Below, piece by piece: positions 1-64,000 of a stretch of 64,000 nucleotides of DNA. The stretch spans positions 5,084,001 through 5,148,000 of the forward strand of contig NZ_VFOZ01000001.1 of NCBI RefSeq assembly GCF_006716425.1, read 5' to 3'. The position numbers were made by a program, and so were the translations under genes. Within the stretch, counting starts at the first letter, position 1, and every line of letters starts with the position of its first letter. The notes below the pieces were generated by a model. It made no database searches. It was not told where the DNA came from and saw only the letters and a program-made list of their open reading frames with translations. The stretch is from Actinoallomurus bryophytorum (lineage in GTDB: Bacteria; Actinomycetota; Actinomycetes; Streptosporangiales; Streptosporangiaceae).

Positions 1-3000
1 CTTCCCCGGCGGCTATTACCTGGTCACCGGGGCGGTCAAGACCTTCGACACCGAAACGGACCGGCTGGAGTACGAGCGGTTCGTCCGGTCCACCAACGGC
101 GAGGACGTGCTGTACGTCTTCCACGCCCGCGAGGCCGGCCGGTATCTCCTGCTGCCGTACAACGTGATCCGCAAGGAGGTCGCCACCCCGATCACCTGCC
201 ACGGCTACTCGTTGTACGACGACGGCACGATGGTCGTGTTCCGCGCCAACGGGAACGAGCCCACGCGGGTGCACCAGATGCAGGTGTGGCAGACGCCGTT
301 TCTGTCCGACGCCTACGCGGCGGCGCAGCCGGTCGGCGCCGGGCCGCTGGAGCGCATCGGCAACGCCGACCTCGTACGCGGCATCTCCGACTGCTTGTCG
401 ATCGCCCGTTCGGTGGCCGAGACGGAGCCGTCCGCGGCTGTCTTCGAGGCGCTGCTCGCCGCCTGCGACCGGGCGTTCGACCACTACTTCTGGGTCGAGG
501 AGCAGGGGCTGCGCGAGCCGCTCGACGGGGTGCGCACCGCCGCCGGGCAGGTGCTGGAGGAGTTCGAGAACGTCCAGCGGCTGACCGCACAGGCGGCCGG
601 CGCGCTCGGCGAGGCGGCCGAGCAGATCATCGGTCTGATCCGGCGGACCAGGAGCGACTCGCCGTCGGCCGCCGACGCGTGGGTGACCCGCCTCGCCGAG
701 CTGCGCCGGTCGCAGGGCCGGCTGGTGACGCTGCGCGAGATGCGGTACGCGGACACCGCCAGGATCGACGAGCTGGCCGGGCAGCTCACCGACGAGCTGA
801 AGTCGACCGGCGGGCGCGCGATCGCCTTCCTTCAGGGCGCGGACGCCTTCGCCGGCTACCACGAGGAGATCGGCCGGCTCGTCGCCGAGGCCGAGGCGAT
901 CGCGACGGTCGCCGAGGCCGGGCCCGTACGCGAACGGCTGGCCGAGCAGACCCACGGCCTGGAGACGCTGATCGAGGTCGTCGGCTCGCTCGACATCGCC
1001 GACGCCGTGGTGCGCACCTCGATCCTGGAACGGATCGGGGAGGTGCTCGCCGAGATCAACCAGGCGCAGGCGAGCCTGACCGCCCGCCGCCGCGAGCTCC
1101 TCGACGTCGAGGGCCGCGCCGCCTTCGCGGCCGAGTTCGCGCTGCTCGGCCAGGCCGTCACCGCCGCGCTCGCGATGGCCGGCACCCCCGAGCACTGCGA
1201 CGACCAGCTCGGCCGCATGATGCTCCAGCTGGAGAACCTCGATTCGCGGTTCGCCGAGTTCGACGACTTCGTCACCGAGCTGGCCGGCAAGCGCGAGGAG
1301 GTCTACGAGGCGTTCTCCGCGCGCAAGCAGGCGCTGCTCGACGAACAGGTACGCCGCGCCGACCGGCTGGCCGAGTCCGCCGAGCGCATCCTGACCGGCG
1401 TGCGGCGGCGGGTCGGCGAGCTGGACTCCCTGGATGACATCAACACCTACTTCGCCGCGGACCCGATGGTGGCCAAGGTCCGCGGCGTCGCGGACCAGCT
1501 GCGGGCCCTCGGCGACCCGGTGCGCGCCGAGGAGCTCGACGGGCGGCTCAAGGCCGCGCGCCAGGACGCCGGCCGGGTCCTGCGGGACCGCGTCGACCTG
1601 TACGACGGCGACGGGCAGACCATCCGCCTCGGCCGGCACCGGTTCGCGGTCAACTCCCAGCCCGTCGACCTGACGCTGGTGCCGTACGAGGACACGATGG
1701 CGTACGCGGTGACCGGGACGGACTACCGGCTGCCGGTGCGCGATCCGGCGTTCGAGGCGACCCGGCCGTACTGGGACCAGCTGCTGGTCTCCGAGACGCC
1801 CGAGGTGTACCGCGCCGAGCACCTGGCCGCCGACCTGCTCGCCGGAGCCTCGCTGGAGGTGCTCCGCCGTGCGGCGGCCGAGGAGGGCGGCTTGCTCACC
1901 GAGGTACGCCGGGTGGCCGAGGCCCGCTACGACGAGGGCTACGAGCGCGGCGTCCACGACCGCGACGCCGTACTCATCCTCGACGCGCTGCTGTGGCTCC
2001 ACACCGGGGCCGGCCTGCTGCGCTACCCGCCGGGCGCACGCGCCGCCGCGCAGCTGTTCTGGGCGCACGGCACCACCGAGCCCGCCCGTACGTCCTGGAC
2101 CGCGCGGGCCCGGTCCCTCGCACGGGCGCGTGACGCGTTCGGCGACGCGGCCGCCGTCGGCGAGCTGCGCGCCGAGCTGACCGGCGCCGTCACGTCCTTC
2201 GCCGCCGGCCGCGGGCTGCCCGGCGGGCAGGATCTGGCCGGTGAGTACCTGTTCGAGGAGCTGGCCGCCTCCCGGGGAGGATTCGTCACCGGAGCGGGGG
2301 CGCGGTCGGTGCTGGACGGTTTCCGCCGGGCGCTCGGCGGCTCCGAGGGGTTCGGCGAGGATCTGCGCGAGCTCGGCGACGACCTGGCCGCCCGCCACCA
2401 GCTGGTCGAGGCCTGGCTGAGCTCGTACCTGAAGGCCGGGAACGCCCCCGCCGACGACCTGGCCGAGGCGGTGGCGATCGAGCTGTGCGGGTCACTGCCG
2501 CGCTATGAGTCCTCCGCCGAGCTGACCGCGACCGTGGAGGGATTGCTGGGCACGCACCCGCGCGTCACCGGGCGGCGGCTGACGCTGCGGCTCGACGAGG
2601 TGCTGACGCGTACCCACCGGTTCCGCGCCGAGCGGGTGCCCGCGTACCGCGCGTACCAGAGGCGGCGTGGCGAACTGATCGCCGCCGAACGCTCACGGCT
2701 GCGGCTGACGGAGTACCGGCCCAAGGTGATGAGCGGGTTCGTCCGCAACGCGCTGCTGGACGAGGTGTACCTGCCGCTCATCGGCGACAACCTGGCCAAG
2801 CAGCTCGGCGCGACCGGAGACGCCAAGCGCACCGACCAGATGGGCCTGCTGCTGCTCATCTCGCCGCCCGGGTACGGCAAGACCACGTTGATGGAGTACG
2901 TCGCCGGGCGGCTCGGCCTGATGTTCGTCAAGGTCAACGGCCCCGCGCTCGGCCAGTCGGTCACCTCGCTCGACCCGGCGGAGGCGCCGAACGCCACCGC

Positions 3001-3937
3001 GCGCCAGGAGGTCGAGAAGATCTCCTTCGCGCTGGAGATGGGCAACAACGTGCTGCTCTATCTGGACGACATCCAGCACACCTCACCCGAGCTGCTGCAA
3101 CGGTTCATCTCGCTGTGCGACGCGCAGCGCCGGATGGAGGGCGTCTGGCAGGACCGCACCCGCACGTACGACCTGCGCGGTAAGCGGTTCGCGGTGTGCA
3201 TGGCGGGCAACCCGTTCACCGAGTCGGGGCAGCGGTTCCGCATCCCGGACATGCTCGCCAACCGTGCCGACGTGTGGAACCTCGGCGACGTGCTGTCCGG
3301 CCGCGAGGAGCTGTTCGCGCTCAGCTACGTGGAGAACGCGCTGACCTCCAACCCGGTGCTCGCGCCGCTGTCCACCCGGGACCGCGCCGACGTCGAGCTC
3401 CTCGTACGCCTGGCGCGGGGCGACACGACGGTCACCGCCGACCGGCTCACCCACCCGTACTCGGCGACCGAGCTGCAGCAGATCCTGGCCGTGCTGCGCC
3501 GGCTGCTGCGGGTGCAGCAGGTGGTGCTGGCCTGCAACCAGGCCTACATCGCCTCGGCGGCGCGCAGCGACGCGTCGCGGACCGAGCCGCCGTTCCAGCT
3601 GCAGGGGTCGTACCGGAACATGAACAAGCTCGCCGAACGGATCGTGCCGGTGATGAACGAGGCCGAGCTCGAGGCCGTCATCGACGACCACTACCTGGGG
3701 GAGGCGCAGACCCTCGCCGCCGGTGCCGAGGCCAACCTGCTCAAACTGGCCGAGCTGCGAGGCACGCTGACCGCGGAACAGAGCGCGCGGTGGGCGGAGG
3801 TTAAGACGGCGTTCCTGCGCTCGCAGGCCCTGGGCGGCGACGAGGACGACCCGATGAGCCGCGCGATCGGCGCCCTGGGCCTGCTCGCCGACCGCGTCGC
3901 CGGCGTGGAGACCGCCATCACCCGCACGGAGCACTGA
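1..3937 (+). CDS. Large AAA ATPase of the 'DNA repair ATPase' (DUF3686-type) family, 5' end outside window
   Basis: The reading frame is open from base 2 to the stop at 3937, so about 1311 residues are visible and the true start lies upstream; the internal GTG at 107 is not the start. The first 800 or so residues are Ala/Glu/Arg-rich and look like extended helical or coiled-coil segments. A single AAA module follows near the C-terminus, with Walker A PPGYGKTT (about 2861-2887) and Walker B VLLYLDDIQ (about 3049-3075). Actinobacterial proteins of this layout carry the historical label 'DNA repair ATPase'; I know of no established biochemical role. The MoxR-like ATPase placement suggests a remodelling enzyme, which is inference. 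Expression context is not visible because the upstream neighbour lies outside the window and the next gene is convergent. Confidence 0.8.
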   Translation, partial: FPGGYYLVTGAVKTFDTETDRLEYERFVRSTNGEDVLYVFHAREAGRYLLLPYNVIRKEVATPITCHGYSLYDDGTMVVFRANGNEPTRVHQMQVWQTPFLSDAYAAAQPVGAGPLERIGNADLVRGISDCLSIARSVAETEPSAAVFEALLAACDRAFDHYFWVEEQGLREPLDGVRTAAGQVLEEFENVQRLTAQAAGALGEAAEQIIGLIRRTRSDSPSAADAWVTRLAELRRSQGRLVTLREMRYADTARIDELAGQLTDELKSTGGRAIAFLQGADAFAGYHEEIGRLVAEAEAIATVAEAGPVRERLAEQTHGLETLIEVVGSLDIADAVVRTSILERIGEVLAEINQAQASLTARRRELLDVEGRAAFAAEFALLGQAVTAALAMAGTPEHCDDQLGRMMLQLENLDSRFAEFDDFVTELAGKREEVYEAFSARKQALLDEQVRRADRLAESAERILTGVRRRVGELDSLDDINTYFAADPMVAKVRGVADQLRALGDPVRAEELDGRLKAARQDAGRVLRDRVDLYDGDGQTIRLGRHRFAVNSQPVDLTLVPYEDTMAYAVTGTDYRLPVRDPAFEATRPYWDQLLVSETPEVYRAEHLAADLLAGASLEVLRRAAAEEGGLLTEVRRVAEARYDEGYERGVHDRDAVLILDALLWLHTGAGLLRYPPGARAAAQLFWAHGTTEPARTSWTARARSLARARDAFGDAAAVGELRAELTGAVTSFAAGRGLPGGQDLAGEYLFEELAASRGGFVTGAGARSVLDGFRRALGGSEGFGEDLRELGDDLAARHQLVEAWLSSYLKAGNAPADDLAEAVAIELCGSLPRYESSAELTATVEGLLGTHPRVTGRRLTLRLDEVLTRTHRFRAERVPAYRAYQRRRGELIAAERSRLRLTEYRPKVMSGFVRNALLDEVYLPLIGDNLAKQLGATGDAKRTDQMGLLLLISPPGYGKTTLMEYVAGRLGLMFVKVNGPALGQSVTSLDPAEAPNATARQEVEKISFALEMGNNVLLYLDDIQHTSPELLQRFISLCDAQRRMEGVWQDRTRTYDLRGKRFAVCMAGNPFTESGQRFRIPDMLANRADVWNLGDVLSGREELFALSYVENALTSNPVLAPLSTRDRADVELLVRLARGDTTVTADRLTHPYSATELQQILAVLRRLLRVQQVVLACNQAYIASAARSDASRTEPPFQLQGSYRNMNKLAERIVPVMNEAELEAVIDDHYLGEAQTLAAGAEANLLKLAELRGTLTAEQSARWAEVKTAFLRSQALGGDEDDPMSRAIGALGLLADRVAGVETAITRTEH

Positions 3938-3975
3938 CCGGCCGGGGATGTCCGCCGCGAAGTGCTCACAAGTGC

Positions 3976-5091
3976 TCACCTGCCGGCGTGCTTGGTGGCC
4001 TTCACGTTCGCCTGCTCGGCGAAGATCCAGTTGTCGGCGTGGGTCCGCAGGCCGGGCAGCCAGGTCCCCGGGGTGTCACGGGACGCCGCGAGCTGCTGCG
4101 CGGCGTGGTCACGCAGCACGCTGTGAGAGTGGGCGAGGTGGAGGCCGACGACGCCGAAGCCCGGGTAGCCGACGTCGTTGCCGCGCGCCTGCTCGTACGC
4201 CTTGCCCAGCGTCTCCGCGGCACCGGCGTCCAGATCCTTGCCCAGCGCTCTGATCGACTCGGGCCTGATCTTCTTGATCGCGTCTTTGTCGGCCGCGCCG
4301 GCCGCACGGTAGCCGGCCGGCATGGTGGCACCGGCCGGGAGCTGCCTGGGCCAGCTCAGGGTCGTCTGGGTGCCTTCGAAAGCGTGGTCGGCGTCACCCA
4401 TTAAGTAGTTGATCTCCCCGGTCATACTGGCCACGCCCGCGACGGGGACTAGGACCTTGAACCGTGCGAGGAGGCGGCTGAGATTCGCTTCGGCGAAACC
4501 GTTGACCTTGCTCAGGCCGGTCGCCAGGGCTCTGGCGAACTTCATCGCCTGGGCCAGTCCGCCGTTGGCCGCGACGGCGGCGGCCCCGTTCGCACCGGGG
4601 ACGGCCGCGAGGGCGACCACGCCCGACACGAAGCTGAGAGCGGTCGCTCCGATGACCGCCGACGACAGGCCCGCCCCCACGTACGCGACCGCACATCCTT
4701 TGAGCGTGTGCTGGATGTCGTCGTACATCGCGGCGGCCTGCTCGAGGTTGTTCTGGTAGGGCGTGACTCTGGTCGCGACGAACGCGTCCTTGCCTCGCTC
4801 GCTCCAGTTGTCGGCGCCGGCATGCCGGGCCACGGCCCTCGTCATCTCCGAACTCGCCGTCCGAATGAGCGTGGCGACGTCGCCGTACCTTTCCCCGGCG
4901 TGCCACATCTGCGCGGGATCCGACACGGCCGCGGCCAGTGGTACCGCGACCAGAATCGTGAGCGGGTAGAGGATGGCGGCGCTCATCGCGAAGGGGGCGG
5001 CGCCCGCCGCGAGGACGGCGGCTCTCGCCGAGGTCGTGGCTCCGTAGACGCTCGGTACCGAGGTGATCATGTCAGAGGCGGTCATGCCCAT
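3976..5091 (-). CDS. WXG-like N-terminal domain protein with hydrophobic segments (hypothetical)
   Basis: The start at 5091 (MGMTASDM) is preferred over an upstream GTG because GGGAG sits 8 nt before it. The product is 371 aa. Residues of about 25-55 are hydrophobic; a helical stretch around WHAGERYGDVATLIRTAS and then NWSERGKDAF resembles the W-x-G turn of WXG100/ESX-type helical hairpins. A second hydrophobic Gly/Ala-rich region lies near residues 120-160. The C-terminal half is soluble and unrecognised. A link to type VII secretion is only suggested by this similarity; no ESX gene is adjacent. It stands alone between the ATPase gene (convergent) and the importer operon. Confidence 0.6.
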   Translation of the reverse strand: MGMTASDMITSVPSVYGATTSARAAVLAAGAAPFAMSAAILYPLTILVAVPLAAAVSDPAQMWHAGERYGDVATLIRTASSEMTRAVARHAGADNWSERGKDAFVATRVTPYQNNLEQAAAMYDDIQHTLKGCAVAYVGAGLSSAVIGATALSFVSGVVALAAVPGANGAAAVAANGGLAQAMKFARALATGLSKVNGFAEANLSRLLARFKVLVPVAGVASMTGEINYLMGDADHAFEGTQTTLSWPRQLPAGATMPAGYRAAGAADKDAIKKIRPESIRALGKDLDAGAAETLGKAYEQARGNDVGYPGFGVVGLHLAHSHSVLRDHAAQQLAASRDTPGTWLPGLRTHADNWIFAEQANVKATKHAGR

Positions 5092-5202
5092 GGTGGTGTC
5101 TCCCGGAGGGCGGTGAGCCGGCGTCGAATGCGGACGATCAACGAGACTACGGATCCCGGTGGCGACGCTCAATGGCTTTCACCGTGCTCGCGGGCCTTCG
5201 TT

Positions 5203-5245
5203 GAAACGGCCGCCTCGCCATCAGCGATGACGAGGCGGCCGTTTC
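5203..5245 (-). terminator. Long hairpin ending the ABC importer operon
   Basis: Two perfectly complementary 15-base arms, GAAACGGCCGCCTCG (5203-5217) and its reverse complement (5231-5245), enclose a 13-nt loop, 40 bp past the stop of the binding-protein gene. There is no long U-run, as is common for actinomycete terminators. The structure is seen directly; terminator function is inferred. Confidence 0.75.
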
Positions 5246-5284
5246 ACGTGGATCCCGCCGGCAGTGGCCCGGCGGTGCGGACGG

Positions 5285-6592
5285 TCAGCCGGCGGGGATG
5301 CCGTTGGCCGGGGCCTGCGGCTGGGGCGTCGTGTACGGCTGGATCGCGCCCGTGCCGTCGTCGGTGGTCAGCGGTGTGCCGCTCAACACGATGGTGTTGC
5401 CGGAGATCTTGCCGATCTGGGCGCCCGCGTAGCCGGCGTGTGAGTCCTTCGAGAACGCGAACGGCACCAGGCCGGCACCGGTGAACCCGCCCTTCTCGAC
5501 GGCGTCGACCAGGGACTTACGGGTGGGGTTGCGGCCGGCCGCCTTCAACGCCTGGACGAACGTGTACGCCGCCGACATCCCGTACGTGACGTTGCCGTCG
5601 AAGGGCAGTTTCGGGATGTAGGTGGCGTGGATCTTCTTGAACAGCTGGGTCCAGCTGTTCGCCGTGTCGCCCGCGGGCGACGCGTACGAGTCGGTGATGA
5701 TCCCCTGGATCAGTGGGTTGCCCTCGACCTTGGCCCCGCCCTTCTTGGCGAAGCTCTCCAGCAGCCCGCTGAGCGTGGTGGGGTCCGAGCCGACGTTGCT
5801 GACGGCAAGCTGCGGCTTGAAGCCCAGCTTCAGCGACGCCAGCCGGAACAGCGCCGTGAACGCCGGAATGCTGAACAGCACCACGACGTCGGCCTTGGAC
5901 GAGGCGATCGCCTGGGCCTGCGGGCTCACGTCGGTGTTGGTCGGCTGGTACGACTCGCGCTTGACGACCTGGTCCTTCGGGATGTACATGTCCAGGCCCT
6001 TGACGCCGTCCTGGCCGAAGTCGTCGTTCTGGTAGAAGTAGGCGACCTTCTTCCCGGCGAAGTTCTGCTTGATGTACTGCCCGAGGATCTTCCCCTCGCG
6101 GATGTAGTCGGTCTGCCAGCCGAAGGTGTACGGGTGCTTGGCGGCCTGGTCCCAGCATCCGCAGCCGGAGGCCACGAACAGGTCGGGTACGCGCTGGGCG
6201 TTGAGGTAGTCCACGACCTTCGTGTGCGTCGGGGTGCCGAGGCCGTTGAAGATCGCGAACACCTTGTCCTGCAGCACCAGCCGGTGCACGACGTCCACGG
6301 TCGTGGTGGGGTTGTAGACATCGTCGACGTACTTGTAGACGATCTTTCGGCCGTTGATCCCGCCGTTGGCGTTGACGTAGTCGAAGTAGGCCTTCGACGC
6401 GGGGGAGATCTCGCTGTACCCGGGGGCGGCCGGCCCGGTCAGCGGCTGGTGGCTGCCGATCGTCACCGTGGTGGCCGTGATGCCCGGGGCGGAGGCCTTG
6501 TTCTTGTCGCCTCCGGTGTCGTTGCCACCGGAACCGCACCCCGCGACCACAAGGGTCATCGCGGCCAGACCGGCGATCATGCGTTTGATCAT
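5285..6592 (-). CDS. ABC importer substrate-binding lipoprotein, branched-chain amino acid type
   Basis: The 435-aa product starts with a lipoprotein signal: basic MIKR, a hydrophobic stretch and lipobox VAGC with the modified Cys at residue 19. The mature part has the Leu/Ile/Val-binding (Peripla_BP_6) pattern from TVTIGSHQPLTGPAA to the C-terminal GKISGNTIVLSGTPL. It would be anchored outside the membrane and deliver ligand to the LivH/LivM-like permeases encoded just upstream. Its start overlaps the stop of the preceding permease gene (ATGA at 6589-6592), and AGGAG precedes it. The ligand cannot be read from sequence: family members bind branched-chain amino acids, amides, urea or aromatic acids. 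Confidence 0.9.
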   Translation of the reverse strand: MIKRMIAGLAAMTLVVAGCGSGGNDTGGDKNKASAPGITATTVTIGSHQPLTGPAAPGYSEISPASKAYFDYVNANGGINGRKIVYKYVDDVYNPTTTVDVVHRLVLQDKVFAIFNGLGTPTHTKVVDYLNAQRVPDLFVASGCGCWDQAAKHPYTFGWQTDYIREGKILGQYIKQNFAGKKVAYFYQNDDFGQDGVKGLDMYIPKDQVVKRESYQPTNTDVSPQAQAIASSKADVVVLFSIPAFTALFRLASLKLGFKPQLAVSNVGSDPTTLSGLLESFAKKGGAKVEGNPLIQGIITDSYASPAGDTANSWTQLFKKIHATYIPKLPFDGNVTYGMSAAYTFVQALKAAGRNPTRKSLVDAVEKGGFTGAGLVPFAFSKDSHAGYAGAQIGKISGNTIVLSGTPLTTDDGTGAIQPYTTPQPQAPANGIPAG

Positions 6593-7638
6593 TGGCTTCT
6601 CCTAGCGTGGGCCAGAATCGGTCCGAAAAGGGCTCGCAGTCCCCCTTGCACGCCTGCGGGGAAGGCGAGCATGACGACGACGAGGACGAGTCCATAGATC
6701 GCGAGTGGCAGGTTGGACTCGACGTTGTGCGACAGGTGTGCCGACTGCGCGACGTCGCTGGCCCAGGACGGCACCAGCACGAGGATCAGTGAGCCCCAGA
6801 TCGCGCCCGCCAGGCTGCCCAGCCCGCCGAGGATGATCGCGCTGACGAGCTGGAGCGACAGGGTGATGGTGAACGCCCCGGGCGCCGCCAGTGTGGTGAC
6901 GAACGCGAGCAGCCCGCCGCCGAGCCCGCCGCAGGCGGCGGCCACGACGAAGGCGAGCACCTGCGTGCGCGCGACATGGATTCCGGCGAGGGACGCGGCG
7001 ATCTCGTCGTCGCGTACGGCGCGGAACGTACGCCCGAAGCGGCTGCGGGTGAGGTTGGCCAGCAGGAACATCGTGATGACGGTGGCACCGCAGGCGATCC
7101 ACGCCTGCCAGCGTTCGAGGGGGAACGTCTCGCCCAGGCTGAGCGGTGGCGGCGCGGGCGAGATGGACATGCCGTTCTGCGCGCCGAGGTGCTTGGTGAG
7201 CGGGCCGTAGGACGCCAGCTCCGGCAGGCCCACCGCGAGCGCGAGCGTCGCGCCCGCCAGGTAGGGACCGCGGAGCCGGGCCGCCGCGGCCCCGACGAAC
7301 AGGCCGGCCGCGGCCGACACGAGCGCGGAGGCGAACAACGCCGCGGCGAGCGGCCAGTGCCAGCCATTGATCAGCAGCGCCGTCGTGTACGCGCCGATCG
7401 CCATGAACGCGCCCTGGCCGAGCGAGATCTGCCCGCTCAGGCCGGTCAGCACCGTGAGCCCGACGGCGGCGCAGGCGAAGTAGGCCGCCTGGGCCATCTG
7501 CAGGTCGCGGTACGCCCCCAGCACGTTCGTCAGCACGTACAGCGCGAGCGCGGCGAGCACGGCCAGCGCCGCGTGGCGGACGAGTGTGGGCCGCAGCACG
7601 GCCGGGAGAGGTCTGCCCATTACGGCACGCTCCTGCAC
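6589..7638 (-). CDS. Branched-chain amino acid-type ABC permease, LivM-like
   Basis: The 349-aa polytopic protein has about nine hydrophobic segments, with LSGQISLGQGAFMAIGAYTT typical of the LivM/BPD_transp_2 family and the coupling region RDDEIAASLAGIHV. It should form the translocation pore with the LivH-like neighbour. GTG at 7638 has GAGGAG 5 nt upstream; ATG at 7620 is an alternative start with GGAG. The gene is fourth in a tightly packed operon and its stop overlaps the binding-protein start. Confidence 0.9.
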   Translation of the reverse strand: MQERAVMGRPLPAVLRPTLVRHAALAVLAALALYVLTNVLGAYRDLQMAQAAYFACAAVGLTVLTGLSGQISLGQGAFMAIGAYTTALLINGWHWPLAAALFASALVSAAAGLFVGAAAARLRGPYLAGATLALAVGLPELASYGPLTKHLGAQNGMSISPAPPPLSLGETFPLERWQAWIACGATVITMFLLANLTRSRFGRTFRAVRDDEIAASLAGIHVARTQVLAFVVAAACGGLGGGLLAFVTTLAAPGAFTITLSLQLVSAIILGGLGSLAGAIWGSLILVLVPSWASDVAQSAHLSHNVESNLPLAIYGLVLVVVMLAFPAGVQGGLRALFGPILAHARRSQ

Positions 7639-7648
7639 GACGCTCCTC

Positions 7649-8518
7649 TCAGACCCGCCGCCCGGCCCTGCCCGCGAACAGGCCGGCCGGTCGGATCATG
7701 AGTATGGTGATCAGCGCCGCGAAGGCGCCGAGGGTGACGATGTCGGAGCTGACGTAGCCCGACACGTAGCTGAGCGCGCAGCCCAGGATGACGCCGCCGG
7801 CGATGGCACCCGCCGGGCTGTCCAGGCCGCCGATGACGGCGGCGGTGAAGCCGAAGACCAGCACGGAGTCGAACTGGTTCGGCCCGACGAACACCGACGG
7901 CGCGATGAGCACGCCGGCCAGCGAGCCGACCAGTGCGGCCAGCGCCCATCCCAGCGTCAGCATCCGCCCGACGCGTACGCCGAGGAGCCGCGCGACCTCG
8001 GGCGCGAACGCCGCCGCCCGCATCTTCAGGCCGACGTCGGTACGGCGGAACAGGAGCAGCAGGGCGATGGCGACGACCGCGACGGCGCCGACGACGAACA
8101 GGTCGGAGGGGGAGAGCAGGAGATCGCGGGTGAACCCCCTGATGGTGAACGCCGGGGGGTACGAGTGCGGGGTGCCGCCCCAGATCATGCCCGCGGCGGC
8201 CTGCAGCAGGATCAGCAACCCCAGCGTGGTGATCACCGCGTTGAGCGGAGGCCCGCCCTCGACGCGCCGGATCAGCAACCGCTCGACCACGGCGCCGAGC
8301 ACCAGGCCCGAGGCGAGGGCGGCGGCGAGGGCCAGCCAGTACGACCCTCCGTGCTGCACGACGGTCCAGGCGAGGAACGTGGTGAACATCAGCATGCCGC
8401 CCTGGGCGAAGTTGACGATCCGGGTGGCACGCCAGATCAGCACGAGCGCGAGCGCCACCGCGGCGAACACCATGCCGTCCGTGATTCCGGCCAGGGTCAG
8501 GTTGACGAAGCGCAGCAT
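7649..8518 (-). CDS. Branched-chain amino acid-type ABC permease, LivH-like
   Basis: The 289-aa integral membrane protein contains the family pattern VNFAQGGMLMFTTFLAW near residue 40 and GGLDSPAGAIAGGVILG in the last third. It is separated from the stop of the upstream ATPase gene by a single base, so translation is almost certainly coupled. It is the partner of the LivM-like permease downstream. Confidence 0.9.
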   Translation of the reverse strand: MLRFVNLTLAGITDGMVFAAVALALVLIWRATRIVNFAQGGMLMFTTFLAWTVVQHGGSYWLALAAALASGLVLGAVVERLLIRRVEGGPPLNAVITTLGLLILLQAAAGMIWGGTPHSYPPAFTIRGFTRDLLLSPSDLFVVGAVAVVAIALLLLFRRTDVGLKMRAAAFAPEVARLLGVRVGRMLTLGWALAALVGSLAGVLIAPSVFVGPNQFDSVLVFGFTAAVIGGLDSPAGAIAGGVILGCALSYVSGYVSSDIVTLGAFAALITILMIRPAGLFAGRAGRRV

Positions 8519-8519
8519 C

Positions 8520-9269
8520 TCAGAACCCCAGGTAGGCGTGGCGTAGCTGATCGTCGCCGGCGAGCAGCCGGGCGTCTTTGTCGATGGCGATCGTGCCGAG
8601 GTTGAGGACGATGGCGCGGTCTGCGATGGACAGGGCGCTCCGCGCGTTCTGCTCGACCAGCAGTACGGTCAGGCCCCGCTCGTCCCGCATGCGGCGCAGC
8701 ACGGCCATGATCTGGGCGACGAGCCGTGGCGCCAGGCCGAGCGAGGGTTCGTCGAGCAGCAGCAGGCGGGGGTTGCTCATCAATGCGCGTCCGATGGCCA
8801 GCATCTGGCGCTCCCCGCCGGACAGCGTCGTGGCCTGGCGCCGGGCCCGTTCCCGCAGCGGTGGGAACAGCTCGTACACGTTCTCCAGCGACCACCGCGG
8901 ACCGTCGTCGGCGCTCCGTGCCGCCGTCCGCCGGATGAGGCCGCCGAGCCGGAGGTTCTCCTCGACCGTGAGCTCGACGATGACCCCGCGGCCTTCGGGG
9001 ACGTGGGCCAGGCCCGCGCGGACGATGTCCTCCACCGGGGTACGCGCGATGTCGCGGCCGTCCAGGACGACCCGCCCCGAGCGGGGGCGCAGCAATCCGC
9101 TGAGAGTACGGAGAAAGGTGGTCTTGCCCGCTCCGTTGGCACCGAGGACCGCCGTGACGCTTCCCCGCGGCACGGAGAGCGACACCCCGCTGAGTGCGCG
9201 GACCGCACCGTACGCCACGGTGAGGTCCTCCACCTCGAGCATGTTCGCCGTCGCGTCCATCTCACTCAT
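8520..9269 (-). CDS. ABC importer ATP-binding protein, LivF-like
   Basis: The 249-aa ATPase has Walker A GANGAGKTT, Q-loop region, signature LSGGERQ and Walker B LLLLDEPS, followed by the switch His region VLLVEQNARSAL. The C-terminal DDQLRHAYLGF ending is characteristic of LivF. Its start overlaps the LivG-like stop (9266-9269). It should energise the permease pair together with the LivG-like subunit on the cytoplasmic face. Confidence 0.92.
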   Translation of the reverse strand: MSEMDATANMLEVEDLTVAYGAVRALSGVSLSVPRGSVTAVLGANGAGKTTFLRTLSGLLRPRSGRVVLDGRDIARTPVEDIVRAGLAHVPEGRGVIVELTVEENLRLGGLIRRTAARSADDGPRWSLENVYELFPPLRERARRQATTLSGGERQMLAIGRALMSNPRLLLLDEPSLGLAPRLVAQIMAVLRRMRDERGLTVLLVEQNARSALSIADRAIVLNLGTIAIDKDARLLAGDDQLRHAYLGF

Positions 9270-10084
9270 TCGCTCAGGGGGTTCGGCTCGGGGACGGCGC
9301 CCGGTTCGCGGTTCGCCTCGGCGGCGACCTCCTCGCCCAGATAGGCGTCGATCACCGCCGGATCGTCGCGGATCTCGGCCGGTGTACCGCGGGCGATGAC
9401 CTTGCCGAAGTCCAGCACGACCACCTCGTCGCAGATCTCCATCACCAGGTCCATGTGGTGTTCGACGAGGACGACGGACCGCCGCAGGCGCCGGATGAGC
9501 CCGCCGAGCTCATGGATCTCCTCGACGGACAGACCCGCCGCGGGTTCGTCGAGCAGGACCAGCTCCGGGTCGCAGGCGAGCGCGCGGGCCAGGGCGACCC
9601 GTTTCTGTGTCCCGTACGGAAGCTCGTCGGGCCGCCGGTCGGCGATGTCGTCCGGTGCGCCCACCTCGGCCAGCTTCTCGAGCGCCCGCTCCCGCAGCGC
9701 GGCCTCGTCCCGGTCGGCGCGTGGCAGGGCGAACAACGAGGAGAGGAACCCGGCCTTCGCGCGGGAGGACGCGCCGACCATGACGTTCTCGGCAACGGTC
9801 AGGCCGGGGAAGAGGCCGAGCCCCTGGAGCGTACGGCCGATGCCCAGACCGGCCAGGTCATGGGCCCGGTGCCGGTGCATTCGGGTGCCGTTCCGCCGCA
9901 GCTCACCGTCCTCGGGTCGTACGAAGCCGCAGACGACGTTGAACAGCGTCGTCTTGCCGGCGCCGTTCGGGCCGATGACGCCGACGACGTGGTCCTGGGG
10001 GACCTCGAGCGAGACGTCATCCAGGGCGACCAGACCGTCGAACCGGACCCGCACGCCGGAGAGTTCCAGCGCGGCAGGTGCCAT
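9266..10084 (-). CDS. ABC importer ATP-binding protein, LivG-like
   Basis: The 272-aa ATPase has Walker A GPNGAGKTT, a LivG-type LPYGTQKRVALARAL signature segment and Walker B LVLLDEPAAGL, ending in the RDDPAVIDAYLGE motif typical of LivG. It is the first gene of the five-gene operon. The start ATG at 10084 follows a GAGGTGAT-like ribosome site. A perfect TetR-type palindrome lies 60-78 bp upstream, so the operon is probably under repressor control. Confidence 0.92.
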   Translation of the reverse strand: MAPAALELSGVRVRFDGLVALDDVSLEVPQDHVVGVIGPNGAGKTTLFNVVCGFVRPEDGELRRNGTRMHRHRAHDLAGLGIGRTLQGLGLFPGLTVAENVMVGASSRAKAGFLSSLFALPRADRDEAALRERALEKLAEVGAPDDIADRRPDELPYGTQKRVALARALACDPELVLLDEPAAGLSVEEIHELGGLIRRLRRSVVLVEHHMDLVMEICDEVVVLDFGKVIARGTPAEIRDDPAVIDAYLGEEVAAEANREPGAVPEPNPLSE

Positions 10085-10144
10085 GACGCATCACCTCGAA
10101 GTCAGCACGGTCCCCCGACGGACGTGTTCGGCCTGCAAGAAGCC

Positions 10145-10162
10145 ATACCGACTGGTCGGTAT
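10145..10162. promoter_or_regulatory. Perfect 18-bp TetR-type operator in front of the importer operon
   Basis: ATACCGAC and GTCGGTAT form exact 8-bp inverted arms around a 2-bp centre. On the minus strand a weak promoter can be drawn: TGAACA at 10181-10186, 17-bp spacer, GATACC at 10158-10163, so the palindrome overlaps the -10. This shape (ACCGAC..GTCGGT) is common for TetR-family repressors of fatty-acid, aromatic-acid and amino-acid genes. No TetR gene is adjacent. Confidence 0.7.
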
Positions 10163-10163
10163 C

Positions 10164-10847
10164 CGCAGAGAATAAACGCTTGTTCATGTGCGGGACAAGG
10201 GCTGTGCAGGTCGGGTTGCGGCGGGCCGCCGCCCCTCATGGGGACCCCCAGGTCCGGGGCGCGATCCGGCCGGGAAGGCGTCGCGTCGGTGGGTGGGTGG
10301 GGCCGGCATCCCCGCGCAGTCCCGGGTCGCGCTCGGAACCAGCTCGGAACCAGCTCGGAAGAAGCGCACTCGTCCTGGCGCGGGGAGGGGGATGGTGCAG
10401 ATAACCGTCGGGAGAGGGGGCCGGGCACGGAGACCGGCACGACTGCCGGTGAGTTCGCCGTCGGTCTCACCGCCCTCCGCGGAGGTGCCTCTCTCGGAAT
10501 TCGAGCGGGCATTGTTCGCGGGGAATCGCGCGCGATTGCGGGAGCACGACACGGCAACGCCGCCGCGCGACACATCTTCCAGGTCTGTCCACCGGAAAGG
10601 AAGACCCGAACGACCCCGGCCATGTTCGCCGGAGAAACAGTGCGGGTCGCCGCGGATGCCAACGGGGATTCCGGTGCGGGTCACGGACGCAGGCCGGATC
10701 GAGGAAATCCAGGAAATGCTCACCGATGGCAGCGGGACCGCCGCCCCGACCTGACCGAGGGGCCTGGAGAGAGGGCAGGCCCGACCCCTGACCGAGGAGC
10801 CAGGAGCGATTCCCCGGCCCCTCGGCCGCGCACTGAAGGGGCGGGAC
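10164..10847. other. Gene-poor stretch between the importer operon and the DUF805 gene
   Basis: Several open frames cross this stretch on both strands but none shows a consistent codon bias or a recognisable domain. The best small candidate is a plus-strand frame ending at 10754 whose last 32 codons begin MPTGIPVRVTDAGRIEEIQ; it has no clear ribosome site. Three 11-bp direct repeats lie at 10331-10363. A CCGAGGGGCC / GGCCCCTCGG pair near 10755-10825 may form a long-range stem after the DUF805 gene. Confidence 0.5.
10331..10363. repeat. Three tandem 11-bp repeats (GCTCGGAACCA)
   Basis: GCTCGGAACCA occurs at 10331-10341 and again at 10342-10352, and GCTCGGAAGAA at 10353-10363. The 11-bp period equals one helical turn, as in binding sites of OmpR- and SARP-type activators that bind direct repeats. 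Its target gene, if any, is unclear. Confidence 0.6.
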
Positions 10848-11207
10848 TCAACCCACCGGCGAGGCGAGCTTCGGGTTCGGGCCGTAGGCGTTTTCGCCCG
10901 GCTCGCCCTCCTTGGCGGCGAAGACGATCAGAATGATCCAGCCGACCACCGGGATGAGGCCGATGAGCAGCCACCATCCGGATCGGCCGATGTCATGCAG
11001 TCGCCGGACGCCCACGGCGAGGCTCGGGATCAGTACCAGAAGGCTGTAGGCCCCGCCGATGTAGGTGCTCAGCTTGAGCACCAGGCCGATGCCGTCCAAT
11101 ATCAGAACGATGATGCCGTTGAAGAGGACGAACATCCAGTATTCCGTGCGCCGTGCCCGGCCGCTGAAGCCGGCGTAGTTCTTGAGTACCGCCAAGTACC
11201 AGTTCAT
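10848..11207 (-). CDS. DUF805 small membrane protein
   Basis: The start at 11207 (MNWYLAVLKNYAGFSGRARRTEYW) is chosen because it matches the family N-terminus and GAGG lies 6 nt upstream. The 119-aa product has three to four transmembrane segments and the conserved RLHDIGRSGWW motif of DUF805 (YhaH-like) proteins. The C-terminal GENAYGPNPK tail is also typical. The family function is unknown; it sits in the cytoplasmic membrane and is probably monocistronic. Confidence 0.85.
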   Translation of the reverse strand: MNWYLAVLKNYAGFSGRARRTEYWMFVLFNGIIVLILDGIGLVLKLSTYIGGAYSLLVLIPSLAVGVRRLHDIGRSGWWLLIGLIPVVGWIILIVFAAKEGEPGENAYGPNPKLASPVG

Positions 11208-11443
11208 TGCGTTCCTCTGTCTGGGGTCTTTGCCGCGAATCGCAGAAAGCAAAGACAGCCTAAAGGCGGCTAACGGCCGACGGCCGGTTGATCGTAGACC
11301 GATCCGCATTTGTTATGACGATCTGCTGGGTGACCGCCACCTACGGCAATAAAAGAGGAATCGTGCGGAAATGTACCTTACGTGTGGTTTCAAGGGCATG
11401 CAGCGTCGTGGAGGATTCCTCGCCCCCGGCGTACTGTCGGGTG

Positions 11444-11770
11444 ATGCCGATGGCTGAGGACGAGCACGTGTTCAGGGCGGCGGTCGCGGGACTGACCCAT
11501 GCCGTCCGGCTGGCGCCGCCGGACGACAAGGCCGCCGCGCGCCTGGCCCCTCTTCTCCAGGAGGTGGAGACCCTCTCGACCCTCGGCCCCGACGCTCCTC
11601 TCGACCGGCTCACGGGGCCCGCTCATCGCGCGGTCCACGCGTACCGGCCCGTCTGCCTTGACGCCGGCACACCGGCGGAGCGGGGCGAGGGCGACGGGCC
11701 CGTGTTCATCGCCTGGTCACGTCTCCACGAGGCACTCCACCGGCTCGAGGAGACCGGCAAAAACGCGTGA
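11444..11770 (+). CDS. Small hypothetical protein, probably leaderless
   Basis: A 108-aa soluble product (MPMAEDEHVFRAAVAGLTHAV...) with good codon-position GC bias and no recognised domain. No Shine-Dalgarno sequence precedes the ATG at 11444; instead TACTGT at 11432-11437 lies 6 nt before it, matching a -10 element of a leaderless transcript. GTG at 11441 is an alternative. It ends 8 bp from the convergent ABC-2 permease gene. Confidence 0.55.
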   Translation: MPMAEDEHVFRAAVAGLTHAVRLAPPDDKAAARLAPLLQEVETLSTLGPDAPLDRLTGPAHRAVHAYRPVCLDAGTPAERGEGDGPVFIAWSRLHEALHRLEETGKNA

Positions 11771-11777
11771 CCCTCGT

Positions 11778-12536
11778 TCACGCGTCGCGCAGGTGGAGCA
11801 GGAGCCCGGCGAACAGGAGCGATGCGGCGGCCCAGATGGCGAGCACGCCGAGGCCCGCCCAGGGGCCGATGGGCAGGCCGCTCAGGTGGGTGGTGGCCTG
11901 GACCGTGAGTCCCGCGCTCATCGGGCCGATCTGCTCCAGGTGCCGCTGCCAGTCCGGATCCGAGACCGCGTGGGTGATGATCGGGAAGAGGTAGAGCAGG
12001 CCGAGGACGCTGCCGATGGCCGTCGCGGGGTCACGTACGGCGATCGCGGTTCCGAGACTGAGCAGGCCGATCAGGGCCAGGTAGAGGATCGAGCCCGCGG
12101 TGGCGCGCAGGACGGACCCGTCTCCCGCAGAGGGGTGCGGGCCGGGCAGAATGAGCCGCCCGGCCAGCAGGGACGCGAGTACGGAGACGGTCCCAGCGAC
12201 CAGCACGACGCCGCTGAGAACGGCCGCCTTCGCCGCCAGGACGGTGGTCCGGCGCGGCATGGCGGTGAGCGTGACGCGGATCATGCCGGTGCTGTACTCG
12301 CCGCCGATCGCCAGCACGGCCAGGATCGCGACGACGGCCTGGCCGAGCTCGACACCGGAGAGGCTGGTCCTGGCCGGGTCCACGGCGCAGCCATCGCCGG
12401 GGCACGAGACCGTCGCCGCCGCGCCCATCGCGACGGTCAGCGCGATGACGGCGAGCACGAGCCAGACCGTGCCCGGCGCGGTGCGCAGTTTCGTCCACTC
12501 CGCGTGCAGCGCGCGGCGCATACCCGCCGGCCTCAT
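11778..12536 (-). CDS. ABC-2 type exporter permease
   Basis: The 252-aa product starts at 12536, overlapping the upstream stop (ATGA), although an open frame extends further upstream. It has the ABC-2 entry motif ALHAEWTKLRTAPGTVW, then about six membrane segments, with GGEYSTGMIRVTLTAMPRRTTVLAAK in the loop after the second. It should form the membrane domain of the exporter together with the larger permease encoded upstream. The substrate is unknown. Confidence 0.85.
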   Translation of the reverse strand: MRPAGMRRALHAEWTKLRTAPGTVWLVLAVIALTVAMGAAATVSCPGDGCAVDPARTSLSGVELGQAVVAILAVLAIGGEYSTGMIRVTLTAMPRRTTVLAAKAAVLSGVVLVAGTVSVLASLLAGRLILPGPHPSAGDGSVLRATAGSILYLALIGLLSLGTAIAVRDPATAIGSVLGLLYLFPIITHAVSDPDWQRHLEQIGPMSAGLTVQATTHLSGLPIGPWAGLGVLAIWAAASLLFAGLLLHLRDA

Positions 12537-14101
12537 GCGTCCCTCCGGCGGAACAGCAGGACGGCCAGGCCCAGGGCGAGCGCGGCCCAGGCGCAGAGCA
12601 CGGCGAAGCCGGCCCACGGTGCCAGCGGGAAGTAGCCGTCCGCCGGGGTGTAGACGTTGTCGACCTGGGCGTACTGCCGAGTGCTCTGCTGTACGGCGAA
12701 GGCGGACGCCGGCGTGATCCGCAGCAGCCACCGCGCGGCGCCGGTGGGCAGGCCGGTGATCGTGAGGAGGTACGGCAGGACGATGACCACGATGGCGGCG
12801 GTGACCGCGATGGCGCTGCGCCGCAGCATCGTGCCGAGGGCCAGGGCGAGCACGGCGGCGACGGCCAGGAGCGCGGCGGTGCCCACCACCACGCGTACCT
12901 CGGTGAACGTCGTCGCCGCGTGGACGTAGACGCCGTTGGCGCGCAGTATCCCCGGCCCGAACGCGACGACGATGGCGGCGGCGGCCAGCCCGGTCACGAA
13001 CGTCACGGCGCCGATCACGGCGGCCTTCGCCACCAGGATCCGGCCGCGCCGCGGGCTCGCGGTCAGGGTCGTACGGACCAGCCCGCGCCGGTACTCGGCG
13101 GTGATGAACATCGTGGCGATGACGGCCACCGCGATCAGTCCGGCGAACGTGCCCACGAGCGTCTGGGTGATGGTGGTGCCGAGGCCCGCCGCGCCGGGCA
13201 CCGCGGGCGCGATGTCGCCGGATCCGGTGACGGTGAACCCGTCGGCGGTCCGCTGGAAGCCTCCGCGCTGGAGCGGCGACCCGTCGGAGAAGGAGCCCGC
13301 GCCGGTCCAGGTGGCCGTGGGCCAGGCACCCTGGAGCGTCAGGTGGTCCACTGCGGCGGTGACCTGGCTGGGGGCGGAGGCGTCCCCGCTGACGAGGACC
13401 TTGTTGATGGCCTCCGTGTACTGCGGGGAGGTGGCGAACGGTCCGGCCTGTACGGTCGCCGGCAGCCCGGCGAGACGTGCGCTGCCGACCCTGGTCCAGT
13501 GGGTGCCGTCCGATGAGGCGTAGCCGGTGACCTCCTCGCCGGAGCGGGTCAGCCGCAGCCAGCGGGGGGACGCCGCGGAGACGCCTCCGGGCGGCCCGGC
13601 GGTGTCATGGGTGTAGTCGTACTGCATCCGTACGCCGTGGGCGCCGGTGACCATGATCGCGGCGTAGGCCGATCCGCGCCGGGTGCCGTCCTTGATGATG
13701 ATCCCGGCCTTGGCCCACGGCACGAGACCGGGGCGGGTGCTCTCGGCGTCCGCCGGTCCGTCGCCGGAGCCGGGGAGCAGACCCGTCAGCGAGGCCACCC
13801 GTACGGTGATGCCGCCGTCTCCGGCGAGCGGGCGGTGCACGAAGGTGAAGTCGTCCGTCACCTCCTGCCCGCCCGGCCCGACCGGAAGGGAGCAGCCGGA
13901 CCCCGGGCCGTTCTGCCCGCAGGACCCTTGGCGCCCGGGGGGCAGTCCCAGGGCCACGATCACCCCCGCCGCGACCACCATGCCGATGACCCAGCCGCGT
14001 ACGGTACGGAACTTGGTCCACTCGGCGCGTACGAGCCGCAGGAAACCGTCGTGCCCGGTCCCGGTGTCCTCGCGTTCCATCGCGGTCGTGCCGGCGGTCA
14101 T
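12533..14101 (-). CDS. ABC-2 exporter permease with a large inserted extracytoplasmic domain
   Basis: A 522-aa protein that starts like an ABC-2 permease (LVRAEWTKFRTVRGWVIG, first membrane helix about residues 38-55) and resumes that fold from about residue 305 (ITQTLVGTFAGLIAVAVIATMFITAEYRRGLVRTT...). Between lies about 240 residues of soluble beta-rich sequence resembling a DUF1349/LamG-like jelly-roll (FTFVHRPLAGDGGITVRVAS, PWAKAGIIIKDGT, SAYAAIMVTGAHGVRMQYDY, WLRLTRSGEEVTGYASSDGTHW). It should project outside the cell. It overlaps the ATPase gene (14098-14101) and the next permease (12533-12536). The insert is seen; carbohydrate or surface binding is inference. Confidence 0.85.
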   Translation of the reverse strand: MTAGTTAMEREDTGTGHDGFLRLVRAEWTKFRTVRGWVIGMVVAAGVIVALGLPPGRQGSCGQNGPGSGCSLPVGPGGQEVTDDFTFVHRPLAGDGGITVRVASLTGLLPGSGDGPADAESTRPGLVPWAKAGIIIKDGTRRGSAYAAIMVTGAHGVRMQYDYTHDTAGPPGGVSAASPRWLRLTRSGEEVTGYASSDGTHWTRVGSARLAGLPATVQAGPFATSPQYTEAINKVLVSGDASAPSQVTAAVDHLTLQGAWPTATWTGAGSFSDGSPLQRGGFQRTADGFTVTGSGDIAPAVPGAAGLGTTITQTLVGTFAGLIAVAVIATMFITAEYRRGLVRTTLTASPRRGRILVAKAAVIGAVTFVTGLAAAAIVVAFGPGILRANGVYVHAATTFTEVRVVVGTAALLAVAAVLALALGTMLRRSAIAVTAAIVVIVLPYLLTITGLPTGAARWLLRITPASAFAVQQSTRQYAQVDNVYTPADGYFPLAPWAGFAVLCAWAALALGLAVLLFRRRDA

Positions 14102-15030
14102 CGAGCGGCCCCCGTCCCGGCGATCGAGTGGAACTCGACCGAGTCGCGGGTGAGCTCCAGGTAGGCCTCTTCCAGCGTCGCCTGGTGCGCCGACACCTCC
14201 GAGAACGGGATGCGGCTCTCACCGAGCAGCGCCACGACCCTCTCGGCCGTGAGCCCGGTAATGGTCAACGTGCCCGGCCCGGCGGCGACCGTGGCGCCCG
14301 CCCGCGTCAGCACGGTCGCCGCCTCCGGCGATGCCGTGGTGCGCAGCGTCACCCGGTCACCGGACGCGGCGGCCAGCAGCTCCGCCACGCCGGCGTCGGC
14401 GATCACCTTCCCGCGGCCGACCACCACCAGGTGACCGGCGGTGTCCTGCAACTCGCCCATGAGGTGACTGGACACCAGGACCGCGCGGCCCTCGGCGGCG
14501 AGCGAACGCAGCAGCCCGCGCATCCACACGATGCCCTCGGGATCCATGCCGTTGAACGGCTCGTCCATCATCAGCACCGGCGGGTCGCCCAGCAGCGCGG
14601 CGGCGATCCCCAGCCGCTGCCGCATGCCCAGGGAGAAGCCCCCCGCGCGGCGCCGGGCCACCGTCCGCAGCCCGGTCCGCTCGATCACCGCGTCGACCCG
14701 CCGGTCGGTCAGGCCCTGGGAGTGTGCCAGCCACAGCAGGTGGTTGCGGGCGGTACGGCTCGGCTGCAGCGCGCCGGCGTCCAGCAGCGACCCGACGTGG
14801 CCGAGCGGGCGCCGCAGGCTCCGGTACGGCCGTCCGCCGACCAGCGCGCTGCCGGCGTCGGCCGCGTCCAGGCCCAGGATCACCCGCATCGTGGTGGACT
14901 TGCCGGCGCCGTTGGGGCCGACGAAGCCCGTGACCTGCCCGGGCCGGACGGTGAACGACATTCCGTCCAGCGCGACGGCCGGCCCGAAACGCTTGCGCAG
15001 GCCGTTGACGACGATCGTCGCATCGCTCAT
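14098..15030 (-). CDS. ABC exporter ATP-binding protein
   Basis: The 310-aa ATPase has Walker A GPNGAGKST, a FSLGMRQRLGIAAAL signature and Walker B LMMDEPFNGMDPEG, with a C-terminal regulatory extension of about 90 residues (ATVLTRAGATVAAGPGTLTITGL). This is the DrrA/CcmA-like exporter ATPase layout. It is the first gene of a three-gene operon and is divergent from a two-component system that probably controls it, like bacitracin- or lantibiotic-type detoxification modules. Confidence 0.9.
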   Translation of the reverse strand: MSDATIVVNGLRKRFGPAVALDGMSFTVRPGQVTGFVGPNGAGKSTTMRVILGLDAADAGSALVGGRPYRSLRRPLGHVGSLLDAGALQPSRTARNHLLWLAHSQGLTDRRVDAVIERTGLRTVARRRAGGFSLGMRQRLGIAAALLGDPPVLMMDEPFNGMDPEGIVWMRGLLRSLAAEGRAVLVSSHLMGELQDTAGHLVVVGRGKVIADAGVAELLAAASGDRVTLRTTASPEAATVLTRAGATVAAGPGTLTITGLTAERVVALLGESRIPFSEVSAHQATLEEAYLELTRDSVEFHSIAGTGAAR

Positions 15031-15087
15031 GTAAGGGTCCTTTTCCGCCGATGGATGACGCTACGAAGGTCGTTGTACGCCGCCGGC

Positions 15088-15140
15088 GGTGTCAGCCCGG
15101 TGTCAGTGCCCGCGCCGCCCACCGACACCGTGCCGACACC
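15088..15140. promoter_or_regulatory. Phased direct repeats between exporter and OmpR/HisKA pair
   Basis: GGTGTCAG occurs at 15088-15095 and 15099-15106 (11-bp period). The opposite orientation, CGACACC, occurs at 15123-15129 and 15134-15140, also with an 11-bp period. OmpR-family regulators bind pairs of direct half-sites spaced one helical turn apart, so these are good candidates for sites of the adjacent regulator controlling both divergent transcripts. Confidence 0.65.
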
Positions 15141-15195
15141 GGCGGACTGGCATCGTGAGACCCATGACGCGCCGGGCCGGCGGGAGGGACCGCGA

Positions 15196-15858
15196 ATGAG
15201 AGTGCTGGTCGTCGAGGACTTCGAGATCCTCGCCCGGACGATCGGGACCGGGCTGCGCCGCGAGGGCATGGCGGTCGACGTGGTCCTCGACGGCGACGAC
15301 GCGCTGGAGCGGCTGGCCGTCACCCGCTACGACGTCGTGGTGCTGGACCGTGACCTGCCCGGGGTGCACGGTGACGAGGTCTGCCGCCGGATCGTCGCCG
15401 GCGACTCCCCGAGCCGGGTGCTGATGCTGACCGCCGCCGGCACGGTCAGGGAGCGCGTGGACGGCCTGGGTCTGGGCGCCGACGACTATCTGCCGAAGCC
15501 CTTCGACTTCTCCGAGCTCGTCGCCCGCGTCCGTGCTCTGGGGCGCCGTCGCGCCGAGGCGCTGCCCCCGACGCTCGAATGCGGTGAGATCACCCTCGAC
15601 TCCGCGCGCCGGGTCGCGACGCGTGCGGGACGGCGCCTGGAGCTGAGCCCGAAGGAGTTCGCCGTCCTGGAGTGCCTGCTGGCCTCGGCCGGCCGGGTGG
15701 TCTCCGCCGAAGAGCTGCTCGAGCGGGCCTGGGACGAGGCCGCGGACCCGTTCACCACGGCGGTCAAGACGACCATCCGGCGGCTGCGGGCCAAGCTCGG
15801 CGACCCGCCCGTCATCCACACCGTCCGTGAGGGCGGATACCGGATCGGAGACGTGTGA
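15196..15858 (+). CDS. OmpR-family response regulator
   Basis: The 220-aa product starts at 15196 with GGGAGG 8 nt upstream; the long open frame before it is not coding. The receiver domain has acidic pocket VVEDFE, phospho-acceptor Asp in VVLDRDLPG and the conserved Lys in LPKPFD. The C-terminal winged helix follows (LELSPKEFAVLECLL ... TTIRRLRAKLG ... VREGGYRIG). It precedes and overlaps its histidine kinase. It probably controls the divergent ABC exporter. Confidence 0.93.
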   Translation: MRVLVVEDFEILARTIGTGLRREGMAVDVVLDGDDALERLAVTRYDVVVLDRDLPGVHGDEVCRRIVAGDSPSRVLMLTAAGTVRERVDGLGLGADDYLPKPFDFSELVARVRALGRRRAEALPPTLECGEITLDSARRVATRAGRRLELSPKEFAVLECLLASAGRVVSAEELLERAWDEAADPFTTAVKTTIRRLRAKLGDPPVIHTVREGGYRIGDV

Positions 15859-17003
15859 TGACCCGGACAGGGGGACCGCGGCGCCGCCTTCCCCGCCTCA
15901 CGCTGCGGATCCAGCTCACCCTGCTCTACGCGGGGCCGTTCTTCCTCTCGGGCGCGGCTCTGCTCGCCATCCCGATCCTGCAGGTCAACGACACGGAACC
16001 CGCCGGGCTCCAGATCGGTGCACCCCATCCCGCCCTGCCCGAGCCGCACGTCCACCGGGTCCTCGCCGCCTCCGGCATCGGCCTCGCCGTCATGGTCCTG
16101 GTCTCCTTCGTGCTCGGCTGGCTGATCGCCGGCAGGTTCCTGCGCCCCCTGCGTATGATCACGGCGACCGCCCAGGACATCTCCGCCAGCAACCTGCACC
16201 GGCGGCTCAGGCTCGGCCGCCGTCACGACGAGTTCAAGGAGCTGGGGGAGACCCTCAACGACCTGTTCGGGCGGCTGGAGGCGTCATTCGCGTCACAGCG
16301 GCACTTCGTCGCCAACGCCTCTCACGAACTCCGCACCCCGCTGACCGCCGAGCGTGCCCTGCTCCAGGTGGCGCTCGCCGACCGTGATGCCACGACGGAG
16401 GCGTTGCGATCGGCGTGCGAGGAGGTGCTGGCCCTCGGCGAACAGCAGGAACGCCTCATCGAGGCACTGCTCACGCTCGCGAGCAGTGAGCGGGGGATCG
16501 AGCGGCGCGAACCCTTCGACCTGGCCGAGGTCGCCGCGCACGTGGTCCAGGCCCGCCGCGCGGAGGCCGGGCGCCGGGGCGTACGGATCGACGCCCGCCT
16601 CACCCCGGCCCCGGCGGCCGGCGACCCGAGCCTGGTGGAGAGCCTGGTGGCGAACCTGGTGGACAACGCGCTCCGCCACAACGTGACCGGGGGCCGTGTC
16701 GAGATCGCGATCACGGCGAACGCCGGGCGGCCCGGCGTCTTCGTCGGCAACACCGGCCCGGTGATCCCGCCCGGCCAGGTCGAGCGCCTCTTCCAGCCGT
16801 TCCAGCAGCTGGGCGGTCAGCGGGTCGGCGGGACCGGCGGACACGGACTGGGCCTGGCCATCGTCCAGGCCATCGCCCATGCCCACGACGCCACCCTCTC
16901 CGCGCGGGCCCGGCCCGGTGGCGGGCTCGACGTCGACGTGGTGTTCAGCCCTCCCCAGGATGTTCGGCCGCCGCCGGCTCAGCCGGACGCACGTCGTCGT
17001 TGA
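15858..17003 (+). CDS. HisKA sensor histidine kinase
   Basis: The 381-aa kinase begins at ATG 15858 (TGATG overlap with the regulator stop; GTG 15855 is an alternative). Two membrane helices (about residues 16-38 and 72-95) flank a short extracytoplasmic loop of only about 30 residues, as in intramembrane-sensing kinases paired with ABC exporters. A HAMP domain follows, then the H-box FVANASHELRTPLT with His at about residue 156, N-box NLVDNALRHN and G-box GGHGLGLAIVQAI. The 3' end overlaps the convergent permease gene by 59 bp. Confidence 0.93.
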   Translation: MTRTGGPRRRLPRLTLRIQLTLLYAGPFFLSGAALLAIPILQVNDTEPAGLQIGAPHPALPEPHVHRVLAASGIGLAVMVLVSFVLGWLIAGRFLRPLRMITATAQDISASNLHRRLRLGRRHDEFKELGETLNDLFGRLEASFASQRHFVANASHELRTPLTAERALLQVALADRDATTEALRSACEEVLALGEQQERLIEALLTLASSERGIERREPFDLAEVAAHVVQARRAEAGRRGVRIDARLTPAPAAGDPSLVESLVANLVDNALRHNVTGGRVEIAITANAGRPGVFVGNTGPVIPPGQVERLFQPFQQLGGQRVGGTGGHGLGLAIVQAIAHAHDATLSARARPGGGLDVDVVFSPPQDVRPPPAQPDARRR

Positions 17004-18324
17004 ACTCCATCTCGGGAGGCGCGACGCGGAAACCCCTGGTCAGGTACACCAGGTACGCGATGCCCAGGGCGAGCCAGATCAGGCCGAGGGTCAGCGCCCG
17101 GCCGTCGAGGTGGACCAGCAGCCAGATGTCCACCAGGGCGCCGACCGCCGGGACGATCACGTTGGGCAGCAGCCGGCCGCCGGAGCCGGACCTGCGTCCG
17201 CGGACGAAAGTGGCGATGACGCTCAGGTTCACGAAGGTGAAGGCCGTGAAGGCGCCGAAGTTGATGAAGGACGTCGAGGTCGCGACGTTGAGGCGGAGCG
17301 CGATGAGACCGACCACTCCGGTGAGCAGGATGTTGAAGGCCGGGGTGCGGAAGCGCGGGTGGACGTAGCCGAACAGCCTGCGGGGCAGGACCGAGTCGCG
17401 GCCCATCGCGAACAGCAGTCTGGACGTGCTGGCCTGCGCCGCGATCCCGGACGCGAACTGGGCCACGACCAGCCCGGCGAGGAAGATCGAGGAGAACAGG
17501 TCCCCGCCGATCGTCTTTGCGATCTCGAAGGCCGCCGAGCTGGAGTCCTTGAACGCGCTTCCGGGGTGGGCGAGCTGGGTGGCGTACGCGACCACGATGA
17601 AGATGGCGCCGCCGATCAGCGCGGTGAGCAGGATCGCGCGGGGCATCGTCCGCTTCGGGTCGACCGTCTCCTCCGTGAGCGTGGTGACCGCGTCGAAGCC
17701 GAGGAAGGAGTAGGCCGCGATCGCCGCTCCGTCCGAGATGCCGGACAGCGTCGTCCCGTGGTGGAAGAACGGCGTGCTCCCGGCGATCGCCGACCCGCCG
17801 CCCACGTGCACGACGTGCCGCAGCGACAGCACGACGAAGATCGCGATCACCAGGATCTGGAAGACCATGAGCAGGTCGTTGACCCGTTCGGCGGTCTTGA
17901 TGCCCAGCAGGTTCAGGACGGTCGTCACGACGATGTAGGCGAGGATCCACGCCCAGAAGGGCACCCCCGGGAACTTCGCCTGCAGGTACGCGCCGCCGAT
18001 GAGCCAGATGACCATGGGCAGGAAGAAGTAGTCGAGCAGCGTGGCCCAGCCGACGAGGAACCCGATGCGGGAGTCGATCGCCCGCCGGACGTAGGTGTAC
18101 GCGGAGCCGGCGACGGGATGGGCGGCCGCCATCCGCCCGTAGCTGTAGGCGGTGAAGAGCATGGCCACGAGCGCGAGCAGGTACGCGGTCGGAACCACGC
18201 CGTCGGTGGTGGTCGCCACGACGCCGAAGGTGCCGAGGACGATCAGCGGGGTCATGTAGGCGAGGCCGAACAGGACGACGGATCGGAGCGTCAGGCTCCG
18301 CGTGAGCGTGCTGGGGGTCTCCAT
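16945..18324 (-). CDS. APC-family amino acid permease
   Basis: The 459-aa protein has about 12 membrane segments and the APC pattern GLAYMTPLIVLGTFG near the N-terminus and ISDGAAIAAYSFLGFDAVTTLTEETVDPKRTMPRAI in the middle. Fragment GGRLLPNVIVPAVGALVDIWLLV is typical of the C-terminal part. The start at 18324 has GGAG 8 nt upstream. It lies 46 bp after the nitrilase-family gene and probably shares its transcript, suggesting uptake of a compound that the hydrolase acts on. Confidence 0.9.
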   Translation of the reverse strand: METPSTLTRSLTLRSVVLFGLAYMTPLIVLGTFGVVATTTDGVVPTAYLLALVAMLFTAYSYGRMAAAHPVAGSAYTYVRRAIDSRIGFLVGWATLLDYFFLPMVIWLIGGAYLQAKFPGVPFWAWILAYIVVTTVLNLLGIKTAERVNDLLMVFQILVIAIFVVLSLRHVVHVGGGSAIAGSTPFFHHGTTLSGISDGAAIAAYSFLGFDAVTTLTEETVDPKRTMPRAILLTALIGGAIFIVVAYATQLAHPGSAFKDSSSAAFEIAKTIGGDLFSSIFLAGLVVAQFASGIAAQASTSRLLFAMGRDSVLPRRLFGYVHPRFRTPAFNILLTGVVGLIALRLNVATSTSFINFGAFTAFTFVNLSVIATFVRGRRSGSGGRLLPNVIVPAVGALVDIWLLVHLDGRALTLGLIWLALGIAYLVYLTRGFRVAPPEMEFNDDVRPAEPAAAEHPGEG

Positions 18325-18370
18325 TGAACGGCTCCGTGCGACGGTGATGCGGGATGGGCGGGGGAGTGCC

Positions 18371-19267
18371 TCAGGGGGTCTCGGCCGGGGGCACAGGGTG
18401 GCCGGCGGGATGCCATCGGCGAGGGTCGATCCGGCCCTCGTACAGGGGGAGCGCGATCGGGGCGTCGGCGTCGGTGAACTGGTCCCACATGCGGTTCACC
18501 CCGGCGGTGCCATGGGTCCGCACACGCGTGACGTCGTCCAGGTCCAGTACGTCGGCCAGCACCGCCGCGGCGTCGCCCGGAGCCTCGGCGCGCACGGCGC
18601 CCTCCGGGTCCACCACGAGGCTGTGTCCCATGCCGACCGGCCCCGCGGTGTTGACGCTGACGACGAAGACCTGGTTGACGATGGCGTTGGCGCGGGCCAG
18701 GACCAGCTCCTGAGCACGGTCCCTGGTCGTGGTCATCACCGGGTTGATGATCACTTCGGCGCCCATCCAGGCCAGGTGCCGGGCGACCTCGGGGAACCAG
18801 ACGTCGTAGCAGATGGCGAAGCCGACCCGGCCGATCCCGTCGAGGTCCAGCACGACGAACCGGTCGCCGGGCACGTACGGCTCGTACGGCCGCCACGGGA
18901 AGATCTTGCGGTACGACGCGGCGAGGCGGCCCTCCGGGGAGAAGGCCAGCGCCGTGTTGAAAAGCTCGCCCGCGTCGCCGCGTTCGCAGACGCTGCCCGG
19001 GATGAGCCAGATGCCCAGGTCGCCGGCGAGTTCGGCGAGTGCGGCCACGCGTCGTCCGTCCAGCGGCTCGGCCGCCTCCTGGAGTTGTTCCTTCTCCTCG
19101 CCGCGCGCCGTGTCGACGCCGCACAGGTGCAGCTCCGGGTAGACGAGCACGCGCGTACGCGGGAACCGCGCGAGCAGGTCCTCGACCTCGCGGGCGAAGC
19201 CGGAGATCGGTGCCGTGGCCGGACGCGGAGGCAGCTGGGCCAGTGCGACGGGCAGTGGTCGGGCCAC
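18371..19267 (-). CDS. Carbon-nitrogen hydrolase (nitrilase superfamily)
   Basis: The 298-aa product contains the full catalytic set: Glu45 (LVYPELHL), Lys121 (SYRKIFPW) and Cys153 (FAICYDVWFPE). The WFPEVARHLAWMGAEVIINP segment is typical of amidase/carbamoylase branches rather than true nitrilases; the exact amide substrate cannot be read. GTG start at 19267 follows AGGTGA. Its promoter (19320-19348) faces the GntR regulator gene, so the pair hydrolase plus permease is a likely regulon of that repressor. Confidence 0.9.
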   Translation of the reverse strand: MARPLPVALAQLPPRPATAPISGFAREVEDLLARFPRTRVLVYPELHLCGVDTARGEEKEQLQEAAEPLDGRRVAALAELAGDLGIWLIPGSVCERGDAGELFNTALAFSPEGRLAASYRKIFPWRPYEPYVPGDRFVVLDLDGIGRVGFAICYDVWFPEVARHLAWMGAEVIINPVMTTTRDRAQELVLARANAIVNQVFVVSVNTAGPVGMGHSLVVDPEGAVRAEAPGDAAAVLADVLDLDDVTRVRTHGTAGVNRMWDQFTDADAPIALPLYEGRIDPRRWHPAGHPVPPAETP

Positions 19268-19319
19268 GTTTCACCTGCTCTTCCGGTCGGCAGCGCGTAC
19301 GCCGTGTCCTGTTGGCGAC

Positions 19320-19348
19320 AAAATAGAGCAAGTTGAGCAGTTATCCAA
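19320..19348 (-). promoter_or_regulatory. Sigma-70-type promoter of the nitrilase-permease operon
   Basis: On the minus strand TTGGAT (19343-19348) and TATTTT (19320-19325) are separated by exactly 17 bp, about 50 bp upstream of the start codon. The spacer contains GAGCAAGTT GAGCAGTT-type near-repeats (plus strand 19326-19342) that could be bound by the divergent GntR regulator. Confidence 0.6.
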
Positions 19349-19394
19349 GATCGCGCGTCAACGGATCCATCGCCGCGTGGTTAGAGTGACCCTC

Positions 19395-20174
19395 ATGCCC
19401 GCCCCCCTCGACGTACCGGATCCGGGCGGAAAGCAGGCGGCCGCGCGGCTTCGCGGCCCGGCGCTCAACGGCATCCGGCGGCTTTCGGCACTGGACACGG
19501 TGCGTGCCCGGATCGCGCTCGCCGTCGACCTCGGGCTGCTCGTCCCGGGCGAGCGCCTGCCCGCGACCGGCCAGATCGCCCAGGCTCTCGACGTCGGAGA
19601 GATCACGGTCCGGCGAGCGCTCGTCTCCCTGTGCGAGGACGGGCTCCTCGAACGCCGTCGGGGCAGGAACGGCGGCACCCTCGTCGCCGAACGCCCGGCC
19701 CGGCGGGCCGTCGAGGCCATGGACGCCTATCGTTCGGCCGCCGCCGACGTGCACCGGCTGATCGACCACCGGCTGACCTTGGAGTGCGGCATCGCGTACC
19801 TGGCGGCGGTGGGTGCGGGAGACGCGGAGGTCGATCGGCTCGACCGCCTGGTGGAGGAGATGGACCGGGCGCCGAGCTGGGCGGAGTTCCACAGCTGTGA
19901 CGAGCGGTTCCACCTCGCCGTGGCCGCCGCGACCGGCGTCGACTCGGCTACCGAGCCCTACGGCGCGGTCCTGCGTGAGCTGTACCGGTACTACCTGCCC
20001 TACCCCCTGGAGACGCTCCGCCGGTCCAATGACGAGCACCGCGCCCTGGTGGCCGCGATCCGCCGCCGCGACCTGGCGGCCGCGGCCGGCGTCGCACGTG
20101 AGCACGTGGTGCAGCTGCACCGGACGATGTTCGTAGGCCTGACGGAGACGAACACGCCGAAGCCTTCGGCGTAG
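19395..20174 (+). CDS. GntR-family regulator, FCD/FadR subfamily
   Basis: The 259-aa product has an N-terminal winged helix (LPATGQIAQALDVGEITVRRALVSLCEDGLLERRRGRNGGTLV in outline) and a C-terminal all-helical FCD ligand domain with the metal-type residues in HSCDERFHLAVAAAT and NDEHRALVAAIRRRDLAAA. ATG 19395 has no ribosome site, but TAGAGT at 19382-19387 lies 7 nt before it, fitting a leaderless transcript. It is divergent from the nitrilase-permease operon and probably represses it. A 9-bp inverted repeat (ACGCCGAAG / CTTCGGCGT) overlaps the stop codon and may terminate transcription. Confidence 0.88.
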   Translation: MPAPLDVPDPGGKQAAARLRGPALNGIRRLSALDTVRARIALAVDLGLLVPGERLPATGQIAQALDVGEITVRRALVSLCEDGLLERRRGRNGGTLVAERPARRAVEAMDAYRSAAADVHRLIDHRLTLECGIAYLAAVGAGDAEVDRLDRLVEEMDRAPSWAEFHSCDERFHLAVAAATGVDSATEPYGAVLRELYRYYLPYPLETLRRSNDEHRALVAAIRRRDLAAAAGVAREHVVQLHRTMFVGLTETNTPKPSA

Positions 20175-20237
20175 ACGATTCCCGGTAGGAGCGTGCTGTC
20201 GTAGCGCGACCCACGAAGTCGCCTTTCCGTTGCACCA

Positions 20238-20834
20238 TTAAGCCATCAGGAAGTACGTGAAACGGCAGAGATACAACGCCGATACAAGGCCCGTGACGAG
20301 TACAGGTATCGGAGCGAGCGCCGCGACCCGGGATCTGTGGGCCAGTACACCGCATGCCCCGATGAGCACCACTGTTATCGCGGCGGTCCCCAGCCAGAAA
20401 CCGAACGCCACTTCTTCGGCCGTAGTGGGCGAGTCGCAAGATGGGGGTCGTGGACCCGGTATGATGGGAGCGCAGTCCAACCGCGCCCCGGCGATCGTTT
20501 CGATAAATGCGGAAACATACAAGCTCGGCAGTGCTGCGATGATGGCGGCGATAACCATAAGCCAGCCGAGAACGCGATTCCAAGTTCCGGGCCGCATAAA
20601 TCTAGGGGCCCGCCATTCGGTGACCATCGAATGACCTGCCAGAAGAAGAAGTCCCAGCAGAAAAAGCAAGAACAAGCCTGGCAAGAAAATCGATTCTTTA
20701 GCGACTGCCCGCAAGACTACTGTGGTTTTACAGGTGAAATACGCGGCCAGCATCATCGCCAGAACCCAAAGAGACAAGGCGATCCAGCCCAACCATCGAA
20801 CGCGGTTCAGCCTGGTCGAGCTTTCAGTGTTCAA
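20238..20834 (-). CDS. Low-GC four- or five-helix membrane protein (hypothetical)
   Basis: The 198-aa protein has about five hydrophobic segments (WLGWIALSLWVLAMMLAAYF, FLPGLFLLFLLGLLLLAG, VLGWLMVIAAIIAALPSLYV, FWLGTAAITVVLIGACGVLA, LAPIPVLVTGLVSALYL) and a Cys-containing extracytoplasmic loop. I recognise no family. Parts of the gene fall to about 40-55% GC (for example 20641-20700), clearly below its neighbours, and codon use is correspondingly relaxed, which suggests acquisition by transfer. Confidence 0.65.
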   Translation of the reverse strand: MNTESSTRLNRVRWLGWIALSLWVLAMMLAAYFTCKTTVVLRAVAKESIFLPGLFLLFLLGLLLLAGHSMVTEWRAPRFMRPGTWNRVLGWLMVIAAIIAALPSLYVSAFIETIAGARLDCAPIIPGPRPPSCDSPTTAEEVAFGFWLGTAAITVVLIGACGVLAHRSRVAALAPIPVLVTGLVSALYLCRFTYFLMA

Positions 20835-20891
20835 AACAACCTCTTATCGAGTAAGGCTTTGGCGCGTTGAAGTCGCATCGACCACAAAGAT

Positions 20892-21160
20892 CCGCCGCAT
20901 GACCCGACCCTAGAAGCCGGCCGCGCAGATCATCTGGACGGCCTGTGCGGAAACTGTGAAGATCCACCGCTGGCGGATGGTGCCTTCCACGTCGTCCTGA
21001 CCGACCGGGGTGACGATCCGCTGGAGACCTGTCTTGACGACGTGCGGACCGCAACGGCGGAGCAGCGCCGCGAGGACCGCCTCACCCGACGCTCTCAGGC
21101 GACGTGTTCGCGCTGGTCGAGGCGCACGACGGGCCGCCGCGTACGCCAGAGGACGACTGA
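20892..21160 (+). pseudogene. Frameshifted remnant of a small CxxC protein
   Basis: One frame reads LEAGRADHLDGLCGNCEDP then PLADGAFHVVLTDRGDDP and LETCLDDVRTATAEQR up to about 21090. A second frame, shifted by one base, continues SGDVFALVEAHDGPPRTPEDD to a stop at 21158-21160. Both segments look protein-like and join naturally, but no start codon is in frame upstream. I interpret this as a decayed gene for a roughly 80-90-aa protein with a CGNC knuckle; the family is not recognised. Confidence 0.45.
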
Positions 21161-21172
21161 GCGCCCGGGTCG

Positions 21173-21796
21173 TCAGGCCTGCGTGTTCTGGATCCGGCGC
21201 CGGTAGACCCAGGCGACCGGAAGGTTCAGCAGGAGCAGCAGCAGCGCGAGATAGCGGACGCCGGGCACGAAGGTCGCGAGCACGAGGGCCAGGACGAGAA
21301 GGCCCAGGTTGAACATCCCCATGAAGAACTGCGGGTCGGGCACGCCACCGGGGTTCCTGGCGACGTCGGGGTCCCTGCGGGTTATCAGGACCATGCCCAT
21401 CAAGCACGCGTCGGCCGCCAGTATCGTCGCGATATAGAAGATCGCCGTGAAGCGGTCGTCGTCGAACCCGCCGATCATCTCGGTGGGGAACGGCAGCACC
21501 ACGATGGTGAGCAGCCACCACAGGTTCACGTTCAGCAGCCAGCGGTTGTAAGACTTGATCTGCTCGAAGAGCCGATGGTGCGACATCCACAGCCGGCCGA
21601 TGACGAAGAAGCTCAGCAGGAAGCTGTAGATCTTCCACTGGTTCTCGGTGATCACTTTGAGCGATTCGGTGTGCTCGGCGGCGGCCTCAGGGACCACGTC
21701 GGCCAACGGCAGGATGAGCAGGGTCAGGGCGATCGCGACGACGGCGTCGCTGAAGAACACCAGACGTTCGGCGGACCGCTCGACGCTCGATGACAT
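21173..21796 (-). CDS. TMEM175-family (DUF1211) potassium-channel-like membrane protein
   Basis: The 207-aa product has the family hallmark ERLVFFSDAVVAIALTLLILPL in helix 1 (the FSD motif that lines the pore in TMEM175 proteins) and six hydrophobic segments in all. Bacterial TMEM175 proteins form tetrameric K+-permeable channels in the cytoplasmic membrane. ATG 21796 is chosen with AGGGA 10 nt upstream; an upstream GTG at 21814 lacks a ribosome site. It lies 83 bp downstream of the tetR gene in the same orientation. Confidence 0.85.
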   Translation of the reverse strand: MSSSVERSAERLVFFSDAVVAIALTLLILPLADVVPEAAAEHTESLKVITENQWKIYSFLLSFFVIGRLWMSHHRLFEQIKSYNRWLLNVNLWWLLTIVVLPFPTEMIGGFDDDRFTAIFYIATILAADACLMGMVLITRRDPDVARNPGGVPDPQFFMGMFNLGLLVLALVLATFVPGVRYLALLLLLLNLPVAWVYRRRIQNTQA

Positions 21797-21878
21797 GGCG
21801 GGGGGATCCCTCACTGGACCGGGGGGTTGACCGGCCGCAGCCTACCGGCCCGTGGGTACGGCGCGGAGTAAGGACCGC

Positions 21879-22466
21879 TCAGTCGCTCTCCACCTTGCGC
21901 GCGGCGTCGAACAGCGCCGTCGCCGCGTCGCGGGCGGTGGTGGACGCGGAGGGATCCCGGTCCATCCGGGCCGACAGACTCGCACCGTCGTACAGGAGGT
22001 GGAGCTGGCGGGCCAGGGCGTCGGGATCGGCCACCCCGGCCTCCTTGGCGAGGTCGGTGAACATGGTCCGCACCCAGGCGCGGTAGTCGTCGGCGGCCTG
22101 AAGGATGAATCCGCCCTGCGTGGCCTCGGCGCTGGCCCTGACGAAGGCGCACCCGTTGAACGCGGGGTCGGTGAACAGCTCGCCCTGTGCGTCGAAGACC
22201 CCGAGCAGCCGCTCGCGCGGGGTGCGGAAGCGCGTCAGTGACCGGTTGATGCGCTCGCTCGTACGGGCGTGGCGGGACTCGAGGTAGGCGCGGACGAGCT
22301 CTTCCTTGCTGCCGAAGGTGTTGTAGAGCGAGGCCTTGGCGACGCCCGCGTGCTCGACGATGCGGTCGATGCCGACGGTCTGCACGCCCTCGCGGTAGAA
22401 GAGCTCGTTGGCGGCGTTCAGCAGGCGCTCGCGTACGGACGGTTTGGCGGCGGCTCTTGTCGGCAC
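21879..22466 (-). CDS. TetR-family repressor, probably controlling the MFS gene
   Basis: The 195-aa protein has a TetR helix-turn-helix (RERLLNAANELFYREGVQTVGID ... AGVAKASLYNTFGSKEELV in outline) and a C-terminal ligand domain containing AFNGCAFVRASAEA. The GTG start at 22466 has AAGGAG 7 nt upstream. A 14-bp palindrome AGACAGACCTGTCT (22481-22494) sits at its own promoter, and closely related sites precede the MFS gene, indicating autoregulation and control of the exporter. Confidence 0.9.
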   Translation of the reverse strand: MPTRAAAKPSVRERLLNAANELFYREGVQTVGIDRIVEHAGVAKASLYNTFGSKEELVRAYLESRHARTSERINRSLTRFRTPRERLLGVFDAQGELFTDPAFNGCAFVRASAEATQGGFILQAADDYRAWVRTMFTDLAKEAGVADPDALARQLHLLYDGASLSARMDRDPSASTTARDAATALFDAARKVESD

Positions 22467-22480
22467 GGCCCGCTCCTTTC

Positions 22481-22494
22481 AGACAGACCTGTCT
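22481..22494. promoter_or_regulatory. TetR operator at the tetR promoter
   Basis: AGACAGACCTGTCT is a perfect 6-bp inverted repeat around a 2-bp centre, directly upstream of the tetR ribosome site and just after a TACCCT -10-like hexamer on the minus strand (22495-22500). The same half-sites recur at 23861-23874 in front of the MFS gene. Confidence 0.75.
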
Positions 22495-22561
22495 AGGGTA
22501 TTGCGCCCGGGCGCCCTCGTCCCGTCACTCGCGCCGGGATGTGCGCCTGGTCGTCCGGGGG

Positions 22562-23806
22562 TCAGGCGCGGGCGGCGGAGGGCTTGGAGGTCAGCAGGCC
22601 GGCCAGTGCCACGGCGGCGAGGACGATGATGGCGATCCCGTACTCGCGTGCCGTGGTGAGCAGGCCGCCGAAGTGGACGACGAGGACGCCTGCGAGGACG
22701 GCCGGGGCCCCCAGGCCCAGGTAGGAGACGACATAGAGGAGGGAGAGGACGCCGGCGCGCTCATGCGGGCGGGCCAGCGGCACGACCAGCCGGATGCCGC
22801 CCTGGAAACCGCTGCCGAAACCGACGCCGGCCACCGCGCTGCCCGCGAAGAAGCCGGCCGCCGAACCCGCGTCGACCGAGATGAGCGTGACGGCCACACC
22901 GGCGATCAGCGTGAGGACCCCGGTGTACAGGACGGTACGTGTGGGCGCGTTGCGCAGGACGAGGACGGCCACCGCGGCGACGCCGGCGAGGACGAACAGG
23001 CTCAGGCCGCCGTACAGGGGCGAGTGCGAGTGAACGAGGGTGCCGGTGAGCGCGGGGCCGAGCGAACCGTAGAAACCGGCCAGCGCCCAGACCGCGAAGA
23101 GCACCGGGGCGGCGATTGCGACCTGGCGGCGTACCTGGCGTGGGAGGGCGATCCGCGGGACGAGGCTGCCGATCGCCCCGGGCTCGGGCCGCACCGTCTC
23201 GCGCAGCAGTGTCACGCCGGCGGCCTGCAGGAAGAACACCACGAGCAGCAGGAGGTAGACCAGGTGGGTCGGGGCGGGGAGGTACCGGATGATCAGCGCC
23301 GAGGCGAGCGCGCCGGATGCCGTGCCGATCCCCGGTGCGACGGAGTTGGCGATGGTGCCCCGCGGCCGGTCGATGTCGAGCATGGCCGCGCCGACGGTGC
23401 CCAACGCGGCCCCGGTCGACAGGCCCTGGATGACGCGGGCCGTCAGTAGCGCGGTGACACCGCCCGCGCTCGCGAAGACGAGCATCGCCGCGGCCTGGAC
23501 CATGAGGGCGGCGAGCAGCACGGGCCGCCGGCCGAGGTGGTCGGAGATCCTCCCCACGACCAGGAGCGCGGCGAGCACGGCGATGGCGTAGACGCCGAAC
23601 ACGACGGTGGTGGTGATCGGGCTGAAGCCCCATTCGCCCTGGTAGACGGCGTACAGGGGCGTCGGGGCACTGGAGGCGGCGAGGAGGGACACGATGATCG
23701 AGGCCAGAAGCGCCAGGGCCGCGGCCGGCCTTCGCGTGACCGGATGTCGCACGTGGTCTCCTGCGGGGACGGCGGTGCCGGGCGGGCTGGAGGTCGTGCT
23801 GGTCAT
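22562..23806 (-). CDS. MFS drug-exporter-like transporter
   Basis: The 414-aa protein has about 12 membrane segments. The first cytoplasmic loop carries VVGRISDHLGRRPVLLAALMVQ, the MFS motif A (GxxxDxxGRR). An N-terminal TSSPPGTAVPAG-type disordered leader precedes helix 1. It is expected in the cytoplasmic membrane exporting small amphiphilic compounds by proton antiport; substrate unknown. A strong promoter with two TetR-type sites lies upstream, and the tetR gene follows downstream in the same orientation. Confidence 0.9.
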   Translation of the reverse strand: MTSTTSSPPGTAVPAGDHVRHPVTRRPAAALALLASIIVSLLAASSAPTPLYAVYQGEWGFSPITTTVVFGVYAIAVLAALLVVGRISDHLGRRPVLLAALMVQAAAMLVFASAGGVTALLTARVIQGLSTGAALGTVGAAMLDIDRPRGTIANSVAPGIGTASGALASALIIRYLPAPTHLVYLLLLVVFFLQAAGVTLLRETVRPEPGAIGSLVPRIALPRQVRRQVAIAAPVLFAVWALAGFYGSLGPALTGTLVHSHSPLYGGLSLFVLAGVAAVAVLVLRNAPTRTVLYTGVLTLIAGVAVTLISVDAGSAAGFFAGSAVAGVGFGSGFQGGIRLVVPLARPHERAGVLSLLYVVSYLGLGAPAVLAGVLVVHFGGLLTTAREYGIAIIVLAAVALAGLLTSKPSAARA

Positions 23807-23822
23807 GGTCGTGGCACCTTTT

Positions 23823-23885
23823 GAACTGATCGGTCTATCTGGCTGATGTGATCAGAAAATAGACAGGGTTGTCTGTTCCTGTCAA
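23823..23885 (-). promoter_or_regulatory. Repressed promoter of the MFS gene with two TetR-type sites
   Basis: On the minus strand TTGACA (23880-23885) and TATTTT (23856-23861) are 18 bp apart. The spacer is almost filled by AGACAGGGTTGTCT (23861-23874), matching the tetR operator in both half-sites, and a second related site GAACTGATCGGTCT lies at 23823-23836 between the promoter and the start codon. This is a textbook arrangement for repression by the downstream TetR. Confidence 0.75.
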
Positions 23886-23978
23886 GTGATGCCCTGAACT
23901 CGGCTTCCGCCGTTAGGCAAGGGAAAAATACCTGGTCGAAGCGGCATCGCCATGGGGGTGAAGCTCCGGTTTGTCGCG

Positions 23979-24023
23979 ATTGAACAGAGCGGTCTACTAT
24001 TCGATCAGACCGATCTGTTCAAT
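23979..24023. repeat. 17-bp inverted repeat containing TetR-like half-sites
   Basis: ATTGAACAGAGCGGTCT (23979-23995) and AGACCGATCTGTTCAAT (24007-24023) are complementary at 16 of 17 positions with an 11-nt loop. Each arm resembles the GAACTGATCGGTCT site in the MFS promoter. It may be a further operator, or the terminator of the minus-strand gene ending at 24118; the AT-rich arms favour an operator. Confidence 0.55.
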
Positions 24024-24117
24024 ACTTCCGGCCGAGTGTACCTCGGCCGGGCGCGGCGACCTCGACGACCACGACCCGGGCCCTGGAGTCCGCCGCGCCC
24101 CGGCGGCGTAAGGGTCG

Positions 24118-24501
24118 TCAGGCGGATGCGCCGGCGGCCTGGGGGACCAGCTCGTAGTAGAGCGTCGTGTAGTGCTTCATCCGGTGGAAGGCAGGGACGA
24201 GGAGGCCCTGCCGGATCCGATGCTTGGCGCCCAGCGCCCGCCGGACCGGCACGATCTCGGCGCCCTCCAGTGGACGGGCGCGGCACGAGACGGCCGGGCC
24301 GGTCGCCTCCTTGCCGGGGGCGATCTCCACCTTCTCGGTGTGCGCGAGGCGCTTGGCCTTCCAGGACGCGTCGAAGGTGCGGAAGTAGGCCCGCCCGTCC
24401 ACGACTACGACGTCGACCGGGGTCCGCACGGGTGTGCCGTCTCTTCGGTAGGTGGTCAGCAGGGAGACCTTCTGCTCGACGAACGGGTCGAACGTGCCCA
24501 T
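24118..24501 (-). CDS. PPOX-class flavin/F420-dependent enzyme
   Basis: The 127-aa product starts at ATG 24501 with GGAGAGG upstream. It has the split-barrel pattern of actinobacterial PPOX/deazaflavin-dependent proteins: LLTTYRRDGTPVRTPVDVVVVDGRAYFRTF, then WKAKRLAHTEKVEIAPGK and a C-terminal LYYELVPQ. Members bind FMN or F420 and reduce small substrates. It lies 74 bp after a small membrane protein gene in the same orientation and may share its MarR-controlled transcript. Confidence 0.85.
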   Translation of the reverse strand: MGTFDPFVEQKVSLLTTYRRDGTPVRTPVDVVVVDGRAYFRTFDASWKAKRLAHTEKVEIAPGKEATGPAVSCRARPLEGAEIVPVRRALGAKHRIRQGLLVPAFHRMKHYTTLYYELVPQAAGASA

Positions 24502-24575
24502 GGTGTCCTCTCCTTCTCCGTTCATTACCGACGGGACGGGACGGAGAAGGGGGATGTGACATGCCGCGGGCCCCG

Positions 24576-25019
24576 CTACCCGGGAGTGGGCGCGGACGGC
24601 CGGTCGCGGGCTCCCTCTCCGGGCCTCCAGGTGAGGCCGCCCAGTGGACGGGCCGCCCAGAGGAGCAGCACCGCGAAGACGGCCGGCCCGAGGGTCTGGG
24701 CGAGCTGGTGGTGGGCGATGCCGATCGCGGCGTCCCCGATCTGCACCGCGGCGTTGAGCGTGAACACCAGCCCCAGCGACCGCCATGCCCGTACGGCTCT
24801 CAACCAGATGAGCGCGCCGAGCAGGACGAGGCCGCGGGTGGCGACATACGCCGCGTACGTCCTGGCCGCCGTGGTGTCCCCGCCCGGCCCCAGGCCGCCC
24901 GGGTCGACCAGTCCGGCGAAGGTCAGGTAGCCGGAGGCGATCACGTTGGCGACGATGACGCCTCCGGCCAGGAGCCTCACGCTTCGTTTGGGTGCCATAT
25001 CATTCGGCTGCCGAATCAT
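24576..25019 (-). CDS. Small four-helix membrane protein (hypothetical), MarR-controlled
   Basis: A 147-aa protein with four hydrophobic segments (SVRLLAGGVIVANVIASGYL, GLVLLGALIWLRAV, LGLVFTLNAAVQIGDAAIGIA, LGPAVFAVLLLWAA); similar small proteins often accompany MarR genes. No ribosome site precedes it. TACAGT (minus strand 25026-25031) lies 6 nt before ATG 25019, fitting a leaderless transcript; ATG 24998 is an alternative start. A 25-bp palindrome covers the first codons, so a repressor bound there would block transcription. Confidence 0.7.
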   Translation of the reverse strand: MIRQPNDMAPKRSVRLLAGGVIVANVIASGYLTFAGLVDPGGLGPGGDTTAARTYAAYVATRGLVLLGALIWLRAVRAWRSLGLVFTLNAAVQIGDAAIGIAHHQLAQTLGPAVFAVLLLWAARPLGGLTWRPGEGARDRPSAPTPG

Positions 25020-25021
25020 AT
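24997..25021. promoter_or_regulatory. MarR-type operator between divergent leaderless genes
   Basis: Arms ATATCATTCGGC (24997-25008) and GCCGAATCATAT (25010-25021) flank a central T with one mismatch. The core ATTCGG..CCGAAT is typical of MarR-family operators. Divergent -10 elements, TACAGT (minus, 25026-25031) and TAACAT (plus, 25030-25035), overlap immediately beside it. Confidence 0.75.
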
Positions 25022-25042
25022 GGCCACTGTAACATCGGCTCC

Positions 25043-25486
25043 GTGACGGTGGAAGAGTCGGTGACCGGGACGGTCGCGTTCATGCTGGGCAAGCTGGGAC
25101 AGGCCGCGACGGGGCGGTTCGCCGACCGGCTGGCGCCGTTCGGGCTGCGCCCCCGGCACTGCGCCGTGCTGGAGCTCCTGACCGCCGGGCCGCAGGCTCA
25201 GCTGGCGCTCGCCAGGACCATCGGCGTGACGCCGAGCGTCGTCGTCGACATGCTCGACGAGCTGGAGGAGCTCGGCGCCCTGCGGCGCGTGCGGGACACC
25301 GTCGACCGCCGCCGGCAGCTCATCGAGCTCACTCCTGACGGGCACGGCCTCCGGCGCACGGCCGTGCGGCTGGCCGGCGAGACGGACGAGGAGCTCCTGG
25401 GCGGGCTCACCGCCGAGGAGGCCGCGCTCCTGAGGCGGGCGCTGGGCCGGATGGCCTCGGCGAGCGGGATCCCGGCCCCCGGGTAA
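25043..25486 (+). CDS. MarR-family regulator
   Basis: The 147-aa product has the MarR winged helix: LRPRHCAVLELLTAGPQ, LARTIGVTPSVVVDMLDELEELG and the wing VRDTVDRRRQLIELTPDG. GTG 25043 has no ribosome site but TAACAT lies 7 nt upstream, so it is probably leaderless. It is divergent from the small membrane protein gene and almost certainly autoregulates through the palindrome at 24997-25021. Its stop is 3 bp from the end of the convergent kinase gene. Confidence 0.9.
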   Translation: MTVEESVTGTVAFMLGKLGQAATGRFADRLAPFGLRPRHCAVLELLTAGPQAQLALARTIGVTPSVVVDMLDELEELGALRRVRDTVDRRRQLIELTPDGHGLRRTAVRLAGETDEELLGGLTAEEAALLRRALGRMASASGIPAPG

Positions 25487-25489
25487 CGG

Positions 25490-27325
25490 TCACTCGCTCG
25501 CGTAGGGGATCTCGGCGAGCAGCGTGGTGCCGCCTCCGGCCGGGCTCATGATCTCCATTCGCCCCCCGAGTGCGGTGACGCGGTCGGTGAGGCCGGTGAG
25601 GCCGGAGCCGCGAGCCGGGTCGGCCCCGCCGAGCCCGTTGTCGCGGATCGAGAGCCGGATCAGCAGTTCGGCGATGGTGAGGTCGACGTACACCTTGTTC
25701 GCGTGGGCGTACTTGGTCGCGTTCGTCAGGGCTTCCGAGACGATGTAGTAGACCGTCACCTCGAACCGTTCCGGCAGTGGGCACACGGGAGGCAGGCTGA
25801 GCTGGACCGCGATGGGGGATCTGCGGGCGAGCACGGTCAGCGCGGGTTTGAGGCCGCCTCTGGCGAGGATCGCTGGATGCAGGCCGCGCGAGATCTCCTG
25901 CAGCTCCGCGACGGCGTTGTCCACGGCACGCGCGGTGGCGGACAGCTGGTCCCTGAGCTGCTCGAGTTCCGGCGGCATCGCGGCCTCGATCGCCCGCATC
26001 TCGAGCCCGATCGAGACGAGGTTCTGCTGGGTCCCGTCGTGCAGGTCGCGTTCGATGCGCCGGCGTGTCTCGTCGGTGGCGGTGACGACGCGGGCGCGGG
26101 AGGCGATCAGGTCCGAATGGCTCTGCGCGTTCGCGATGGCGGCCGCCGTGAGCTCGGTGAACTCCAGCATGCGCTCCTCGGTGTCGGCCGGGAGCGGCTG
26201 GGGCGTACTCGAGGAGGCGATCGCCACGCCCCAGAGCTCCTGACCGACCATGATCGGGCAGCCGACGGAGGAGAAGACCCCGCGCTCGCGCAGCCTGCGG
26301 GAGAGTGCGCCGTCGCCCCGGTAGGCATCGATCCGTCCCGGAGCCCTCGTACGGAACACCAGGTCCGAGACGGTCCCCTTCTCGAGTGCGAGGCGTGTTC
26401 CGGAGGCCACGATCTCCTCGTAGTTGTAGGTGCCGGCGGTCATCAGCGTCGAACCGTCCTCCTCGTAGCGGGCGATGACGGTGTGTTCGGTCCCCAGGAC
26501 CTGGCTCATCTCGCGGGCGACCGCGTCGAACACGTCCGACGGCGGGACGCTGTGCGCGACGAGCGTCGCCAGATTGCGCAGCGCGGCCTGTTCGTTGGCG
26601 ATCTGGCGGAGTCTCTCGTAGTTGCGCCGCGCCGTGGTCGTGACGTGCTCGCGTTCCATGGCCGCCTGCAGCAGCGACTCCAGCGAGGGCACCGCCCGGT
26701 CCCGCAGACGCTGGAGCGTCGGCTCGGCCAGGCCGGCCGGGACGATGAGCGTGGCCTGCACGCTGCCGTCGCACAGCGGGAGCGTCGAGTACGCCTTGTC
26801 GGAGGGGATCACGCCGGGTTCGATCGAGGCCCACGGCAGCCCGAACACGCGGGCCACATGGTGCGCGGCGATCGGCAGCGCCGCCGTGAGGTCCGGTGTG
26901 CGCAGCAGCAGCCCGGCCAGCTCCGCGCAGAGGGAGGCGTCCCCCCACGCGTCGGCCTTGGCCGCCAGAGATCGGGTCAGGGCGGAGATCGCACCGGTCA
27001 GCAGCGCGATGACCAGGAAGATCGCGAGGGTCGCCAGGAACTCGCCCGTGGTGGGCCGCAGGCTCCACACGGGTTCGGTGACGAAGAGATCGAAGGCGAC
27101 GGTGCTGGCCAGCGCGGTGAGGAGCCCGAGCCCGAGGCCACACCAGGACGCGACCACGAGGATGCCGGGCAGGTACATCAGGTCGAGCGTACGGACAGGA
27201 GTGGCGGTGGGGAGCAGAGCGGCCAGTGAGGTCTCCGCGGCGACGAACAGGACCGCGGCGAGCACCCCGATGGTGCGGCGGGGATGAGTACGACGCTGGA
27301 GCAGCGCCAACGGACTCAAGCGCAT
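25490..27325 (-). CDS. Membrane GAF-domain sensor histidine kinase (HisKA_3), orphan
   Basis: A 611-aa kinase. Residues of about 15-120 form four membrane helices of the DUF4118 (KdpD-like) type. A region of about 150 residues follows, then a GAF domain (DVFDAVAREMSQVLGTEHTVIARY ... SVGCPIMVGQELWGVAIASS). The dimerisation/H-box is RRRIERDLHDGTQQNLVSIG, and the ATPase domain has SEALTNATKYAHA and RDNGLGGADPARGSGLTGLTDRV. No response-regulator gene is adjacent. It is a paralogue of the kinase at 42905-44893. The start lacks a ribosome site; TAGATA/TAAAGT just upstream suggests a leaderless transcript. Confidence 0.9.
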   Translation of the reverse strand: MRLSPLALLQRRTHPRRTIGVLAAVLFVAAETSLAALLPTATPVRTLDLMYLPGILVVASWCGLGLGLLTALASTVAFDLFVTEPVWSLRPTTGEFLATLAIFLVIALLTGAISALTRSLAAKADAWGDASLCAELAGLLLRTPDLTAALPIAAHHVARVFGLPWASIEPGVIPSDKAYSTLPLCDGSVQATLIVPAGLAEPTLQRLRDRAVPSLESLLQAAMEREHVTTTARRNYERLRQIANEQAALRNLATLVAHSVPPSDVFDAVAREMSQVLGTEHTVIARYEEDGSTLMTAGTYNYEEIVASGTRLALEKGTVSDLVFRTRAPGRIDAYRGDGALSRRLRERGVFSSVGCPIMVGQELWGVAIASSSTPQPLPADTEERMLEFTELTAAAIANAQSHSDLIASRARVVTATDETRRRIERDLHDGTQQNLVSIGLEMRAIEAAMPPELEQLRDQLSATARAVDNAVAELQEISRGLHPAILARGGLKPALTVLARRSPIAVQLSLPPVCPLPERFEVTVYYIVSEALTNATKYAHANKVYVDLTIAELLIRLSIRDNGLGGADPARGSGLTGLTDRVTALGGRMEIMSPAGGGTTLLAEIPYASE

Positions 27326-27390
27326 AACACACTTTATCTACGGCCCGAAATGAGCTCCCGGGACGCTTGGGGCCGGCTACGCGTGGTGTT

Positions 27391-28152
27391 TCACCGGAGG
27401 TAGGAGGCGCCGTTGAGGTCGATCACCGCGCCGCTGGCCCACAGCGAACCGGGGAGCGCGAGCCAGGCCACGGCCGACGCGACGTCGTCGGGCTCGGCGA
27501 CGCGGCCGAACGGGCTCTGCGCCCGTATGCCGTCTCCGGCCGGCCCGGCGAGCATCGGCCCGGCCATGTCGGTACGGATGAACCCGGGTGCGACGGCGGC
27601 GACGCCGATGCCGTACGGGGCCAGGGAGACCGCCAGCGACTGCGCCATCGAGTGCACGGCCGCCTTGCTGGCTCCGTACGCGGGCGCGTTGGGCTCGCCG
27701 CGGTAGGCGCCACGCGAGCCGACGTTGATGATCCGTCCGCCGTCGGGGCCCTCGGGCCGGGTACGCAGGTGGTCGACGAAGCACCAGGTCACGTTCGCCG
27801 TGCCGTGGACGTTGACGTCGATGACGCGCCGCCAGCCGGCGCGCCACTGCTCGTAGGAGGTCGAGGCGATCGGCTGGTCCGTGTGGATGGCCGCGTTGTT
27901 GACGAGGACGTCCAGGCCACCGAGCCCGGAGACGGCCTCCCCGACGAACGTCTCGACCTGCTCGGGATCGCCGATGTCGCCGCTGACGACGATGTGGCCG
28001 CTGCCCGGCAGGCCGGCGACGACGCCTTCGGCGGCGGCGATGTCGGACCGGCAGTGGACGGCGATGGTGAGGCCGGCCGCCGCGAGCCGCGCGGCCACCG
28101 CCGCACCGACACCTCGTGATCCACCGGTGATGAGCGCGCGCTGTCCGGTCAC
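27391..28152 (-). CDS. Short-chain dehydrogenase/reductase
   Basis: The 253-aa classical SDR has the cofactor motif TGGSRGVG (residues 9-16), NNAA at about 85-88 and the catalytic set Ser146, Tyr159, Lys163 (YGASK). It ends in VIDLNGASYLR, close to FabG-like family members that usually have 'DVDGG'. His33/Arg35 after the second strand favour NADPH. GTG start at 28152 follows TAGGAGG. Substrate unknown; no pathway genes are adjacent. Confidence 0.9.
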   Translation of the reverse strand: MTGQRALITGGSRGVGAAVAARLAAAGLTIAVHCRSDIAAAEGVVAGLPGSGHIVVSGDIGDPEQVETFVGEAVSGLGGLDVLVNNAAIHTDQPIASTSYEQWRAGWRRVIDVNVHGTANVTWCFVDHLRTRPEGPDGGRIINVGSRGAYRGEPNAPAYGASKAAVHSMAQSLAVSLAPYGIGVAAVAPGFIRTDMAGPMLAGPAGDGIRAQSPFGRVAEPDDVASAVAWLALPGSLWASGAVIDLNGASYLR

Positions 28153-28348
28153 GGACTACCTCCTACGTTCGACCGGTAAAGCTACTGCAAGGCCCGATAT
28201 CACCCAGGACGGGGTCGGCGGGAGGCCGTAGCGGCACCTTTAACGGCTTAAACCTGCACTAGAGAGGGTTTGATGGCAGGATTCCAGAACCGAGTTCGGG
28301 ATGAGGCCTCTGCGTCCTCGCCTTCCCCTCAGTTCAGCAGGAGGACAT

Positions 28349-29803
28349 GTGGCCGGCTGGCCGAGTATCGAACGGGCCGAGGACCAGTGGCTCGTTCAGT
28401 CGCTGCGCTCCGGCGATGTGGCCGCGCAGGCTCATCTCTACGACGTCTACGCGGCACGACTGTTCGACTACTGCCATGTGCTGCTCCGCGACCAGGAGGC
28501 CGCGGCCCTGACCCTGCTCGATTCGATGATCATCGTGCAGGAGTGCATCGGCGAACTGACCGACCCTCGCCTGTTCCGCGGCTGGCTGTACGCGGTGGCG
28601 CGTGATGAGTGCCTGCGCCGCCGCGCCCAGTCCGAGGTGCCGGCCGAGCGCCGCCGGGCGGCCGAGGCGGTGGGCGGCCTCGAGACGGACGAGGCGACGC
28701 GGCAGCTCGTACACTCCGCGCTGCTGGTGCTGAACGGCCGTCAGCGTGAGGTGCTCGACCTGGCGCTCCGGCACGAGCTGGACCCAGGTGAGCTCGCCGA
28801 GGTCATGCGCATGGCGCCGCAGGACGTCTCGGTGCTCGTCGCCCAGGCCCGCCACGACCTGGATGACGCCTTCGCCGCCGTGGTGGTCGCGGCGACCGGG
28901 CGCGAGGACTGCCCGAGCGTCTCGGCGCTGGCGGGCCCGCAGGGCCGGCGGCTCGACGCGGAGACCTGCCGCAGGCTCGCCCGCCACATCACCAACTGCC
29001 CGATCTGCGGGGTGCGCGGCAATCGCAAGGTCGCGACCACGCGCCTGCTGAGTGCGATGCCCTACGCGGCGATCCCCGCGGACCTGCGCGACCGCGTCCT
29101 CAGCGTCGCGGCCGACCCGCAGTTCGCGGACCTGCGTGCCACGATCGTCAATCGCGCCGAGCCACCGTCCGAGGTCGAGCCCGAACCGGAGCCGCGCGAC
29201 ACCTCACGCTTCTGGCCCGTCGCGGTCGCGGTCACCGTCGGTGTCCTGATCATCGGCGGGATCCTGCTGGTCCTGCCGGGCTCGGGCAGCCAGAACACCA
29301 GCAACAACCAGGCCATCGGGTCCAGTCCCGGTGGCAGCCCCTCCGACGCCGACTCCCCGGCGGACTCCGCCGCGCCGACGCCGAGCGACGATGCCACCTC
29401 TCCCACCCCGTCGCCGTCCGGTTCGAGCGGTGGCCCCACGCCCACCCCGACCTCCAAGCACAGCACGCGCAAGCACCCGCCGGGGCGATCGACGTCGGCA
29501 CCTCCGTCGCAGGGCGGCCCGCCTCCGCCGGGCCAGCCCGCGCCGGGGACGCTGGCGGTCTCCGGATGCACCATGCACGGCTCGCGTACCTGCACGGTCA
29601 CGGTGTCCGCGCAGGGCGGCCCGGTGAACTGGAGCGTGAGCGGTGTCCGCGGCGACATCAGCGCGAGTGGCGGCGGAAGCCTCGCGGCCGGCCAGTCCAC
29701 GGGCGTGACGGTGACCCGCGACGCGACCATCTGCATCGGCAGCGGTAGCGGCTCGGTCTCCTTCTCCTCCGGCGCGAGCGCCTCCGTCAACTGGTACTGC
29801 TGA
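28349..29803 (+). CDS. Sigma-70-like protein fused to a membrane helix and a secreted C-terminal domain
   Basis: GTG 28349 is chosen because AGGAGG lies 4 nt upstream; the 484-aa product has three parts. Residues of about 10-190 look like an ECF sigma factor: region 2-like LVQSLRSGDVAAQAHLYDVY ... LFRGWLYAVARDECLRR and region 4-like LNGRQREVLDLALRHELDPGELAEVM. A short Cys/His segment (RLARHITNCPICG) follows, reminiscent of zinc anti-sigma motifs. A membrane helix at about 288-310 leads to a Ser/Thr/Pro-rich linker and a C-terminal beta-rich domain with four Cys, ending NWYC. A membrane-tethered sigma-like regulator sensing the outside is inferred. Confidence 0.8.
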   Translation: MAGWPSIERAEDQWLVQSLRSGDVAAQAHLYDVYAARLFDYCHVLLRDQEAAALTLLDSMIIVQECIGELTDPRLFRGWLYAVARDECLRRRAQSEVPAERRRAAEAVGGLETDEATRQLVHSALLVLNGRQREVLDLALRHELDPGELAEVMRMAPQDVSVLVAQARHDLDDAFAAVVVAATGREDCPSVSALAGPQGRRLDAETCRRLARHITNCPICGVRGNRKVATTRLLSAMPYAAIPADLRDRVLSVAADPQFADLRATIVNRAEPPSEVEPEPEPRDTSRFWPVAVAVTVGVLIIGGILLVLPGSGSQNTSNNQAIGSSPGGSPSDADSPADSAAPTPSDDATSPTPSPSGSSGGPTPTPTSKHSTRKHPPGRSTSAPPSQGGPPPPGQPAPGTLAVSGCTMHGSRTCTVTVSAQGGPVNWSVSGVRGDISASGGGSLAAGQSTGVTVTRDATICIGSGSGSVSFSSGASASVNWYC

Positions 29804-29831
29804 CCCGGCCCTGCGGCCTCCACCCGGCCGG

Positions 29832-30308
29832 CTACGGGCCGCTCACCCGTACGACCTGGTGGCGGTACCTCGTGTCCTTCCCATCCGGCCGGTAGTGGTT
29901 CTCGACGTTGCCGGCGATGTCCACCGAGAACCGCCTCACCTCGGTCGTCCGGCTGACGGTGAGTGTCTCGGCACCCTCGCGGAGGCCCGCGGCCTGAAGT
30001 TTCGGTGACTTCAGCGTCGGCTGCGGGCCGCCCAGCCACTTCGTCACCGTGACGGTGACGGACCCACCGCTCGTGCTGGTGATCCACGCCCGGCCGGGGG
30101 TGACGTTCACCGGCAGCGGTGAGTTGAACTGGTCGTCCATGTACTGCTGGTGAACCACTCGGCCCGCAACGGGGTCAGGGTGTCGGCTCCCTGGGCCTGC
30201 GCCGCCGGCGATGGGGATGACGACCCACTTTCCCCGCCCTCTTCCCCAGGTCGGCGTGCGCGTGATCGTCATCGGGGCCTCCCGGAGTGGACGGATGTGG
30301 GCTGACAT
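29832..30308 (-). pseudogene. Probable frameshifted remnant of a secreted protein
   Basis: The last 105 or so residues look genuine: QQYMDDQFNSPLPVNVTPG, GGSVTVTVTKWLGG and RRFSVDIAGNVENHYRPDG, the latter resembling chitobiase/OmpL47-type beta repeats. Upstream the natural-looking sequence ...AAQAQGADTLTPLRAEWFTS lies in a different frame and ends in a stop near 30110, so a one-base shift around 30140-30160 is likely. As an intact frame from about 30270 it would be a 146-aa hypothetical (MTITRTPTWGRG). Nothing around it explains its role. Confidence 0.4.
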
Positions 30309-30654
30309 ATGCCGAAAGACCGCGAAAAGGATAAATGAGATGTATTCACCCTTTTACGGTAAACAAGTCAAGATGCGTTAGCGGCCAGGGTCGGCCAGCG
30401 GGGGATGTCCGCAGCTCACGGCGGTGCCCGGAGGCCGGTAAGCACTGCCTGACCTGCACCGAGAGCGGGCGTACGTGGATCGGGGCGGGTGTCTCTGATG
30501 GGGAAGGGCGCGCTTGCCGCCATTGAACCGAATCGCCGAATGATCCGTGCCCGTGATGTCCGGTGTGGGTGGACAGAGGGCCGGGGGGCCATTATCTGCC
30601 TCACTCACCAGGAATCGAGAACGTGCTGGGGACCGATTGCCGGGGGGTAGGTCT
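30309..30654. other. Intergenic stretch, locally AT-rich
   Basis: Roughly 345 bp without a credible gene. The first 70 bp (30309-30380) are markedly AT-rich for this window and include CTTTTACGGTAAACAAGTC, a likely promoter region. I could not assign a -10/-35 pair with confidence. Confidence 0.4.
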
Positions 30655-32586
30655 TTGACGGGGTCACGGAGTCTTGAGGCGAGTTCGGCCGTGCAGGAAA
30701 ACGATCTTGAAGCGTGTCTCCTGGCCGGAGAACAGGCGCTTTTCGTCGAGGGAGATCTGCGGGCCGGACGGGAATGGTTCGACACGGTTCATCGCGAGGC
30801 CGAGCGCCGCGGCGACGAGCGCAGGATGGCGCGTGCGGCGCTCGGACTCGGAGGTCTCTGGGTACACGAGCACCGCACGGCGGCGGACGCGGCGATGGTG
30901 CGGGAACGCCAGCGACGCGCCTTACGGTTGATCGACCCGGAGTCCTCGCTGGCGTTCCGGCTGCGCATCAGGCTGGCCGGCGAGGACGACTATCGCGGGG
31001 GCGGCCAGAGCGCGATCCTCGCCCTCGTGGCGGAGGCCCGCGGCGCCGGTGATCCGGTGTCACTGGCCGAGGCGCTGAGCCTGGCACACCACTGTGTCCT
31101 CGGCCCAGAGCACGGGGCCCTGCGGCTCGAACTCGCCCAGGACCTCATCGCCGAAGCGTCGAGAACGGCGCGCCGCGGTGACCTGCTGATGGGCCTGATG
31201 TGGCGGACGGCCGACCTGTTCGGGAACGGTGACCCGCACGCCCTGCGCAGCCTGGAAGAGCTCCGCGGCCAGCTGGAGAAGGAGGGGCACCTGGCGATCG
31301 GGTTCATCGTCGGCGCGATGGAGACGATGCTCGCCATACGGGACGGCCGGTTCGCCGAGGCCGAGGCACTGGCGGCGGCCTGCGCCGATCGCGGAGCGGC
31401 CGCGGGCGACGTCGACACGACGGGGTGGTTCGCGGCCCAGCTGGGCACCATCCGCTGGTACCAGGGACGCATCAGCGAGTTCGTCCCCGCGCTGGCGGAG
31501 CTGGTGAACTCCCCGACGCTCAGCGAGGTCGACAACTCCGCGCTGGCGGGCCTGGCCGTGGCCGCGGCCACCTCGGGAGACCGGCGCCTGGCGACGAGCG
31601 CGCTGGCCAGGCTGTGCGGGAGGAGCCTGGCGGACCTGCCCCGATCGAGCAGCTGGCTGGCGTCGATGTACAGCGTCGTCGAGGCGGCGAACCTGCTCGA
31701 TGACGCCGAGCTGTCGCGGCAGGCGTACACCCTGCTCGCCCCCTTCGCGCGACTGCCGGTGATCACCAGCCTGGGCGTCTCATGCCTGGGTTCGGTGCAC
31801 CACTGCCTCGGTGTGGCGTCGTTGACCACCGGCGACCTGGATCGCGCCGTCGAGCACTTCCACCTCGCGATCCGCGGCAACCTCATCCTGGGGCACTGGC
31901 CCGCCACCGTCCTCTCGCGTACGCGCCTCGGCCAGACGCTCGCGTTACGCGACGGTACGGGCGACGAGGTGGCCCGGCGCGAACTGGCCCTGGCCACGCG
32001 GGAGGCGGAGGCGATGGACATGCCCGCGCCCGGCTCGGACGGCAATCCGGGCAGGTGGGCCGCCCGCGTCGAATGCCAGCGCCGGGGCCGGCGATGGCGG
32101 ATGGAGATGAACGGCCGGACCGCGCTCGTCGAGGACAGCGTGGGCATGCGCCACCTGGCGACTCTGCTCGCCAACCCGGGCTACGAGATCCCCGCGGTCG
32201 ACCTCGCCGCGGGGCCGCAGCCCGCCGACCCGGCGACGGCCCGCTCCGAATCCCACCAGCCGGTGCTCGACGAGGTGGCGCGACGTGAGTACAAGCAGCG
32301 CCTGACCGACCTCGAGGCCGAGATCGAAGAACTGGAGTCGATGAACGATCTGGAACGCGTCGCGGGCGTACGCGCCGAACGTGACTGGCTGATCGCCGAG
32401 CTGACCTCCGCCACCGGGATCGGCGGTCGCCACCGCCGGTTCAACGGCAGTGCCGAACGCGCACGCGTCGCCGTCGGAAAGGCCATCCGGCGCGCTCTCA
32501 CCCGCGTGGGCGAGGCCGACCGCGCCATCGGCGACGAACTCCGCGCGACCATCCACACCGGCCGATTCTGCAGCTACCGCCCGTGA
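30655..32586 (+). CDS. TPR regulator-like protein lacking the ATPase domain
   Basis: The start is uncertain (TTG 30655 after GGTAGG; GTG 30691 also possible). The 643-aa product is almost entirely helical with TPR-like pairs (for example ACLLAGEQALFVEGDLRAGREWF and HHCLGVASLTTGDLDRAVEHF). The C-terminus is a separate module: LVEDSVGMRHLATLLANPG ... AVDLAAG, a coiled coil, and a basic RARVAVGKAIRRALTRVGE ... IHTGRFCSYRP. The same module ends the AAA/TPR protein at 44995-47328, but the N-terminal ATPase of that protein is absent here. It is not AAA-like; no DNA-binding domain is evident. The 3' end overlaps the convergent lysR gene by 13 bp. Confidence 0.75.
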   Translation: MTGSRSLEASSAVQENDLEACLLAGEQALFVEGDLRAGREWFDTVHREAERRGDERRMARAALGLGGLWVHEHRTAADAAMVRERQRRALRLIDPESSLAFRLRIRLAGEDDYRGGGQSAILALVAEARGAGDPVSLAEALSLAHHCVLGPEHGALRLELAQDLIAEASRTARRGDLLMGLMWRTADLFGNGDPHALRSLEELRGQLEKEGHLAIGFIVGAMETMLAIRDGRFAEAEALAAACADRGAAAGDVDTTGWFAAQLGTIRWYQGRISEFVPALAELVNSPTLSEVDNSALAGLAVAAATSGDRRLATSALARLCGRSLADLPRSSSWLASMYSVVEAANLLDDAELSRQAYTLLAPFARLPVITSLGVSCLGSVHHCLGVASLTTGDLDRAVEHFHLAIRGNLILGHWPATVLSRTRLGQTLALRDGTGDEVARRELALATREAEAMDMPAPGSDGNPGRWAARVECQRRGRRWRMEMNGRTALVEDSVGMRHLATLLANPGYEIPAVDLAAGPQPADPATARSESHQPVLDEVARREYKQRLTDLEAEIEELESMNDLERVAGVRAERDWLIAELTSATGIGGRHRRFNGSAERARVAVGKAIRRALTRVGEADRAIGDELRATIHTGRFCSYRP

Positions 32587-33545
32587 GAGGTCCGGCCACC
32601 GGGGCCCGGCTCGCTCAGGGGACCGGGCACCGGCGGCGGGGAGGTCGGCAGGAGTTTGGGCCCGAGGGTACGGGCGAGGAGCTGGGCCACCCGGCGGAAC
32701 GCCTCCACCTGCGGCCGTGGGTCATCCCTGCGGGTGACCAGCGCGCTGGCCTCCCACGGCGCGTTGAGGATCGGCCGGCAACAGATGTCGGGCGCGAGAT
32801 AGAAACGCCCGAGGGAGTACAGCGTGCCGGCGATTCCCCATCCCGCGGCGACGCCGGTCATCAGGTCCTGCGCGGTCCCCGCCTGGTCCGCGGCCCACTT
32901 GGGCGGGGTGCCGTTACGCGCCGCGGCGAAGGTGCCGTAGTCGGTGAGCGCACGGGGCGTGGAGTCGGGAAAGCGGACGAAGTTCTGGTCGAGGATGTCG
33001 CTGAGGTACAGGCCGTCCGCGTCGGCGAGTTCGCCCCAGGCCGGTGCGATGACCACGCGGGGTTCGAGCGTCAGCACGTCCGTGGTGACGCGCTCGTCCT
33101 GAGGGGCCGGGCGTACGAATGCGGCGTCCACCCGGTTTTCGATCACCGCCGAGGTGAAGTCGGTGAAGCCCAGGCCCTCGACGGTCAGGTGGACCTGTGG
33201 CTGCGCCCTGGAGAAGGACCGCAGGATGGCAGGGGTCAGCTCGGTCGCACCGGGTGTCATCACCCCGATCCGTAGCGTCCCCTCGCGGTCCTCGCCGGTG
33301 TCCTTGACGACGTCGCCGGCGGCCTCGGCGGCGGAGACCATCGTGCGGGCGTACGGCACGAGGCGTATGCCCGCCGGCGTCAGCTCGACCGGCGAACGAC
33401 GCAGGAGCGGCGTACCCAGCTCGCGTTCGAGTTGGCGGATGTGGCCGGTCACCGCCGGGGGTGACAAGAACAGCCGCGCTGCCGCTCGCGCGAACTGTCC
33501 CTCCTCGACAACGGCGAGGAACGACTCCAGCTGCCGGAGCTGCAC
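32574..33545 (-). CDS. LysR-family transcriptional regulator
   Basis: The 323-aa product has the LysR winged helix at the N-terminus (LRQLESFLAVVEEGQFARAAARLFLSPPAVTGHIRQLE in outline) and a PBP2-like effector domain from about residue 90. GTG 33545 has no proper ribosome site; TAGCCT (minus, 33552-33557) lies 6 nt upstream, suggesting a leaderless transcript. It is divergent from the Ada-motif protein gene, whose promoter it may control. Confidence 0.9.
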   Translation of the reverse strand: MQLRQLESFLAVVEEGQFARAAARLFLSPPAVTGHIRQLERELGTPLLRRSPVELTPAGIRLVPYARTMVSAAEAAGDVVKDTGEDREGTLRIGVMTPGATELTPAILRSFSRAQPQVHLTVEGLGFTDFTSAVIENRVDAAFVRPAPQDERVTTDVLTLEPRVVIAPAWGELADADGLYLSDILDQNFVRFPDSTPRALTDYGTFAAARNGTPPKWAADQAGTAQDLMTGVAAGWGIAGTLYSLGRFYLAPDICCRPILNAPWEASALVTRRDDPRPQVEAFRRVAQLLARTLGPKLLPTSPPPVPGPLSEPGPGGRTSHGR

Positions 33546-33710
33546 TCCAGTAGGCTATCCCATCATTTCGGGCATCATCGCAGCCCAGAGGCCCTGTAAG
33601 ACCGGCGGCGGGCACTTGGAGACCCCATCGGGTAGGCTCCAGCGAGTGGGACCAAATAGTCCACTATGAGGCGTCGGGCGAGTGTCTCGCCCGGCTGGGG
33701 GGCGAGCGAA

Positions 33711-34322
33711 GTGCCGTACCGGAACCGTGTCACCCCCCTGGGCGACATCGAGGCGATACCTCTTCGCGGGGCCTGGACGGGCAATCGCGGAAACCTCCAC
33801 TCCGGCCACGAGATCGTCCGCTTCCACGGCGGCGACCTATGGATCACCTGTGCGCTGCGGTTCAAGGAGCGGCACGACGAGCAGTGGCGCCCGCGCCGTC
33901 TCACCTGGCTGTTCTTCCACGACGAGGCCGTCTCCTTCGCCGCCGGGCACCGTCCGTGCGGGGAGTGCCGCTACGGCGCCTACAAGGCCTACCAGGCCGC
34001 ATGGGCCGAAGAACTCGGCGGCGAGCCGCCGTCGGCGAAGCAGATGAACGCGCGGCTCCACGGCGAGCGTCTCGTCAGGGGTACGCGCCGCCGCCGGCTT
34101 CACGAACTCCCGTGGGGCGACCTGCCGGACGGCACCTTCGTTCTGGCGGAGGGTGGACCGGCGGTCGTCGTGGGCGCGCGGCTGGCCGAATGGACGGAGG
34201 CGGGCTACCGGACCCGCCGCCCACGCCCGGTTCGCGGCGACGCCCGCGTCATCACGCCGCCGTCGACCGTCGCCGTGCTGCGTTCGGGGTACCCGGTCCA
34301 GATCGACGAGGGTGCGAGATAG
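33711..34322 (+). CDS. Conserved hypothetical with an Ada-like Cys motif
   Basis: GTG 33711 (VPYRNRVTPLGDIEAI) is the likely start; residue order fits a family I remember from actinomycetes that begins PYRNRVTP and carries AGHRPCGECRYGAYKAYQ. That AGxRPCxxC segment resembles the metal-binding Cys pair of the Ada DNA-repair N-terminal domain. The 203-aa protein also has a C-terminal TPPSTVAVLRSGYP motif. A DNA-related role is plausible from the motif but not established. Divergent from lysR; followed by a hairpin at 34322-34353. Confidence 0.75.
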   Translation: MPYRNRVTPLGDIEAIPLRGAWTGNRGNLHSGHEIVRFHGGDLWITCALRFKERHDEQWRPRRLTWLFFHDEAVSFAAGHRPCGECRYGAYKAYQAAWAEELGGEPPSAKQMNARLHGERLVRGTRRRRLHELPWGDLPDGTFVLAEGGPAVVVGARLAEWTEAGYRTRRPRPVRGDARVITPPSTVAVLRSGYPVQIDEGAR

Positions 34323-34353
34323 CGGCCTCCCCACGTGACGCGGAGGAGGCCGC
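34322..34353 (+). terminator. Hairpin after the Ada-motif gene
   Basis: GCGGCCTCC (34322-34330) and GGAGGCCGC (34345-34353) are exact complements with a 14-nt loop, starting at the stop codon. Function as a terminator is inferred. Confidence 0.6.
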
Positions 34354-34504
34354 GGAGTCCGTCGTGTGCGGAGCGACCGACCGGACCGTAAAGTCCACAC
34401 TGGCGAGGAACGTGGACAGTGTTGACCGGGATGGACTGCTTCAGGTTCTGTCGGGGGTTTCTTCTATGCTGGACCACCAGGTCCCGTTGGAAGGAGAGCA
34501 GGAC

Positions 34505-35584
34505 ATGCCGGCCGCTTCCGAGGACGACCGCGGTTCCCGCACGCGCGCGACGACGCGATGGGACGCGCAGCGTACCGACGCCGTCGACGTCGGCACCCTT
34601 CCCGGTCTCGCGCGCCTGTCGTCCCTCGTCCGCAGCGTGCGCACCCCCGAGTTCCAGGGGGTCACCTTCCACGAGATCCTGGCCAAGAGCGCGCTGAACC
34701 ACGTGCCGGCGGACGCGCGCATGCTGCCGGGCGAATGGACGATCAACCCGTACCGCGGATGCACCCACGCGTGCCGCTACTGTTTCGCCCGCCCCACCCA
34801 CACCAGGCTCGAGCTGAACATCGCGGACGACTTCGACCGAGAGATCATCGTCAAGGTCAACATCGTCGAGGTGCTGCGTGAGGAGCTCGCCAGGAAGAGA
34901 AAGCCACCTCCGCGGGTCGCGTTCGGCACCAACACCGACGTCTACCAGCGGGCGGAGGGCCGTTACGCGCTGATGCCCGGCATCATCGACGCGCTCGCGG
35001 GGTTCCGGGTGCCGTTCTCGATCCTCACGAAGGGCACGTTGATCCGCCGCGACCTGGAGCGTCTCGCCGCCGCGAGTGCCGTCACCACGGTGCATCTGGG
35101 CATGTCGATCTCGTTCATGGACGAGCGGCTGCAGCAGTCCGTCGAGCCCGGAACGGCGACCACGGCGGCGCGGCTGGCCACGTTGCGCGCCATCCGGGAG
35201 GCCGGCATGGAGGCCACGGTGTTCCTCTCGCCCATCCTGCCCATGCTCACCGACCGGCCCGAACAACTGGACGAGCTGGTCGACGCGGTCGTCTCGGCGG
35301 GCGCGACGAGCGTTCTCTACACGCCCCTCTATCTGTCCGGCGGGGTGAAGGACGTGTTCTTCGGCTGGCTGCGCGATGAGCATCCCGAGCTCATGCGGGA
35401 CTACGGCGACCTCTACTCCAAGGGCTCGGAGACACCGCGGTGGTACCGCGACCGGCTGAGCGACCGGATCCGCCCGGTGATCGCCCGATACGGCCTGCCG
35501 GACCCGGACGAGGCCATCGAGGACAAGTTCGCCCTGCACGGCCGGCGTACGACGAGCGAGCCGTCACAGCCGACCCTGTTCTGA
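34505..35584 (+). CDS. Rv2578c-family radical SAM protein
   Basis: The 359-aa product starts at ATG 34505 with AGGAG 8 nt upstream (an in-frame ATG at 34469 lies further upstream). It carries the radical SAM cluster motif in NPYRGCTHACRYCFARPTH (Cys-x3-Cys-x2-Cys) and the sequence RWDAQRTDAVDVGTLPGLA near the start, typical of the Rv2578c family, which is related to spore photoproduct lyase-like enzymes. It should bind a [4Fe-4S] cluster and SAM; the substrate is unknown. Inverted GTCCAC/GTGGAC hexamers lie upstream near 34393-34417. Confidence 0.9.
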   Translation: MPAASEDDRGSRTRATTRWDAQRTDAVDVGTLPGLARLSSLVRSVRTPEFQGVTFHEILAKSALNHVPADARMLPGEWTINPYRGCTHACRYCFARPTHTRLELNIADDFDREIIVKVNIVEVLREELARKRKPPPRVAFGTNTDVYQRAEGRYALMPGIIDALAGFRVPFSILTKGTLIRRDLERLAAASAVTTVHLGMSISFMDERLQQSVEPGTATTAARLATLRAIREAGMEATVFLSPILPMLTDRPEQLDELVDAVVSAGATSVLYTPLYLSGGVKDVFFGWLRDEHPELMRDYGDLYSKGSETPRWYRDRLSDRIRPVIARYGLPDPDEAIEDKFALHGRRTTSEPSQPTLF

Positions 35585-35658
35585 CCTCCCGGACGGCATA
35601 TTCCGGCCGATCATGCCCCGGACGCGCGGGCGATGGGAGGTGCGGCGACAATGACGGG

Positions 35659-36492
35659 GTGAGTTCGGAGGAACTGGCCGCCTTTCTGCGCGCCCGCCGG
35701 GCGGCGTTGCAGCCGCACGAGATCGGGATCGGCGCCCGGCCTCGGCGGCGCACGAGGGGGCTGCGGCGTGAGGACGTCGCCGCGCTGGCCGCCATGTCGG
35801 CCGACTACTACCGGCGCCTGGAGCAGGCGCGCGTCGCGCCGCCGTCGCCGCAGATCCTGGACGCCATCGCGCGGGCGCTGCGCCTGACCGCCGACGAATG
35901 CGACTACCTGTACCGCGTCTGCGACCGCAGACCACCCCCGCGGCCCGCTCCCAGCCAGGACGTCGCCCCTGCGCTACGTCAGCTCGTCGATGGCCTGGGG
36001 GAGTCCCCGGCCATGGTCGTGACGGCCCTGGGCGAAACCCTCGTCCAGAACCCGGCGGCCATCGCCCTGCTGGGCGACCACTCCGTCCATACCGGTGATG
36101 CGCGCAACAGCACGTACCGCTGGTTCACCGACCCGTCCTCCCGGTCGATCCATCCGCCCGAGGAACACGAGGAGGAGGGCCGCGCCCGGATCGCCGAGCT
36201 GCGCGCCCGGTCCGTCCACCTCGGTGACCCACGTGCGGACCGGCTCATCAGGACGCTGCTCTCCCAGAGTGCCGAGTTCGAGCGGCTGTGGCAGGAGCAG
36301 AGAACGGCGCTCTGCCGATCGGGCACCAAAACCCTGGTGCACCCCGTGATCGGCACGCTTGACCTGCAATGCCAGATCCTCGAGAACGACGGCTACGGGC
36401 AACTGCTCGTCGTCTTCACCGCGGCGCCCGGCAGCCGTGCGGCCGGGCAGCTGCGCGAGCTCATGGCGGCCCACGCCGGCCGAGCACACTGA
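35659..36492 (+). CDS. XRE-family regulator with MmyB-type ligand domain
   Basis: GTG 35659 (VSSEELAAFLRARRAAL) starts a 277-aa protein. The helix-turn-helix is RTRGLRREDVAALAAMSADYYRRLEQARVAPPSPQILDAIARAL in outline, and the remaining 180 residues form the MmyB-like PAS-fold domain (AMVVTALGETLVQNPAAIALLG ... YRWFTDPSSRSIHPPEEH ... VHPVIGTLDLQCQIL). Such proteins often bind fatty-acyl-like ligands and control an adjacent oxidoreductase; here the downstream FAD oxidase is the natural candidate. No ribosome site is present. Confidence 0.88.
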   Translation: MSSEELAAFLRARRAALQPHEIGIGARPRRRTRGLRREDVAALAAMSADYYRRLEQARVAPPSPQILDAIARALRLTADECDYLYRVCDRRPPPRPAPSQDVAPALRQLVDGLGESPAMVVTALGETLVQNPAAIALLGDHSVHTGDARNSTYRWFTDPSSRSIHPPEEHEEEGRARIAELRARSVHLGDPRADRLIRTLLSQSAEFERLWQEQRTALCRSGTKTLVHPVIGTLDLQCQILENDGYGQLLVVFTAAPGSRAAGQLRELMAAHAGRAH

Positions 36493-36635
36493 CGGCATGG
36501 GCCGCCCGCCCGCGCCGTAGCCGGGGCAAGGTCTGCCCCTGTTCACCGTTCCCTGGATCCGTAAGAGTCGACGCGCGAAATGACCGAGGGGACCGTTCAT
36601 CCCGTGGATGGACGCGTGAATCAGGGGGACCGAAA

Positions 36636-38033
36636 TTGACCAGCGAAACCATGCTGCCGGGTGGGGCCGGCGGGGATCCGTCGTCGTTGCGAGGGCTGGC
36701 GGGCGGGGGGATCCACCTGCCCGGCGACGATGAGTACGACCGTGCCCGTACGACGTGGGCGCTCGCAGTCGACCTGCGTCCCGCCGCGGTGGCCTTTCCG
36801 CATGACGTGCAAGAGGTCGCGGCCGTGGTCAGGGCAGCCGCGGCGGCCGGGCTCCGCGTCGCCCCGCTGGGCTCGGGCCACAACGCCCACGCGTTCGGTG
36901 ACCTGAGCGGCAGCGTGCTGATGCGCATGTCCGGGATGACCGGGGTCGAGATCGACCCCGACGCCCGCCGGGCGCGAGTCCAGGCCGGCGAGCTGTGGCC
37001 GACCATCGTGGAGGAGGCCGCCAGGCACGGCCTGGCGGCCCTGCACGGATCGTCGCCGGACACCGGTGTGATCGGCTACTCGCTCGGAGGAGGTGTCAGC
37101 TGGTACGCCCGATCGCTGGGGCTGGCCGCCAACAGCGTGACCGCCGTCGAGCTGGTCACCGCGGACGGCTCGCTGGTCCGGGCCGACGCGCGGCACGAGC
37201 CGGAGCTGTTCTGGGCGGTACGCGGGGGAGGCGGCGCCAACTTCGGGGTGGTGACCGCGATCGAGTTCACGCTCCATCCGATCGAGACCGCCTACGCCGG
37301 CATGCTGGTCTGGGACCTGCGCGACGCGCACCGGGTACTCAGCCGATGGGCGCCCTGGGCGGCCGAGGCGCCCGACGCGGTGACCACGTCCTACCGGCAC
37401 CTGCGGTTTCCGCCGATCCCGGAGATTCCCGAGCCGTTCCGCGGCCGCGACCTGGTCGTCATCGACGGCGCCGTACTGGCCGACGACGCGGAGGCGGAGC
37501 GGTTCCTGGCGCCGTTGCGGGAGCTGTCACCGGAGATCGACACCTTCGGCAGGGTGCCGGCCGCGTCACTGATGCGACTGCACATGGATCCGGAACAGCC
37601 CACACCGGGCGGTGGGCGCTCCTCGCTCCTCGACGAGTTCCCGCAGGCCGCCGTGGACCGGCTGGTCGAGGTCGCCGGTGCGGACTCGGGCAGCTCGCTC
37701 TTCCTGGGGGCCGAACTCCGCCAGCTCGGCGGCGCGCTCGGCCGTCCGCATCCCGGTGCGGGCGCCCTGGCGAAGCTCGATGGCCGGTACCAGCTGATCG
37801 CCGGCGGCATGATGGTCGGCGAGTCCGCCAAGCAGACCATCGCCGACTGCGAGCGGGTCGTCGACGCGATGGCGCCCTACTCACGCGGACGGCAGTACCT
37901 GAACTTCCAGGAGGAACCCGTCGACCCGTCGACCGGATTCGACACCTCGGCCTGGCAGGAGCTGCTGAGGATCCGCACGGCCGTCGACCCGGACGGGCTG
38001 TTCCAGGCCAACCACGAGATCCCGCACCGCTGA
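36636..38033 (+). CDS. FAD-linked oxidase, berberine-bridge-enzyme-like
   Basis: TTG 36636 is preferred (AGGGGG 7 nt upstream); ATG 36651 is an alternative. The 465-aa product has the FAD_binding_4 pattern VAFPHDVQEVAAVVRAAAAAGLRVAPLGSGHNAHAFGDL, where the His of GSGHN is the usual 8-alpha covalent FAD site. Where bicovalent members have a second Cys (GxCxxVG region) this protein has SSPDTGVIGYSLGGGVSW, so FAD is probably singly linked. The C-terminal BBE motif YLNFQEEPVDPSTGF ... LLRIRTAVDPDGLFQANHEI is intact. Likely oxidises an alcohol or sugar-like substrate. A strong shared terminator follows. Confidence 0.9.
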   Translation: MTSETMLPGGAGGDPSSLRGLAGGGIHLPGDDEYDRARTTWALAVDLRPAAVAFPHDVQEVAAVVRAAAAAGLRVAPLGSGHNAHAFGDLSGSVLMRMSGMTGVEIDPDARRARVQAGELWPTIVEEAARHGLAALHGSSPDTGVIGYSLGGGVSWYARSLGLAANSVTAVELVTADGSLVRADARHEPELFWAVRGGGGANFGVVTAIEFTLHPIETAYAGMLVWDLRDAHRVLSRWAPWAAEAPDAVTTSYRHLRFPPIPEIPEPFRGRDLVVIDGAVLADDAEAERFLAPLRELSPEIDTFGRVPAASLMRLHMDPEQPTPGGGRSSLLDEFPQAAVDRLVEVAGADSGSSLFLGAELRQLGGALGRPHPGAGALAKLDGRYQLIAGGMMVGESAKQTIADCERVVDAMAPYSRGRQYLNFQEEPVDPSTGFDTSAWQELLRIRTAVDPDGLFQANHEIPHR

Positions 38034-38050
38034 GAGGCGGGCGGACCCTC

Positions 38051-38085
38051 CATGCCTGGCCCGGGTACGACCCGGGCCAGGCATG
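38051..38085. terminator. Perfect 16-bp bidirectional hairpin terminator
   Basis: CATGCCTGGCCCGGGT (38051-38066) and its exact reverse complement (38070-38085) enclose a 3-nt loop, between the convergent FAD oxidase and carboxypeptidase genes. Confidence 0.85.
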
Positions 38086-38112
38086 TCCGTCTCACGACCG
38101 GTCAGACCTCCG

Positions 38113-40929
38113 TCACGCCACGAGTGAGCGCAGTGGAACGCCCGTGTCGTGCAGGGCGCGGACCATGTCCCGCAGGAACGGGTGCTCGTGGGCGGACAGC
38201 CCTCCGGGGTTCGGGATCGTGATGTACGCCGAGTCGCCGGCGACCGCGGACTTCGCGGTGTCGGTGTAACGGCCGATGACGGTCTCGGCCCGCGCCAGGT
38301 CGGCCTTGGCCACCTGGACGGTGATGGGCCGCCACTCGCCGCCGAGATCCGCGCGTACCGGGGCCTTGGCCGCCGCGGCTCGCAGGGAGTCGGCACCGGC
38401 TCCCGGAGTCGCCGGTACCGCCTTCTGGACCGGCGCGCCGGCGAGCAGCGCGTTGGCCACCAGGTGGATGCCGACCTCGTTGTAGGCGCGGAACAGCGGG
38501 TCGAAGGCGAAGAGCACCGCGCTTCCGGCGCCCGCCGGCTCGTCGACCACTGCCGCCGTGCCCTTCAGCGCGTCGGCCCCCACGGTGTAGCCGTTGGACC
38601 AGAACGTGTCGTCCGCCGGGTAGCGCAGCACGTTGGTGCCGGTCTGGGTCGGGGTCAGGATCGGGTCGGAGTTGTTGAACTGGAAGTCCTCCCGCGGGCG
38701 CCCGAGCGCCACCGGGCTGGTCGTGTCCGCGTCGACCCGGAAGTGGGAGCCGATGACCGTGTAGTCGGCCGGCGGCGCCTTCTCGGTCGTCGAGGTGAGC
38801 CCGGCCGTCCGCGCGACCCGGGTGCCCTCGCTGCGCAGCCCGACGTAGGTGCCGCCCTTCTCGACCCAGGCCTTCAGGTTGGCCAGGCCCTGGGCGGTCA
38901 GGCCGGCGTTCGAGCTGCCGCCGTCCGGCATCAGGAGGACGGTGCGCCCGGTGAACGCCGCGGTGCCGTCGTTGATGTCGGCGGTGGTCACCGGCGTCAG
39001 GTCGAGGCCCCAGCGTGACCCCAGGACGTAGCGCGCCTCGCCGTAGGACCCCGACGTGGTCGAGATGCCGGTGCCGGCGAAGAGGCCCACGTCGGGCCTG
39101 CGCAGCGCGACACCCGAGGCGGGTCGCCGGCGCCCGTCGACCGTCACGCCGAGCGGGCGGGCCAGCGTGTCCAGCGCGCCCGGGGAGATCGCCCTCGCCG
39201 GCAGGCTCACGACCCCGGTCGCCAGGTCGCGGGTGAGCGCGACGCCACGGCCGAGCAGCTTGAACGTCAGTTCGGACGCGGCCGCGGAGTCCAGCGGGTA
39301 GGCGTACGCTCCGCCGGCGGGGGCGCGGACGCCGATGCCGCCGTCGATCCGCCCGACCCGGTCGGCCTTGGGCGTGAGCCGGTCCCCGGTGTAGACGGTG
39401 TCGACGCCCGAGAGCAGCGGGTTGCTCCACGAGGAGACGTCGTAGAAGTAGGGGAAGGGTACGTAGGGATCCTCACCGATCAGGGCCTGGATCCAGTGCT
39501 TCTGCGGTTGTGCCATGGGGATCCAGTACGCCCCCGCCGGGACCTTGAGTCCCTTGGCGCTGCGACCGCCGAAGATACGGGCGTTCGGTACGGTGACCGC
39601 CTTCTTGAGCCGGTACACCTCGACGTCCATGCCGCGCAGCCGCTCGACCAGCCGGCGCGTGTCGCCGAGTTGGCGGTCGGGCAGCAGGAAGTAGGACCGG
39701 ATCTTGATGTCCGGCACCGGGAACCGGACCTCGTTGGCCGGCTGTACGACCTCGTTCGGCTCGAGGGCGCCGTCCTTGCCCTCGGCCAGCGCGTCCTTCC
39801 AGATCTTGTAATAGCCGCTCAGGAGCTCGTGCTTGTTGTCGGCGGCCCAGCCCGTCGTGGCCCACTGCGTGTTGAACTGCTGCTGGACCCTGTCCTCGAC
39901 GGCGGAGGCGCTGCCCTTCTCGAACGTCATGCCGGCGGCACCGAACCCGGTCGTCGGCACCGTGTCGCCATAGCCCATGTAGAAAAGGTCGTAGGACTCG
40001 TAGTTGAAGTAGCACTCCGTCGTGACCGCGCCCCCGCAGGCGCCGTTGTAGCCGAAGGCCGCAGCGTTCGCCTTCCCGATGCGGTTGATCCAGTCGACGT
40101 CCTCACTCGCGATCTCATGGTGGATCGGGTCGGCGTTCGGCGGGAAGAAGTACTGAGAGCCGCCCATCTCGTGGGCGTCCACGTAGACCTGCGGCGGATA
40201 GCCGCGCATCATCGCGACCTTGCCGTCGGTCTCCGGCTGCGACCGCGCGAACCAGTCGCGGTTCAGGTCGAAGCCGTAGTCGTTCGTCCGGCGGCCGGAG
40301 TCGCGGCCTTCGGGGTTCTGGGTCGGGACGATGACCGTGACGAGATCGTGGTTGCGCTTCGCGACGTCGCACGACAGTCCGCCGGCCAGCTCGTACAGCG
40401 TTTTGAGCGCGGCGTCGCCGCCGCTCTTCTCGCCGCCGTGGACGTTGCCCGTCACCCACACGATCGCCGGAGTGTCCCTGGCGATGCGCGCCGCCGCGGC
40501 CGGGCTCAGCCTGCGAGGGTCGCGCAGTTCCCGGATCTGCTCGGCGATCCTGTCGAGCCGCCCAGGACGTACCTGATCCTCATCCGACACGATCGCGTAC
40601 GGCAGCGACTGTCCGGACGCGCTGTGCGCCATCGTGCCGGTGACCACCCGATCGGACGCCCTGCCCACGGCCTCGACGTACTTGCGGATCTCTTCCGTCG
40701 TGACCACACGCTGCTGGCCCTTACCGAGGGGAAAGCCGAAGAACTTCTCGGGACTCGGGACCGAGGAAAGGTGGCTGCCCGGGTCGGCGCTGCAGTTCTT
40801 CGGGGAGGCGGGGGCCGCGTCCGCGGCCGGGCCGACCATCGTCAGTGCGGAAACGGTCAATGTCAGCGCGGCGATGGCCGCCGATTTCCTGGGCCGGTGT
40901 TTCCGAGGGACTGGCTTGTTCGACCGCAA
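38113..40929 (-). CDS. Secreted M14-family zinc carboxypeptidase, multidomain
   Basis: TTG 40929 is chosen because AGGAG lies 5 nt upstream; GTG 40935 sits inside that ribosome site. The 938-aa product has a basic leader and a signal peptide (AAIAALTLTVSALTMVGPAADA). The M14 zinc ligands are visible as His and Glu in VTGNVHGGEKSGGD and His in VYVDAHEMGGSQ. The C-terminal 400 residues include a ThuA/glutamine-amidotransferase-like part (TGRTVLLMPDGGSSNAGLTAQGLANLKAWVEKGGTYVGLRSEG in outline). The protein should be exported and trim peptides outside the cell. Confidence 0.88.
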   Translation of the reverse strand: MRSNKPVPRKHRPRKSAAIAALTLTVSALTMVGPAADAAPASPKNCSADPGSHLSSVPSPEKFFGFPLGKGQQRVVTTEEIRKYVEAVGRASDRVVTGTMAHSASGQSLPYAIVSDEDQVRPGRLDRIAEQIRELRDPRRLSPAAAARIARDTPAIVWVTGNVHGGEKSGGDAALKTLYELAGGLSCDVAKRNHDLVTVIVPTQNPEGRDSGRRTNDYGFDLNRDWFARSQPETDGKVAMMRGYPPQVYVDAHEMGGSQYFFPPNADPIHHEIASEDVDWINRIGKANAAAFGYNGACGGAVTTECYFNYESYDLFYMGYGDTVPTTGFGAAGMTFEKGSASAVEDRVQQQFNTQWATTGWAADNKHELLSGYYKIWKDALAEGKDGALEPNEVVQPANEVRFPVPDIKIRSYFLLPDRQLGDTRRLVERLRGMDVEVYRLKKAVTVPNARIFGGRSAKGLKVPAGAYWIPMAQPQKHWIQALIGEDPYVPFPYFYDVSSWSNPLLSGVDTVYTGDRLTPKADRVGRIDGGIGVRAPAGGAYAYPLDSAAASELTFKLLGRGVALTRDLATGVVSLPARAISPGALDTLARPLGVTVDGRRRPASGVALRRPDVGLFAGTGISTTSGSYGEARYVLGSRWGLDLTPVTTADINDGTAAFTGRTVLLMPDGGSSNAGLTAQGLANLKAWVEKGGTYVGLRSEGTRVARTAGLTSTTEKAPPADYTVIGSHFRVDADTTSPVALGRPREDFQFNNSDPILTPTQTGTNVLRYPADDTFWSNGYTVGADALKGTAAVVDEPAGAGSAVLFAFDPLFRAYNEVGIHLVANALLAGAPVQKAVPATPGAGADSLRAAAAKAPVRADLGGEWRPITVQVAKADLARAETVIGRYTDTAKSAVAGDSAYITIPNPGGLSAHEHPFLRDMVRALHDTGVPLRSLVA

Positions 40930-41126
40930 TGGCACTCCTCGGTGGCGAGGTCGGGGCCCGCAGATCGTAATTGTCAGGTAAAGGGGGGGTCAATAACGTC
41001 TCCGCGCGACTCCATCGCGGCGGGCGTCACACCCGCGCTGGGGGTCGGCATAGGTTGGAGCCCCGCATACGCCCCGTAGACGGGCTACCGGACCGGCGCA
41101 GCGCTCTCACCCGATCGGAGAGTTCG

Positions 41127-41174
41127 ATGATCGACTCGTTCCCGGACGCCGCCACGACCGGATCCCGATCCTGA
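41127..41174 (+). CDS. 15-codon leader ORF coupled to the larA-like gene
   Basis: ATG 41127 follows GGAG with 6-nt spacing and encodes MIDSFPDAATTGSRS, ending in TGA at 41172-41174, whose last base is the first base of the larA-like ATG (TGATG). The larA-like start has no ribosome site of its own, so translation probably depends on termination of this leader. Whether the peptide itself matters is unknown. Confidence 0.45.
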   Translation: MIDSFPDAATTGSRS

Positions 41175-42466
41175 TGCCCGCACACGACGAGCCGTACGAG
41201 GTGACCCTCGCCTTCGGCGACAGCGGACTCCCGGTGCGGTTTCCCCGGTCACGTACGACCGTGATCGAGCCGCGGCGGATCGACGCGGCGGCCGACGTCG
41301 ATGCGACGCTGCGCGGGGCCCTGCGCCGGCCGGTCGCCGGACCGGACCTGCGGTCCGTCGTGCGTCCCGGACAGACGGTCGCCATCTCGGTCTGTGACGC
41401 CACCCGCCCGCAGCCGAGAGAGCCGATGCTGAGGGCGATCCTCGCCGAGCTCGAGGGCGTCGTCCGTACGGACGACATCACCGTGCTGATCGCCACCGGA
41501 ACCCACCGCGGCAACACGCCCGAGGAGATCCGGGCGATGTTCGGTGACGAGCTCGCCCGTACGCTGCGCATCGTCAACCACGACGCGCGGGCCGACGAGA
41601 CGCTGGTGTGGCGCGGGCGCTACGGGGCCGACGTGCCGGTCTGGCTCAATCGTGACTGGGTCGAGGCGGACGTCCGGATCACGACGGGTTTCGTGGAGCC
41701 GCACTTCTTCGCCGGTTTCAGCGGCGGCCCGAAGCTGGTCGCCCCCGGACTGGCCGGCCTGCGGACCGTGCTGACTCTGCACGACGCGCGGCGGATCGGC
41801 GACCCGTCGGCGACCTGGGGGGTGTGCGACGGCAACCCCGTGCACGACGACGTCCGGGCGATCGCGGTGGGGACGGGAGTGGACTTCGGCCTCGATGTCA
41901 TCCTCGACAGGAGCCAGCGCGTGGTGGCCGCGTTCGGAGGGGAGATCCTGGCCATGCACGCGGCGGCGCGGCGGCGCGTACGGGAGACCGCGATGGTCCC
42001 GGTGCCGCGGTCGTACGACGTCGTCGTCACGTCCAATTCGGGTTATCCGCTCGATCAGAATCTCTACCAGGCGGTGAAGGGCATGTCGGCGGCCGCTTCG
42101 GTCGTCAGGCCCGGTGGTGTGATCATCTGCGCGGCCGAGTGCCGGGACGGTTTTCCCGATCACGGGTCGTTCCGCGAGGTGCTCGCGTCGGCCGGGTCGG
42201 CCGAAGAGCTGCTCGCGCGGATCGCCGCCCGCGCGGAGACGGTTCCGGACCAGTGGCAGGTGCAGATCCTGGCCCGGATCCTGGCCCGTGCCTCGGTCCA
42301 GGTGTTCAGCCCGTACCTCGACGAGGCGGCGCTGCGAACTGCGCACCTGCGGTCCTGTGACGATGTCGGCGACAGCGTCTCCGCCGCCCTGGCCGCGGCG
42401 GGTGACGGGGCATCGGTGTGCGTCCTGCCGGAGGGCCCGCAGACCATCGCCTACGTCGACCGGTAG
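41174..42466 (+). CDS. LarA-like nickel-pincer racemase family protein (DUF2088)
   Basis: The 430-aa product matches LarA-type lactate racemases: VAISVCDATRPQP near residue 75, ATGTHRG near residue 115 (first catalytic His), and EPHFFAGFSGGPKLVAPG near residue 180, containing the second His and the Lys that attaches the nickel-pincer nucleotide in characterised LarA. The larB/C/E maturation genes are not in this window. Substrate may be another 2-hydroxyacid. A coupled 15-codon leader ORF precedes it. Confidence 0.85.
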   Translation: MPAHDEPYEVTLAFGDSGLPVRFPRSRTTVIEPRRIDAAADVDATLRGALRRPVAGPDLRSVVRPGQTVAISVCDATRPQPREPMLRAILAELEGVVRTDDITVLIATGTHRGNTPEEIRAMFGDELARTLRIVNHDARADETLVWRGRYGADVPVWLNRDWVEADVRITTGFVEPHFFAGFSGGPKLVAPGLAGLRTVLTLHDARRIGDPSATWGVCDGNPVHDDVRAIAVGTGVDFGLDVILDRSQRVVAAFGGEILAMHAAARRRVRETAMVPVPRSYDVVVTSNSGYPLDQNLYQAVKGMSAAASVVRPGGVIICAAECRDGFPDHGSFREVLASAGSAEELLARIAARAETVPDQWQVQILARILARASVQVFSPYLDEAALRTAHLRSCDDVGDSVSAALAAAGDGASVCVLPEGPQTIAYVDR

Positions 42467-42904
42467 CCGCGACAGCGCTAGCAGATCGGCGGCAACGTCA
42501 TATCCCCCGTCCGGGCAGGTGTTACGCCCTTATGACACCGGCCGGACCGGAACACCGGGCCGGCGACGACGAACTCCCGCGCACCGAGCCGTACGCGATG
42601 GTCCTTCGGCGTGCCGTCTCCGGGCGCGGGAGGGCGACCGGCGGCATCCCGCCCGTTCCTGCGGTGGCACGGCGGGATCGAGCGCAACAACCTGCCCGAT
42701 CGGCCGATACACGGCAGGTCCCGCATGGAGGAACATTTCGGCATTACCCGGGCTCGGGTGACCGTTCGATGATGGGGAGTCGCGATCACTCGTCCCTCGA
42801 TGAGCCTTGGACCCGGCGGCCGGCCGCCTGTCCGTCCCCCTCCCCGCCAAGAAGGAGAGGATCCTCGTGCGGGCCCGCCAGGTCGTTGACGGCCGGGAAG
42901 ATCC
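42467..42904. other. Intergenic stretch with an unrecognised coding-like fragment
   Basis: No convincing full gene. A plus-strand frame from GTG 42611 to the stop at 42770-42772 encodes 53 residues ending PLRWHGG-like sequence; the readable core is FLRWHGGIERNNLPDRPI and RMEEHFGITRARVTVR. It could be a small protein or the 3' remnant of a lost gene. The region immediately before 42905 holds the kinase ribosome site. Confidence 0.35.
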
Positions 42905-44893
42905 GTGAGAATGCGCGCACTGGCACAAGGGCTGAGGTACGTCCGGCGCCGGGGGCCGGCGTTCCGGATCCTCCTCGCGGGCGGCGTGATGGCTCTGCTG
43001 TCGGCCATCACCTTCGGCGCCCTGTCCCGGGTGATCACCGAGATGCGCGACGCGGACACGGCCGCGCGCGACTCCACGGCGGCTCTCATCTCCGCCGGTC
43101 GGCTGGAACGACTCCTCTTCGACCTCGATGCCGACTCCCAGACCCTCGCCCTCGTCGGCGACCAGGAGTCTCTGCGGGAATACGATGCCGCCCGGTCCGC
43201 CTTCGACGCCGCGGAGGCCAAGGTGGGGGCGTTCCGGGGGAGTAAGAGTCAGGCTGCAGCCGCCCGGCGGCTCGTCCAGGCCGACGACGCCTACGTGCGC
43301 GGCTATCTGGGCCCGCTCGTGACGACGGCCCAGAACAGTCCGCTCTCGGCGCGGTCCGCGATCCTGCGGTCCGCACTGCAGAGGGGGGAGGGGACACGGC
43401 GTCTGGCGACCCTGCGTGAACAGGGCACCACGTTCGAGAACACCCAGCGTGCGGTCGCCGACGCCGCCGAGCGACGCTCGGCCGTCACCGGCCGCGAGAC
43501 CGCCGTCGCCGTGGCCCTGACCGGGGTGATCGCGATCCTGCTGATCTTCCTCCTCGTCGTCTACGTGACAAGGGTCATCGCCCGCCCGGTGCGTCGCGTC
43601 GTTCTCGTGGCCGGTGACCGGGAAGAGAGCGGTGCCGAGGCCAGGACGCCGGAGGCGTCGCCGGGCGAGGTCGGTGCCCTCAAGAGGCAGCTCAACACGA
43701 TGGTGGCCTCACTCGCGGCGAGCCAGGCCAAGCTCCAGCAGGTCGCGGACATGCAGGGGGCCCTGCGCCGTGTCGCCACGCTCGTCGCCTGCGGGAGCTC
43801 GCCTTCGGAGGTCTTCACGGCCGTCGCCGCCGAGGTGGGCCATGTGCTCGACGCGGCTCACACCGTGATCGTCCGATTCGAGCCCGATGACACGGCCAAC
43901 GTCGTCGCGTACTGGAACGACCCGGGCGTGCCCCAGGTGATGCCGCCCCTCGACGGGCACTGGCCGATCGAGGAGGGCACCGTCACCGGCACCGTGCGGA
44001 GCACCGAGCGGCCGGCGCGAATGAACGACTACGAGCGGAACACCACCGCGATCGGCCACTGGGCGCGCCTGATGAACCTCCGCTGCGTGGTGGGCTGCCC
44101 GGTGAAGGTCGAGGGACGCGTGTGGGGGGCAATGATCATCCACTGCATCAACGCGGAACCGGCGTACGGCGTCACCGAGGACCGGATGCAGGAGTTCGTG
44201 GGGCTGGTGGGTAGCGCGATCGCCAACGCGCAGAGCCGCAGCGATCTTCTGAGCTCCCGCGCACGCGTCGTCGCGGCCGCCGATGAGAGCCGGCGGCGCA
44301 TCGAGCGTGACCTGCACGACGGAGCCCAGCAGCGGCTCGTCACCCTGGCTCTCAAGCTGCGCAACGCCGCCGACGGGCCCGACCAGGTACCGCTCAGGGA
44401 ACTGCTGGACGGCCTGGTGCACGATCTGTCGGACATCCTCGATGACCTGCAGGAGGTCTCCCGCGGCATCGTCCCGCCGATCCTCACGCGGTCCGGTCTG
44501 CCCCCGGCACTACGCTCGCTCGCGCGACGTTCGCCCATCCCCGTGCGCCTGCGGATGGGCGGCGTCAAGGGCCGTCTCCCCGAACGCGTCGAGGTCGCCG
44601 TCTTCTACACCGTCTCCGAAGGGCTGACGAACATCGTCAAGCACGCGCACGCCTCCGAGGTGTGCGTCGACCTCGACCTGCAACACGAGACGGTACGGCT
44701 GTCGATCCGCGACGACGGATGCGGCGGAGCCGATCTTTCGGGCGGAACCGGCCTCGTCGGCCTGAAGGACCGCGTCGAGGCGCTCAACGGCCGTATCTCG
44801 GTGACCAGCCCGCCCGGGGAGGGCACGTCCCTGCTCGTCGCGATCCCGACCGACCCGATGCGGGATCCGGATGCCGGCAGCTCACCGCCGTGA
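42905..44893 (+). CDS. Membrane GAF-domain sensor histidine kinase (HisKA_3), orphan
   Basis: GTG 42905 (GGGAAG upstream) starts a 662-aa kinase. Helix 1 (about residues 20-42) and helix 2 (about 200-220) flank a helical extracytoplasmic sensor region of about 150 residues. A HAMP-like segment, a GAF domain (EVFTAVAAEVGHVLDAAHTVIVRF ... VVGCPVKVEGRVWGAMIIH), H-box RRRIERDLHDGAQQRLVTLA and ATPase domain (SEGLTNIVKHAHASEVCVDL ... DDGCGGADLSGGTGLVGLKDRVE) follow. No response regulator is adjacent; the next gene encodes an AAA/TPR regulator. Confidence 0.9.
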   Translation: MRMRALAQGLRYVRRRGPAFRILLAGGVMALLSAITFGALSRVITEMRDADTAARDSTAALISAGRLERLLFDLDADSQTLALVGDQESLREYDAARSAFDAAEAKVGAFRGSKSQAAAARRLVQADDAYVRGYLGPLVTTAQNSPLSARSAILRSALQRGEGTRRLATLREQGTTFENTQRAVADAAERRSAVTGRETAVAVALTGVIAILLIFLLVVYVTRVIARPVRRVVLVAGDREESGAEARTPEASPGEVGALKRQLNTMVASLAASQAKLQQVADMQGALRRVATLVACGSSPSEVFTAVAAEVGHVLDAAHTVIVRFEPDDTANVVAYWNDPGVPQVMPPLDGHWPIEEGTVTGTVRSTERPARMNDYERNTTAIGHWARLMNLRCVVGCPVKVEGRVWGAMIIHCINAEPAYGVTEDRMQEFVGLVGSAIANAQSRSDLLSSRARVVAAADESRRRIERDLHDGAQQRLVTLALKLRNAADGPDQVPLRELLDGLVHDLSDILDDLQEVSRGIVPPILTRSGLPPALRSLARRSPIPVRLRMGGVKGRLPERVEVAVFYTVSEGLTNIVKHAHASEVCVDLDLQHETVRLSIRDDGCGGADLSGGTGLVGLKDRVEALNGRISVTSPPGEGTSLLVAIPTDPMRDPDAGSSPP

Positions 44894-44994
44894 GCGTCAT
44901 CGCGGCGTCCCACCCCTGCCGCTCTCGTACGCGGGTGCCGTGGGCCGGCGGCGGCCCTGACCGGTAGAGATGCCGGTCGGTACGCTGTGGGCGC

Positions 44995-47328
44995 GTGAAA
45001 CTGATCGGCCGGCGCAGAGAGCTCGCCGCCGTCGAACGGCTGCTGCGGCAGGGTGCGGCCGGGGCCGGTGGCCATCTCGTCGTGACCGGGCCGGCGGGGG
45101 CCGGTAAGAGCGCCTTCGTCCATGCGTCCGCCGCCCTGGCCCGCGCACGAGGCATCCCGGTGCACTGGGTGGCGGGGACGTCCGACGGTCCGGGCCGGAC
45201 CACCGGAGAAGAGCTGCTGGACGTGGCAGGTCCATCGCCCGGGGGCTCAGGGCCGGACCTCGACCGCCGCGCGCGAGCGGACGCCGGTGGCGGGCCCCGC
45301 CTGGTCGTGGTCGATGACGTCGACCGGGCCGGCGCGGACGCGGTGGAGTCGCTGGCGTTCCTGGTGCCCCGGCTCGGTTCGGGCCCCGTCATGGTCGTGG
45401 CGACCGCGGAGGAACCGCTGGGGCTGGGATCCGAGCTCCGGCTCGGCGGACTGGCCGAACCCGAGCTCGCCGCGCTCGTCCCCGGCCTGTCCGCCGAGGC
45501 GGTGCACGCGCTGTGGCTCGTCTCCGGAGGTCTGCCCGGTGCGGCGCTCGCGTTCGCCGATGAGGTCGCCGGTCTGGACGGCCCCGGCGCCGTGGTGCGG
45601 CTGGCGCTGACGGCACCGTCGCGGTCGGGCTTCCTCGAGCTCGACGTCGGCCTGCTCCGCCTGCTGGAAGAGGCGGCCGGCCGGTCCCTGCCGCCCGAGG
45701 TCAGGGCACGGGTTCTGGCCCGTCTCGGCCGTGAGCTGCTGGGCGACCCGTCGGCCGGGGCCCGCCGCCGCGCGCTGGTCGAGGAGGCGGTCGCGCTCGC
45801 ACGGGCGAGCGGCGCGCCCGGCACGCTCGCCGAGGTCCGGGACTCCGGCCTGCACGCGTTGTGGGACCCGGCCGCGGCCCGTGAGCGCCTCACCGCCGCG
45901 TCGGAGATCGTCGAGCTGGCCCGGCGCGCGGGCGACGACGTCGCCGAGCGGCGCGGGCTGTTCTGGAGGTTCACCGCCCTCGCGGAGCTGGCGGACCTGG
46001 AGGCCGCCGAGGCGGCGCTCACCGCGTACGCCCGCGCCGGCGAGCTGGCCGGTGACGCCGAGACGGCGGTGGTGGTGTCCGCCCGGCAGGCGATGCTGGC
46101 GACCGTGCGCGGCAGGTTCGACGTCGCGGAGGCGCTCACGGCAGAGGTCGCCGAGCGCGGGCGGCGGGTCGGGCTGGCCGACACCGAACGCCTGGTCGGC
46201 TCGCTGCGAGGTGCCGTCGCCGCGCTGCGCGGCGACCACACGTCGCTCGTCGCCCCCTGGCAGGACCAGGCCCGGCGCAGGCCCGGCCATTTCTACGAGG
46301 CCATGGCCGCCCGGTCCCTGCTCGAGTCCGGTCGCGAGGTCGAGGCCGGACTGGAGCTGGAGCGGCTCCTGCCGAGCGTGCTCGCCGGATCCGGTCCGCG
46401 GTGGATCGGCGCCGTGGCCGACCTGGCGGTCGTCGCGTCGCAGGTGGGCGAGCCGGCGGCGGCCCAGGCCCTGTACGGGGCCCTGCTGCCGTACGCGGGA
46501 CGCCTGGTCGTCTGGGGCGGGGCCAACACGATCACCGGGCCGGTCGACGACTACCTGGGCCGGCTGGCAGCCCACCTCGGCCGGCCGGGCGATGCCGTCC
46601 GCCACCTGGACGCCGCCATCGCGATCGAGGAGCGAGCCGGTGCCCTGCCGTGGCTCGCCCGCACCCTGGCCGCCCGCGCGCGGTCCGTAGGCGACCAGGC
46701 CGGTGCCGCCGAAGACCTCGCCCGCGCCCGTTCGATCGCCCGGCGTCTGGGCATGGACGGGTTCACGTCCACGCTCGGTCCACCGGAGGGCGAGTGGCGG
46801 CTGATCCGCGACGGTGACGACTGGCTGCTCGAAGCCGGCGCCGAGACGGCCCGGCTGCGCGACCTGCGCGGAATGCACTACCTGAGGTCCCTGCTCGCCG
46901 CGCCGGGCCGGGAGATCGCGGCGCTCGACCTCGTCGCGGGCGGAGCCGGCCTGCACGTGCCGGCCGGTGATCCGGTGCTCGACGACACCGCCCGGCGCGC
47001 CTACCGGCAGCGGCTCGCGGCGCTGGAGGAGCGGCTGGAGTCGGCGGACCGGGCCGGTGACGCCGGCCGCGCGGCCACGGTGGAGGCCGAACGCGCCGCT
47101 CTGGTGGCCGAGCTACGGCGGGCCGGCGGGCGGGGCGGCCGGCAGCGCACCGCTCCCGACGAGGCCGAACGCGCCCGCGTCAACGCCACCCGTGCGCTGT
47201 GGGCGGCCGTACGGAGAGTCGAGTCGGCCGCGCCGCTGGCCGGCGCCCATCTGCGGGCGTCGCTGCGCACCGGGCGGTTCCCGCGCTACCAGCCGGCCCC
47301 CGGCGGTCCGGCCCGCTGGAACGTGTGA
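44995..47328 (+). CDS. AAA/TPR regulator with conserved C-terminal module
   Basis: The 777-aa product opens with an AAA-type ATPase: MKLIGRRRELAAVERLL, Walker A TGPAGAGKSAF (about 32-42) and Walker B LVVVDDVDRAG (about 102-112). A long TPR-like helical region follows (about 230-610). The C-terminal 170 residues form the module also found at 30655-32586: ARLRDLRGMHYLRSLLAAPG ... ALDLVAGG, a coiled coil and RARVNATRALWAAVRRVES ... LRTGRFPRYQPA. No LuxR HTH is visible. GTG 44995 lacks a ribosome site; TACGCT 8 nt upstream may mark a leaderless start. Confidence 0.8.
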   Translation: MKLIGRRRELAAVERLLRQGAAGAGGHLVVTGPAGAGKSAFVHASAALARARGIPVHWVAGTSDGPGRTTGEELLDVAGPSPGGSGPDLDRRARADAGGGPRLVVVDDVDRAGADAVESLAFLVPRLGSGPVMVVATAEEPLGLGSELRLGGLAEPELAALVPGLSAEAVHALWLVSGGLPGAALAFADEVAGLDGPGAVVRLALTAPSRSGFLELDVGLLRLLEEAAGRSLPPEVRARVLARLGRELLGDPSAGARRRALVEEAVALARASGAPGTLAEVRDSGLHALWDPAAARERLTAASEIVELARRAGDDVAERRGLFWRFTALAELADLEAAEAALTAYARAGELAGDAETAVVVSARQAMLATVRGRFDVAEALTAEVAERGRRVGLADTERLVGSLRGAVAALRGDHTSLVAPWQDQARRRPGHFYEAMAARSLLESGREVEAGLELERLLPSVLAGSGPRWIGAVADLAVVASQVGEPAAAQALYGALLPYAGRLVVWGGANTITGPVDDYLGRLAAHLGRPGDAVRHLDAAIAIEERAGALPWLARTLAARARSVGDQAGAAEDLARARSIARRLGMDGFTSTLGPPEGEWRLIRDGDDWLLEAGAETARLRDLRGMHYLRSLLAAPGREIAALDLVAGGAGLHVPAGDPVLDDTARRAYRQRLAALEERLESADRAGDAGRAATVEAERAALVAELRRAGGRGGRQRTAPDEAERARVNATRALWAAVRRVESAAPLAGAHLRASLRTGRFPRYQPAPGGPARWNV

Positions 47329-47401
47329 CCGGCGCCACGTACGGATCGTTCACCCCGGAGTTACGCCTCCCTGACGAGACCTCGATCGACGGGAGACCCC
47401 C

Positions 47402-48178
47402 ATGACCACGGACTTCGGTGAGCTCGCCTCCGACAGTCACGGCACCGACGACGACCGCCCGCCGCTGGTCCTGCTGCACGGCCTGAGCTATGACCGGCGG
47501 CAGTGGGGTCCCGCCCTGCGCGAGCTGGCCGTCGTCGACCCCGGGCGGCGCACCGTGTGTTTCGACCTGCCCGGCCACGGGGAGTCCCCGCCGCGCGCGA
47601 CCTACCCTCTCGACGAGATCGCCGCGATCGTGCACGACGCCGTGGACGAGGCCGGGCTCGACGCGCCGGTCGTCGTCGGTCACTCGTACGGAGGCGCGCT
47701 CGCCACGAGCTACGCCGCCGCCTATCCGGTCCGCGGCGTGATCAACGTGGATCAGCCGTTGTGGGCCGGTGCCTTCGCCGCCCTGCTGCGCCGGTCCGAA
47801 CCGGCGCTGCGGAGCCCCGGCTATCTGCGGGTCTGGGAGAGCCTGCTGTCCGGGATGGGCATCGAAGAGCTGCCGCCCGCCGCCCGTGAGCTCGTTCGTA
47901 CGGCCACCACACCTCGTCAGGACCTCCTCCTCGGGTACTGGGCCGAACTCATGACCGGTCCGGCCGGGCAACTCGACGACCGCCGCGCCCGCGAGCTGGC
48001 CACCATTTACGCGCGCGGCGTCCCGTACCACCATGTCGCCGGGAACGACCTCGCGCCGGCGTACCGCGACTGGCTGGAGTCGCTGCTGCCCGGTGTCACC
48101 GTCACCGTGCTCCCGGGCGGCGGCCACTTCCCGCACCTGGCCGGCCCGGCCGAGTTCGCCAAGATCCTGGCGGCCTGA
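47402..48178 (+). CDS. Alpha/beta-hydrolase
   Basis: The 258-aa product has VLLHGLSYDRRQWG (oxyanion HG), FDLPGHGES and the nucleophile elbow GHSYGG (Ser about residue 96). The catalytic His lies in LPGGGHFPHLAGPAEFA. GGGAG precedes the ATG. The Asp would be in the VAGNDLAPAY segment. It is followed 4 bp later by the M20 amidohydrolase gene, so the two probably act in one degradation or detoxification step. Confidence 0.9.
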   Translation: MTTDFGELASDSHGTDDDRPPLVLLHGLSYDRRQWGPALRELAVVDPGRRTVCFDLPGHGESPPRATYPLDEIAAIVHDAVDEAGLDAPVVVGHSYGGALATSYAAAYPVRGVINVDQPLWAGAFAALLRRSEPALRSPGYLRVWESLLSGMGIEELPPAARELVRTATTPRQDLLLGYWAELMTGPAGQLDDRRARELATIYARGVPYHHVAGNDLAPAYRDWLESLLPGVTVTVLPGGGHFPHLAGPAEFAKILAA

Positions 48179-48182
48179 GCCG

Positions 48183-49376
48183 ATGGGGGCTCATATCGTC
48201 ACCACCGCGGATCTGCACGAGGACCTCGTACGCCTCCGGCGCGCCCTGCACCGGGAGCCCGAACTGGGCCTGGAGCTGCCGCGCACACGGGAGAAGGTGC
48301 TCGCGGCCCTGGACGGGCTCCCGGTGGAGATCACCGAAGGCGCGAAGCTGTCCTCGGTGACGGCGGTGCTGCGCGGCCCGGCGCCGGGCCCGGCCGTGCT
48401 GTTGCGTGGCGACATGGACGCGCTGCCGCTGACCGAGCGGACCGGCCTCCCGTACGCGTCCGAGATCGAGGGCCGGATGCACGCGTGCGGACATGACCTG
48501 CACACCGCGATGCTCGTGGGCGCGGCACGTCTCCTCTCGGGCACGGACTTCGCCGGGAGCGTCGTCTTCATGTTCCAGCCGGGTGAGGAGGGTCATGCCG
48601 GCGCACGCCACATGATCGAGGAAGGGGTGCTGGAGGCCGTCGGCGAGCGACCCGTCGCCGCGTACGCCATCCATGTGAACTCCGCGGGCACACCTCACGG
48701 GGTGTTCCGTACGCGACGTGGCCCGATCATGTCGGCCACCGACGACCTGAAGGTGACGGTGGCCGGCGCGGGCGGCCACGGCTCCATGCCGCACCTGGCC
48801 AAGGACCCGATCCCGGTGGCGAGTGCGATGGTCCTCGCCCTCCAGACCTTCGTGACGAGGACCTTCAACGTCTTCGACCCGGTGGTGATCACCGTCGGCG
48901 CCTTCAACGCGGGTACCGTGTCCGGCACCATCCCGGCCGAGGCGCGGCTCGGTGTCACCATGCGCTCCTTCTCCACCGAGGCGCGAGAACGTGTCCGCAC
49001 GGGTGTACACGACCTGGTGTCCGGCATTGCCGCCGCCCACGGCCTCACCGTGACCCTGGAGGAGACGTTCGGTTACCCGGTGACGGTCAACGCCGACGCC
49101 GAGGCGGAGCTCGTCGCGTCCACCGTGAGCGAGCTGTACGGCGCGGAGCGGTTCCATTGGATGCCGGCCCCCATCGCGGCGGCCGAGGACTTCTCCTTCG
49201 TCCTGCGGGAGGTGCCCGGAGCGATCCTTCACCTCGGCGCGTGCCCGCCGGACCGCGATCCGCGTACCGCTCCGAACAACCACGCGCCGAACGCGGTCTT
49301 CGACGACGCGGTCCTGACCGACGGTGCCGCGCTCCTGGCGGAACTGGCCCTGCGACGGCTCGCCACGGCGACCTGA
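48183..49376 (+). CDS. M20-family amidohydrolase
   Basis: The 397-aa product has the metal-binding signatures VLLRGDMDALPLTE, HACGHDLHTAML and FMFQPGEEGHAGARHMIEEG, plus a dimerisation domain (DDLKVTVAGAGGHGSMPHLAKDP). This is the pattern of IAA-amino-acid hydrolase/aminoacylase-type enzymes, which release a carboxylic acid from an N-acyl amino acid. It starts 4 nt after the hydrolase gene. Convergent with the MMPL gene, whose end is 15 bp away. Confidence 0.92.
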   Translation: MGAHIVTTADLHEDLVRLRRALHREPELGLELPRTREKVLAALDGLPVEITEGAKLSSVTAVLRGPAPGPAVLLRGDMDALPLTERTGLPYASEIEGRMHACGHDLHTAMLVGAARLLSGTDFAGSVVFMFQPGEEGHAGARHMIEEGVLEAVGERPVAAYAIHVNSAGTPHGVFRTRRGPIMSATDDLKVTVAGAGGHGSMPHLAKDPIPVASAMVLALQTFVTRTFNVFDPVVITVGAFNAGTVSGTIPAEARLGVTMRSFSTEARERVRTGVHDLVSGIAAAHGLTVTLEETFGYPVTVNADAEAELVASTVSELYGAERFHWMPAPIAAAEDFSFVLREVPGAILHLGACPPDRDPRTAPNNHAPNAVFDDAVLTDGAALLAELALRRLATAT

Positions 49377-49391
49377 CGTGGATGGTCGTGG

Positions 49392-51508
49392 TCATCGCCT
49401 CTGGCCGGGTCCTGAGGGTCGCGCGGGCCACCAGGCGCGTTCTCCGAGAATGAGCAGGCCGGCGGGGACGAGTACGGTGCGGACCAGCAGGGTGTCGAGC
49501 AGGACACCGAGGGCGACGGCGATTCCGACCTCGGCGATGGGGGCGGACGGGAGCTGGGCGAGGGCGGCGAAGGTGCCTCCCAGGACGTGCCGGCGGCGGT
49601 GATGACGCCTCCGGTGACGCCGAGTCCACGAAGAATGCCCTGCCGGGTGCCGCCGTGCCGGGCCTCCTCGCGGATGCGGGCGCTGAGGAAGATGTTGTAG
49701 TCGACGCCGAGCGCGACGAGGAAGACGAAGATGTAGAGCGGAAGCTGTGCCTCGATGCCGGAGAAGCCGAGCACGTAGCGCCAGAGCAGGCTCGACAGCC
49801 CGAAAGAGGCCGCGAAGCTGAGCGCCGTCGTGATGACCAGCACCAGCGGCGCGACGATCGCGCGCAGCAGCAGGGCGATGACGATGAGGATCACGACGAG
49901 CACGAGCGGGATGAGCACGAGAGCGTCGCGGTGGGCCGCCCGTGTGGTGTCGTACTGGACGGCCGGATCCCCTCCGACCAGTGAGCCCGGTGCGGAACGG
50001 TCGAGCCGGTCGCGCAGGTCCTGGACCGCCGCGGACCCCTTCGCGCCGTAGGGAGGGACCGACAGGCTGACCGAATAGCCGGCGTAACGTCCGGCCGGCG
50101 TTCCCGCCGTGACCGAGAAGACGTCCGGTGTGGTCCGTGCCGTCTCGGCGGCGGTGTCCGCCTCGCCCGGCGGGACGAGAAGGACGAGGGGGGCGATGTC
50201 GCCGGCCGGATAGTGCTCCGCGAGCAACCGCGCGCCGATCACGCTGCCCGGATGACCCTTCACGACGGCCACCGGATCGTTGTCGGTCCGCACGGTGGCG
50301 AGCCCGGCGCATGCGGCTCCGAGCAGCAGTACGGAGGCGAGGGCGATACGTACGGGATGCCGGGCGATCCGGGTGCCCATGCCCGACCAGAAGCGGGACA
50401 TCTCGCGTCCAGGCCTGCCTTCGCGGGGGATCCGTGGCCAGACGGCCGCACGCCCGAAGAGGAGGAGCAGCGCGGGAAGCAGCGTGGTCTCGGCGAGCAG
50501 GGCGGCGATGATGCCGACGGCGCCGACCGGGCCGAGGCCGCGCAGGGAGGTCGACTCCGCCGCCAGGAGGCAGAGCAGGCCGGCCGTGATCGTCGCGGCG
50601 GAGGCGGCCAGGGTCGGCAGCGTACGACGCAGCGCGGCCGCCATCGCGTCCTCGGTGGCCGCACCGTGCCGCAGCTCCTCCCGGTAGCGGTGGATGAGCA
50701 GGAGCGCGTAGTCGCTGGCCGCGCCCAGGACCAGCACGCCGAGGATCGAGGTCGACAGCGAGCTCACGGTCAGCCCCGCCCCGGCGAGGCCGTGGGCGGC
50801 GACCTTGGCGACATCGCGTGCCGCGACCGCCGCGCCCAGGGGAAGGAGCCACAGCACCGGGCTCCGGTAGACGAGCAGGAGGATGAGCGCCACGATCGCC
50901 AGGGCCGTGAACAGCAAGGGGGCCGTGTTCCCGATGCCGCCGTCGGCGGTCACCGCGGCCGACCCGGTCACCGCGACCCGCAGGCCGCCGCGGTTCGCCG
51001 CCCCGCCGACGGCCCGCCGGACCGCCCGCACCGCGGCGCTGGACGAGCCGTGGGCCGGTGTCGTGATGGTCGCCGTGAACTCCTCCGCTCGCCCGTCGGC
51101 CGACCGCTGCGGCGTACCGGGCGCGCTCAGCCCGCCGACCCGGCCGACCAGGCCTCCCACGGCGGCATGCGCCGAGGCGACCGCCGCCAGGTCCGCGCCC
51201 GTCAGGCCACCGTCGCGGGCGAACACCACGGTCGCCTGGCCGCTCTCGGGCTGGCCGTGCCGGGCGGCGCCTTGGAGCAGGGCGACTCGCGTGGAGGGCG
51301 CCGAGGACGGCAGGTACGCCGAGGCGCTGTCGTCGGTGACTTTGGACAGGCTGCCGGCCAGCGGGTCGAGCAGGACGACGGCGAGAACCCAGACGATCAC
51401 CACCGGCCAGCGCAGCCGGCGCAGGGCCGTCGCCGGCCGACCGCCGGAGGCCGGCCGACCGCCGGAGGCCGGCCGGCTCCGCGGGCGGACGGCGGGAAAA
51501 GGTGACAT
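49392..51508 (-). pseudogene. MMPL/RND-type transporter with a frameshift near the 3' end
   Basis: ATG 51508 follows GGAGGAG. The protein has the MMPL layout: 12 predicted helices in two halves (LFTALAIVALILLLVYRSPVLWLLPLGAAVAA; LLILIHR-type segment YALLLIHRYREEL; LGVDYNIFLSARIREEARHGG). In the main frame it degenerates after GVTGGVITAAGT (into SWEAPSPPSPSS). The neighbouring frame continues perfectly with LGGTFAALAQLPSAPIAEVGIAVALGVLLDTLLV to a stop at 49392. One base is missing near 49586-49590 (GGCACGTC where GGCACCGTC is expected). Either the last two helices are lost or this is a sequencing error. Divergent from a NarL-type two-component pair. Confidence 0.85.
51425..51478. repeat. 18-bp tandem repeat inside the MMPL N-terminus
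   Basis: GGCCGACCGCCGGAGGCC-type units repeat twice in the region 51431-51475, encoding the duplicated RPASGGRPASGGRP segment in the cytoplasmic leader. It may change length by slippage. Confidence 0.6.
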
Positions 51509-51603
51509 CTGGGGGACTCCTCCGGTCGGTTCTGCCGGGCTCCAGCGTCGTCCCGGGCGGCGGGCGGGATCGTCAGCCCGCCGGGCTGATTCGCGGGGGT
51601 CCC

Positions 51604-51646
51604 CGGTATGAGCCCGGTATGAGCCGCGGCGCGGAATCTCATACCG
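51604..51646. promoter_or_regulatory. GGTATGAG repeats in the MMPL/two-component divergent promoter
   Basis: CGGTATGAG lies at 51604-51612 and 51615-51623 (11-bp period), and its inverted copy CTCATACCG at 51638-51646. The inverted pair resembles a NarL/FixJ-type site, and the direct pair a phased repeat. It sits in the 236 bp between the MMPL start and the kinase start. Confidence 0.65.
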
Positions 51647-51744
51647 CGAATCCACCCTGGGGGGCCGGGACCAGGAGGTCCGCTGCGTTACCGTCGGTCC
51701 TGCCACGCCCGGAGGCCGGCCAGGGCGGCGGAAGGAGGCGTCCC

Positions 51745-52944
51745 GTGAGTGACATCGCGTCGCGCGATCTCCGCCAGGCCGTGAGCGGCAATCGGGGGAT
51801 GCTGCGGGTCGCGAACCTGACGGCGCGGGCGGTCGGGTTCGTCCTCGTCGGCGTCTTCACCTTCGCCGCCCACGGACCCGGTACCGCCGATGTCGCCGTA
51901 CAGATCGCCGTGTTCACCGTCACGGCCGTCCTCATGGTCGTGTGGGCCCTCGCCGACCGGCCGGCGACCTCGGGCGGGCGCTACGCCTTCCTGCTGCCGT
52001 ACGTCCTCGGGGCCATCACCGTCATGTGCGGCGTGGCATCGGCGACACCGGGGGGCGGGAACTTCATCGTGCTGAGCGTCATCGCGGCGCTGTCGGCGGG
52101 AAGCGGCACGAGCCTGGCGGCCGGGTGGATCGTCGTGGGGCTGGGTGTGGCCGCGATCGAGGCGGCGGGGCTGGCACTCGGCGCGACCGCCTGGGTCACG
52201 GTCGAGTACCCCGGCTACCTGCTCGTCGCCCTCCTGATGGGGTTCAACCGGCGCACTCATCGCGTACGGGCCGACCAGTCGGCCGCCCTGCTCGCCAAGT
52301 CCGAGCGGCTTCGCGAAGAGCAGGCCGCGGTCGCGGCCCTGGAAGAACGCGCACGTATCGCCCGCGAGATCCACGATGTGCTCGCTCACTCACTCGGTGC
52401 GCTGGGGGTCCACATCCAGCTCACCCGGGCCGTTCTCACCGACCGGAACGACGTGGCACAGGCGGTCGAGCGCCTGGACCAGGCCCACCGGATGGCCGCC
52501 GACGGGCTCAGCGAGACCCGCCGGGCCGTACAGGCCCTCCGTGGGGAGACCTTGCCGCTCCCGGAGGGACTGGAGAGGCTGAGCGCGGACCATCGGCTCC
52601 GTCACGACGCACGAGTGACCTTCGAGGTCAAGGGCGTGCCGCGCCCGCTGCCGCCCGACGCCGGCCTCGCGCTCGCCCGCATCGCCCAGGAGGCGCTGGT
52701 CAACACGGCCAAGCACGCCCCGAACCAGCCCGTCGAGATGCGGCTCGACTACGCCGACGCCGACACCAGCCTCGTGGTGGTCAACCCCCTGGGCGGTGAT
52801 GGCGACCGCGAAGGAGGACTCGCCACGGCGAACGCCGGGTACGGGCTGACCGGAATGCGCGAACGCCTCCTTCTCCTCGACGGCACACTGAGCGCCGGGC
52901 GGAACGGGAACGACTGGGTCGTCATGGCGAAGGTCCCGCGGTGA
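51745..52944 (+). CDS. HisKA_3 sensor histidine kinase
   Basis: GTG 51745 follows AAGGAGG. The 399-aa kinase has four to five membrane helices in the first 160 residues with little extracytoplasmic sequence, then a coiled coil, H-box ARIAREIHDVLAHSLGALG and ATPase domain (QEALVNTAKHAPNQPVEM ... AGYGLTGMRERLLLLDG). This is the DesK/LiaS-like layout. It overlaps its regulator gene by 4 nt and faces the MMPL gene, its probable target. Confidence 0.92.
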   Translation: MSDIASRDLRQAVSGNRGMLRVANLTARAVGFVLVGVFTFAAHGPGTADVAVQIAVFTVTAVLMVVWALADRPATSGGRYAFLLPYVLGAITVMCGVASATPGGGNFIVLSVIAALSAGSGTSLAAGWIVVGLGVAAIEAAGLALGATAWVTVEYPGYLLVALLMGFNRRTHRVRADQSAALLAKSERLREEQAAVAALEERARIAREIHDVLAHSLGALGVHIQLTRAVLTDRNDVAQAVERLDQAHRMAADGLSETRRAVQALRGETLPLPEGLERLSADHRLRHDARVTFEVKGVPRPLPPDAGLALARIAQEALVNTAKHAPNQPVEMRLDYADADTSLVVVNPLGGDGDREGGLATANAGYGLTGMRERLLLLDGTLSAGRNGNDWVVMAKVPR

Positions 52945-53591
52945 CCGGGCGGCCCACACCGCTGCGGATCGTCGTCGCCGACGACCAGGCCAGCGTGCGT
53001 GAGGGGCTCGTCGTGCTGCTCGGCCTGCTCCCCGACATCGAGGTGGTGGCCGCCGCGGCCGACGGCCAGGCCGCTCTCGACGCGGTCGCCGCCGAGCATC
53101 CCGACGCGATCCTTCTCGATCTCCACATGCCCGTACTCGACGGAATCGAGACCACGCGCCGGCTGACCCAGAGCCACCCCGACGTCGCGATCGTGGTCCT
53201 GACGACGTACGCCGACGACTCGTCGGTCCTCGCCGCCCTGCGCGCCGGCGCCCGCAGCTACCTCACCAAGGACGCCAGCCGAGAACACATCGCCCAGGCG
53301 CTGCGCAGCGCCGCCACCGGCCTTTCGGTCCTCGACCCCGGCGTCCAGGCCGCGCTGGTCGCGGCCGCGGGACCGCAGAGACGCCCGCGGAGGCTCCCCG
53401 ACGGGTTGACGCGGCGCGAGGCGGAGATCCTCGCGATGATCGCCCGAGGCATGACCAACCCCGATATCGCGGCCGACCTCTGCCTCAGCGCCCACACCGT
53501 CAAGAGCCACATCAATCGGATCTTCGCCAAGACCGGCTCGGCCGACCGCGTCGCCGCGATCCGCTATGCCCGCGACCACGCACTCGGATAG
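52941..53591 (+). CDS. NarL-family response regulator
   Basis: The 216-aa product has a receiver domain (VVADDQASVREGLVVLLG; phospho-Asp in DAILLDLHMPVLDG; Lys in SYLTKDASREH) and a C-terminal LuxR-type HTH (LTRREAEILAMIARGMTNPDIAADLCLSAHTVKSHINRIF in outline). It starts with GTGA overlapping the kinase stop. Probable control of the divergent MMPL transporter. Confidence 0.93.
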   Translation: MTGRPTPLRIVVADDQASVREGLVVLLGLLPDIEVVAAAADGQAALDAVAAEHPDAILLDLHMPVLDGIETTRRLTQSHPDVAIVVLTTYADDSSVLAALRAGARSYLTKDASREHIAQALRSAATGLSVLDPGVQAALVAAAGPQRRPRRLPDGLTRREAEILAMIARGMTNPDIAADLCLSAHTVKSHINRIFAKTGSADRVAAIRYARDHALG

Positions 53592-53623
53592 CGGCGCCAC
53601 GGTCGGCCAGGTCCGGCGAGCTG

Positions 53624-55345
53624 TCAGGAGGTCGTGAGGGCGGTGTCGTCGAGGACGAACGAGGTCTGCTTCTGCGTGCCTTCGGTGCCGGTGAACCTCA
53701 GCGTGACGGTCTGGCCGACGTAGCCGTTCAGGCTGACGCTGTGCTGCGCGTAGCCGGTGACATGGTCGAGGTTGGAGTAGGTGGCGAGGGTCGCCAGGAC
53801 CGTACCGGACCCGTTCACGAGCTGGACCTTCAGCGTGTCGTACGCCGTGGTGCCGGTCTCGGCCGTGTCGACGTGGAGCCAGTAGGAGAGCGTCGCGGAG
53901 CGGGCACTGGAGGGGATGGTGACCTGCTGGCTCAGCGTGTCGGTGGTGGTCGTGCCGTAGCCGTCGAGCCAGGCGTCCCAGGCTCCGGACCGCGCCGGTT
54001 CCTTGGTCCCGCTGTAGATGACCTTGGCGGTGCCGGTCCAAGGCGCCGCAGTGCCGGTCTCGAAGCCCGGGTTGCCGAGCAACTGCGTCCCGCCGCCTCC
54101 CGCGCCGCTGATCGTCCAGGTGAACGACGCCGACCCGGATGGTCCCGTGGAGTCGGTCGCGGTGACCGTGACCTGGCTCGTCCCGGCGGTGGTGGGCGTA
54201 CCGGAGATCAGCCCGGTCGAGGCGTTGACGGACAGGCCCGACGGCAGGCCGGTGGCCCGGTAGGACAGGGTGCCGCCGGCTCCGTCGGAGGCGGAGATCT
54301 GCAGACGTGCGGCGGTGCCGACCGTCCCGGTCTGGGCTCCGGGATTGGTGACGCCGACCCCGCCGGGCGTGCCGGTGGAACCGCCGGTGAGCCAGGCGGT
54401 CGTGTTCAGCGCGATCGCGGCGTCGGTCCCCGCGGGGTCGTTCCAGCCGTCGTACAGGGTGTTGCCCGACTGCCCGGTGCCGTCGTCGATGGTGGAGCTG
54501 TCACCCCAGATGGCGACCCGGCCGCTGCCGAACGTGCTGCTGACGAGGAAGGCCCCCGTGTTGCCCGAGGGCGTCGCGGTGGTCAGGTACACCAGGCCCT
54601 TCACGTTCGCGTTGTCGGCGGGGTGCAGGGTGAAGGTGGTGCCGTTCCGCAGAATGCTCCCTCTCACCGTGCCGAACGGGCCGTTGATGATCGGGTTGGA
54701 GCCGTCGCGGATCGCGACCGGATTGTCGGTGGTGATGTTCAGGCTGTCGACCGAGAAGCCGAACGGATCGGTGTTGTCGACGCCGTTGGCGGTGAGCAGG
54801 TCACTGATGACCTTGGGGGAGTCCCAGCCGTCGTTGTCGCGGTCGCTGCCGGTGTGGTCGGAGATGAGAAAGAGCCCGCCGCCGTTCTGGACGAACCGCA
54901 TGACCGCGGTCTTCTCCGCCGAGCTCAGCTGGACGTTGGGCTCGGGCAGCACGAACGAGTCGAAGTTGGACAGGTCCAGGGCGCTCGAGGTGTTCCCATA
55001 GGTGATCGTGTTGCCGGCCGGCAGCGTCTTCAGGCTGTACTGACCGGTCTTCTGCAGCGCCACGCCCCAGGAGGACAGAGCGCCGGTCCAGTCGGTCTCG
55101 GCGTTCGGGGTCGAGTCCTGCCCCAGCGGGTCGGGCTGGCTGGTGCCGATGATCCAGTCGGCGTTGCCGGCCGTTTCGGCCTTGGTGTTGTCGAACAGCA
55201 CACGGTGCGCGGCGGCGGCGGCGGGTGCCGCCGTGCGGGCGGGCGTCGTGTCGGCGCGGACGGCTGAGCTGACAGAAATGGTCAGGCCGAGTACGGCGAT
55301 CCAGAGGAACACTTTTCTGGGCTGGCGGAACAGTGAAAAGCGCAC
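53624..55345 (-). CDS. Secreted multidomain protein: glutamine-amidotransferase-like fold, Ig-like and CBM-like domains
   Basis: The 573-aa product starts at GTG 55345 with AGGAGG close upstream. A signal peptide (FLWIAVLGLTISVSSAVRA) is followed by a DUF4350/ThuA-like domain (HRVLFDNTKAETAGNADW ... VMRFVQNGGGLFLISDHTG ... GRVAIWGDSSTIDDG). Then come a putative-Ig repeat (TLSYRATGLPSGLSVNASTGLISGTPTTAG in outline) and a C-terminal jelly-roll-like domain (NPGFETGTAAPWTG ... SLNGYVGQTVTLRFTG). It should be exported and could bind a polymer; no catalytic residues are obvious. Confidence 0.8.
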   Translation of the reverse strand: MRFSLFRQPRKVFLWIAVLGLTISVSSAVRADTTPARTAAPAAAAAHRVLFDNTKAETAGNADWIIGTSQPDPLGQDSTPNAETDWTGALSSWGVALQKTGQYSLKTLPAGNTITYGNTSSALDLSNFDSFVLPEPNVQLSSAEKTAVMRFVQNGGGLFLISDHTGSDRDNDGWDSPKVISDLLTANGVDNTDPFGFSVDSLNITTDNPVAIRDGSNPIINGPFGTVRGSILRNGTTFTLHPADNANVKGLVYLTTATPSGNTGAFLVSSTFGSGRVAIWGDSSTIDDGTGQSGNTLYDGWNDPAGTDAAIALNTTAWLTGGSTGTPGGVGVTNPGAQTGTVGTAARLQISASDGAGGTLSYRATGLPSGLSVNASTGLISGTPTTAGTSQVTVTATDSTGPSGSASFTWTISGAGGGGTQLLGNPGFETGTAAPWTGTAKVIYSGTKEPARSGAWDAWLDGYGTTTTDTLSQQVTIPSSARSATLSYWLHVDTAETGTTAYDTLKVQLVNGSGTVLATLATYSNLDHVTGYAQHSVSLNGYVGQTVTLRFTGTEGTQKQTSFVLDDTALTTS

Positions 55346-56396
55346 GACGCCTCCTGGCGGGGAGATGCGGGGCCGACGAACCTCCGCAATGATGGGCGCA
55401 GAACTCCCAAAAAGCTACATTTGATTATTTTCGGATGCGGCTCTCGCCGGTCCGGCAGCAGCCGCTCGACCGTCCGACCTGGGGAGACCGCCGGATCACC
55501 GCGGATCCGGCCGGGGCATGGCAGCCGCGGCGGGCCCGCCGCGACCACGTCGGGCGAAGGCGAACGCCGGGTCGGGACCTATGCCGCGAGGGCCTCAGCG
55601 CACGCTCTGCCGCGACGGCCACAGAGACGAGCCGGATGTCCACTTTCGGCCCCGTGGCGAAGCCGGAGCCGCCGTGGCCGACCTCGATGATCTTGACCCG
55701 ACGCGTGATCATCCGGGGCGACCGGGGTTGCGGATGAGGATCGCCATCGGCTCGATCGCCTGCGATACTGGCCGGGCCCGAGCCGCCGCGCTCAGCGAAA
55801 AGCCAGGTCGGACCCTGTCCAGCAGGACCGGCATGAACAGGCGGCGACGAGGGCGACTTCGGCTTGCGCCGTCCCGCGCATTGACGTCCGTAGTGCCGCT
55901 GACCAGACTTTTCGTCAGAACGAAGGTCAATCCGTCGAACGCTCGCCGATGCAACTGGCGGAGGTCTAAGATGCCCGTTTTACGGGCAGACGACCCGTCT
56001 TTTGGCGAGCAAGCATCACGGGTGATGGCGAATGGTCGACCTGAGAACTCCGGCAAAGAACGGCCCTTCCGTTTCTCCGGGACGCCCATGCGCTTTTCCG
56101 AACCGGCCGAGCGCGCGATTCCCCGGCCGTGCTCCCCACCCACGTCCACGTACATGTGGATCGAGTCGCGGCGAGCCGTCATCGCTGTGACGGGAAATGA
56201 AGCCGAAAAAGCCGAGAACTGCCACTGGACAGGCACGACGACCTTTGGAGATCACCGCGTACGGTCCGGCCGGCGCGCGAACCGTGTGTGCCGGCCTCCC
56301 GGCCACCGCCCGAGCCGGTCGCGTTCCGTCGCTCGGAGCGGGCCACGGCGCGCGTGGCGCAGACCCCGTACCCAACCGCCGATGAGGACCTGATCG
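55346..56396. other. Gene-poor stretch upstream of the conservon
   Basis: About 1 kb with no convincing gene on either strand. It is locally less GC-rich. It holds a perfect hairpin (TGCCCGT at 55972-55978 and ACGGGCA at 55982-55988) with T-runs beside it, and a copy of the ATCACGGGTGAT element at 56015-56026 followed by ATGGCGAATGGTCGAC, which looks like the start of the downstream P450 gene (59449) without its body. A minus-strand frame at 55425-55712 begins with a protein-like KIIEVGHGGSGFATGPKVD but soon degenerates. Confidence 0.5.
56015..56026. promoter_or_regulatory. ATCACGGGTGAT element, copy 1
   Basis: A perfect 5-bp palindrome (ATCAC/GTGAT, 2-bp centre), about 370 bp before the conservon kinase-like gene. 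The flanking sequence GGTGATGGCGAATGGTCGA matches copy 2 at 59432-59457 over about 24 of 26 bases. Confidence 0.65.
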
Positions 56397-57923
56397 ATGT
56401 CAGCACAAGCTTCAGTCCGGCGGCGAGCGGACCGCCCGGCCATGGACCGAGCCCGGCTCATCCTGCTGGCCACGGTGATCGTCACAGGTGCCGCCTGGCT
56501 CGGCACGACGTTCGCCGTACCCGCGGCGGAGCGCGGAGTCGTGACCGCCTGTGTCGGTGTCGCGGCGCTCGTCGTCTGCGCCGCCGTCACCGTCGCCGCC
56601 TATGCCTTCGAGTCCGCCCGCCGGCTCCGCGAGCGCGTGACGACGACAGAGGCGGAGCTCATGCGGCTGGCCGACGACACGTTGCCCGCGGTCGTGAAGC
56701 GGCTGCGCTCCGGAGCGTCGGGGGACACCGCGCTGGCCGAGGTCGAGCAGCCGGACTCCGACCCACAGTTGCGCATCCTGCAGACCCTGGTCGACGCGGT
56801 CGGCAGGGGGGAGCGGATGCGCGCGGCCGCCATGTCGGCCTGTGCGAACGCGGCCGGCCGCGTACAGGCGCTGGCCACCAGCATGCTCGCGGACCTGCGC
56901 GAGATGGAGAACCGGCACGACGAAGAGGTCCTCGGCGACCTGCTGAGACTGGACCACAGCACCGCCCAGGCCGGCCGTCTGGCCGACAGCATCGCCGTGC
57001 TGACCGGCGCCCGCTCCGGCCGCCGCTGGACCAAGCCGATCGTGATGGAGAGCGTCCTGCGCGGCGCGGTCGGCCGGATCAGCGCCTACCAGCGGGTGCG
57101 CATCCACTCCACCAGCACGGTCGCGATCGCCGGGTACGCCGCCGAGGGCGTGATGCACGCGCTCGCGGAGTTGATGGACAACGCGACGAGCTTCTCGCCT
57201 CCCTCCGAGGACGTGCACGTGTACGTGGAGGAGGTCTACGCGGGCGTCGTCGTCACGATCGAGGACGGCGGGCTGACGATGAGCCCCTCGGCGCTGGAGC
57301 GCGCCGAGCGCACGGTGTCGTCGGAGGCGCTGGACCTGACCACGCTGTCCGGCACCAGGCTCGGCCTGGCCGTGGTCGGCTGCCTGGCGCGTAAGCACGG
57401 GATGACCGTCTCGTTCCGGCCGTCCTCACGAGGAGGCACCGGCGTCGTGGTCCTGATCCCGCGGCAGCTGATCACGCAGGGCAGGCCGGGCACCGCTCCG
57501 GCCGCCTCCCGCGCCTCGGGCGTCGCCGCCCGGGTGGCCGGCGCGGCACCCGTGACCGAGCCGGCCACGGAGGTGCCGTCCCCCGCCGAGGCGGAGGACG
57601 GCGCGACCGTGACCCCGGACGCCACGCCGGTCGGCCTGACGGCGTCCGAACCGGACTCCGCGCGGTGGGACGCCGATCCCCTCGCGGACAAGGAGGCCGG
57701 CGGCCCCACCGGTACGGGAGAGGTGATCGCCGGGCTGCCGAGGCGTCGCCGGGGCGAGACGCTGGCGGCGGCACCGCGGAGCGCGGCCGCGGCAGACGCC
57801 GAGCCCGCGGCGCCCGCCAAGCCCGCGACCGACCCGGGCGAGAGGTTCCGGGCATTCCGCGAGGCCGGCCGCCGCGGTGGTGCGGGCGGCGGGGTACCCG
57901 CGCCGGCGCCCGACGACGCCTGA
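56397..57923 (+). CDS. Conservon sensor kinase-like ATPase (CvnA-type)
   Basis: The 508-aa product has two N-terminal membrane helices (LILLATVIVTGAAWLGTTF; ACVGVAALVVCAAVTVAAYAF), a linker without a normal phospho-acceptor H-box and an HATPase_c domain with N-box HALAELMDNATSFSPP and LSGTRLGLAVVGCLARKHGM. A Pro/Ala-rich disordered tail ends FRAFREAGRRGG. This is the typical first protein of Streptomyces conservons, where CvnA acts with B, C and D as a G-protein-like membrane complex. ATG 56397 follows GAGGA. It is followed by roadblock, DUF742, GTPase and P450 genes. Confidence 0.9.
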   Translation: MSAQASVRRRADRPAMDRARLILLATVIVTGAAWLGTTFAVPAAERGVVTACVGVAALVVCAAVTVAAYAFESARRLRERVTTTEAELMRLADDTLPAVVKRLRSGASGDTALAEVEQPDSDPQLRILQTLVDAVGRGERMRAAAMSACANAAGRVQALATSMLADLREMENRHDEEVLGDLLRLDHSTAQAGRLADSIAVLTGARSGRRWTKPIVMESVLRGAVGRISAYQRVRIHSTSTVAIAGYAAEGVMHALAELMDNATSFSPPSEDVHVYVEEVYAGVVVTIEDGGLTMSPSALERAERTVSSEALDLTTLSGTRLGLAVVGCLARKHGMTVSFRPSSRGGTGVVVLIPRQLITQGRPGTAPAASRASGVAARVAGAAPVTEPATEVPSPAEAEDGATVTPDATPVGLTASEPDSARWDADPLADKEAGGPTGTGEVIAGLPRRRRGETLAAAPRSAAAADAEPAAPAKPATDPGERFRAFREAGRRGGAGGGVPAPAPDDA

Positions 57924-58023
57924 TGACCTCGGTTATCCCTGCCAGGACGTACTCACGTAACAAGAGATTGGAGGCAGGGGCCGAGCCTCCGGCACGACAC
58001 CGGACGATCGCCCCGAGAACCCG

Positions 58024-58443
58024 ATGAAGACCACAGAACGTGACCTCGACTGGCTGCTGCAGAACCTCCTCGAGAGGACGCCCGAGACCCGGCACGCCCT
58101 GGTGCTGTCGAAGGACGGTCTCAAGCTCTGTCACACGAACGGGCTGAACATCGACAAGGCCGACCAGCTGGCCGCCATCGCCTCCGGAATCCAGAGCCTG
58201 TCCTACGGTGCGTCCGCGGAGTTCGGGGACGGCACCGGGGGACTCCGGCAGTCCATGACGGAGTTCCACGGTGGCCTGCTGTTCATCGTGGAGGCCGGCG
58301 AAGGCGCCCACCTCGCCGTCGTGGCCTCGGACGAGGCCGATGTCGGCCTGATCGGGCACAACATGCACGAACTGGTCGAACAGCTCGGGGAGTACCTCAT
58401 AGCCCAGCCGAGGCAGGCCGAGCAGGACGCCGGCGCGCGATGA
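58024..58443 (+). CDS. Roadblock/LC7-domain protein (CvnB-type)
   Basis: The 139-aa product has the roadblock/LC7 pattern LDWLLQNLLERTPETRHALVLSKDGLKLCHT ... ADQLAAIASGIQSLSYGASAEFG ... SDEADVGLIGHNMHELVEQLG in outline. Such proteins act as regulatory partners (GAP-like) of small Ras-like GTPases. It is the second conservon gene; its stop overlaps the next start (58440-58443). Confidence 0.92.
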   Translation: MKTTERDLDWLLQNLLERTPETRHALVLSKDGLKLCHTNGLNIDKADQLAAIASGIQSLSYGASAEFGDGTGGLRQSMTEFHGGLLFIVEAGEGAHLAVVASDEADVGLIGHNMHELVEQLGEYLIAQPRQAEQDAGAR

Positions 58444-58799
58444 CCTCACGGCCCCTCGACAAGGAGAACCCGGACCGGCTGTACATCGTCACGGGTGGGC
58501 GCAGCAGCGTGGACGAGAGCTCGATCGACCTCGTCTCCCTGATCGTCAGCGAGTGCGATCCCACGCCGGGCATGCAGTCCGAGCACGTCAGGATCCTGAG
58601 AATGTGCCACAGCCCGACGGCGGTGGTGGAGATCTCCGCGGAGCTCGGTCTGCCGGTGAGCGTGGTGAAGATCCTGCTGTGCGACCTGCTCGACACCGGC
58701 CGGATCACCGCGCGGCATCCGTCCACGGCTCCCGTCAAGGAAAAGCTCCCTGATCCCGCGACCCTGAAGCAGGTGCTCCTTGGACTTGAAAAGCTCTGA
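58440..58799 (+). CDS. DUF742 protein (CvnC-type)
   Basis: The 119-aa product has the DUF742 pattern NPDRLYIVTGGRSS ... LVSLIVSE ... MQSEHVRILRMCHSPTAVVEISAELGLPVSVVKILLCDLLDTGRI in outline, including a helix-turn-helix-like segment. It is the third conservon gene and overlaps the GTPase gene by 20 bp, so their translation is coupled. Confidence 0.92.
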   Translation: MTSRPLDKENPDRLYIVTGGRSSVDESSIDLVSLIVSECDPTPGMQSEHVRILRMCHSPTAVVEISAELGLPVSVVKILLCDLLDTGRITARHPSTAPVKEKLPDPATLKQVLLGLEKL

Positions 58800-59388
58800 C
58801 CAGGCCGCACGTACGCCGTTGCGGAGCACCGCCAGTGACGGACTGAAGATCGTGATCGTCGGCGGATTCGGCGTGGGAAAGACGACGCTGGTCCGCTCGG
58901 TCAGCGAGATCCGGCCGCTGAGCACCGAGGAGACGATGACGCGGGCGGGCGTCGGCATCGATGACGCGGGAGACGTTCAGGACAAGACGACGACCACCGT
59001 CGCCTTCGACTTCGGGCGCATCAGCCTGAACAACGAGATGGTCCTCTACCTCTTCGGCGCTCCCGGGCAGCAGCGGTTCTGGTTCCTGTGGGACCGGCTG
59101 TTCTCCGGCACCCTCGGCGCCGTCGTGCTCGTGGACACCCGCCGGGTGGAGGACTCCTGGTATGCCATCGACCGTCTGGAGCACCACGGCATGCCGTTCA
59201 TCGTGGCCCGCAACCACTTCGGCGGACCGATGCCCGAGCTGGAGGACCTGCGGAAGGCGCTCGACCTGTCCGACGACGTGCCGCTGATCGACTGTGACGC
59301 CCGCGAGCGCGAGTCCGGCAAGGCCGTGCTGATCACGCTCGTGAACCACCTCTACAGACTGTCCACCGCGCTGGAGGGCGCGCACTGA
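58780..59388 (+). CDS. Conservon small GTPase (CvnD-type)
   Basis: TTG 58780 starts a 202-aa protein with P-loop GGFGVGKTTLVRSVSE, switch-like TTTTVAFDFGRI and G3-type LFGAPGQQRFWFLW. The G4 position reads ARNHFGG, with no Asp where classical GTPases have NKxD; conservon GTPases generally deviate here. It presumably cycles with CvnB as partner at the membrane-bound CvnA. Overlaps the CvnC-like gene by 20 bp. The P450 gene follows after 60 bp. Confidence 0.9.
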   Translation: MDLKSSDQAARTPLRSTASDGLKIVIVGGFGVGKTTLVRSVSEIRPLSTEETMTRAGVGIDDAGDVQDKTTTTVAFDFGRISLNNEMVLYLFGAPGQQRFWFLWDRLFSGTLGAVVLVDTRRVEDSWYAIDRLEHHGMPFIVARNHFGGPMPELEDLRKALDLSDDVPLIDCDARERESGKAVLITLVNHLYRLSTALEGAH

Positions 59389-59431
59389 CCACGGCGCGCG
59401 GGCGGACGTTCCTTCCCCTGAGCGATCAGGT

Positions 59432-59457
59432 ACCACGGGTGATGACGAATGGTCGAG
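59432..59457. promoter_or_regulatory. ATCACGGGTGAT-type element, copy 2, at the first P450 start
   Basis: ACCACGGGTGAT (59432-59443, one mismatch to a perfect palindrome) ends 5 bp before the P450 start codon. The following GACGAATGGTCGAG matches copy 1. Its overlap with the translation start suggests a site acting on transcription start or translation. Confidence 0.65.
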
Positions 59458-60705
59458 AACATGCATGAACGCCCCGGCGCGCCGAGCGCGGGCGACGGCT
59501 TAGTACGGCTGTACGGGCCGCGGTTCCAGAGCGATCCGGCCGCGATCTACCGGGAGATCAGGCGCGAGCACGGGCCGGTGGCGCCGGTCCTGCTCGAGGG
59601 CGACGTACCGGCGTGGCTGGTGCTGGGCTACCGCGAGGTGCACCACGTCACGAGCAATCCCCAGATCTTCGGGCGTGACTCCCGCCGCTGGAACGCCTGG
59701 AAGGACATCCCCGCGGACTGGGCGCTGCGACCGTACGCCGAGTACCAGCCGTGCTCGGTGTTCACCGAAGGGGAGGAGCATCGGCGGCGCGGTGGCGCGC
59801 TCAGCGACGCTCTCGCCGCGGTCGACCAGTTCGAGCTGCGGAACCAGGTCGAGCGCATCGCCGACCAGCTCATCGACACCTTCGCCGAGAGCGGCAGGGC
59901 CGACCTGATGGCGCAGTACGCACTCCGCCTGCCGGTGCTGGCCATCGCGCGGCTGTTCGGCCTGTCCGAGGCCGACGCGCCGAGCCTGGCCGCGGACATC
60001 GCCGCCTCTGCCGACGAGGGGGAGGAGGCCGTACGGGCGCACCAGCGCGTGGTCGCACGGATGCGGCGGCTCGTCGAGGAGAAGCAGGCGCGACCCGGCG
60101 CGGACTACCCGTCCCGGCTGCTGGCCCATCCCGCGGGGCTGCCGCCGGAGGAGATCCCGTCGGACCTGTTCCTCACGATGGGTGCGGCACAGCTGACGAC
60201 CGCGGACTGGATGGGCAACACGCTGAGGCTGATGCTCACCGACGACCGGTTCGCGCTGAACCTGTCCGGTGGCCGCCGCAGCGTCGGCCAGGCGCTGAAC
60301 GAGGTGCTGTGGGAGGAGACGCCGACCCAGAACTTCGTCGGCCGGTGGGTCATCCAGGACACACGGCTGGGCGGCCGGCACATCCGCAAGGGCGAGGTGG
60401 TCGTGCTCGGGCTGGCGGCGGCCAACGCCGATTCACAGGTACGGCCCGCCTCGTACGCGCACGCGTCCGGAAACCAGGCCTACATGTCGTTCAGCCATGG
60501 CCTCCACGGATGCCCGCAGCCCGCGCGCGAGATCGCCGAGGCCATCGTCCAGACCGCGATCGAGGTGCTCGTCGACCGGCTCCCGGACATCGTGCTGGCG
60601 GTGCCCGCGCATGAGCTCGAATGGCGTCCGTCCGTGTGGATGCGCGGACTGATCGCCCTACCCGCCGAGTTCAGCCCGATGTACGCCGACCGGCCCGCCG
60701 GGTGA
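59449..60705 (+). CDS. Conservon cytochrome P450 lacking ExxR (CYP157-like)
   Basis: The 418-aa product has the heme-ligand segment FSHGLHGCPQPARE (Cys at residue 355, codon 60511-60513). The I-helix reads TMGAAQLTTADWMG instead of the usual AGxxT pattern. The K-helix ExxR is replaced by EVLW (60301-60312): NEVLWEETP. Loss of this Arg is published for Streptomyces CYP157 P450s, which are conservon-linked. It is 60 bp after the GTPase gene and probably co-expressed with it, with the repeat element at the start codon. Catalysis without ExxR would be unusual; a regulatory or structural role is possible. Confidence 0.9.
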   Translation: MVENMHERPGAPSAGDGLVRLYGPRFQSDPAAIYREIRREHGPVAPVLLEGDVPAWLVLGYREVHHVTSNPQIFGRDSRRWNAWKDIPADWALRPYAEYQPCSVFTEGEEHRRRGGALSDALAAVDQFELRNQVERIADQLIDTFAESGRADLMAQYALRLPVLAIARLFGLSEADAPSLAADIAASADEGEEAVRAHQRVVARMRRLVEEKQARPGADYPSRLLAHPAGLPPEEIPSDLFLTMGAAQLTTADWMGNTLRLMLTDDRFALNLSGGRRSVGQALNEVLWEETPTQNFVGRWVIQDTRLGGRHIRKGEVVVLGLAAANADSQVRPASYAHASGNQAYMSFSHGLHGCPQPAREIAEAIVQTAIEVLVDRLPDIVLAVPAHELEWRPSVWMRGLIALPAEFSPMYADRPAG

Positions 60706-60740
60706 ACGGACGCGCGTACGGCCGCCGGGCCGTACGCCGG

Positions 60741-61967
60741 TCAGCCGCCCTCGATGACGTACGCGGGCGTGAAGCTCACCGGCAGCACTGACAGGCCGCG
60801 GACGTGGAGGGCGGGCCGCCATTCGAGCTCGTCCTCCGGAACCGCGAGGCGCAGGTCCGGGAGCCGGTCGAGCAGCACCTCGATGGCCGTATGCGCGATG
60901 ACCTCGGCGAGTTCCGGTGCCGGGTGGGGGCATCCGTGGTCGCCGGTGCCGAACGCGAGGTGGGCGTGGTTCCCGCCCGAGTCACCGTGGACGGCGGGCC
61001 GTACCCGCGGGTCGGCGTTGGCGCCGGCCAGCCCGACGATCATCACGTCGCCGGCCCGGATGCTCTGGCCGCCGAGCTCGGTGTCACCGGTCGCCCAGCG
61101 GCCCGGGGTGGCCTTCACCGGCGTGTCCTCCCACAGCACCTCGTTCAGCGCCTGACCGACGCTGCGGCGGCCGCCCGAGAGGGTCAGCGCGAAGCGGTCG
61201 TCGGTCAGCATGAGACGCAGCGTGTTGCCGATCCAGTTGGCGGTGTTCTCCTGGCTGCCGGAGATCACCACGAGGATGTCCTGGATCAGCTCCTCGTCGG
61301 TGACTCCGGTCGCGTAGCCGAGCAGGCGGGACAGGACGTCACGCCCCGGCCGCGCGCGCTTGGTCTCGATGAGACTCGTCATCACCGCCATGAACCGGAC
61401 GTACGCGTCGAGGGCATCCTCGCGGCCGTCACTCATCGTCTTCATGTCCTGGGCGACGCCCATCAGCTCGGAGTCGGGCAGCCCGAGCATGCCGCCCATG
61501 ACGAGCACCGGCATCCGGTACGCGTACTGCTCCATGAGCTCGACCTCACCGGCGGGGGCGAAGGAGTCGATCAGCCGGTCGGCGAACCGCTCGCAGTCGG
61601 CCCGCAGCCCGAACTGGTCCACCTCGCCGAGCGCGGCGGCGACCGCGCCGGCGCGGCGCGCGTGCACCTGCCCGTCCAGGAACATCAGCATGCCGGGCGT
61701 GTAACCCACGGCCTGCGGTGGCACGTACTCCGCGCCGTGGCAGCGGTACGGGTCACGGGCGAACAACTGCCCGTCGGAGAGGACGCGCTGCGCCTCGCGG
61801 TAGCCGACGACCAGCCACGCGGGGTCGCCGCTTTCGAGCAGGACCGGCACGACCGGCCCGTGGTCGCGCCGCATCTCACGGAACAGCGCCTCGGTGTCGG
61901 CCTCGAAGCGCTGCCCGTACAGCGGCACCGCGCCGGAATGTGCGCCTTCGGTCTCCGGCGCGGTCAC
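60741..61967 (-). CDS. Second ExxR-lacking cytochrome P450, paralogue in opposite orientation
   Basis: The 408-aa product starts at GTG 61967 (VTAPETEGAHSG), inside the overlap with a leader ORF; an in-frame longer start at 62069-62072 (MAHGAAENAG) is an alternative. It has HGCPHPAPELAEV with heme Cys (codon 60930-60932) and again EVLW in place of ExxR (61131-61142). The I-helix reads ISGSQENTANWIG. It shares long identical stretches with the first P450, including NTLRLMLTDDRFAL and SGGRRSVGQALNEVLWE, and faces it tail to tail with 35 bp between stops. Confidence 0.9.
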   Translation of the reverse strand: MTAPETEGAHSGAVPLYGQRFEADTEALFREMRRDHGPVVPVLLESGDPAWLVVGYREAQRVLSDGQLFARDPYRCHGAEYVPPQAVGYTPGMLMFLDGQVHARRAGAVAAALGEVDQFGLRADCERFADRLIDSFAPAGEVELMEQYAYRMPVLVMGGMLGLPDSELMGVAQDMKTMSDGREDALDAYVRFMAVMTSLIETKRARPGRDVLSRLLGYATGVTDEELIQDILVVISGSQENTANWIGNTLRLMLTDDRFALTLSGGRRSVGQALNEVLWEDTPVKATPGRWATGDTELGGQSIRAGDVMIVGLAGANADPRVRPAVHGDSGGNHAHLAFGTGDHGCPHPAPELAEVIAHTAIEVLLDRLPDLRLAVPEDELEWRPALHVRGLSVLPVSFTPAYVIEGG

Positions 61968-62062
61968 GAGGCGCTCTTCTCGGCACTGGGCCGCGCGTAC
62001 GACGGTGCGTTCGTCATCGCGCGCTCCGCGAATCGCATAACCGGCGTTTTCCGCTGCTCCAT
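61964..62062 (-). CDS. 32-codon ORF overlapping the second P450 start
   Basis: ATG 62062 is at the same distance from the ATCACGGGTGAT element as the first P450 ATG is from its own. It encodes 32 residues beginning MEQRKTPVMRFAERAM and ends in TGA at 61964-61966, overlapping the P450 GTG (GTGA). This suggests translational coupling. Alternatively the region is the N-terminus of a longer P450 in another frame. Confidence 0.4.
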   Translation of the reverse strand: MEQRKTPVMRFAERAMTNAPSYARPSAEKSAS

Positions 62063-62067
62063 GTGCC

Positions 62068-62079
62068 ATCACCCGTGAT
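62068..62079. promoter_or_regulatory. ATCACGGGTGAT element, copy 3, at the second P450 start
   Basis: On the minus strand ATCACGGGTGAT is exact and is followed by GGCACATG, placing an ATG at the same distance as in copies 1 and 2. Confidence 0.65.
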
Positions 62080-62314
62080 ATCGCTCGATTCGAGACGGGA
62101 CCGGCCGCCCGTAGGATGGGGATCTTAGACCCGGATCCGTCATGTCGGCCATGCTGTCCCGCGCTGACCGTCGTTCTGACGAAATGTCCGGGTGGTTGCT
62201 AATCGCGCCGCCGCACCACGAGCGCGCCCTGCGGCACACGGGCGGGCACGCCGGCGGCCGGAGTTGAGCACTATTGCTCATGTGCGGATGGCCGTAGGAG
62301 GTGACGATGACGGC

Positions 62315-62602
62315 ATGAGCACAACGGTCAAGTCAAGCACCACCCCCGCATTCCTCGTCCAGGCGGCCATCTCGTTCGGCGTGTCATTGGCGGCCTGCGT
62401 GATCGGCATCGCCTATCTGCCGGTCGGCGGATGGATACGTGCCTTTCTCGGGCTCGCCCTGCTGTACGCGGTGACCTCCACGTTCACGCTTGCCAAATGC
62501 GTGCGAGACCGGCAGGAAGAGGCCACCGTCTCCGGGCGTGTGGACCAGGCGCGCCTGGACAAGCTGCTGGCCGAACACGATCCGTTCAGGGTCGACACGT
62601 GA
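62315..62602 (+). CDS. YiaA/YiaB-like inner-membrane protein
   Basis: A 95-aa protein with two membrane helices (FLVQAAISFGVSLAACVIGIAYLPV; WIRAFLGLALLYAVTSTFTLA) and the family tail KCVRDRQEEATVSGRVDQARLDKLLAEHDPF. YiaAB proteins are of unknown function. The AGGAGG at 62296-62301 lies 13 nt before this ATG but only 5 nt before ATG 62307, which opens a three-codon ORF (ATG ACG GCA TGA) overlapping the true start. Upstream in-frame ATG 62288 is another candidate. Confidence 0.85.
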   Translation: MSTTVKSSTTPAFLVQAAISFGVSLAACVIGIAYLPVGGWIRAFLGLALLYAVTSTFTLAKCVRDRQEEATVSGRVDQARLDKLLAEHDPFRVDT

Positions 62603-62668
62603 TTCGCGGCCGCCCGGGCGAGTGCCGGACCGCGACGGGGGAATCAACGCTCTCGCGCGTGGTGGGCA

Positions 62669-63787
62669 ATGGCCTTTACTGTCACAACCGTGGTGGAGCA
62701 GATGTGGCGGGCGGTCGGGGTATTCCGCCTTGTGACCCTCGTCTACGCCGGAGTACTGATCTTCGGGAACTACGGGCGGTACGCACATCCCGCGGGCGGG
62801 ATTCTTGTTCTCGGAATCATGGCCGGCTGGTCCGCGACGACGACGGTCGCCTACGCGCGGTCCCCGGAGCGAAGAGCCTGGCTCGCCGCCGCCGATGTGG
62901 TGGTCGCGGTCTTAATCGTCATCGGCACCCGCTGGGTCGAGACGGCCGCGCGGATCGACCACGGTGCGGCCACTCTGCCGGTCTCCTGGGCGGCGGCCTC
63001 GGTGCTGGCATGCGCCGTCGCGGGCGGACCGTGGGCAGGGCTGGCCGGAGCGGCCGCGGTCTCGGCCGCGGACGTGCTCGAGCGCCGGGCACTGCCGCAG
63101 AACACGTTCAACGGGATCGTGCTGCTCCTGATCGCCGGGATCGTCGGCGGCCATGTCGTACGCCTCGTGCTCCGCGCGGAGACCGCCGCGGATCGCGCCG
63201 TCCGGCTGGAGGCGGCAACGGCGGAACGGGAGCGGCTCGCCCGCGACATCCACGACTCGGTCCTGCAGGTTCTGGCGTTGGTCGGCATGCGGGGCCGGGA
63301 ACTCGGCGGTGAGGCCGCCGACCTCGCCAGGCTGGCCGCCGAACAGGAGAAGGCGCTCCGATCGCTGGTGACGGGGGCGCCGTCGCCCGGTCGCGACGGG
63401 CAGGTGGACCTGCGGACGTTGCTGGAGCCCCTTGCCGGCGGGCGGATCACGGTCTCCTGTCCGGGGGACGCGGTGTGGCTCCCGTACGCCACCGCGGAGG
63501 CACTGGCGGCCGCGGCCGGCGAGGCGCTCGGCAACGCGCGCCGCCACGCGGGCGTGGACGCCCGGGCCTGGGTGCTGCTGGAGGACGAGGGCGGAGCGGT
63601 CACCGTGACCGTACGCGACGACGGCACGGGGTTCGCGGCGAGCAGGCTCGCGCAGGCGGTCGAGGCCGGCCGCATCGGGGTCGCCCAGTCGATCGTCGGC
63701 CGGATCCATGAGGTGGGCGGGGAGGCCGATGTGATCTCCACGCCGGGAAAAGGGACCGAGGTGGGGCTTCGTGTGCCGCGCGACTGA
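62669..63787 (+). CDS. MacS-type sensor histidine kinase
   Basis: The 372-aa kinase has five or six membrane helices in the first 165 residues (DUF5931-like; MWRAVGVFRLVTLVYAGVLIFGNYGR), H-box ERLARDIHDSVLQVLALVG and an HATPase_c domain (GEALGNARRHAGVDARAWVL ... VRDDGTGF). The G-box segment RIGVAQSIVGRIHEVGG is typical of MacS-like kinases. It overlaps the following response-regulator gene by 17 bp. Confidence 0.9.
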   Translation: MAFTVTTVVEQMWRAVGVFRLVTLVYAGVLIFGNYGRYAHPAGGILVLGIMAGWSATTTVAYARSPERRAWLAAADVVVAVLIVIGTRWVETAARIDHGAATLPVSWAAASVLACAVAGGPWAGLAGAAAVSAADVLERRALPQNTFNGIVLLLIAGIVGGHVVRLVLRAETAADRAVRLEAATAERERLARDIHDSVLQVLALVGMRGRELGGEAADLARLAAEQEKALRSLVTGAPSPGRDGQVDLRTLLEPLAGGRITVSCPGDAVWLPYATAEALAAAAGEALGNARRHAGVDARAWVLLEDEGGAVTVTVRDDGTGFAASRLAQAVEAGRIGVAQSIVGRIHEVGGEADVISTPGKGTEVGLRVPRD

Positions 63788-64000
63788 CGAGCCGCCGCGG
63801 GTGCTCGTCGTCGACGACCATCCGATCTGGCGCGATGGCCTCGCCGAGAAACTGGCGGAGCGGGGCTTCACCCTTGCGGGCACCGCCGCCGATGGAGCGC
63901 AGGCGCTGCGGCTCGTCCGCGCGACCCGTCCGGACGTCGTACTGCTCGACCTCCAGCTGCCCGACATGCCCGGCGCCGAGGTCACCCGCCGGCTGCTGGC
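63771..64000 (+). CDS. NarL-type response regulator, 3' end outside window
   Basis: An open frame from GTG 63771 to the window end encodes a receiver domain: VLVVDDHPIWRDGLAEKLAERGFTLAG, then phospho-Asp in DVVLLDLQLPDMPGAEVTRRLL. It partners the preceding kinase (MacR-like). Only the first 76 residues are visible, so the output domain is inferred from the kinase type. Confidence 0.9.
   Translation, partial: MCRATDEPPRVLVVDDHPIWRDGLAEKLAERGFTLAGTAADGAQALRLVRATRPDVVLLDLQLPDMPGAEVTRRLL

Follow-up and report, generated by a model that had tools for sequence, protein, structure and literature searches.

Two described groups of P450-fold proteins bear comparison with conservon P450s that have an altered K-helix. 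P450-derived glycosyltransferase activators (TIGR04515) lack the heme Cys, and the CYP157 family of Streptomyces was reportedly dealt with by Rupasinghe et al. in 2006. Loss of the ExxR arginine is already published for CYP157, as the original prediction stated, and EVLW is part of that record: passages of one study give EVLW for CYP157A2 and for Svu023 of S. virginiae (PMC3599690). The prediction also held CYP154 to be the usual partner, of which the published passages on conservon P450s that we consulted contain no statement. According to passages of two further papers, conservons with a kinase devoid of a sensor domain can have a P450 as their accessory, called CvnE, and kinases with CvnE or CvnF partners carry two closely spaced transmembrane (TM) segments (PMC13343842, PMC8510531). 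In the former, a CvnE is a P450-type gene no more than four genes from cvnA, and accessory proteins are described as acting at CvnA: CvnF8 binds CvnA8 and boosts its ATPase activity and autophosphorylation, while CvnE11 was modelled on the HATPase domains of CvnA11 (PMC13343842).

We analysed a stretch of 64,000 nucleotides from Actinoallomurus bryophytorum (the window), in which adjacent genes for a kinase-like CvnA, a Roadblock CvnB, a DUF742 CvnC and a GTPase CvnD lie in conservon order, all on the plus strand (56397-59388, Pfam search). The cvnD stop is followed after 60 bp by the start of a first P450-like gene (P450a, at 59449), and a second one (P450b) is convergent with it, their stop codons being 35 bp apart; Pfam matches and coordinates thus agree with the arrangement originally described. 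Being the fourth gene after cvnA, P450a lies at a CvnE position, while P450b, as the fifth and oppositely oriented gene, lies outside that range. A longer P450b reading frame is possible from a GTG at 62072. Simple hydropathy places the CvnA TM segments at residues 19-37 and 48-66, with 10 residues between them and no extracytoplasmic sensor domain, as expected of the cognate kinase of a CvnE. A scan for promoter and terminator consensus sequences found none of either, against about 0.2 and 1.1, respectively, expected by chance.

Features of the conservon and its two P450-like genes (positions are those of the window)
Feature	Position	Strand	Description and evidence
cvnA	56397..57923	+	Histidine-kinase-like; HATPase_c E 2.2e-12 (Pfam); two predicted TM segments
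cvnB	58024..58443	+	Roadblock/LC7 protein; PF03259 E 1.6e-23
cvnC	58440..58799	+	DUF742 protein; PF05331 E 1.8e-33
cvnD	58780..59388	+	Small GTPase (ATP_bind_1); PF03029 E 1.1e-29
P450a	59449..60705	+	CvnE-position, Trp-type (EVLW) P450-like protein
P450a K-helix EVLW, E285-W288	60301..60312	+	Alignment
P450a heme-ligand Cys355, predicted	60511..60513	+	Cys in 140/140 non-redundant Trp-type rows
P450b	60741..61967	-	Convergent Trp-type (EVLW) P450-like protein; P450 fold predicted
P450b K-helix EVLW, E276-W279	61131..61142	-	Alignment
P450b heme-ligand Cys346, predicted	60930..60932	-	Alignment

The two P450-like proteins share 52% identity across an alignment of 406 positions. In PDB alignments, EVLW of both falls on the K-helix ExxR (EMLR in PikC), so that, as had been predicted, Trp replaces the Arg in both. 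The FxxGxxxC heme-thiolate motif is present (FSHGLHGC in P450a, FGTGDHGC in P450b). Neither protein combines the ExxR, CxG and acid-alcohol pair of a monooxygenase: the CxG position reads CPQ in P450a and CPH in P450b, and the I-helix acid-alcohol positions hold Leu-Thr and Glu-Asn, respectively. The Pfam p450 profile (PF00067) scored P450b at 17.6 bits, below its gathering cut-off of 22.8, and had no match to P450a at E<=0.001, so annotation surveys relying on this cut-off may undercount the group. Their predicted structures (pLDDT 83.8 for P450a and 84.6 for P450b) have a clear P450 fold, with TM-scores to CYP154C1 of 0.85 and 0.83; all 50 Foldseek matches listed for each model were P450s. 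Prediction confidence was low ahead of the Cys, at residues 335-340 and 350-354 of P450a and 328-331 of P450b.

Trp occupies the ExxR Arg position in 179 out of 329 P450 rows collected, so the EVLW of the window pair is not a matter of chance. The Trp-type state recurs in several actinomycete families. We compared 140 non-redundant Trp-type with 110 non-redundant Arg-type rows, leaving eight rows (five EVLK/DVLK, two RVLY and one incomplete) out of the counts. The heme Cys is universal in both groups (140/140 and 110/110). Within the Trp-type group, Gly at Cys-4 is equally invariant (140/140), and Phe at Cys-7 (137/140), a propionate-type beta Arg (133/140) and His at Cys-2 (116/140) are mostly retained. 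Positions for oxygen activation, on the other hand, are mostly lost: CxG is found in 0/140 Trp-type versus 109/110 Arg-type rows, the I-helix acid-alcohol pair in 7/140 versus 106/110, and a C-helix Arg/Lys in 9/140 versus 110/110. A search for a substitute Arg in the sequence neighbourhood of the K-helix revealed no clear candidate, as no position from -6 to +8 of the Trp exceeded 25% Arg/Lys among the 140 relatives; this maximum is mostly Lys at +1, where P450a and P450b have Glu. A regular expression for the meander motif was dropped as too strict, since 97/142 Arg-type rows fail it too.

Retention of the heme Cys together with the loss of most parts of the oxygen chemistry suggests that these proteins are probably sensors rather than enzymes. 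We consider it reasonably probable that P450a and P450b lack catalytic activity and instead, probably with heme bound, provide the input to the CvnA kinase, which is itself sensor-less. The retained Cys, beta Arg and, in most rows, Cys-2 His would also suit active enzymes of an unusual, substrate-assisted or peroxide-driven type that produce or alter a conservon signal. In other actinomycetes, conservons are reported upstream of genes for biosynthesis (passages of PMC3617294), which lends such a role some encouragement, but the near-complete loss of the acid-alcohol pair, CxG and C-helix Arg/Lys makes it unlikely. We are somewhat more sceptical of a heme-free role, in which the P450 fold would serve as a scaffold or allosteric partner, as in the glycosyltransferase activators. 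The lost CxG and C-helix Arg, a shorter K-helix-to-Cys stretch (median of 71 residues versus 76 in Arg-type rows), the low-confidence region around the Cys and the similarity of the two P450s to TIGR04515 (68.9 and 89.6 bits) agree with this proposal; these scores, however, are far under the model cut-off of 343 bits, and an invariant Cys with Gly at -4 and Phe at -7 would be unexpected if heme were dispensable.

The genomic surroundings bear on the same question. Among the matches of our searches on the contig, the closest further P450-like ones lie about 88 kb before P450a (C1:5054017, also EVLW) and about 35 kb beyond P450b (C1:5180727). The pair thus has no adjoining normal, Arg-type partner, as originally proposed, which again speaks against an enzymatic role here. 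The family sample comprises 101 conservon clusters containing a Trp-type P450; 56 of them have one Arg-type beside one Trp-type gene, and oxidation chemistry is thus often at hand, as the enzymatic alternative would have it. The missing partner is no special feature of this locus, given that 33 of the 101 clusters also lack one. Several Trp-type P450s without a normal partner are rare, albeit not unique: they occur in only two of these clusters, both in this genus, and beyond those in the window and one Frankia locus (the loci sharing the arrangement with the window are L112, L114 and L049). Complementary I-helix lesions were considered as a rule for such sets and rejected, L112 (Gln-Pro, Glu-Pro) and L114 (Glu-Pro, Glu-Pro, Leu-Thr) being inconsistent with it. 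By a rough automatic TM classification, the 101 family CvnA proteins near a Trp-type P450 comprise 92 of the short class, 7 with fewer than two TMs and 2 of the sensor class; in 48 named loci, the corresponding numbers are 15, 6 and 1. The sensor calls at L146 and L202 stem from a hydrophobic stretch at 253-271. Elsewhere in the same genome (L070/L071), a short-loop CvnA occurs without a P450, and a GAF-domain gene directly follows CvnD. A plasmid search returned 78 records with relatives, none more than 60% identical to P450a, and no CYP name appeared among the 25 plasmid relatives listed.

The phylogeny did not support the proposal that the ExxR-lacking form had been duplicated, insofar as a local tandem event is meant. 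P450a and P450b belong to separate, supported clades, and both have orthologues elsewhere in the genus: P450a in G002 (L114, 73% identical) and P450b in five other species. AU tests rejected grouping P450a and its orthologue with the P450b clade (p-AU 0.008) but did not reject an older shared ancestry that takes in two more genes and so unites four plus six rows (p 0.14). These values are indicative because the groups were named after the tree had been seen and the tree was of a quick kind.

P450b adjoins a conservon in three species (the window, L120 and L121), diverging from CvnA in L121 and converging in the other two, and the tree places it among genes 15 out of 21 of which adjoin one. In the flanks fetched, three of the six genes in its clade (L115, L117 and L122) and two in that of P450a (L019 and L022) have no conservon, which shows that a Trp-type P450 need not be accompanied by one. 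The L121 conservon (CvnA 60%, CvnD 81%) resembles that of the window less than do four conservons with other P450s, at L112, L114, L119 and L124 (CvnA 67-68%, CvnD 85-87%), and may therefore be another conservon in an equivalent position. In the sister species, the same locus (L120) keeps P450b intact and P450a as a relic, so P450a is dispensable there. This relic is what one would expect had the two genes been decaying after the loss of a normal CYP157-CYP154 pair. Such decay, already unlikely given full-length orthologues in several species, becomes highly improbable with both window frames intact, the Trp-type state recurring among families, and both P450s under purifying selection: Nei-Gojobori dN/dS is 0.31, 0.45 and 0.36 for three P450b pairs and 0.28 for one P450a pair. 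Compared with the core genes (CvnD 0.215, CvnA 0.25), both show somewhat faster evolution.

As input subunits, one or two P450-fold accessories would make up for the sensor domain that is missing from CvnA. They probably still hold heme through the Cys, without the residues for oxygen activation, and occupancy of the heme or pocket, by a small molecule or by a gas on the heme, could alter how they sit on CvnA, setting its kinase activity; the signal would then pass through CvnB and CvnC to the GTPase CvnD. Belonging to different family branches, P450a and P450b would probably have different ligands or stand in for each other. The regulatory role put forward originally is retained as the best reading, with CvnA, where published work places accessory proteins, as the likelier contact instead of CvnD. 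In its favour we weighed the census, CvnA TM spacing, conservon adjacency, dN/dS, the fold and the CvnF8/CvnE11 precedent, and against it the relatives without a conservon, the L121 mismatch, the low-confidence Cys region, the P450a relic, the strand and fifth-gene place of P450b and the faster P450 evolution. A bolder extension, which we offer as speculation, is that Trp-type P450s form a class of heme-thiolate sensor subunits that can replace one another as inputs to conservon kinases without a sensor; the place next to the GTPase gene would be swapped between lineages. The present locus would then be a two-input version, with P450a (Leu-Thr) and P450b (Glu-Asn) recognising different ligands or gases and either sharing one CvnA dimer or competing for it. 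In the Actinoallomurus loci, accessories have been naturally replaced and, next to a closely similar conservon, once lost, which makes the sensor idea directly testable.

Altered P450s of this kind were already known, and two without a normal partner are an unusual variant. What is new here is the census of Trp-type against Arg-type residues, the commonness of the missing partner set against the rarity of multiple Trp-type genes without one, a tree that does not make the pair a local duplication, and the sister locus with its relic. The glycosyltransferase activators share the non-catalytic use of a P450 fold, but act on glycosyltransferases, whereas window-type P450s keep an invariant Cys. 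With CYP157, the pair shares Trp for the ExxR Arg, EVLW, conservon linkage and the heme Cys, a likeness at the level of the motif, whereas family membership is set at above 40% identity with a named CYP157 (the EVLW proteins of 17 Streptomyces loci, without CYP names, are 49-54% identical to the search query); the window differs in having two Trp-type genes, one on the opposite strand, and no normal partner. In the published CvnE passages, a P450-type gene likewise follows cvnD beside a CvnA without a sensor domain, while the window P450s come from different family branches and P450b is convergent, outside the operon. CvnF8 of S. coelicolor has a GAF rather than a P450 fold; in the passages of PMC13343842 it is backed by biochemistry and CvnE by a structure model. 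As a stand-alone partner of a sensor-less CvnA, CvnF8 offers a model for how P450a and P450b may work.

The window lies at G000:C1:5084001-5148000 of its own 9.47 Mb genome (G000), and its standard conservon comprises four plus-strand genes, CvnA-D in order, as assigned with Pfam. The two adjoining P450s, P450a and P450b, are 52% identical, and in both EVLW aligns with the K-helix ExxR of solved P450s, bearing out the original prediction that neither carries ExxR. The normal partner is also absent, as predicted: the locus has no neighbour with Arg at the fourth K-helix position (Arg-type; P450s with Trp there are Trp-type). Both proteins are predicted to adopt the P450 fold (pLDDT 83.8 for P450a and 84.6 for P450b; TM-scores against CYP154C1 of 0.85 and 0.83), with low model confidence in the stretch preceding the cysteine. 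The Pfam p450 model misses Trp-type P450s or scores them too low, including both window proteins and one from locus L112 (16.6 bits), so surveys using the Pfam cut-off may undercount them.

Features of the conservon locus and its flanks (positions in the window)
Feature	Position	Strand	Remarks
CvnA	56397-57923	+	Pfam
CvnB	58024-58443	+	Pfam
CvnC	58440-58799	+	Pfam
CvnD	58780-59388	+	Pfam
P450a	59449-60705	+	starts 60 bp past CvnD
P450b	60741-61967	-	convergent with P450a, 35 bp separating the stops
MacS-family sensor histidine kinase	62669-63787		upstream of P450b start; 420 bits vs cut-off 300
Large protein, putative Ig domain (He_PIG)	53624-55345 (ORF 53627-55414)		flanks conservon; Pfam; counterpart in L121 89% identical

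PMC3599690, citing Rupasinghe et al. 2006, gives the motif as EVLW in two proteins, CYP157A2 of S. avermitilis and Svu023 of S. virginiae, and as EQSLW in CYP157C1. Across 329 P450 rows (327 from the collected loci plus the window's two), the fourth K-helix position was Trp in 179 and Arg in 142; the eight other rows were set aside. Dropping rows at least 90% identical to a kept row left 140 Trp-type and 110 Arg-type rows, which share descent and are therefore not independent events; the classes were defined by the K-helix residue alone, and the other columns played no part in the split. The heme Cys and the Gly at Cys -4 are present in all 140 Trp-type rows, Phe at Cys -7 in 137, the beta Arg in 133, the K-helix Glu in 120 and His at Cys -2 in 116. 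In contrast, CxG was found in none of the 140 Trp-type rows versus 109 of the 110 Arg-type rows, the I-helix acid plus alcohol in 7 versus 106, and the C-helix Arg/Lys in 9 versus 110. The acid/alcohol positions read Leu-Thr in P450a and Glu-Asn in P450b. Near the Trp, Arg or Lys reached 25% of the 140 Trp-type rows only at +1, mostly as Lys; both window proteins have Glu there. This is the pattern that a heme- or ligand-binding pseudoenzyme would show, with the thiolate pocket kept and oxygen activation relaxed. Five loci (L216-L220) carry a sister subclass in which Lys replaces the ExxR Arg (EVLK/DVLK), and in L216, L219 and L220 the Lys-type P450 has CvnD on one side and an Arg-type P450 on the other.

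Relatives were collected from named genomes, whose scan gave 48 loci, from the genus (E<=1e-100 in seven of eight genomes) and from a family sample (E<=1e-110 in at least 93 of 250 genomes, counts here being lower bounds because seven candidates per genome were scored). The family sample gave 139 places, two being the window's own P450s and eight falling outside the census through short contigs or oversight (three in G027, two in G139, and G048, G097 and G223); the remainder made up 115 loci (L112-L226), taken together with flanking sequence of about 8-10 kb per side where the contig permitted. The named and unnamed sets overlap (L032 = L120). CvnA-D and P450s were marked with HMMs built from the collected set, and genes were chained into clusters across gaps of up to 1,500 bp (census ARRANGEMENTS); some loci stop at contig ends, beyond which partners would be missed.

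The 115 family loci held 112 Trp-type clusters in 110 loci, the other five having EVLK/DVLK proteins, and 101 of the 112 included a conservon. Among these 101, 56 had one Trp-type and one Arg-type P450, 31 a single Trp-type without Arg-type, and nine two of each; Trp-type/Arg-type numbers of 2/0, 3/0, 3/3, 2/1 and 1/2 occurred once each. An Arg-type partner was thus absent from 33. The original prediction had a normal CYP154 as the usual partner; no such statement was found in the accessible portions of the conservon and CYP157 literature, and our census counts any Arg-type partner, CYP154 or other. Trp-type clusters occurred in 42 of the 48 named loci; 22 of the 42 included a conservon, and 11 of the 22 lacked Arg-type. 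The double arrangement, several Trp-type P450s without Arg-type, recurs in L112 and L114, both from the window's genus, and, among named loci, only in Frankia L049 (RVLW + EVLW), although it is rare (2 of 101 family conservon clusters). Alternating Trp-/Arg-type arrays follow the conservon in other loci, with three pairs in L030 and L149 and two in L142, L143, L145-L148, L181, L195 and L213.

Within the window's genus, eight conservon loci with close relatives were found, the window's included (window, L112, L113, L114, L119, L120, L121 and L124); none of the eight has an Arg-type neighbour, and three have at least two Trp-type genes. In a tree of 76 Trp-type proteins (quick method, SH-aLRT support alone), P450a groups with the L114 gene and two from Pseudonocardiaceae in a clade of four rows (99). 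P450b belongs to a clade of six rows (100), all from the window's genus, which is nested in a larger clade of 21 rows (97); 15 of the 21 adjoin a conservon. Joining P450a and its orthologue to the P450b clade was rejected (p-AU 0.008); the ten-row union of both clades was not (p-AU 0.14).

By sequence, L120 (G005, a sister species) is an orthologue of the window locus, convergent order included, with open frames 87% (CvnA), 94% (CvnB), 88% (CvnC), 94% (CvnD) and 88% (P450b) identical. Between its CvnD and P450b, L120:10265-10524 holds a relic of P450a with most of the gene missing: one stretch matches residues 2-53 (70% identical, with an internal stop codon) and a neighbouring one residues 204-233 (62.5%). 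The arrangement of conservon, P450a and P450b is therefore most likely older than the species split, with P450a lost and P450b retained in G005; the evidence for this comes from a single metagenome-assembled genome (87% complete). In L121 (G006), P450b and a conservon adjoin an 89% identical counterpart of the gene that flanks the window's conservon (ORF 53627-55414), both in opposite orientation; this conservon resembles the window's less closely (CvnA 60%, CvnD 81%) than do those of L112, L114, L119 and L124 (CvnA 67-68%, CvnD 85-87%) and may thus have been exchanged. G002, G003 and G007 (L115, L117, L122) carry P450b without any conservon in the flanks examined. Nei-Gojobori dN/dS was 0.31, 0.45 and 0.36 for P450b (three pairs), and 0.28 for P450a, 0.215 for CvnD and 0.25 for CvnA (one pair each).

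Of the six conservons in the own genome, two have Trp-type P450s: the window's, whose CvnA has 10 residues between its two predicted TM segments, and that of L065, with a more distant EVLW P450, no Arg-type and no predicted second N-terminal TM in CvnA. Sensor-sized inter-TM gaps (about 280-300 residues) are seen in the CvnA of L068 and the first of L070; L069 shows one in one prediction and '<2TM' under a cruder rule. The second L070 conservon (also in L071) has a short-loop CvnA and, after CvnD, a GAF-domain gene of the CvnF accessory type; it lies about 10 kb from the first on contig C2.

PMC8510531 and PMC13343842 describe P450 (CvnE) and GAF (CvnF) accessory genes accompanying CvnA without a sensor domain, CvnF8 binding and stimulating CvnA8, and the CvnA11 HATPase domains as the modelled site of CvnE11; PMC13343842 states that there had been no earlier biochemical assessment of either accessory type. 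Given the residue pattern, the sensor-less kinase and this GAF-accessory precedent, P450a and P450b are proposed to be input subunits acting on CvnA, from which the signal would pass through CvnB/CvnC to CvnD; for both P450s we infer heme binding, contact with CvnA and a ligand. The original observation is sound, and the accompanying proposal of a duplicated form, possibly heme-binding regulators, is partly so. A main doubt over input subunits is that Trp-type genes also live apart from conservons. Trp-type P450s with an adjacent Arg-type and no CvnA-D detected in the flanks occur in L116, L118 and L123 of the window's genus and in 17 Streptomyces loci (L034-L046, L048, L050-L052), so the Trp-/Arg-type pair exists outside conservons. 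The literature searched, largely outside subscription journals, yielded no description of a conservon with two Trp-type P450s and no normal partner. What is new relative to known conservons is the combination of two Trp-type P450s from different family branches, one of them convergent, with no normal partner.
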